Position numbers and translations under genes: made by a program
Part shown: positions 1 through 33,322 of the stretch, in pieces
Numbering within the stretch: position 1 is the first letter of the stretch
Layout of the letters: each line of letters begins with the position of its first letter
Notes under the pieces: model-generated
Database searches by the model: none
The model's input: only the letters and a program-made list of their open reading frames with translations
Told to the model about the DNA's origin: nothing
NCBI GenBank assembly: GCA_029939235.1
Contig: JAOZTG010000007.1
Location: 9,142 to 42,463, forward strand
From: Flavobacteriaceae bacterium
GTDB taxonomy: Bacteria; Bacteroidota; Bacteroidia; Flavobacteriales; Flavobacteriaceae
Direction: 5' to 3'
Length of the DNA stretch: 33,322 bases

Positions 1-56
1 TTATTTCTTCTTTCTTTTTCCCATTGATGGTAAAAGAAACAAAAAGATCTAGGCTA

Positions 57-95
57 CAAAAAAACTCCTGCTTTTCAGCAGAAGTTCTTTTTTTA
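57..95 (-). terminator. Intrinsic terminator downstream of gldN
   Basis: AAAAAAACTcCTGCTtttcAGCAGaAGTtcTTTTTTT: imperfect stem with A/T tracts on both sides, just past the gldN stop. Confidence 0.75.
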
Positions 96-110
96 ATAAC
101 TCAAATCCTA

Positions 111-1007
111 TTAGTAATTCCACATGTCGAGTTCTCTGTCTCGAATGTTTTCTTTCAATTTATCAGATTCCAACACCTGAAAAAGTGAATTACCTTTTAT
201 ATATTCAGCAACATCACGGTTACCATAAATATTTTCTTCTCTGTAAATGATTGCATTGAATCGTCTTGCATTTAGCAGATGATCATACGACAATGGATAA
301 GCAGAATTCTTTTGATTGAAAACTTTCATATCATGGGTGGTATATCTGGCACCAGGATACCATACCCAAAATAGCTCGATCAATTCATCTTCTCCTCCGG
401 CGTTATCGATGAAGTTCACATCCGGTGCTACCGGTGCAACACCCAATAAGCGATATTTTAATTCACCCTGACGTTTGTCAAAAAACCAAACACCTTTTAT
501 TCTAAACCCGGCAATATCGCCAGAACTTAAATCTCTTCTGTCAACATATTCATCAGTGATCACCTCACCTGCATTCAGTCTTTCAAAACCTGCATCAGAA
601 GTGTCAATTCTTGACAAACGACCATCGATATCTTTTAGGGTAAGTTTATCTTCAAAATATGAATCATCATATACATCGATAATTTCACCTGTTTTGATCC
701 CTCTTAATAAAGTATCAAACAAAGAACGTCTGTTAGAACTAATATTCGCAGTATCAACCGGGTAGTAGAATGGCATATTGATCTTTTCATTCAAATCAAC
801 ATATTCCCATACCACTTTTGACCATAAAATATCTCTGTCATCAATATAACCATATTCTAAAGGTCTGTCATTATCGGCTGCTAGTTGCTCTGGCGTTTTC
901 ATCCCTACTTGTTCCGGAATTTTAGCGTTGAGTAAGTTAGCCTGTGCATTTACATATCCTACTGATAGTAAAGCTGTAACTGCTATTATTAAACTTTTCA
1001 ATTTCAT
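111..1007 (-). CDS. gldN: Gliding motility / type IX secretion protein GldN (PorN)
   Basis: 298 aa ORF with signal peptide (MKLKSLIIAVTALLSVGYVNAQ) and motifs DDRDILWSKVVWEYVDLNEKINMPFYYP and ELFWVWYPGARY; last gene of the gldKLMN order. Confidence 0.93.
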   Translation of the reverse strand: MKLKSLIIAVTALLSVGYVNAQANLLNAKIPEQVGMKTPEQLAADNDRPLEYGYIDDRDILWSKVVWEYVDLNEKINMPFYYPVDTANISSNRRSLFDTLLRGIKTGEIIDVYDDSYFEDKLTLKDIDGRLSRIDTSDAGFERLNAGEVITDEYVDRRDLSSGDIAGFRIKGVWFFDKRQGELKYRLLGVAPVAPDVNFIDNAGGEDELIELFWVWYPGARYTTHDMKVFNQKNSAYPLSYDHLLNARRFNAIIYREENIYGNRDVAEYIKGNSLFQVLESDKLKENIRDRELDMWNY

Positions 1008-1019
1008 AATTATTACTGT

Positions 1020-2564
1020 TTAATTTGTTATTTCAACATTAACTGGTGAAGCATTCTTTAAGTAGTAACCTGTGTTTCCTACTAATTTTTGTTTTACATC
1101 AAAAATTATAACCACATCACCTCTTCTTGCCTTGTTCAGAACTCTAATTGCAGCAGCATTGAATTTATTACCTTTTACAATTACAGTTGGCTGACCTGGT
1201 ACTTTTACACTAAAGCCATTTGTTTTAATTTTCAGATCAAATACAAAGTCTGGTAACATCGCACTGATCGTTGCTTTTTGCAAAGTACTTTTTGGCATCT
1301 TGATCATTCCATATTCGCCTCTTACAGCCGCAACCGGCGCTGGAATATCCTGTATTCTAAATATTTGACTTGAAGTAATTGGAGTTCCATCAGGTAATTT
1401 TGCATTCACTACAATTTTTACTTCTCTTCCTTTACCGGGATTCATCACGTATTTACCAATTCCTTTTACTTTTTTCAACCCAGGTGCTGTTCCCTGTACA
1501 ACATTATCGGCAACACCAGGAACAGAAATTGTCATAGGATTTGAAACTCCTCTATAAACAACATTCATTTTGTCAGCAGAAATCACGGCACTATTTGGTT
1601 TTGCTACAACAGCATAAGATTGTTCAATTGGAATTTCAACTGGTTTCCCGTTTTCCATAAAGATAAATTTACCTTTGATCGTATTCTCACCAACGTTACC
1701 TGCAGGGAAATCTAAAACAGCTCCACCATCCTTAATGTTAGTAATCACTTTACCATTTACAATTACCTTGGTTGGCTTTAAAGATCCATCATATCTACCT
1801 AAAACAATTTTTCCTTTAAAATTTTCACCTTGTAAAGTTGCTGGCGTGTTTGGAATTAAAATTGCATTATAATTGTTCATAGATACATCACTGGTTAACT
1901 GACCTTGTAACATAGATGATAAAATTTCTGATTCAGTTGTTTTGATATCATTCTGGATCTGCGTAAGTTTCGTTAAAGAAGCAACAAGAGGAAATCCTTT
2001 ATAATTATAATCTAACCAAAAGATCTCTTTCCCTTCTCTATTTGTTACTTTCTCTGTAGAAAACCTTGCTTTTGCACCTTCACCAATATTCTTAAATTCA
2101 CTCCCAAGAATTGTTGATATTTGGGCACTGTAATTATTCATATTATCTAAAAACTCCTGTCCTTCTTCCTTGTATATCCCATCATCACCCTTAAAGAATT
2201 TATCATCTAAAAAATTACCTGAATCCATTGTTTCATAATCCGTAGGATCATCCACAGTAGCTTTCATATCATTTTTCATAGTTTCAATATAGTTGTAAAA
2301 ATCATCTGATAATTTTTGAATTTTTTCAGCTTTTACTTTTTCATCACCATATTTTTCTTTTTGCTCTACTGCTTTTAAAGCCAGATCATCATATGCTCCT
2401 TTATTTCTTTTTTCTGCAGCTTCATTTGAAACCGCTAACTTTTCGTCCATTAGTCCAAAGGCCTGTAAAACTTCTTTTGACATATTCATTGCTAGCATCG
2501 CAATAAAAATTAAATACATCAAGTTAATCATTTTTTGCCTTGGTGTTTGCTTACCTCCTGCCAT
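1020..2564 (-). CDS. gldM: Gliding motility / type IX secretion motor protein GldM (PorM)
   Basis: 514 aa; N-terminus MAGGKQTPRQKMINLMYLIFIAMLAMNMSKEVLQAFGLMDEKL is characteristic of GldM; located between gldL and gldN. Confidence 0.95.
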   Translation of the reverse strand: MAGGKQTPRQKMINLMYLIFIAMLAMNMSKEVLQAFGLMDEKLAVSNEAAEKRNKGAYDDLALKAVEQKEKYGDEKVKAEKIQKLSDDFYNYIETMKNDMKATVDDPTDYETMDSGNFLDDKFFKGDDGIYKEEGQEFLDNMNNYSAQISTILGSEFKNIGEGAKARFSTEKVTNREGKEIFWLDYNYKGFPLVASLTKLTQIQNDIKTTESEILSSMLQGQLTSDVSMNNYNAILIPNTPATLQGENFKGKIVLGRYDGSLKPTKVIVNGKVITNIKDGGAVLDFPAGNVGENTIKGKFIFMENGKPVEIPIEQSYAVVAKPNSAVISADKMNVVYRGVSNPMTISVPGVADNVVQGTAPGLKKVKGIGKYVMNPGKGREVKIVVNAKLPDGTPITSSQIFRIQDIPAPVAAVRGEYGMIKMPKSTLQKATISAMLPDFVFDLKIKTNGFSVKVPGQPTVIVKGNKFNAAAIRVLNKARRGDVVIIFDVKQKLVGNTGYYLKNASPVNVEITN

Positions 2565-2615
2565 TCTTAATAGTTTTTTTTAGGGTTAAATTGACTTTGT
2601 TAAATTAACAACTAA

Positions 2616-3248
2616 TTAAGAATTAGTATTTGACATTGCAGATAACATTCCGCCATAAACTCCATTCAATGAAGATAAGTTGGTTGCCAAAGATTCCATT
2701 TGTTCTTTTAAATGCTCTGCATTTTCTATAGTTTCATTATTAAGATCTGCCTGACGTTGTGCATTCTCTTTTTGAATCATATACATACTGTTTAATGATT
2801 CCAATTCAATTGCAGCAATTGATAATTGTTCACTATAACGCGTTGATGCTGTAATTGAATCTGCTGCCGGAGCTATGTTTTCAGCTGCACCTGCAAAACT
2901 TTGTATGCCGGTAGCAAGTCTGTCCATTTTTTCAGCATCTAAATTAGCATTTGCCAGCATCTCATCTAATTTTTGAGACAACAACCCTTCAGCATCCTGA
3001 GTTTCTTGTAATTCATTTGCTTCACCACCTGCAAGTTCAGGGTAAACTTTTGCCCAATCCAGGTCATCATCAACCGGTTCAAATGCAGATAGTGCAAAAA
3101 CTGCTGCTTCAACTACCATACCTATGGTTAACATAATTGTACCTCCCGGGTAATGCGCGATCTTAAAAAGCGCCCCTAAAATTACTACTGCTGCCCCAAG
3201 ACCATAAGCCATGTTGAACATTTTTTTCTTTGCGTGTGATTGTGCCAT
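2616..3248 (-). CDS. gldL: Gliding motility / type IX secretion motor protein GldL (PorL)
   Basis: 210 aa; two N-terminal TM helices (MFNMAYGLGAAVVILGALFKIAHYPGG...MLTIGMVVEAAVFALSAFEP) then coiled-coil; synteny. Confidence 0.94.
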   Translation of the reverse strand: MAQSHAKKKMFNMAYGLGAAVVILGALFKIAHYPGGTIMLTIGMVVEAAVFALSAFEPVDDDLDWAKVYPELAGGEANELQETQDAEGLLSQKLDEMLANANLDAEKMDRLATGIQSFAGAAENIAPAADSITASTRYSEQLSIAAIELESLNSMYMIQKENAQRQADLNNETIENAEHLKEQMESLATNLSSLNGVYGGMLSAMSNTNS

Positions 3249-3305
3249 AATTGTTAGATATTTTTAAATTATTATTGGTTAATTAAGTAATAAGATTATT
3301 ATTTT

Positions 3306-4709
3306 TTATTTATTTTTTTCTTTCATTTTTGTTCCCATATAATCCTGAACAGTTCTAAAGCCGATATAACTTCTGGCTGAATCACCATATTCATAGTCAC
3401 GTGTACCTACTTCTAAAAAGTATGCCACATCTTTCCATGATCCTCCTCGAATTACTTTACGTTGATTCGTATTATCTTCAACATTAGGGTTGATTGTTGA
3501 TCCTAAGTAATAAGATGATGGATTATAAGCTGTATTGGTCCACTCTGCAACATTTCCAGACATATTATATAGTCCGTAATCATTTGCATTATATGATTTT
3601 GCTTCTACTGTATACAATGCGCCGTCTGCTGCATAATTACCTCTTTCCGGCTTAAAGTTTGCTAAGAAACAACCTCTGTCTGTTGTGGTATAAGGTCCTC
3701 CCCAAGGATATTTAGCATATTCCAAACCTCCACGGGCTGCATATTCCCATTCTGCTTCAGTTGGTAATCTAAAACTTGGCTCTCTACCTGATCCTTTCTT
3801 TCTAGTTGCCAAATAATTATTACGTTTATCGGTTCGGTAATCGCAAAAAGCTTTTGCCTGAGGCCATGATACTCCAACTACCGGATAATCATTATAAGCC
3901 TGGTGCCAAAAATAATCTTGATGCATAGGATCATTATAAGAGTAATTAAAGTCTTTGATCCACACAGCAGTATCAGGATACACAGCAACTTCTACTTTTT
4001 TCAATAGATCTTTTGCTGATCCGTTGTATTTAACCGCTTTTTCTCTGTCAAAAGTTAAATAAGTGTAAATCAGTTTTTTGGTATCAATTTTTCTTTTTCT
4101 ACCCATTGATTCTTCAATTGGAAGATACATGCTATCCATTGCTTCTGCATAATATTCATCAGGAAAATCATTAGTATCCCATACAAGATCCACATCCCAG
4201 TTTAAATAACGGCCTTCTGTTGGCGAATTGATATCACCCAGACTACCATAGTTATCCATCATATATTTATAATATGCATTATCGGTACTATCCTGTTCAG
4301 TAAAAGCATATTTAGAAATCCCACTGGCATCACCTTTCTTTTGCTCAATGGCTTCTCCACCTCCCATATTTGCTTCTTCGGCCAGCATTGCCAACTTAGT
4401 TCTTAATATGGAGTCTCTTACTCTATAAACAAAACTTCTGTATTCACCATTGGTGATCTCTGTTTCATCCATATAATAAGGTGTAACTGTTACAGTACGT
4501 GTTGGAGCACTAAACGAACCGGCAACATCTTCATCGGCTTTACCCATTGTAAAAGCACCTCCCGGAATCAAAACCATACCATAAGGTTTTTCGGGAAAGA
4601 ATTTTTTGTTTGTTTTCGCACTTACTAATTGTCCTCTATCACTACCAGATTTACAACTGGTGAATAAGGCAACTGTGATAATTAATGCAACTAAGGTTAA
4701 CTTTTTCAT
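3306..4709 (-). CDS. gldK: Gliding motility / type IX secretion lipoprotein GldK (PorK), FGE-sulfatase-like fold
   Basis: FGE-like motifs (MVLIPGGAFTMG, PVVGVSWPQAKAFCDYR, FRLPTEAEWEYAARGG, NVAEWTN, VIRGGSWKD, GFR). Lipoprotein signal MKKLTLVALIITVALFTSC suggests the start is the internal ATG at 4709, not 4739. Confidence 0.93.
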   Translation of the reverse strand: MKKLTLVALIITVALFTSCKSGSDRGQLVSAKTNKKFFPEKPYGMVLIPGGAFTMGKADEDVAGSFSAPTRTVTVTPYYMDETEITNGEYRSFVYRVRDSILRTKLAMLAEEANMGGGEAIEQKKGDASGISKYAFTEQDSTDNAYYKYMMDNYGSLGDINSPTEGRYLNWDVDLVWDTNDFPDEYYAEAMDSMYLPIEESMGRKRKIDTKKLIYTYLTFDREKAVKYNGSAKDLLKKVEVAVYPDTAVWIKDFNYSYNDPMHQDYFWHQAYNDYPVVGVSWPQAKAFCDYRTDKRNNYLATRKKGSGREPSFRLPTEAEWEYAARGGLEYAKYPWGGPYTTTDRGCFLANFKPERGNYAADGALYTVEAKSYNANDYGLYNMSGNVAEWTNTAYNPSSYYLGSTINPNVEDNTNQRKVIRGGSWKDVAYFLEVGTRDYEYGDSARSYIGFRTVQDYMGTKMKEKNK

Positions 4710-4855
4710 AATTTTTACTTTTCTAATAAAACTCGGCAATTGTTATTTTTAAATAATTTACTTTACTGAAAAGATTGGACGTAAAAAAACATAAACCAAT
4801 CTTAAAAAAAATACTTTGTTCCCTAAGAACGTTAAAAAAACTTCTTTAGTGTATT

Positions 4856-6013
4856 CTAATTTAATTTTCTAAAGTTTTTTAACCACCTTTCTGGAAATAC
4901 CTGATTATTTGCTGTCAGGTAATCTTGATAGGTACATGGTATTAACGTGGAATTCTTATTTTTATTACTAGGCAGGGTAATCTCCATCCACCATCTTTCA
5001 CTTTTGTCACTCTTATAAAAGTTAATAATTTCATCTTCAACTAATACAATATATTTTTTATAATTCTTTTTCGATTCGAAAGGATATTCTTTTATTCTTA
5101 AATTAAATCCTTCCAAAAAATACCAGATCATTTGGGCAATTAAATGTGCCGTTTGATCCCTACTATCAAACTTTACATTGAACTCATATATCCCAAAAGA
5201 GGAAACTTTTCTGCTAATTCCGGCATATCTGGCTATACTGCAAATTTCTTCTCCATAAAATCCATTAGGTACCGCATTGTTATTTGCTGGTGCATCACTA
5301 CTTCTAATTGCACCAATATCAATACTAACAATATCCGCATCACGAATAATTGGCTCTACCATAGAAAGATTACTTGTCACCTGCCCTAACCTATAAGAAT
5401 CAAAATACAGCTTTTCCAACAAATCAATTTCTTCCTGTGAATTGAAAAATGTCTGAAATCCAATATTGCTATAGTTCAACAGATTGTTTGGCTTTTCCAT
5501 TACAATCTTGTGCAGATAATTTTCAGAAGTGATGGATTGCTCCATTTCACCCAAATCAAATTTATTATCAACAACAACCATATTTACAGGACTCTCCATG
5601 CTATCATATCCTCTATAATTTGCATAGGTAATGTCCTGACTACCACCTATGATAATAGGTGTAATTTCTTTTTTCAATAATAAAGATATTATTTCCTGCA
5701 CAACAAAAAAAGTATCTTCTACATCATTTCCCTGTGGAATATTTCCCAAGTCAACAATGTTAGAATGCCAGTTTCCCGGAAACATTTGGTACAAGTATTT
5801 TCGAATATTCTCTAATCCTTTTCCTGTACCCACATTATCAACTGCATTTCTTCCTTCCAAAACTCCAATAATTGCAATTTGCACATTATCTAAATCGGGA
5901 ATTCCATTTTGTTTTGTGTGTTTATCAATGTTTTTTCCCAGAATCAGATCGGAAAGCAAAGTAGTATGCGCAACAGCAATTTCTTCTACCGGTAATAGAA
6001 AACTTAAACTCAT
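4856..6013 (-). CDS. Arginase/formimidoylglutamase-fold protein with degenerate metal-binding motifs
   Basis: 385 aa; arginase-family landmarks in order: PIIIGGSQDITYANYRG (GGDHS position), MVVVDNKFDLGE (DAHxD position), IVSIDIGAIRSSDAP (SxDxDxxDP position), PNGFYGEE. Confidence 0.8.
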   Translation of the reverse strand: MSLSFLLPVEEIAVAHTTLLSDLILGKNIDKHTKQNGIPDLDNVQIAIIGVLEGRNAVDNVGTGKGLENIRKYLYQMFPGNWHSNIVDLGNIPQGNDVEDTFFVVQEIISLLLKKEITPIIIGGSQDITYANYRGYDSMESPVNMVVVDNKFDLGEMEQSITSENYLHKIVMEKPNNLLNYSNIGFQTFFNSQEEIDLLEKLYFDSYRLGQVTSNLSMVEPIIRDADIVSIDIGAIRSSDAPANNNAVPNGFYGEEICSIARYAGISRKVSSFGIYEFNVKFDSRDQTAHLIAQMIWYFLEGFNLRIKEYPFESKKNYKKYIVLVEDEIINFYKSDKSERWWMEITLPSNKNKNSTLIPCTYQDYLTANNQVFPERWLKNFRKLN

Positions 6014-6111
6014 ATTAATATGACAATTCTTAGATTTGTTTGTACCGCAATTTACATATTTTTCTTCTTTCTAAAAGTTAAAAACTTTATAAAACTTGCG
6101 ATTTTAATATA

Positions 6112-6145
6112 TAAAAAAAATCCCCAAAATAAAATATTGAGGATT
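6112..6145 (-). terminator. Intrinsic terminator of topA
   Basis: Minus strand AATCCTCAA-loop-TTGGGGATT (one U.G wobble) followed by TTTTTTTT. Confidence 0.75.
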
Positions 6146-6186
6146 GATATAGACTGATTTATCTAATTCAGATAGAATAATGAATG

Positions 6187-8679
6187 TTATTTTTTCTTTT
6201 TTCTAACTGCTTTTTTTCTGGTTACTTTCTTTTTAGGAGCATTTTTGGCAATGATATCCTTCACTTCCTCCAGAGTCAATGCCGGGGCATCAATCGTTTT
6301 AGGAATCTCAATTTTTACTTTTCCCTGTAAAACATTATGTCTTCCCCATCTGGCTTTTTCTACTCTAATTCCTTCTTCTTCCCAGTTATGAACAACTTTA
6401 TCGATCTCCTTTTGTTTTTTCGTTTCGATCAGCTCAACAATATCTTCATAACTCAAATTATCAAAATCATATTTTCGATTTACATTGATAAACATATTGT
6501 TCCACTTGATAAACGGACCAAACCTTCCAACACCCTTTTGAACTGGTAAATTTTCATATTCGGCAATAGGAGCATCAGCTTCTCTTTTTGCTTCTATTAA
6601 CTCAATTGCCCTATCCATATCAACTGACAATGGATTTTCTCCTTTTGACAAGGAAACGAACATCTTATCAAATCTTATATATGGGCCAAACCTACCACTT
6701 GAAACTATCACATCAACATCTTCATATTGTCCCAATGTTTTTGGCAATTGGAAAAGATCCATCGCTTCTTCATAAGTAATATTTCCTAAAGTCTGTTCTC
6801 CCTGCAAACTGGCAAACTTAGGTTTTTCTTCATCTGTTGCTTCACCAATTTGAACCATCGCACCAAATCTGCCCAATCTTGCATAAACATTTTTACCTGA
6901 TACAGGATCTACTCCTAAAATTCTTTCTCCTTTAGCTCTCTCTGCATTTTCTTTAACATCTTCCACTTTTAAATGAAATTCAGTATAGAACTCTTTGATC
7001 ATCTCGATCCAGTGTCCTTTTCCTTCTGCAATATCATCAAACTCCTTCTCTACTCTGGCAGTAAAACTAAAATCTAAAACATTTGAAAAATTAGCAACTA
7101 AAAAGTCATTTACAATTTTACCAATATCCGTTGGAATTAATTTACCCTTATCAGCTCCAACCTTTTCAGTCAAACTATTGGTAACTACATTATCATTTTC
7201 AAGTCTTATCTGCGTATAGGCCCTTTCCTTCCCTTCAACAGCCCCTTTGGTAACATATTCTCGTCTTTGGATAGTAGATATAGTCGGAGCATAAGTGGAT
7301 GGTCTTCCTATTCCCAATTCCTCTAATTGCTTCACTAAAGAAGCTTCTGTAAAACGATACGGAGCTTTGGTGTACCTTTCGGTAGCTGTGATAAAATTGT
7401 TATGTAGAATTTCATTTACGCTCAATTTTGGCAACATACCTTCCTGCTCTTCCTCATCATTATCTGTACCTTCTAAATAAACCTTTAAAAAACCTTCAAA
7501 TGTTATTACCTCACCATTGGCAGTAAAAACCTTTTGATTTTTATCATTGGTGATTTTTACATTTGTTCTTTCCAATTGGGCATCACTCATTTGTGATGCA
7601 ATGGTTCTTTTCCAGATAAGATCATACAATCTTGCCTGATCATTCTCCACATGAACTGTTCGGGTACTCATATTTGTAGGACGAATGGCTTCGTGCGCTT
7701 CCTGAGCTCCTTTTGATTTTGTTACAAAATTCCTAGGGTTGCTATATGTGCTTCCATACGATGTTGTAATTTCTTCCTGTGCTGCATTTTTTGCATCATT
7801 GGATAGATTTACACTATCTGTTCTCATGTAAGTTATCAACCCTGCTTCATATAATCTTTGTGCAACAACCATTGTTTTTCCAACTGGAAAATATAATTTT
7901 CTTGAAGCTTCCTGTTGTAAAGTAGAAGTTGTAAATGGTGCTGCAGGTGTTTTTTTTGCTGGCTTGGTTGTTAGGTCGTCTACTTTAAATTCAGCAGAAA
8001 TACAGGAATTCAAAAATACTTCCGCTTCCTTTTTCGTTTCAAAATTCCTAGGCAATTTAGCCTTGAATCTTTTACCATTGCTATTGATAAACTCAGCTAC
8101 AACTCTGTAAGATGCAACTGCATTGAATTTTTCTATTTCACGTTCTCGCTCTACGATCAATCTTACAGCAACGGATTGCACTCTACCAGCCGATAATCCG
8201 CTTTTTACTTTTCTCCAAAGAACCGGTGATAATTCATAACCCACCAATCTATCTAACACCCTTCTGGCTTGTTGTGCATTTACAAGGTTATAATCAATAC
8301 TTCTTGGGCTTTCAACAGCTTTTAAGATAGCTTTTTTGGTGATCTCATGAAAAACAATTCTTTTTGTTTTATCATCAGTTAATTTTAGTTGTTCATACAA
8401 ATGCCATGCAATTGCTTCTCCCTCACGATCCTCATCACTTGCTAACCAAACCGTATCAGCTTTTTTTGCTAAAGATTTTAATTTTTTTACAACTGCTTTT
8501 TTATCTGCAGAAACACTGTAATTTGGTTTAAAATCTCCGTCTACATTAACTCCTAATTCTTTGGATGGTAAATCAGCTATATGACCAAAACTAGATTCTA
8601 CCACAAAATCTTTTCCTAAAAATTTCTCAATGGTTTTTGCTTTTGCCGGTGACTCTACAATTACTAAATTCTTCGCCAT
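6187..8679 (-). CDS. topA: DNA topoisomerase I
   Basis: 830 aa; MAKNLVIVESPAKAKTIEKFLG Toprim start, DEDREGEAIAWHL, ITYMRTDSVNLS catalytic Tyr motif, C-terminal GRFG repeats and Lys-rich tail. Confidence 0.98.
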   Translation of the reverse strand: MAKNLVIVESPAKAKTIEKFLGKDFVVESSFGHIADLPSKELGVNVDGDFKPNYSVSADKKAVVKKLKSLAKKADTVWLASDEDREGEAIAWHLYEQLKLTDDKTKRIVFHEITKKAILKAVESPRSIDYNLVNAQQARRVLDRLVGYELSPVLWRKVKSGLSAGRVQSVAVRLIVEREREIEKFNAVASYRVVAEFINSNGKRFKAKLPRNFETKKEAEVFLNSCISAEFKVDDLTTKPAKKTPAAPFTTSTLQQEASRKLYFPVGKTMVVAQRLYEAGLITYMRTDSVNLSNDAKNAAQEEITTSYGSTYSNPRNFVTKSKGAQEAHEAIRPTNMSTRTVHVENDQARLYDLIWKRTIASQMSDAQLERTNVKITNDKNQKVFTANGEVITFEGFLKVYLEGTDNDEEEQEGMLPKLSVNEILHNNFITATERYTKAPYRFTEASLVKQLEELGIGRPSTYAPTISTIQRREYVTKGAVEGKERAYTQIRLENDNVVTNSLTEKVGADKGKLIPTDIGKIVNDFLVANFSNVLDFSFTARVEKEFDDIAEGKGHWIEMIKEFYTEFHLKVEDVKENAERAKGERILGVDPVSGKNVYARLGRFGAMVQIGEATDEEKPKFASLQGEQTLGNITYEEAMDLFQLPKTLGQYEDVDVIVSSGRFGPYIRFDKMFVSLSKGENPLSVDMDRAIELIEAKREADAPIAEYENLPVQKGVGRFGPFIKWNNMFINVNRKYDFDNLSYEDIVELIETKKQKEIDKVVHNWEEEGIRVEKARWGRHNVLQGKVKIEIPKTIDAPALTLEEVKDIIAKNAPKKKVTRKKAVRKKKK

Positions 8680-8755
8680 TTTTTCTTTTTATTTAATTCA
8701 ATATTTAAATAAATAACAGACTCATATTATGAATAAAAATATTTTTTTGAGATTG

Positions 8756-8788
8756 CAAAAGTATATAGAATTTTTTAAATGCACTCAA
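8756..8788 (-). promoter_or_regulatory. Candidate Bacteroidota-type promoter for topA
   Basis: Minus strand TTG-N22-TACTTTTG, matching the consensus -33 TTG / -7 TAnnTTTG; about 80 bp upstream of the topA ATG. Confidence 0.5.
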
Positions 8789-8802
8789 TTAGTTTATTAT
8801 TA

Positions 8803-8836
8803 AAAAGAAAAACCACCCTTTTTGGAGTGGTTTTTT
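8803..8836 (-). terminator. Intrinsic terminator of the LVIVD-protein gene
   Basis: AAAACCACcCtttttGgaGTGGTTTTTT with flanking A/T tracts. Confidence 0.7.
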
Positions 8837-8853
8837 AAAGAAGTTTTAAGATT

Positions 8854-10101
8854 TTAATTTAAAGAAAACTGACTTAATAAGTTTATTCCTCCATCCGAAT
8901 ATGTGTATTGATACAGCACTTCCTCACCAATCATAAACAAATGATCTTCCAAGGGAATAACATCAAAAGTATTTATATCTTTAAAGTGATCAACCAATTG
9001 TAGATCTTCTACATTGGTCTTGTCATACACTTTCAATCCTGAATTTCCATCACAAATAAAAAGTAAATTATTCTTTATCCCTAAACCATAGGGATTATCC
9101 ATAGCGTATGACTTTTTAAGCTTAGGATTGTACAAATCAGTTATATCAACAATTTGAAGACTGCTATCTAATGCTCCGCATGAATTTCCTGCTCTTAAAG
9201 TTATATAAGCATACTCATCATCTACAACCACAGGATCACATGCTGTTCCGTGTTGAAATTCAGATACAAGTTGCGGAGTTGCAGGCGATTCAATATCATA
9301 TATATACATGCCTCTCATGCTTCCCAGAAATAAATAATTTCCTTTGTTAAAAATAGTTTCTATATCAAATCCTGCAAAAATAGAACTTGACTGCTGAGGA
9401 TTTGTAAGCTTTTCAATATTAAATATATTTATATTATGGCTATCTACTGCATACAAATAATCATCAACAATTTTAAATTTCGCTAAAGATCCTCCTTGTC
9501 CTACAGAAGCATTTGACTCAGCAAAAGCGACAACGTCCATAAATCTTGTATTCAAATTTTCAATTTCTTCCATGCTCCTTTTTTCTTGCGTAACCTTCCA
9601 GCCGACTATAATTTCATTGGCATTTTGTGTATGATTTGTATAATCATAAACCAAATCATCCATAAAAGGCATCACTACATAAGCAGGAAAAACATCTTTT
9701 AGCCTGGTAACTTCTTTGATATCATGGATATTTGAAATATCAAAAATTACTAAATCCATTAAACTATCCACATACAAATAATCACCTTTGATCTCCATAT
9801 CATTATTTGCCTCCATTTTAATGCAAGCCACTTTTTTCGGACTTTCAGGATTTGAATTATCAATGATATGTATGCCATTTTCAATATCATTAACTAAAAC
9901 CAAATCCTTATACACATATATTTTTCCTGATTCAATAATTGGCAATGGCAACGTAATTTCAACTGAAGACCTTAAAGCCTCTTTGGTCATGTACTTTGGT
10001 GTAGCAACATTAACCATAACAAATTCACCATCGATCTCATCATTACAAGATTGCAACATAAAAAACAACATTGTTAAAGCTAATAATATTTTTACTTTCA
10101 T
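8854..10101 (-). CDS. LVIVD repeat-containing lipoprotein (predicted beta-propeller)
   Basis: 415 aa; lipobox MLFFMLQSC; repeated blocks such as YLYVDSLMDLVIFDISNIHDIKEV, YLFLGSMRGMYIYDIESPATPQLVSEF and AYITLRAGNSC...LQIVDITDLYNPKL. Confidence 0.8.
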   Translation of the reverse strand: MKVKILLALTMLFFMLQSCNDEIDGEFVMVNVATPKYMTKEALRSSVEITLPLPIIESGKIYVYKDLVLVNDIENGIHIIDNSNPESPKKVACIKMEANNDMEIKGDYLYVDSLMDLVIFDISNIHDIKEVTRLKDVFPAYVVMPFMDDLVYDYTNHTQNANEIIVGWKVTQEKRSMEEIENLNTRFMDVVAFAESNASVGQGGSLAKFKIVDDYLYAVDSHNINIFNIEKLTNPQQSSSIFAGFDIETIFNKGNYLFLGSMRGMYIYDIESPATPQLVSEFQHGTACDPVVVDDEYAYITLRAGNSCGALDSSLQIVDITDLYNPKLKKSYAMDNPYGLGIKNNLLFICDGNSGLKVYDKTNVEDLQLVDHFKDINTFDVIPLEDHLFMIGEEVLYQYTYSDGGINLLSQFSLN

Positions 10102-10181
10102 AACTATTTCTATTTATAAACTCTTAGTATTATTAAAGATACTTCGTTTACAAAAAGGTTGTACTAAATTTAAGGTGACAA

Positions 10182-10216
10182 TTTGTCATATAATATAGAT
10201 TTTGGTTGTATCTTTG
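10182..10216 (+). promoter_or_regulatory. Candidate Bacteroidota-type promoter for miaB
   Basis: TTTG (10182-10185)-N23-TATCTTTG (10209-10216), matching the TTTG / TAnnTTTG consensus; 18 bp upstream of the likely ATG at 10234. Confidence 0.55.
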
Positions 10217-10233
10217 CCAACCAAATAAAATTT

Positions 10234-11667
10234 ATGGCCAGCGAAAATATAATAGAAGAAAAAAAACAAGGACAGGCATTGATAACAGAACAGAAAAATG
10301 GCAATTCTAAATTGTTATTTATAGAATCATATGGCTGTCAGATGAATTTGAATGACAGTGAGATCGTTGCTTCCATTTTAGCAGATGAGGGATTTAACAC
10401 CACACCACATTTAGAAGATGCGGATCTGGTTTTGGTAAACACCTGCTCTATTCGCGAAAAAGCAGAACAAACCATTAGAAAAAGATTACAAAAATACAAC
10501 CGGGTAAAAAGGATAAATCCCAATATGAAAATTGGTGTGTTGGGCTGTATGGCCGAACGATTAAAAACCAAATTTTTAGAGGAGGAAAAAATGGTGGATC
10601 TGGTTGTTGGTCCGGATGCCTATCGTGACCTGCCAAATCTTGTTAAAGAAGTAGAAAGTGGTAAAGATGCCATTAATGTAATCCTCTCAAAAGAAGAAAC
10701 TTATGGAGATGTTTCTCCGGTAAGGCTAAATACAAATGGCGTTTCAGCATTTATTTCTATCACACGAGGATGTGATAATATGTGTACTTTTTGTGTAGTT
10801 CCTTTTACAAGAGGTCGGGAGAGATCGAGAGACCCTCAGAGTATCATTAAAGAAGCACAGGATCTTTGGGATAAAGGCTATAAAGAAATTACACTTCTCG
10901 GACAAAATGTGGACTCTTATTTATGGTATGGTGGTGGTTTGAAAAAAGATCTGAAAAACGCTTCAGAAATAGCTCAGGCAACCGCCATTGATTTTGCTCA
11001 ACTACTTGAAATGGTGGCTGAAATACTACCAAAAATGCGAATTAGATTTGCCACTTCCAATCCACAGGATATGAGTATTGATGTTTTATACAGTATGGCA
11101 AAATATGATAATATTTGTAAATATATTCATCTTCCGGTTCAAACCGGAAGCAGTAGAATGTTGGAAAGAATGAACCGTCAGCATACTCGTGAAGAGTATA
11201 TGGAGTTAATTGATAAAATTAATGATATTTTACCTGATTGTGCTATTTCACAGGATATGATTGCAGGTTTTTGTGGAGAAACAGAAGAAGACCATAAAGA
11301 TACTCTTTCACTTATGGAATATGTAAAATATGACTTTGGATTTATGTTTGCTTATTCCGAAAGACCTGGCACCCCTGCAGAAAAAAGAATGGAAGACGAT
11401 GTTCCTTTAGAAATAAAAAAACGAAGATTATCGGAAATCATTAATCTACAGCAACAACATGGTTTATACCGTATGCAACAATTTATTGGTAAGACTGTTG
11501 AAATTTTGATCGAAGGTAATTCAAAAAAATCAGATGCTCAATGGATGGGAAGAAACTCTCAAAATGCAGTTGCTGTTTTTCCAAAAGGAAATGAAAATAT
11601 TGGAGATCTGGTCATGGTAAAAATTGAAGATTGCACCTCGGCTACCTTAATTGGGTCAAGAGTGTAA
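10234..11667 (+). CDS. miaB: tRNA-2-methylthio-N6-dimethylallyladenosine synthase MiaB
   Basis: [15 protein letters not shown], radical-SAM [36 protein letters not shown]-like C-terminus. ORF opens at 10183, but the promoter position and [11 protein letters not shown] favour 10234. Confidence 0.96.
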
Positions 11668-11718
11668 CAAAAAATAAGTGATCTGTTTTTAAACAAAAAA
11701 AACCTTAAAATTATTACT

Positions 11719-12957
11719 TTGGAACATCTACAAAACATAAAACAACGATTTGGAATTATAGGAAACAACAACCAGTTAAATCTTGCTTTACAAAAGGCCG
11801 TAAGGGTTGCTCCAACTGACATATCGGTTTTGGTTTCAGGAGAAAGTGGTGTTGGTAAAGAGGTTATTCCTAAGATCATTCATGGATTATCTCATAGGAA
11901 ACATGCAAAATATATTGCTGTAAACTGTGGAGCAATACCTGAAGGAACCATTGACAGTGAACTTTTTGGTCATGAAAAAGGATCGTTTACAGGTGCTACA
12001 CAAACCAGAAGTGGTTATTTTGAAGTTACTGATGGAGGAACCATTTTTTTAGATGAAGTTGGAGAATTACCTTTAACCACACAAGTGAGATTGCTTCGTG
12101 TTTTGGAAAATGGTGAGTTCTTAAAAGTTGGCTCATCAAAGGTGCAAAAGACCGATGTAAGAATTGTAGCCGCAACCAATATCAACATGATGGAGGCTAT
12201 CCAAAAAGGTAAATTCAGAGAAGATCTTTATTATCGTTTGAGCACTGTTGAAATTCATCTGCCACCTTTAAGAGATCGTGAAGAGGACATACATTTATTA
12301 TTTAGAAAATTCGCTTCTGATTTTGCTCAAAAATATAAAATGCCAACCATTCGGTTAGATGAATCTGCTGTAAATACACTAATTTCATATCCCTGGAAAG
12401 GAAATATCAGGCAATTAAAAAATATAACCGAACAAATATCGGTAATTGAACAAGCACGAAATATCACCAATGCCATTTTACAATCCTATCTGCCGGATTA
12501 CAGTGCTAATTTACCGGCAGTTATAGCAGATACAGACTCAAAAAGTGATTTCACTAATGAACGTGAGATCCTGTACAAGGTCTTGTTTGATATGCGTAAT
12601 GATATTACCGATCTAAAAAAATTAACACAAGAATTGATCAAAGACAAAAAAGGAGAAACACAAAAAGAAGATACCCAGTACCTTATTGATAAAATTTATG
12701 GTAAAGAGAATGAAGATCCAGGCAATACTTTAGAGATCATTTCAAATCCACAACAAAAAGACTATCAGGAAGACACAAAGATAAACACCTATGATGATGC
12801 TGAAACCATTGAGGAAACCATATCCCTTCAGGAAAAAGAATTTGAAATGATCAAATATGCTCTTGAACGAAATAAAGGTAAACGAAAATTAGCGGCAAAA
12901 GAGTTAGGGATTTCAGAGCGGACACTATACAGAAAAATAAATCAATATAATTTGTAA
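11719..12957 (+). CDS. Sigma54-dependent transcriptional regulator (AAA+ and Fis-type HTH, no receiver domain)
   Basis: Walker A GESGVGKE, ELFGHEKGSFTGAT loop, Walker B GGTIFLDEVGELP, C-terminal GKRKLAAKELGISERTLYRKINQY. Start codon appears to be TTG. Confidence 0.93.
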   Translation: MEHLQNIKQRFGIIGNNNQLNLALQKAVRVAPTDISVLVSGESGVGKEVIPKIIHGLSHRKHAKYIAVNCGAIPEGTIDSELFGHEKGSFTGATQTRSGYFEVTDGGTIFLDEVGELPLTTQVRLLRVLENGEFLKVGSSKVQKTDVRIVAATNINMMEAIQKGKFREDLYYRLSTVEIHLPPLRDREEDIHLLFRKFASDFAQKYKMPTIRLDESAVNTLISYPWKGNIRQLKNITEQISVIEQARNITNAILQSYLPDYSANLPAVIADTDSKSDFTNEREILYKVLFDMRNDITDLKKLTQELIKDKKGETQKEDTQYLIDKIYGKENEDPGNTLEIISNPQQKDYQEDTKINTYDDAETIEETISLQEKEFEMIKYALERNKGKRKLAAKELGISERTLYRKINQYNL

Positions 12958-13028
12958 ATACAAATGATTATTCGTTTATTCGTTAGCTGTTCTTAAGAAC
13001 ATTATTAGCATCAACTATCAGTTTGAAA

Positions 13029-13532
13029 ATGAAAAAATACATATATTTATCTACTTTAATTGCATTGTTTTTTACACAAAGTTGTGGTGTTTATTCCTTT
13101 ACAGGAGGTAGTACCGGAGATGCTAAGACAATTCAAATTGACTATTTTCCAAATAATGCAAGATTAGTTGAACCTAGTTTAAGTCAGAAGTTTACAATTG
13201 CTTTACAGGATCTGTTTTTAAGACAAACCAACTTAAATCTAACCAACTCTGGAGGTGACCTCCATTTTGAAGGTGAGATCACCCAATACAGAATCACACC
13301 TATTGCAGCAACCGCTGATCAAAAAGCTGCTCAAAACAGGCTAACAATTGCAGTAAGAGTTAGATTTTACAACAGATTAATAGAAGAAGATAATTTTGAG
13401 CAAACCTTTTCATTTTACAGTGATTACGGCGGAAGTTTACAATTAACAGGAAGTGTTCTTGAAGAAGCTTATAATGAAATTTTCGAAAGATTAACGCAGG
13501 ATATATTTAATGCTTCGGTTGCGAAGTGGTAA
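13029..13532 (+). CDS. LptE-like lipoprotein (LPS assembly)
   Basis: Lipobox ALFFTQSCGVYSFTGGS, LptE-like body (SQKFTIALQDLFLRQTNL... LHFEGEITQYRITPIA). ATG at 13029 preferred over TTG at 13023. Confidence 0.8.
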   Translation: MKKYIYLSTLIALFFTQSCGVYSFTGGSTGDAKTIQIDYFPNNARLVEPSLSQKFTIALQDLFLRQTNLNLTNSGGDLHFEGEITQYRITPIAATADQKAAQNRLTIAVRVRFYNRLIEEDNFEQTFSFYSDYGGSLQLTGSVLEEAYNEIFERLTQDIFNASVAKW

Positions 13533-13540
13533 GAGAAAGC

Positions 13541-14326
13541 ATGAACTTAATTGAATTTACAGATTGTATTCAAAAGCCGGGTAAAATTACGTTGGACCAA
13601 ACTATTCAACTGGAAGGAATCTTATCAGAATATCCATATTTTCAGGCTGCTCATTTTTTATATCTAAACGGATTAAAAAATCAAAATAGCTTTAAATATA
13701 ACAATGCTTTAAAAAAAACAGCAGCTTATACAACTGACAGAACCGTTCTGTTCAACTATATTTCATCAAATGAATATATTTTTATTGAAAACAAAGATGC
13801 TAGTGACATCAAAATAAAAGACCTTAAAATTGTAAAAAATGAGCCACAGGATAAAGCTAAGGTCAAAGATCTTTCTCAGTCAAAACACAAAACTGATGAA
13901 TTACCTATAGGAAAGCCATTACAATTTGACGTTCATGAAACATATTCATTTAATCAATGGCTTAAAATAACTACTGCAAAGCCTGTTTCAAGAAAAAAAA
14001 ACAAAGATCTAACGGATGGTTCTCCTAAAAAAACCAATGAAAAATCATTGGAATCCGGTAAGAGTAATTTTGATATGATCGATAAATTCATTGCTTTTAA
14101 TAAGAAGTTAAGTCCTTCTGTGTCAGATAATAATGATGACATTTCAAAAGAGAGCATATTAGAAAATGAGAACTTAATGACAGAGACTTTAGCACATGTT
14201 TATCTGGAACAAAAAAAGTACAAAAAAGCAATCACGGCTTTTACCATTTTAAGTTTGAAATATCCAGAAAAAAGTAGTTTCTTTGCAAACCAAATTAAAG
14301 CAATAAAAAAAATTCAAAATAAATAG
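13541..14326 (+). CDS. Conserved hypothetical protein with C-terminal TPR-like helix pair
   Basis: AHVYLEQKKYKKAITAFTILSLKYPEKSSFFANQI resembles a TPR; start likely MNLIEFTDCIQ at 13541; packed between lptE-like gene and secG. Confidence 0.7.
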   Translation: MNLIEFTDCIQKPGKITLDQTIQLEGILSEYPYFQAAHFLYLNGLKNQNSFKYNNALKKTAAYTTDRTVLFNYISSNEYIFIENKDASDIKIKDLKIVKNEPQDKAKVKDLSQSKHKTDELPIGKPLQFDVHETYSFNQWLKITTAKPVSRKKNKDLTDGSPKKTNEKSLESGKSNFDMIDKFIAFNKKLSPSVSDNNDDISKESILENENLMTETLAHVYLEQKKYKKAITAFTILSLKYPEKSSFFANQIKAIKKIQNK

Positions 14327-14329
14327 ATT

Positions 14330-14674
14330 ATGTCGTACTTTTTATTTTTAGTATTGATTATCATTGTATCGGTTTTACTTATTTTAGTGATCATGGTGCA
14401 AAACCCAAAAGGAGGTGGTTTATCATCTTCATTGGGCGGAGGAGGAAGTTCTTCCAATATTGGAGGCGTTCAAAATACAACCAACTTTTTAGATAAAAGT
14501 ACCTGGACATTAGCAACTGTGCTTTTTGCATTGATCTTGCTATCTAATTTTGCTATTCCAAGAAACAATACTGTTGATATGAAATCTGCAACTGAAAAAA
14601 TTATAAATGACAGAGAAGCTTTAGAAGCTCCTGCCATCTTAAATACTGACAAAATTATAGATAGTTCTAAGTAG
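14330..14674 (+). CDS. secG: Preprotein translocase subunit SecG
   Basis: Two TM helices flanking VMVQNPKGGGLSSSLGGGGSSSNIGGVQNTTNFLDKSTW. Confidence 0.93.
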   Translation: MSYFLFLVLIIIVSVLLILVIMVQNPKGGGLSSSLGGGGSSSNIGGVQNTTNFLDKSTWTLATVLFALILLSNFAIPRNNTVDMKSATEKIINDREALEAPAILNTDKIIDSSK

Positions 14675-14693
14675 TATCTACAAAATACAATTA

Positions 14694-14731
14694 AAAAAAT
14701 GCCAACGTGATGACACGTTGGCATTTTTTTT
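14694..14731 (+). terminator. Strong intrinsic (likely bidirectional) terminator between secG and groES
   Basis: AAAAAAAT GCCAACGTG ATGA CACGTTGGC ATTTTTTTTT: perfect 9-bp stem plus A/T tracts. Confidence 0.92.
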
Positions 14732-14746
14732 TACATATATATGTTA

Positions 14747-14779
14747 TTTGTCAGTTTTTAAAAATTGGCAATATTATTG
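14747..14779 (+). promoter_or_regulatory. Candidate promoter for groESL
   Basis: TTTG (14747-14750)-N21-TATTATTG (14772-14779), one mismatch to TAnnTTTG; 43 bp upstream of groES ATG. Confidence 0.4.
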
Positions 14780-14822
14780 CATCATGTAAATGAAAATAAT
14801 AAATAACTAAAAAATTTATATA

Positions 14823-15101
14823 ATGAGTAAATTAAGTATTCAACCTTTATCAGACAGAGTGGTTATAAAACCTTTAGAAGCAGAAACGCAAACAGCATCG
14901 GGTCTTTATATTCCTGATTCTGCAAAAGAGAAACCACAACAAGGAGAAGTCGTTGCTGTTGGTAAAGGAACAAAAGACGAACCTACTACTGTAAAAATTG
15001 GAGATACTGTACTCTATGGTAAATATGCAGGAACAGAATTGAAATTAGATGGCGGTGAGTATCTAATCATGAGAGAAAGTGACATTCTCGCTATCCTTTA
15101 A
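14823..15101 (+). CDS. groES: Co-chaperonin GroES
   Basis: 92 aa; [51 protein letters not shown]. Confidence 0.98.
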
Positions 15102-15163
15102 TTTTTAATAAATTGATTATCAACCTATTCTAATTTTATAAATCTTAGGATAAAAAAACATAA

Positions 15164-16804
<1,641 letters not shown>

Positions 16805-16852
16805 GCCCCTAATTCTCTAAAAGGAATTTAGGTAAACATTTTTAATGAATTT

Positions 16853-16889
16853 AAAACCGTTTCAAATCAAATTTGGAACGGTTTTTTTT
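16853..16889 (+). terminator. Intrinsic terminator of groEL
   Basis: AAAACCGTTtCAAAtcaaaTTTGgAACGGTTTTTTTTT. Confidence 0.88.
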
Positions 16890-16954
16890 TGTAATTGATC
16901 AACAATACTAATTTTAACACTTGCAAAATAGAGCTCAAAGCAGATGATTATGGA

Positions 16955-17291
16955 ATGAAAAAATATGTGATGGTATTTTTAAAAAAAAGGTCTAAACAGA
17001 AGTCAGGATTCTATCACAAGATCAAAATTACAGAAAGCACATATGAATAATATTGAAAAAATGGCAGAAGACGATTACCTGGTTCTTGCCGGACCTTTTT
17101 TAGATAACGGAGAAATTAGAGGAATTTATATTTTCAATGTAGAAACTATTGAAGAAGCCAAAAAACTTACAGAAACAGATCCTCTGATCAAATCTGGCGG
17201 ATTGATCATGGAACTTCATCCCTGGTATGGCAGTGCTGCAACTCAGGAAATAGGAAAAATTCATAAAACAATTCAAAAGATTAAATTCTAA
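16955..17291 (+). pseudogene. YciI-family (YCII-related) protein, reading frame interrupted at a T5A8 homopolymer
   Basis: Frame 1 from ATG 16955: MKKYVMVFLKK; shifted frame from 16989: GLNRSQDSITRSKLQKAHMNNIEKMAEDDYLVLAGPFLDNGEIRGIYIFNVETIEEAKKLTETDPLIKSGGLIMELHPWYG. Together they read like one YciI protein. The shifted frame has a TAA at 16980-16982. Confidence 0.72.
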
Positions 17292-17302
17292 ATAAAACTC
17301 AG

Positions 17303-19117
17303 TTATTTAAAAGTATATTTCAAAATAAAAAGCACATTACTTTTTGGCATAGGCACCAGATTGGTTTCGGTATATTCTGTATTAAAAATATTATTAAACA
17401 TACCAGATAACTCTAATTCTTTATACATCGCAGTTAACTTGAAATCAACCACAGTATAGCTCGTGCCATCTGGTCTTTCAACAAATCTAAAAGCTAAGTT
17501 TTGTCTTAAATATTTTAAAAATTGAGAATCAAAATTTGCAGTAAACTGGTGCTTTATAGAGTTTAAAGAATACCTTGAAAATGACACATCCTGATCCATT
17601 ATATCCTCCTCTAAAAATGTATAACCTATATTTAATTTTTGCTGAAAACTTGCAGTCCAAAATCTGTATTGCACTTCTGTTTCAAAACCCTTTGTAGTAA
17701 CCTGCGCTAAATTTTCAGCTTTCCATTTATCTTCTTCTCTTTCTTTTACATAATCTATCAAATCCTTAGAATCTCTGTAAAACAAAGCAGCATTCACTGT
17801 AAAACTATCAGCAGTAAACTTCCCTCCTATTTCTTCTGATAAAGCTTCTTCCGGCTTAAGGTTCTCATTTCCAATTGTTGTAGGACTGCTATAATACAAA
17901 TCTGTATAAGTAGGAATTCTATAAGTATACCCCATATTTCCATAGATCTTAAACTTATCGTTGAACTGATAGCCCAGATCAATCCCTGGAAATGCTTGAA
18001 AATCAAAGTCGGAATAATAAGTAAGTGCAACACCCGGTGTCATATCAAATTTATGATCGAACAATTGAAATCTATGCTCTAAAAATCCAGTGATCATCGT
18101 TCTTTCATGATCTCCTAAATTATTGCTTGAAATAAAAACCCGAGCAATATCAACACCAAATCCGGTAATACCAATTTTGGAATTATAGGTCGTATTGAAC
18201 TCCCCTCCTATTTTATTTGTGATATGTAAATTTCTGTAGATCTCTGGTTTTCCTCGTATAAATTCATACATATCCTGCCCTCGTTTCCAGTAAAGTTTTG
18301 GCTTAAAAATAAAATCATTCTTAATTAAATTAGTTGAGACACCTATTAAACTCGATTGTGTTTCTTCGTATTGATCCTTTGCTTTTGGACTGGCATAAAA
18401 TCCATTTGCACCAAACTTTCTATCCATAAAAGTTGCAATTATATCAATCGGTGTTGAAGAAGTATTGAATTTACTTTTTATAAAAATATTATTATTTACA
18501 AAATCTGTATTATAACGATATCCTTCTGAAGAATTTCTGGAAACATGTACAAAATGTGCTGAATTTTTTAAATTTAATCCACCGGTCACAGCAACACTTC
18601 CGGTATGGTAAGATCCATAGGAAAGTTCTCCTTTTAACTGCGTTTTTACATTCTTTTTAGTAACAATATTGATAGCCCCGGTAAATGCATTCTGACCGTA
18701 AATTCTGGCAGCCGGACCTTTTATAATTTCAATTCTTTCAATATTTTCTATTGGAATCATCATGTTCATGGTATGATGACCCGTTTGGGGATTTTCAGTT
18801 TTTATGCCATCTATCAACACCAGGGTCTGCTCAAAACTCCCTCCCCGAATGTACAGATCAGATTGCATACCATCAACACCTCTTCTTCTAATATCCACAC
18901 CTGTAAATTGCTGTAACAGATCAGCAACAGTATTAGCAGTACTATTCTGAATATCAGTATTTGTGATAACCTGTATAGTTCTAGAATTTTCAGAAAATGA
19001 TACTTCTATTCTATTGGAAGACAGAATTATTTCATCTAATTTCTCTGTTTTATCTTCTTGTGAAAATGCATAAGTAAAACTCAGCAAAACAAAAAACAAA
19101 AAAATAATTATCCTCAT
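17303..19117 (-). CDS. TonB-dependent outer membrane receptor (BtuB-like architecture)
   Basis: 604 aa; signal peptide, plug motifs ADLLQQFTGVDIRRRGVDGMQSDLYIRGGSFEQTLVLIDGIKTENPQTGHH and IERIEIIKGPAARIYGQNAFTGAINIVTKK, aromatic beta-barrel end (FILKYTFK). Confidence 0.92.
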   Translation of the reverse strand: MRIIIFLFFVLLSFTYAFSQEDKTEKLDEIILSSNRIEVSFSENSRTIQVITNTDIQNSTANTVADLLQQFTGVDIRRRGVDGMQSDLYIRGGSFEQTLVLIDGIKTENPQTGHHTMNMMIPIENIERIEIIKGPAARIYGQNAFTGAINIVTKKNVKTQLKGELSYGSYHTGSVAVTGGLNLKNSAHFVHVSRNSSEGYRYNTDFVNNNIFIKSKFNTSSTPIDIIATFMDRKFGANGFYASPKAKDQYEETQSSLIGVSTNLIKNDFIFKPKLYWKRGQDMYEFIRGKPEIYRNLHITNKIGGEFNTTYNSKIGITGFGVDIARVFISSNNLGDHERTMITGFLEHRFQLFDHKFDMTPGVALTYYSDFDFQAFPGIDLGYQFNDKFKIYGNMGYTYRIPTYTDLYYSSPTTIGNENLKPEEALSEEIGGKFTADSFTVNAALFYRDSKDLIDYVKEREEDKWKAENLAQVTTKGFETEVQYRFWTASFQQKLNIGYTFLEEDIMDQDVSFSRYSLNSIKHQFTANFDSQFLKYLRQNLAFRFVERPDGTSYTVVDFKLTAMYKELELSGMFNNIFNTEYTETNLVPMPKSNVLFILKYTFK

Positions 19118-19310
19118 ACAGGAGTTTTTTTAGTTAGTCGGCGAAAATACAAAAAGAGTCACAATTGTTACAAAAAAATATTGAAAATATCTCTCCTTTT
19201 TAAAGTAAAAAATAAATAGTTACCGATTTAAATTTATGGAGAAAATCATTGTCATCCACTCTTTAACTCCTTTCTAAATAAAAGATTGACAAGTATTAAA
19301 GATCCATCGT

Positions 19311-20450
19311 TCAGGCTCTGCTTAATGATTTATTATCAGTAGAACTATTCATCAGAATGATATGAATGGCACTTAAACTAATGAATAAAAGCAAATATGC
19401 GTAAAACAAAATATCCATTGTAGAAATAGATATCCATTTTACAAACAGGTTTTGGAAGACCAAAACAAATTCAGTAATAAATACAGATAATAAATAGATG
19501 ATCCATAAACTAATATGGATCTTTTCTCCAGCATATGCCCAAATAAAAGGCACATATAAACCTAAAAACAAAAAGTGTAACCAGGCAATTAAAATAAATC
19601 TGTTATGGATCACAAGTTCTGCTACCCATGGAATTGTACCTGCTATATTAATCAACGCAACAGTAATAAGCACATAATAAATATTTCGTAATTTTTTTGT
19701 CTGAGAATTAAAAGGGGTTCTAAACTTAAGCAGAAGTACAAATAACATAGCTGACCCTATACCTCCAAACAATTGAATAGCCCAATGATCAAAACTATAA
19801 TCAAGTGTATGAGCATATAATAAAACAAGAGAAGTCGATATACAAATAACGACACTCTTATTTATAGCCAATTTGACTCTCTTAGCCAGCAATGCAAACA
19901 TCCAGATAAAATAAACACCCAGGAACTGAAAATGTAAATAAAAGAAAACGGCTTGCTGGTACCATGGTGAATTCTTCAGCTCTAATACCATCAAAGGACC
20001 AAGAGCATAGGGGCCAAGCGACGATAAAAAATGGAAAACAATTCCAACTTTCACCAATAAAACGAGCTCTTTGTTCCCTTCTAATCTTTTCCACAACCTT
20101 ACAAGTAAAATATAACTAATCCATAAATGTAAAGTTGAAAATAGAATTGAATAAAAAGCATAACCCTGGAAAATAAATGCAACTACCATTGCAGCCATAC
20201 AAATCTGCATGGCAAGAAAATACCGGTATGAAATTTTATCCAGATTTTTAGTAAAGTTTATCCATACAAAAACAAGTAATGCATTGAACAAAAATCCAAG
20301 TAGCATCACATGAGAGTGAGCATGCAAAATATGTTTAAAATTAATAGGAATTGACAGGGCGCCAGTATATGCATAGCGCAATATCAAGCCAATAAGAGCG
20401 CCGATCATACCAAATACTAATGGAAATATCCAAAGTTTTTTAGGGAACAT
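19311..20450 (-). CDS. Multi-pass membrane protein, possibly heme-copper oxidase subunit I-like / NnrS-like
   Basis: 379 aa, roughly a dozen hydrophobic segments; His motifs HILHAHSHVMLLGFLFNALLVF, FYLHFQFLGVYFIW and AWLHFLFLGLYVPFIWAY. Confidence 0.55.
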   Translation of the reverse strand: MFPKKLWIFPLVFGMIGALIGLILRYAYTGALSIPINFKHILHAHSHVMLLGFLFNALLVFVWINFTKNLDKISYRYFLAMQICMAAMVVAFIFQGYAFYSILFSTLHLWISYILLVRLWKRLEGNKELVLLVKVGIVFHFLSSLGPYALGPLMVLELKNSPWYQQAVFFYLHFQFLGVYFIWMFALLAKRVKLAINKSVVICISTSLVLLYAHTLDYSFDHWAIQLFGGIGSAMLFVLLLKFRTPFNSQTKKLRNIYYVLITVALINIAGTIPWVAELVIHNRFILIAWLHFLFLGLYVPFIWAYAGEKIHISLWIIYLLSVFITEFVLVFQNLFVKWISISTMDILFYAYLLLFISLSAIHIILMNSSTDNKSLSRA

Positions 20451-20466
20451 ATTTTACAAAATAAAA

Positions 20467-20487
20467 ACGCTGAACAATGTTCAGCGT
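20467..20487 (-). terminator. Hairpin between the DUF3467 gene and the multi-TM gene
   Basis: ACGCTGAAC AAT GTTCAGCGT, perfect 9-bp stem; minus-strand downstream sequence is TTTTATTTTG. Confidence 0.75.
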
Positions 20488-20498
20488 ATATTTAAAAA

Positions 20499-20807
20499 CT
20501 AAGCCTGACCCGTTGGACCAAAATTCATAGGAATTGGTGGCTGTTCATAATCTTTGATCTCACCATGGCTATTTTCAAAACGCTGTATATTTTCAGCCAA
20601 AGCTTTTAACAACCTTTTTGCATGTTGCGGTGTCAAAATAATTCGAGATTTAACTTTTGATTTTGGCGTTCCCGGCATCACATTGATAAAATCAACAACA
20701 AACTCAGAAACCGAATGGTTGATTATTGCAAGATTCACATAGGTGCCATCTGCAATTTTCTCATCTAATTCAATATTCAATTGATTTTTAACTTCTTCTT
20801 TTGACAT
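20499..20807 (-). CDS. DUF3467 domain-containing protein
   Basis: 102 aa; YVNLAIINHSVSEFVVDFINVMPGTPKSKVKSRIILTPQHAKRLLKALAENIQRFE. Confidence 0.88.
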   Translation of the reverse strand: MSKEEVKNQLNIELDEKIADGTYVNLAIINHSVSEFVVDFINVMPGTPKSKVKSRIILTPQHAKRLLKALAENIQRFENSHGEIKDYEQPPIPMNFGPTGQA

Positions 20808-20820
20808 AATAACTAGAATT

Positions 20821-20847
20821 AAAAAAGGCGCAATAAATTGCGCCTTT
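20821..20847 (-). terminator. Intrinsic terminator of rpoC
   Basis: AAAGGCGCAA TAAA TTGCGCCTTT, perfect 10-bp stem; minus-strand TTTTTTAATT follows. Confidence 0.88.
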
Positions 20848-20851
20848 AAGT

Positions 20852-23800
20852 TTAACTTTCCATTTCTTCTTTAGAACCAACGATTAAATGATCATAATCT
20901 CTCATTCCTGTACCTGCCGGAATTCGTTTACCAACAATTACATTCTCTTTTAATCCTTGTAGATAATCTTCTTTACCATGAACAGCTGCTTCATTTAAAA
21001 CTTTTGTAGTTTCCTGGAAGGAAGCTGCTGAAATAAATGATTTTGTTTGCAGAGAAGCTCTTGTTATACCCTGTAAAATTGGCTCTGCTGTTGCAGGAAC
21101 TGCATCGCGGGCTTCTACCAATTGCTTATCATTTCTACGAAGTATTGAATTTTCATCTCTTAACGCACGGGCTGAAACTATTTGTCCGGCATTTAATTCT
21201 ACAGAATCACCAGCATCCTCAATCACCTTCAATCCATAAATGTTATCATTTTCTTCGATGAAGTCATTTTTATGGATCAATTGGTTTTCTAAGAAAATTG
21301 TATCACCTGAATCAATGATCTTAACTTTACGCATCATTTGGCGAACAACAACCTCAAAGTGTTTATCATTGATCTTTACACCTTGTAATCGATAAACTTC
21401 CTGCACTTCATTAACCAAATATTCCTGTACTTTGCCAGGTCCTTCAATATTCAATATATCTGTTGGAGTAATAGAGCCATCAGAAAGTGGCATACCAGCT
21501 CTAACAAAATCATTTTCCTGAACCAGGATCTGGTTGGAAAGTTTTACAAGATATTTCTTGATATCACCTAATTTTGACTCTACGATGATCTCACGGTTAC
21601 CACGTTTTATCTTCCCAAATGAAACAACACCATCAATTTCAGACACTACTGCCGGATTAGAAGGATTACGAGCTTCAAATAATTCAGTTACACGAGGTAA
21701 ACCACCAGTAATATCACCTGCTTTTCCAGATTTTCTAGGAATCTTCACTAAAATCTCCCCTACTTTGATATCCTGTCCTTCTTCAATTAAAAGGTGAGCA
21801 CCTACCGGTAAAGAGTAAGAACGTAAAGTTTCTCCTTTCTTATTTTGAACGTTTAATATTGGAATTACTTTTTTCTTCTTTGCATCAGAAATAACTTTTT
21901 CCTTATAACCTGTTTGCTCATCCATTTCAACCTGGAAAGTAACACCTTCGATCACATCTTCAAAAACAGCTTTTCCTGCAAATTCAGAAACAATAACTCC
22001 GTTATACGGATCCCATTCGCAAATTACATCTCCTTTTTTGATCGTTCTTTTACCTTCCATAAAGATCTTAGAACCATAAGGTATATTATTTGTACTTAAA
22101 AGGATACCTGTATTTTTGTCAAAAATCTTTATTTCAGTAGTACGAGAAATTACAATGTTCTCGTCATTTCCTTCAGCATCAACGCCTTTAACAGACTTTA
22201 ATTCATCAATAGTAATATTACCATCAAATTTAGAGACCAATTTATTCTCTTCAGAAATGTTTCCTGCAATACCACCTACGTGGAAAGTACGTAATGTTAA
22301 CTGTGTACCCGGCTCACCAATAGATTGTGCAGCAATAACTCCTACTGCTTCTCCTTTTTGAACCATTCTGTTAGTTGATAAACTATGACCATAACATTTA
22401 GCACAAATACCTTTTTTAGACTCACAAGTTAGAGCTGAACGAACCTCAATTGTATCTAAAGAAGTTTCTTCAATTCGTTTAACGATCTCTTCCGTAAATA
22501 ATTCACCTGCTTCCACAATTACTTCATCCGTTTCCGGATCATAAACATCGTGCAAAGAAACTCTACCTAAAATTCTCTCTCCTAAAGTTTCAACGATCTC
22601 ATCATTATTCTTCAAGTGGGTAACTTCTAACCCTCTTAGGGTACCACAATCTTCAATATTAACAATTACATCCTGTGAAACATCTACCAAACGACGTGTT
22701 AAATAACCAGCATCCGCAGTTTTTAACGCTGTATCTGCCAAACCTTTACGCGCACCGTGTGTTGAGATAAAGTACTCCAAAATCGATAATCCTTCCTTAA
22801 AGTTAGATAAAATCGGATTCTCAATAATTTCACCACCACCTGCTGTAGATTTTTTTGGTTTTGCCATCAATCCACGCATACCTGTTAACTGACGAATTTG
22901 CTCTTTAGAACCCCTTGCACCAGAATCAAGCATCATAAACACAGAGTTGAATCCATCTTTATCTTCACGTAATCGTTTCATTGATAATTCCGTTAAACGG
23001 TTATTGGTTGATCCCCAAATATCAATTACCTGATTGTAACGTTCTTTATTTGTTAACATACCCATGTTATAACTAGCCATAATTGAATCTACCTGCTTAT
23101 TCGCATCATCAATCATGTTTTGTTTTTCTTTAGGTATAATTATATCTCCTAAACTAAATGATAGTCCACCCTGGAATGCAAATTTGAATCCCATATTTTT
23201 GATACTATCCAGGAATTTACCTGTAGTTGGCACATCGGTAACTTTTAAAATGTTTCCGATAATATCTCTTAAAGATCTTTTAGTAAGTACCTCATTTATA
23301 TATCCTGCTTCTTCAGGAACAACTTCATTGAACAACACTCTACCTACAGTTGTCTCTATGATTTTAGTTACAGATTCTCCTTCTTCATTTAGATCTTTTG
23401 CTCTAACTTTGATCTTTGCATTTAAGTCTACTTTCTTTTCATTAAAAGCAATTTTCACTTCCTCTAATGAATAAAAAGTAGTTCCTTCTCCTTTAATCTT
23501 CACCTTGTCAGATGATCTACGCTCTTTGGTCATGTAGTACAGACCTAAAACCATGTCTTGCGATGGCACCGTTACCGGAGCTCCGTTCGCAGGATTCAAA
23601 ATATTATGAGAAGCCAACATCAATAATTGTGCTTCTAAAATTGCTTCCTGACCTAAAGGCAAATGCACCGCCATTTGATCCCCATCAAAATCCGCATTAA
23701 ATGCAGTACATACCAATGGGTGTAACTGTATTGCTTTTCCTTCTATTAATTTTGGCTGAAACGCCTGAATACCTAAACGGTGAAGTGTTGGAGCACGATT

Positions 23801-25120
23801 CAATAGTACAGGATGTCCTTTTAAAACATTTTCTAAAATATCCCAAACTACCGGTTCTCTTTTATCAATTATTTTCTTTGCTGATTTAACTGTTTTTACA
23901 ATACCTCTTTCTATTAACTTTCTGATAATAAAAGGCTTATAAAGTTCAGCCGCCATATCCTTAGGAATACCGCATTCGAACAATTTCAATTCCGGACCAA
24001 CAACAATTACCGAACGAGCTGAATAATCAACACGTTTACCTAAAAGGTTTTGACGGAAACGTCCTTGTTTACCTTTTAATGAATCTGATAAAGATTTTAA
24101 CGGTCGGTTAGATTCTGTTTTAACAGCAGAAGATTTACGTGTGTTGTCAAACAATGAATCTACAGATTCTTGCAACATTCGTTTTTCATTACGTAAGATC
24201 ACTTCAGGAGCTTTGATCTCCATCAATCTTTTCAAACGATTATTACGAATAATAACTCTACGGTAAAGATCATTTAAATCAGATGTTGCAAATCTACCTC
24301 CATCTAATGGAACCAACGGACGTAATTCTGGCGGTATCACCGGAACTACTTTCATGATCATCCATTCAGGTTTATTCTCTTTACGAGTATTTGCATCTCT
24401 AAAAGCTTCTACAACGTTCAAACGTTTTAAAGCTTCCATTTTACGTTGTTTTGAAGTCTCTGTATTTGCTTTATGTCTTAATTCGTATGACAATGCATCC
24501 AGATCAATTCTTGATAATAATTCGATTAAACATTCAGCACCCATTTTAGCGATGAATTTATTTGGATCAGAATCATCTAAATATTGATTTTCCTGTGGAA
24601 TAGTTTCTAAAATATTCAAATATTCTTCTTCCGTAAGGAAATCCATTTTTTGTACCGGTACTCCTTCTTCATTGTTTGCAATACCCGGCTGAATTACTAC
24701 ATATCTTTCGTAATAAATGATCATATCTAATTTTTTAGATGGCAAACCTAAAAGGTATCCCATTTTATTAGGTAATGATCTGAAATACCAGATGTGAGCA
24801 ACAGGAACTACTAAATTAATGTGACCTACTCTGTCTCTACGAACTTTTTTCTCAGTTACTTCAACACCACACCTGTCACAAATAATTCCTTTATAACGAA
24901 TACGTTTGTATTTACCACAAGCACATTCATAATCTTTTATTGGTCCAAAAATACGTTCACAAAACAATCCATCTCTTTCAGGTTTATGTGTACGATAATT
25001 GATGGTTTCTGGTTTTAATACTTCACCTCTTGAGTTTTCAAGAATAACTTCAGGTGAAGATAAACCAATGGTAATTTTATTAAACTTTTTTACAGTGTAT
25101 TTTTCTCTTTGTCTTGCCAT
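20852..25120 (-). CDS. rpoC: DNA-directed RNA polymerase subunit beta'
   Basis: 1422 aa; [15 protein letters not shown] catalytic motif; Zn motif [24 protein letters not shown]. Confidence 0.99.
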
Positions 25121-25157
25121 AATAATGGAATAGAATTTATGTAAAAATTATATTGAG

Positions 25158-25188
25158 GCAGTAAAGAGGTTTGAGGCCTCTTTACTGC
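25158..25188 (-). other. 12-bp stem-loop in the rpoB-rpoC spacer
   Basis: GCAGTAAAGAGG TTTGAGG CCTCTTTACTGC; no immediate U tract on the minus strand (followed by CTCAATATAATTTTT). Confidence 0.85.
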
Positions 25189-25200
25189 ATTTATTGCTAA

Positions 25201-28200
25201 TTATTCTTCTAACTTCACGTTTAAACCTAAACCTTTTAACTCGTGCATCAATACGTTAAAAGATTCCGGTAAACCAGGTTCTGGCATCGGTTCTCCTTTT
25301 ACGATAGATTCATAAGTTTTAGCTCTACCTAAAACGTCATCAGATTTAACTGTTAAGATCTCTCTCAATGTTGCAGATGCACCATAAGCCTCTAAAGCCC
25401 AAACTTCCATCTCACCAAAACGCTGACCACCAAATTGTGCTTTACCACCAAGTGGTTGTTGTGTGATTAATGAATAAGGTCCGATAGATCTTGCGTGCAT
25501 TTTATCTTCAATCATGTGACCTAACTTGATGATATAAATAATACCAACAGTTGCAGGCTGATCAAAACGATCTCCGGTTCCACCATCATATAAGTAAGTA
25601 TGTCCGAAATCGGGGATTCCTGCTTTTCTTGTCAATTCAGTAATCTGATCAATATGAGCACCGTCAAAAATTGGTGTAGCATATTTTTCACCTAAATTCT
25701 TACCTGCCCAGGCCAAAACAGTTTCATAGATCTGACCAATATTCATACGAGAAGGTACACCAAGAGGATTTAATACAATATCAACCGGAGTTCCGTCTTC
25801 TAAGAAAGGCATATCTTCCTGGCGAACGATTCTTGCAACAATACCTTTGTTACCGTGACGTCCAGCCATTTTATCACCCACTTTTAATTTACGTTTTTTA
25901 GCAACATAAATTTTTGCTAGTTTGATAATACCTTTTGGAAGTTCATCACCAATAGTTACAGCAAATTTTTGTCTTCTTAAAGATCCCTGTAAATCATTAA
26001 CTTTGATCTTATAATTATGTATTAATCTACTAACCAGATTGTTAAGATCTTTATCTGTAGTCCAGGTACCTTTTGTTAAATGTTCATAATCAATAACTGA
26101 ATTTAACATTTTCAAGGTGAATTTCTTCCCTTTTGGTAAGATATCTTCACCAAGATCATTTTGAACACCTTGCGATGTTTTACCATTGATCAGACCAAAT
26201 AACTTATCAATAAGAACTTCTCTTAAATTATCATATTTTACTGTAAATTCAACTTCAAGTCTGTTAACTTCTTCCTTATCTTTAACTCTTGTTGCTTTAT
26301 CTTTTACAGATCTTTGGAATAATTTTTTATCAATTACAACACCTCTTAAAGATGGAGAAGCTTTTAATGAAGCATCTTTTACATCTCCGGCATTATCACC
26401 AAAAATAGCTCTTAATAATTTTTCTTCCGGAGTTGGATCTGATTCTCCTTTTGGAGTGATCTTTCCGATAAGAATATCACCAGGCTTAATTTCTGCACCA
26501 ATTCTTATCATTCCATTTTCATCCAGATCTTTGGTAGCTTCTTCACTAACATTTGGAATATCAGCAGTTAGCTCTTCCGCACCTAATTTAGTATCTCTCA
26601 CATCTAAAGAATACTCATCAATATGAATAGAAGTAAAAATATCTTCACGAACAACTTTTTCAGAAATTACGATCGCATCCTCAAAATTATATCCTTTCCA
26701 GGGCATAAAGGCAACTTTCATATTTCTTCCTAAAGCCAATTCACCTTTTTCAGTTGCATAACCTTCACAAAGAACCTTTCCTTTGGTTACCCTATCACCT
26801 TTTTGAACAATAGGATGCAGGTTAATGGAAGTTCCCTGATTCGTTTTTCTAAATTTAATTAATTCATATACTTTGATATCTGAATCAAAACTTACAACGC
26901 TTTCTTTTTCCGTACGTTCATATTTGATCTCGATTTTATCAGAATCAACATAAATTACTTCACCATCACCTTCTGCATTGATCAAAATTCTTGAATCTTC
27001 TGCTACTCTTCTTTCTAAACCTGTTCCAACAATAGGAGCTTCCGGTCTCATTAATGGTACAGCCTGACGCATCATATTCGATCCCATCAAAGCACGGTTT
27101 GCATCATCATGCTCCAAGAAAGGAATCAATGATGCTGATATAGATGAAATCTGGTTTGGAGATACATCCATATAGTTTACTTCATTTACAGTTACTACAG
27201 GAAAATCACCATCTTCTCTGGCAACCACTTTCTCTAAAACAATATTACCATCAGCATCCAGCTCTAAATTTGATTGGGCAATTTTTTTACCTTCTTCTTC
27301 TTCAGCACTTAAATAAATAGGATTTTGGGTAGTATCTACATGTCCGTCTTTAACCTCTCTATAAGGAGTTTCAATAAATCCTAGGTTATTTACTTTAGCA
27401 TAAACAGCCAATGAAGATATCAATCCAATATTCGGTCCCTCAGGAGTTTCAATAGGACATAGTCTACCGTAGTGTGTAAAGTGAACGTCACGAACCTCAA
27501 AACCTGCTCTTTCACGAGAAAGTCCACCTGGTCCTAAAGCTGATAATCTTCTTTTATGAGTGATCTCAGCAAGAGGATTAGTTTGATCCATAAATTGAGA
27601 CAATTGATTTGTCCCAAAGAATGAGTTGATCACAGAGGATAAAGTCTTAGAATTGATCAGATCAATTGGTGTAAACACCTCATTGTCACGAACATTCATT
27701 CTTTCACGAATAGTTCGAGCCATACGTGAAAGACCTACTCCAAACTGACCTGCAAGTTGTTCTCCAACTGTTCTTACACGTCTGTTAGACAAGTGGTCAA
27801 TATCATCAACCTCTGCTTTTGAATTTACTAAATTTATTAAGTTTTTAACAATAGTGATGATATCTTCTTTGGTTAAAACCTTTTGTTCGATATCAATATC
27901 CAAACCTAATTTTTTATTCATTCTGTAACGACCAACCTCTCCAAGATTATAACGTTGTTCAGAAAAGAATAATTTATTGATAATACCTTTTGCAGTTTCA
28001 TAATCTGGCGGTTCAGCATTACGTAACTGACGGTAAATATGTTCAACAGCCTCTTTTTCAGAGTTTGTTGGATCTTTTTGCAAGGTGTTATGAATAATTG
28101 CATAATCACCTGACTCATTATCTAATTTGTGTAATAAGATCGTTTTAGCACCAGATTCAATGATTTCTTCAATATGCTCTTTTTCAAGAACAGTATCTCT

Positions 28201-29016
28201 GTCTAATATGATCTCATTTCTTTCAATAGAAACAACCTCTCCAGTATCTTCATCTACAAAATCTTCAAACCAGGTCTTTAATACTCTGGCGGCTAGTTTT
28301 CTTTCCAGTACTTTTTTAAGTCCGCTTTTTGATACTTTCACCTCTTCTGCAAGATCAAATATTTCAAGAATATCTTTATCTCTTTCAAAGCCAATAGCTC
28401 TAAAAAGTGTAGTAACCGGTAATTTTTTCTTTCTATCGATATAAGCGTACATCACTTGATTTATATCGGTAGCAAACTCAATCCAAGAACCTTTAAAAGG
28501 AATTACTCTTGCTGAGTATAATTTTGTTCCATTTGCATGGAAAGACTGACCGAAGAAAACCCCTGGTGAACGGTGCAACTGCGAAACTACAACACGCTCG
28601 GCACCATTGATAACGAATGTACCACTATGGGTCATGTAAGGGATAACTCCTAAATAAACATCTTGAACGATTGTTTCAAAATCTTCATGTTCAGGATCAG
28701 TACAATAAAGTTTTAGACGTGCTTTTAAAGGAACACTATAGGTCAAACCTCTTTCAATACATTCAAGGATAGAATATCTTGGTGGGTCAACAAAGTAATC
28801 TAAAAATTCTAAAACAAAATTGTTTCTTGTATCTGTAATTGGGAAATTTTCCATGAAGGTTTTGTACAAGCCCTCATCACTTCTTTCATCAGATTTGGTT
28901 TCTAATTGAAAAAAATCCTGGAAAGATTTTATTTGAATATCCAAAAAGTCAGGATAGTCGGTTATCAATTTAGCTGATGCAAAGTTTACTCTTTGGTTTA
29001 ATTGTTTCGTTGCCAA
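25201..29016 (-). CDS. rpoB: DNA-directed RNA polymerase subunit beta
   Basis: 1271 aa; [81 protein letters not shown]. Confidence 0.99.
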
Positions 29017-29065
29017 TGGAGAAAAATTTAAATTTAAATTATAAGAACGAATATATATGCAAAAT

Positions 29066-29104
29066 GGTTTAGGCCTAAGTGGAATTACCCCAAAGACCTA
29101 AACC
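29066..29104 (-). other. Stem-loop in the rplL-rpoB spacer
   Basis: GGTTTAGG...CCTAAACC, 8-bp perfect outer stem with a 23-nt loop; no U tract immediately following on the minus strand. Confidence 0.7.
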
Positions 29105-29127
29105 TTAATTGTTTAGAGAAAAGTAGA

Positions 29128-29502
29128 CTACTTTAGCTCTACTTCTGCTCCTGCATCTTCTAAAGATTTTTTAAGACCTTCAGCCTCATCTTTAGCGATA
29201 CCTTCTTTGATTGGTGCTGGTGCACTATCAACGATTCCTTTAGCTTCTTTCAATCCTAAACCGGTTAATTCTTTCACCAATTTAACAACTGCCAATTTAG
29301 ATTGACCTGCTGCTTTCAAGATTACATCAAATTCTGTTTGCTCTTCTGCAGCTTCTTCTCCTCCTGCTGCAGGACCTGCTACTGCTACTGCTGCTGCAGC
29401 TGGCTCGATACCATATTCTTCTTTTAAAATATCTGCCAATTCATTAACTTCTTTTACTGTTAAGTTAACTAACTGTTCTGCGAAATCTTTTAATTCTGCC
29501 AT
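29128..29502 (-). CDS. rplL: 50S ribosomal protein L7/L12
   Basis: 124 aa; [44 protein letters not shown]. Confidence 0.99.
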
Positions 29503-29549
29503 TTTTCTACTGTTTAAATTTTATTATTTAGTTTATTAGTGTGTGTATT

Positions 29550-30065
29550 TTATTTTTCTGATAAAGTTTTCAAGATACCAGCCAATTTACCTCCTCCTGA
29601 TTGTAATGCTGAAATAACATTTTTAGCAGGTGATTGTAAGATGGTGATAACCTCTCCAATAAGTTCTTCTTTAGATTTAATGTTTACTAAAGCATCCAAT
29701 TGGTCATCTCCAACATAGATAGACGCTTCAATATACGCACCTTTAAGAATAGGCTTTTTAGATTTTTTTCTAAACTCTTTGATCACTTTGGCTGGAGCAT
29801 TTCCAGTTTCAGAAACCATCATAGAAGTATTACCTTTTAATGTTTCAGGTAAATCTCCAAAATCTTTATCCGATTGTTCCATTGCTTTTGCAAGCAAGGT
29901 ATTTTTAACAACTGCCAAATTAACGTTTGCTTTAAAACAAGCTCTACGTAAATTTGATGTATCCGAAGCATTTAAGTTCGAAATATCAGCTAAATAGATA
30001 ATATTGTTATCTGCTAATTTGCCAGTTAAATCCTTAATCACTTGTGATTTTTCTTCTCTAGTCAT
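29550..30065 (-). CDS. rplJ: 50S ribosomal protein L10
   Basis: 171 aa; MTREEKSQVIKDLTGKLADNNIIYLADISNLNA..; synteny rplA-rplJ-rplL. Confidence 0.97.
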   Translation of the reverse strand: MTREEKSQVIKDLTGKLADNNIIYLADISNLNASDTSNLRRACFKANVNLAVVKNTLLAKAMEQSDKDFGDLPETLKGNTSMMVSETGNAPAKVIKEFRKKSKKPILKGAYIEASIYVGDDQLDALVNIKSKEELIGEVITILQSPAKNVISALQSGGGKLAGILKTLSEK

Positions 30066-30076
30066 AATTCAATATT

Positions 30077-30775
30077 TTAACTTGCACTAACTGATTTTAT
30101 ATCTATTTCAACTCCCGGACTCATCGTACTTGATAAATAAATACTTTTTACATAAGTTCCCTTTACAGTTGATGGTTTCAATTTGAGCAAGGTTTGAATT
30201 ACTTCATTTGCATTGTCCGCAATTTTATCTGCATCAAATGATGCTTTTCCAATTGAAGCATGAATAATTCCGGTTTTATCAACTTTGAAGTCAATCTTAC
30301 CACCTTTTACATCTTTAACCGCTTTAGCAACATCCATTGTTACAGTACCTGTTTTTGGGTTAGGCATTAATCCTCTTGGTCCTAATATTCTACCTAAAGG
30401 TCCTAATTTACCCATTACACTTGGCATGGTAACAATAACGTCAACATCTGTCCATCCTCCTTTAATTTTTTGAAGGTACTCATCCAATCCTACGTAATCA
30501 GCTCCAGCTTCTTTTGCATCTGCTTCTTTATCTGGTGTAACCAATGCCAATACTTTCACATTTTTACCGGTTCCGTGAGGTAAAGTTACTACCCCTCTTA
30601 CCATTTGGTTTGCTTTACGCGGATCAACACCTAAACGTACAGCAAGATCAATACTTGCATCAAATTTTACGCTGGTGATATCTTTTATTACAGAAGATGC
30701 TTCCTTTAAATTGTATGCTTTTTTAACATCAAATTTTGAAATTGCTTCTTTCTGTTTCTTTGTTAGTTTTGCCAT
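30077..30775 (-). CDS. rplA: 50S ribosomal protein L1
   Basis: 232 aa; [46 protein letters not shown]. Confidence 0.99.
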
Positions 30776-30779
30776 CTTC

Positions 30780-31226
30780 TTATGCTGTTTTAACCGGAGC
30801 TTCTCCTTTTACACGAATACCCATAGATCTAGCAGTTCCTGCTATCATAATCATAGCTGACTCTACTTGAAAAGCATTTAAGTCAACCATTTTATCCTCA
30901 GCAATTTTTCTGATTTGATCCCAGGTTACTGTAGCTACTTTCTTTCTATTAGGTTCTCCTGAACCTTTTTTCAATTTAGCTGCTTCTAACAATTGCACAG
31001 CTGCTGGTGGAGTTTTTACAATAAAGTCAAATGATTTATCCTTGTAAACATTAATTACAACGGGTAAAACTTTCCCTGCTTTATCCTGAGTTCTAGCGTT
31101 GAATTGCTTACAGAACTCCATGATATTAACTCCGGCAGCACCTAATGCTGGTCCTACAGGTGGTGAAGGATTAGCTGCACCTCCACGAACTTGTAATTTT
31201 ACTACCTTACTAATTTCTTTTGCCAT
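30780..31226 (-). CDS. rplK: 50S ribosomal protein L11
   Basis: 148 aa; [35 protein letters not shown]. Confidence 0.99.
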
Positions 31227-31293
31227 TTTTTAAACTTTAATTAAGAAAACACATTAATTGGAAGCTAATGTATTAACCAAATTCTCGTAACAT

Positions 31294-31848
31294 TTATGAG
31301 ATTTTCTCAACTTGCATGTAGTTCAATTCCAGTGGAGTTTTACGTCCAAAGATCTTCACCATCACTTCAAGTTTACGTTTTTCTTCGTTTATTTTTTCAA
31401 TTACTCCATCAAATCCGTTAAACGGACCATCGATAACTTTCACTGTTTCTCCTTTGATAAAAGGAATCGCAACATTTTCATTTTGTACAGCCAATTCATC
31501 TACTGTACCTAACATTCTGTTTACTTCTGACTTTCTTAATGGTACCGGATCACCTCCCTTGGTTTCACCTAAAAAACCAATTACACCTGTAACCGATTTA
31601 ATAACGTGAGGAACCTCTCCACTCAAATTTGCTTCCACCATGATATACCCAGGAAAATATACTTTTTCCTTGTGGTACTTTTTTCCATTACGTATTTGAA
31701 TAACTTTTTCGGTAGGAACTAGAACCTGGCTAACAAAATCTGATAATCCTAATCGAGCAATTTCATTTTCAATATAGGCTTTTACCTTATTTTCTTGTCC
31801 GCCAATAGCTCTTACGGCATACCATTTCATTACAGAAGAATCAGACAT
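31294..31848 (-). CDS. nusG: Transcription termination/antitermination protein NusG
   Basis: 184 aa; KWYAVRAIGGQENKVKAYIE, VYFPGYIMVEA, KGETVKVIDGPFNGFDGVIEKINEEKRKLEVMVKIFGRKTPLEL (KOW). Confidence 0.98.
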   Translation of the reverse strand: MSDSSVMKWYAVRAIGGQENKVKAYIENEIARLGLSDFVSQVLVPTEKVIQIRNGKKYHKEKVYFPGYIMVEANLSGEVPHVIKSVTGVIGFLGETKGGDPVPLRKSEVNRMLGTVDELAVQNENVAIPFIKGETVKVIDGPFNGFDGVIEKINEEKRKLEVMVKIFGRKTPLELNYMQVEKIS

Positions 31849-31857
31849 AATTATATA

Positions 31858-32049
31858 TTAATTAAAAATGTTAAAAAATTGTTCTAAAGCTGTTTGGAAA
31901 AATTTATCTACTACAAAAACTGCCAAAGCAAAAATTATAGTAAATACCGCAACAAGTACTGTGTCTTTTTGTGCTTGCTCTTTTTTCTCCCAGGTAACAT
32001 TATTTTTTAATTCTTCAAATGAATCTTTGATGTAATTTACTAACTCCAT
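31858..32049 (-). CDS. secE: Preprotein translocase subunit SecE
   Basis: 63 aa; ELKNNVTWEKKEQAQKDTVLVAVFTIIFALAVFVVDKFFQ; located directly upstream of nusG. Confidence 0.95.
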   Translation of the reverse strand: MELVNYIKDSFEELKNNVTWEKKEQAQKDTVLVAVFTIIFALAVFVVDKFFQTALEQFFNIFN

Positions 32050-32065
32050 TTCAATCTAATTTACG

Positions 32066-32138
32066 CACGGGTGGAGAGGCTCGAACTCCCGACACCTGGT
32101 TTTGGAGACCAGTGCTCTACCAACTGAGCTACACCCGT
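32066..32138 (-). tRNA. trnW: tRNA-Trp (anticodon CCA)
   Basis: Minus strand ACGGGTGTAGCTCAGTTGGTAGAGCACTGGTCTCCAAAACCAGGTGTCGGGAGTTCGAGCCTCTCCACCCGTG folds as a cloverleaf: acceptor ACGGGTG/CACCCGT, anticodon loop CTCCAAA, discriminator G; CCA not encoded. Confidence 0.97.
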
Positions 32139-32230
32139 ATTAAGCAGTTTACTTTTTCTTTTAGTAAAGTTTTACTGCTAAAATCTAAGTTTTGTTTTTA
32201 TAAAAAAACACTCTACTTAAACGAATATAA

Positions 32231-32254
32231 GGTGCCTCTTTAAAAAGAGGCACC
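32231..32254 (-). terminator. Hairpin downstream of tuf (weak terminator or processing site)
   Basis: GGTGCCTCTTT AA AAAGAGGCACC, perfect 11-bp inverted repeat; only TTATATT follows on the minus strand. Confidence 0.65.
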
Positions 32255-32288
32255 CGACATTCATAATTATTTTAATTGACTAAATTAA

Positions 32289-33322
32289 TCAGTCAAGAAT
32301 TTCAGTAACCTGACCTGCACCTACAGTTCTACCTCCTTCACGGATTGCAAAACGTAAACCTAAGTTCAATGCAATTGGTTGTAATAAATCAACTGTAATA
32401 GTTAAGTTATCTCCAGGCATTACCATTTCAACACCTTCAGGTAAATTAATAGTACCTGTAACGTCAGTTGTTCTTACATAGAACTGTGGACGGTAATTTT
32501 TGTGGAATGGAGTATGACGACCACCTTCTTCTTTTTTCAAGATATAAACTTCTGCTTTGAATTTAGCATGTGGCTTAATTGAACCTGGCTTACAGATTAC
32601 CATACCTCTACTAATTTCATCTTTATCAATACCTCTTAATAAGATACCTACGTTATCACCAGCTTCACCTCTATCTAATATTTTACGAAACATCTCAACT
32701 CCAGTTACAACAGAAGTTAATTTTTCAGCTCCCATACCGATAATATCAACAGAATCTCCTGTATTTGCAACACCCATTTCAATACGGCCAGTAGCAACAG
32801 TACCACGACCTGTAATTGAGAATACATCTTCAACAGGCATTAAGAAATCTTTATCAATATCTCTTTTTGGTAATTCGATCCAGCTATCAACTGCATCCAT
32901 TAATTCCATTATTCCACCAACCCATTTTTCTTCTCCGTTCAATGCACCTAATGCAGAACCTTGAATTACAGGGCCATTATCACCATCATATTCATAGAAT
33001 GATAATAATTCTCTAATTTCCATATCAACTAGTTCTAACAATTCCTCATCATCAACCATGTCTACTTTATTCATAAACACAACCATTCTAGGAATACCTA
33101 CCTGGCGACCTAATAAGATATGTTCACGAGTTTGTGGCATTGGTCCATCAGTTGCAGCAACAACTAAAATAGCACCGTCCATCTGAGCAGCACCAGTTAC
33201 CATGTTCTTTACGTAATCCGCGTGACCTGGACAGTCAACGTGAGCGTAATGACGATTTGCTGTTGAATATTCAACATGCGCAGTATTAATTGTTATACCT
33301 CTTTCTTTTTCTTCTGGAGCAT
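32289..33322 (-). CDS. tuf: Elongation factor Tu, truncated at its 5' end by the window edge
   Basis: Minus-strand frame stays open to 33322 ([67 protein letters not shown]), so the listed start at 33203 is internal. Confidence 0.98.

Follow-up and report, generated by a model that had tools for sequence, protein, structure and literature searches.

The window, by which we mean the whole stretch of 33,322 nucleotides analysed here, carries on its minus strand, at 4856..6013, a gene for a 385-residue arginase-fold protein (P0001, from the ORF list and a Pfam match), called ARG in the following. It is flanked upstream by topA (6187..8679, Pfam match), at a distance of 173 bp, and downstream by gldK (3306..4709; TIGR03525, 571.7 bits against a cut-off of 350), gldL (2616-3248), gldM (1020-2564) and gldN (111-1007), the last three identified by profile matches. 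All six genes lie on the minus strand in the order topA, ARG, gldK, gldL, gldM, gldN, and the location directly upstream of gldKLMN, to which the first-pass annotation had drawn attention, is as it described. The computed open reading frame of gldK (3306-4739) opens with TTG, but translation more likely begins from the ATG at 4709, which gives a product with a lipoprotein signal ending in TSC. Between ARG and gldK, a perfect 8-bp inverted repeat (AAGATTGG/CCAATCTT, window 4771-4803) is followed by TTTT. An 8-bp hairpin of some kind is present in this interval at 23 of 78 related loci, where shuffling would lead one to expect 13.8, a weak excess.

The protein matches the Pfam Arginase family (PF00491) with 70.9 bits, well above the cut-off of 22, and the NCBIfam hutG profile (TIGR01227) with 91.9 bits. 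The latter is far below the cut-off of 229, so that by NCBI's own rule the protein would not be called a formimidoylglutamase. An AlphaFold model of the whole chain was confident (mean pLDDT 91.7, pTM 0.92) and had as its top Foldseek match the formiminoglutamase of T. cruzi (4mxr, E 9e-17, TMt 0.83); the nearest folds overall were formiminoglutamases and metformin hydrolase. Model and Foldseek searches thus agree on the arginase alpha/beta fold that had been assigned from the letters alone. No signal peptide was evident on inspection by eye, and we infer a cytoplasmic location. Between close pairs of Flavobacteriaceae the median dN/dS of the gene is 0.245, indicative of purifying selection; on shared pairs, this is about the value of gldL and higher than those of topA and gldK. 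The gene is intact and working, and we rejected a recent pseudogene in view of its conservation across the class together with the dN/dS of about 0.24.

In rat arginase, site A of the binuclear metal center is formed by H101, D124, D128 and D232, and site B by D124, H126, D232 and D234. We compared these ligands in an alignment to canonical ureohydrolases, using arginase-I numbering. Eleven canonical relatives all have histidine at 101 and 126 and aspartate at 124, 232 and 234; D128 is present in ten of them and replaced by asparagine in the remaining one. The window protein reads Q, D, K, D, D, G at the six positions and is thus without the full ligand set of the two sites. The substitutions fall into the three family motifs, all of which are present in the altered form originally reported: GGSQD (residues 123-127, 5633..5647, minus strand), with H101 changed to glutamine; DNKFD (residues 149-153, 5555..5569, minus strand), with D124 and D128 retained and H126 changed to lysine; and SIDIGAIRSSDAP (residues 230-242, 5288..5326, minus strand), with D232 retained and D234 changed to glycine. 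The replacement of both histidines and one aspartate, read from the sequence at first pass, is therefore correct.

The further conclusion, that the metal site had been lost, holds for one half of the site. None of 135 aligned members of the clade described below combines H126 with D234. In variability these two columns stand at the 93rd and 69th percentile, respectively, which puts the former within the most variable 7% of the domain. In contrast, the aspartate triad of site A (D124, D128, D232) is complete in 108 of the 135, and its columns lie at the 9th to 14th percentile, that is, among the most conserved 9-14% of the domain. Position 101 is only moderately conserved (Q in 90 members, H in 19, with family f8 as an example, N in 12). 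The loss of the first histidine, which had been taken as evidence, is confirmed as a change to glutamine but is not diagnostic: the formimidoylglutamase of B. subtilis (3m1r) reads GGDNS, with asparagine at this position, and the wild-type enzyme of T. cruzi also has asparagine there, as can be read from the PDB title 'N114H variant'. Since active formimidoylglutamases can have asparagine here, a change of H101 proves little by itself. The diagnostic losses in the alignment are those of H126 and D234, and across the clade site B is destroyed and site A partly retained. Even the triad has been lost in places: family f2 reads N-S-S-N at H101, D124, D128 and D232 and has nonetheless retained the gene.

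Of 395 genomes sampled from the class Bacteroidia, 366 encode the protein family, and proteins of the window's type form a single monophyletic clade (support 100) apart from the eleven canonical relatives. As a conserved reading frame under purifying selection, belonging to a class-wide clade with a broken site B, ARG qualifies as a pseudo-ureohydrolase. The clade has also gained features of its own. Residues 308-385 (4859..5092, minus strand) form a clade-specific C-terminal module of about 80 residues, with four strands and two helices; the extension reaches through residue 377 in all 135 degenerate members but in none of the eleven canonical relatives. Within it, F332, W341, W342, C360, Y365, A368 and P374 are conserved at 96-100% in the clade, and the module is predicted to fold when modelled alone (pLDDT 80). 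Searches with Pfam, PDB sequences and Foldseek brought up nothing credible as to its identity, and no PDB structure matched it with an E-value below 0.8. In the arginase domain, Q187, E220, P221 and R224 are conserved at 98-99% in the clade, and the motif E220-P221-x-x-R224 (5342..5356, minus strand), which canonical enzymes do not conserve, is a candidate for a new functional site.

We surveyed loci that represent 66 family codes of the class, and in 33 of these ARG immediately precedes gldK or porP-gldK (a count that includes f50, whose contig stops after porP), most commonly in a block topA-ARG-(porP)-gldK-gldL-gldM-gldN. In about half of the 66 families it is located elsewhere and unlinked. 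The Flavobacteriaceae, the family of the window, have no porP between ARG and gldK, and 78 of 80 named loci of this family show the pair ARG-gldK, the other two being cut off by contig ends; the same block was found in further family codes of the window's order. The adjacency to gldK in the window is thus an instance of a widely conserved arrangement, of the kind expected for a T9SS or gliding component. Parts of the block also occur separately, as topA-ARG without gldK in f2, f54, f57, f67 and f82 (where the contig stops soon after) and as ARG-porP-gldK without topA in f6, f56 and f84. The spacing is uneven: topA and ARG often overlap and are separated by a median of 8 bp in 77 loci of Flavobacteriaceae and of 30 bp in 41 loci from across the class, whereas the median gaps from ARG to gldK and porP are 154 and 142 bp. 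The tight pair is therefore topA-ARG, and gldKLMN probably has its own leader. These gene orders show ARG to be an ancestral neighbor of both topA and porP-gldKLMN.

A second T9SS-related neighborhood exists in f5 and f86 (L057, L058, L060, L124), where ARG stands head-on to murF-gldJ(-porP); the f5 copies are strongly divergent. At 15 loci (L032, L033, L035, L044, L052, L125, L127, L131, L135-L137, L139, L143, L145, L150), a gene for an NAD-dependent epimerase/dehydratase of about 320-360 residues (PF01370) lies upstream of ARG, mostly on the opposite strand. This neighbor recurs in lineages in which ARG adjoins neither topA nor gldK.

The phyletic distribution of ARG does not match that of type IX secretion (T9SS). 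Among 339 genomes with at least 90% completeness, which were counted by hand and, being related, are not independent, 316 have both ARG and GldM, 6 have neither, 3 have ARG without GldM and 14 have GldM without ARG. ARG is absent from 14 complete T9SS-positive genomes of the class sample, and in one single-contig genome of the window's order (G604, locus L247) the block topA-porP-gldKLMN is intact, with ARG naturally missing between topA and porP. Conversely, ARG is present in G470, a 99% complete genome that yielded no match for GldK, GldM or SprA. A genome with the same genus code (G002, family f3) has a GldM match and no SprA match, and T9SS may possibly have been reduced in this genus. ARG is therefore neither needed for the retention of T9SS nor lost whenever T9SS is lost. 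Of the proposed link to secretion and gliding, the wide gene linkage stands and an obligatory role does not; judged from gene order and presence, ARG and the T9SS genes have a genuine association of ancient origin that is not obligatory.

Relative to ureohydrolase chemistry, we regard ARG with great confidence as a pseudoenzyme, given the class-wide state of its ligands, and it likely works by binding and not by new chemistry. That ARG is functionally connected with the biogenesis of T9SS or the envelope is more tentative, a proposal that we place slightly below an even chance. The explanation that in our view accounts best for the data combines these parts: ARG would be a pseudo-ureohydrolase that is conserved for a binding function, plausibly one in the biogenesis of the envelope or of T9SS, and as a whole we give this about even chances of being right. 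The hydrolysis of guanidino or formimino groups would have been given up for binding, with a candidate conserved pocket, formed by the aspartate triad, Q187 and E220/R224, holding a ligand or a single metal, and with the C-terminal module contacting a protein partner. This partner would most plausibly belong to the envelope machinery, for example the T9SS motor (GldKLMN, PorP) or GldJ, next to whose genes ARG is found in independent places. As the T9SS genes can be retained in its absence, any effect of ARG on T9SS would be modulatory. The T9SS-positive genomes that have no ARG, together with G470, argue against a dedicated part of the system. It seems rather unlikely that ARG is a new cytoplasmic accessory or regulator of the T9SS motor, derived from a ureohydrolase by the loss of one metal site and the gain of a partner-binding tail.

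The spacing of the genes, which makes the tie of ARG to topA closer than that to gldK, counts against this best explanation and in favor of its main rival, a housekeeping role in which the pseudoenzyme would be linked to topA or to general metabolism and its adjacency to T9SS genes would reflect a slowly decaying ancestral order topA-ARG-porP-gldKLMN. The short or overlapping topA-ARG junctions, the five families with topA-ARG and no gldK, the retention of ARG in G470 and the absence of linkage in about half of the families all fit such a role. Slow decay does not as readily account for the three families in which ARG-porP-gldK persists without topA, nor for the recurrence of the gldJ neighborhood in f5 and f86, and we regard the housekeeping role as possible, though we would not expect it to hold. 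New chemistry is a further alternative, for which the retained triad leaves room: a mononuclear enzyme could operate at site A ([Q/H/N]-Asp-Asp-Asp) with the help of Q187, E220 and R224. Histone deacetylases use site B, so that this would be roughly the reverse of their arrangement. The slow change of the triad columns while those of site B drift, and the 99% conservation of Q187, E220 and R224, would suit an active center; however, whole lineages such as f2 have dropped the triad and kept the gene, and the column of the first ligand is conserved just moderately, which makes mononuclear catalysis improbable.

Two readings remain closer to established arginase-family functions. ARG could be the organism's formimidoylglutamase with an unusual site, given that its nearest characterised folds are formimidoylglutamases and that the window's own genome has hutH and hutI and ARG as its sole arginase-family match. 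We dropped the argument from the sole match, as the completeness of this draft genome is 90.6% and the contig with its hut genes stops 453 bp past hutI, the very place where a relative (G029) encodes a canonical hutG with all six ligands. Further relatives (L064, L066, L070) likewise have a canonical hutG inside the hut cluster, and all of these genomes encode ARG in addition, by which the reading is already refuted for them. The gene in the window is found between topA and gldK and not with hutH and hutI. We rejected a working HutG on account of the metal site, the hutG profile score and the separate hutG of the relatives, in keeping with the original judgment that ARG is probably not a functional formimidoylglutamase; we give this reading next to no credence. 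Marginally less improbable, and still very much so, is that ARG serves as the non-catalytic partner of an active arginase-family enzyme, for which the MetCb subunit of metformin hydrolase, the partner of MetCa, provides a precedent (PMC11271267). We found no second arginase-family gene beside ARG in the examined loci, and in G603 (two contigs, 99% complete), G600 and G470 it is the only gene of the family, so that it cannot need a catalytic partner from the family there. A pseudo-subunit is therefore disfavored.

In the open literature, to which the search was limited, we found no published description of this protein, no mutant or interaction data tying it to T9SS, and no paper that connects any member of the arginase family with gldK or T9SS. 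A study of gliding genes in F. columnare, in which gldKLMN is handled as an operon, makes no mention of ARG beside it (PMC5879114). In about half of the families ARG borders the genes of a rotary motor for secretion and gliding; it is easily mistaken for a gene of nitrogen metabolism, and it could show how an enzyme of metabolism came to serve in the control of the cell envelope or of motility.

With the GldKLMN/PorP cluster, ARG shares a conserved neighborhood in 33 of the 66 sampled families, but it is not co-extensive with T9SS and lies about 142-154 bp from porP or gldK. HutG (3m1r, 1xfk, 4mxr) has the arginase fold, provides the best sequence and structure matches and has the equivalents of Asp 124, 128 and 232 in common with ARG, which differs by the lack of H126 and D234, an additional C-terminal module, a location outside the hut cluster and a score below the TIGR01227 cut-off. 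Metal-free members of the arginase family are known, and their functions have been called elusive except for that of MetCb, the pseudoenzyme partner of MetCa (PMC11271267). MetCb/MfmB (8x3g, 8snf, 8ryi) resembles ARG in being an arginase-family pseudoenzyme with altered ligands, but it requires the catalytic MetCa, whereas several genomes with ARG have no candidate partner. The arginase-like protein of T. brucei (Hai et al. 2015, cited in PMC11271267) likewise combines a conserved arginase fold with the lack of a binuclear manganese cluster; it belongs to another lineage, and the ARG clade would differ from it in the retained aspartate triad and in the new conserved module at the C-terminus. 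Pseudo-arginases have so far been known only as scattered cases, and ARG represents one that is retained across a whole bacterial class.
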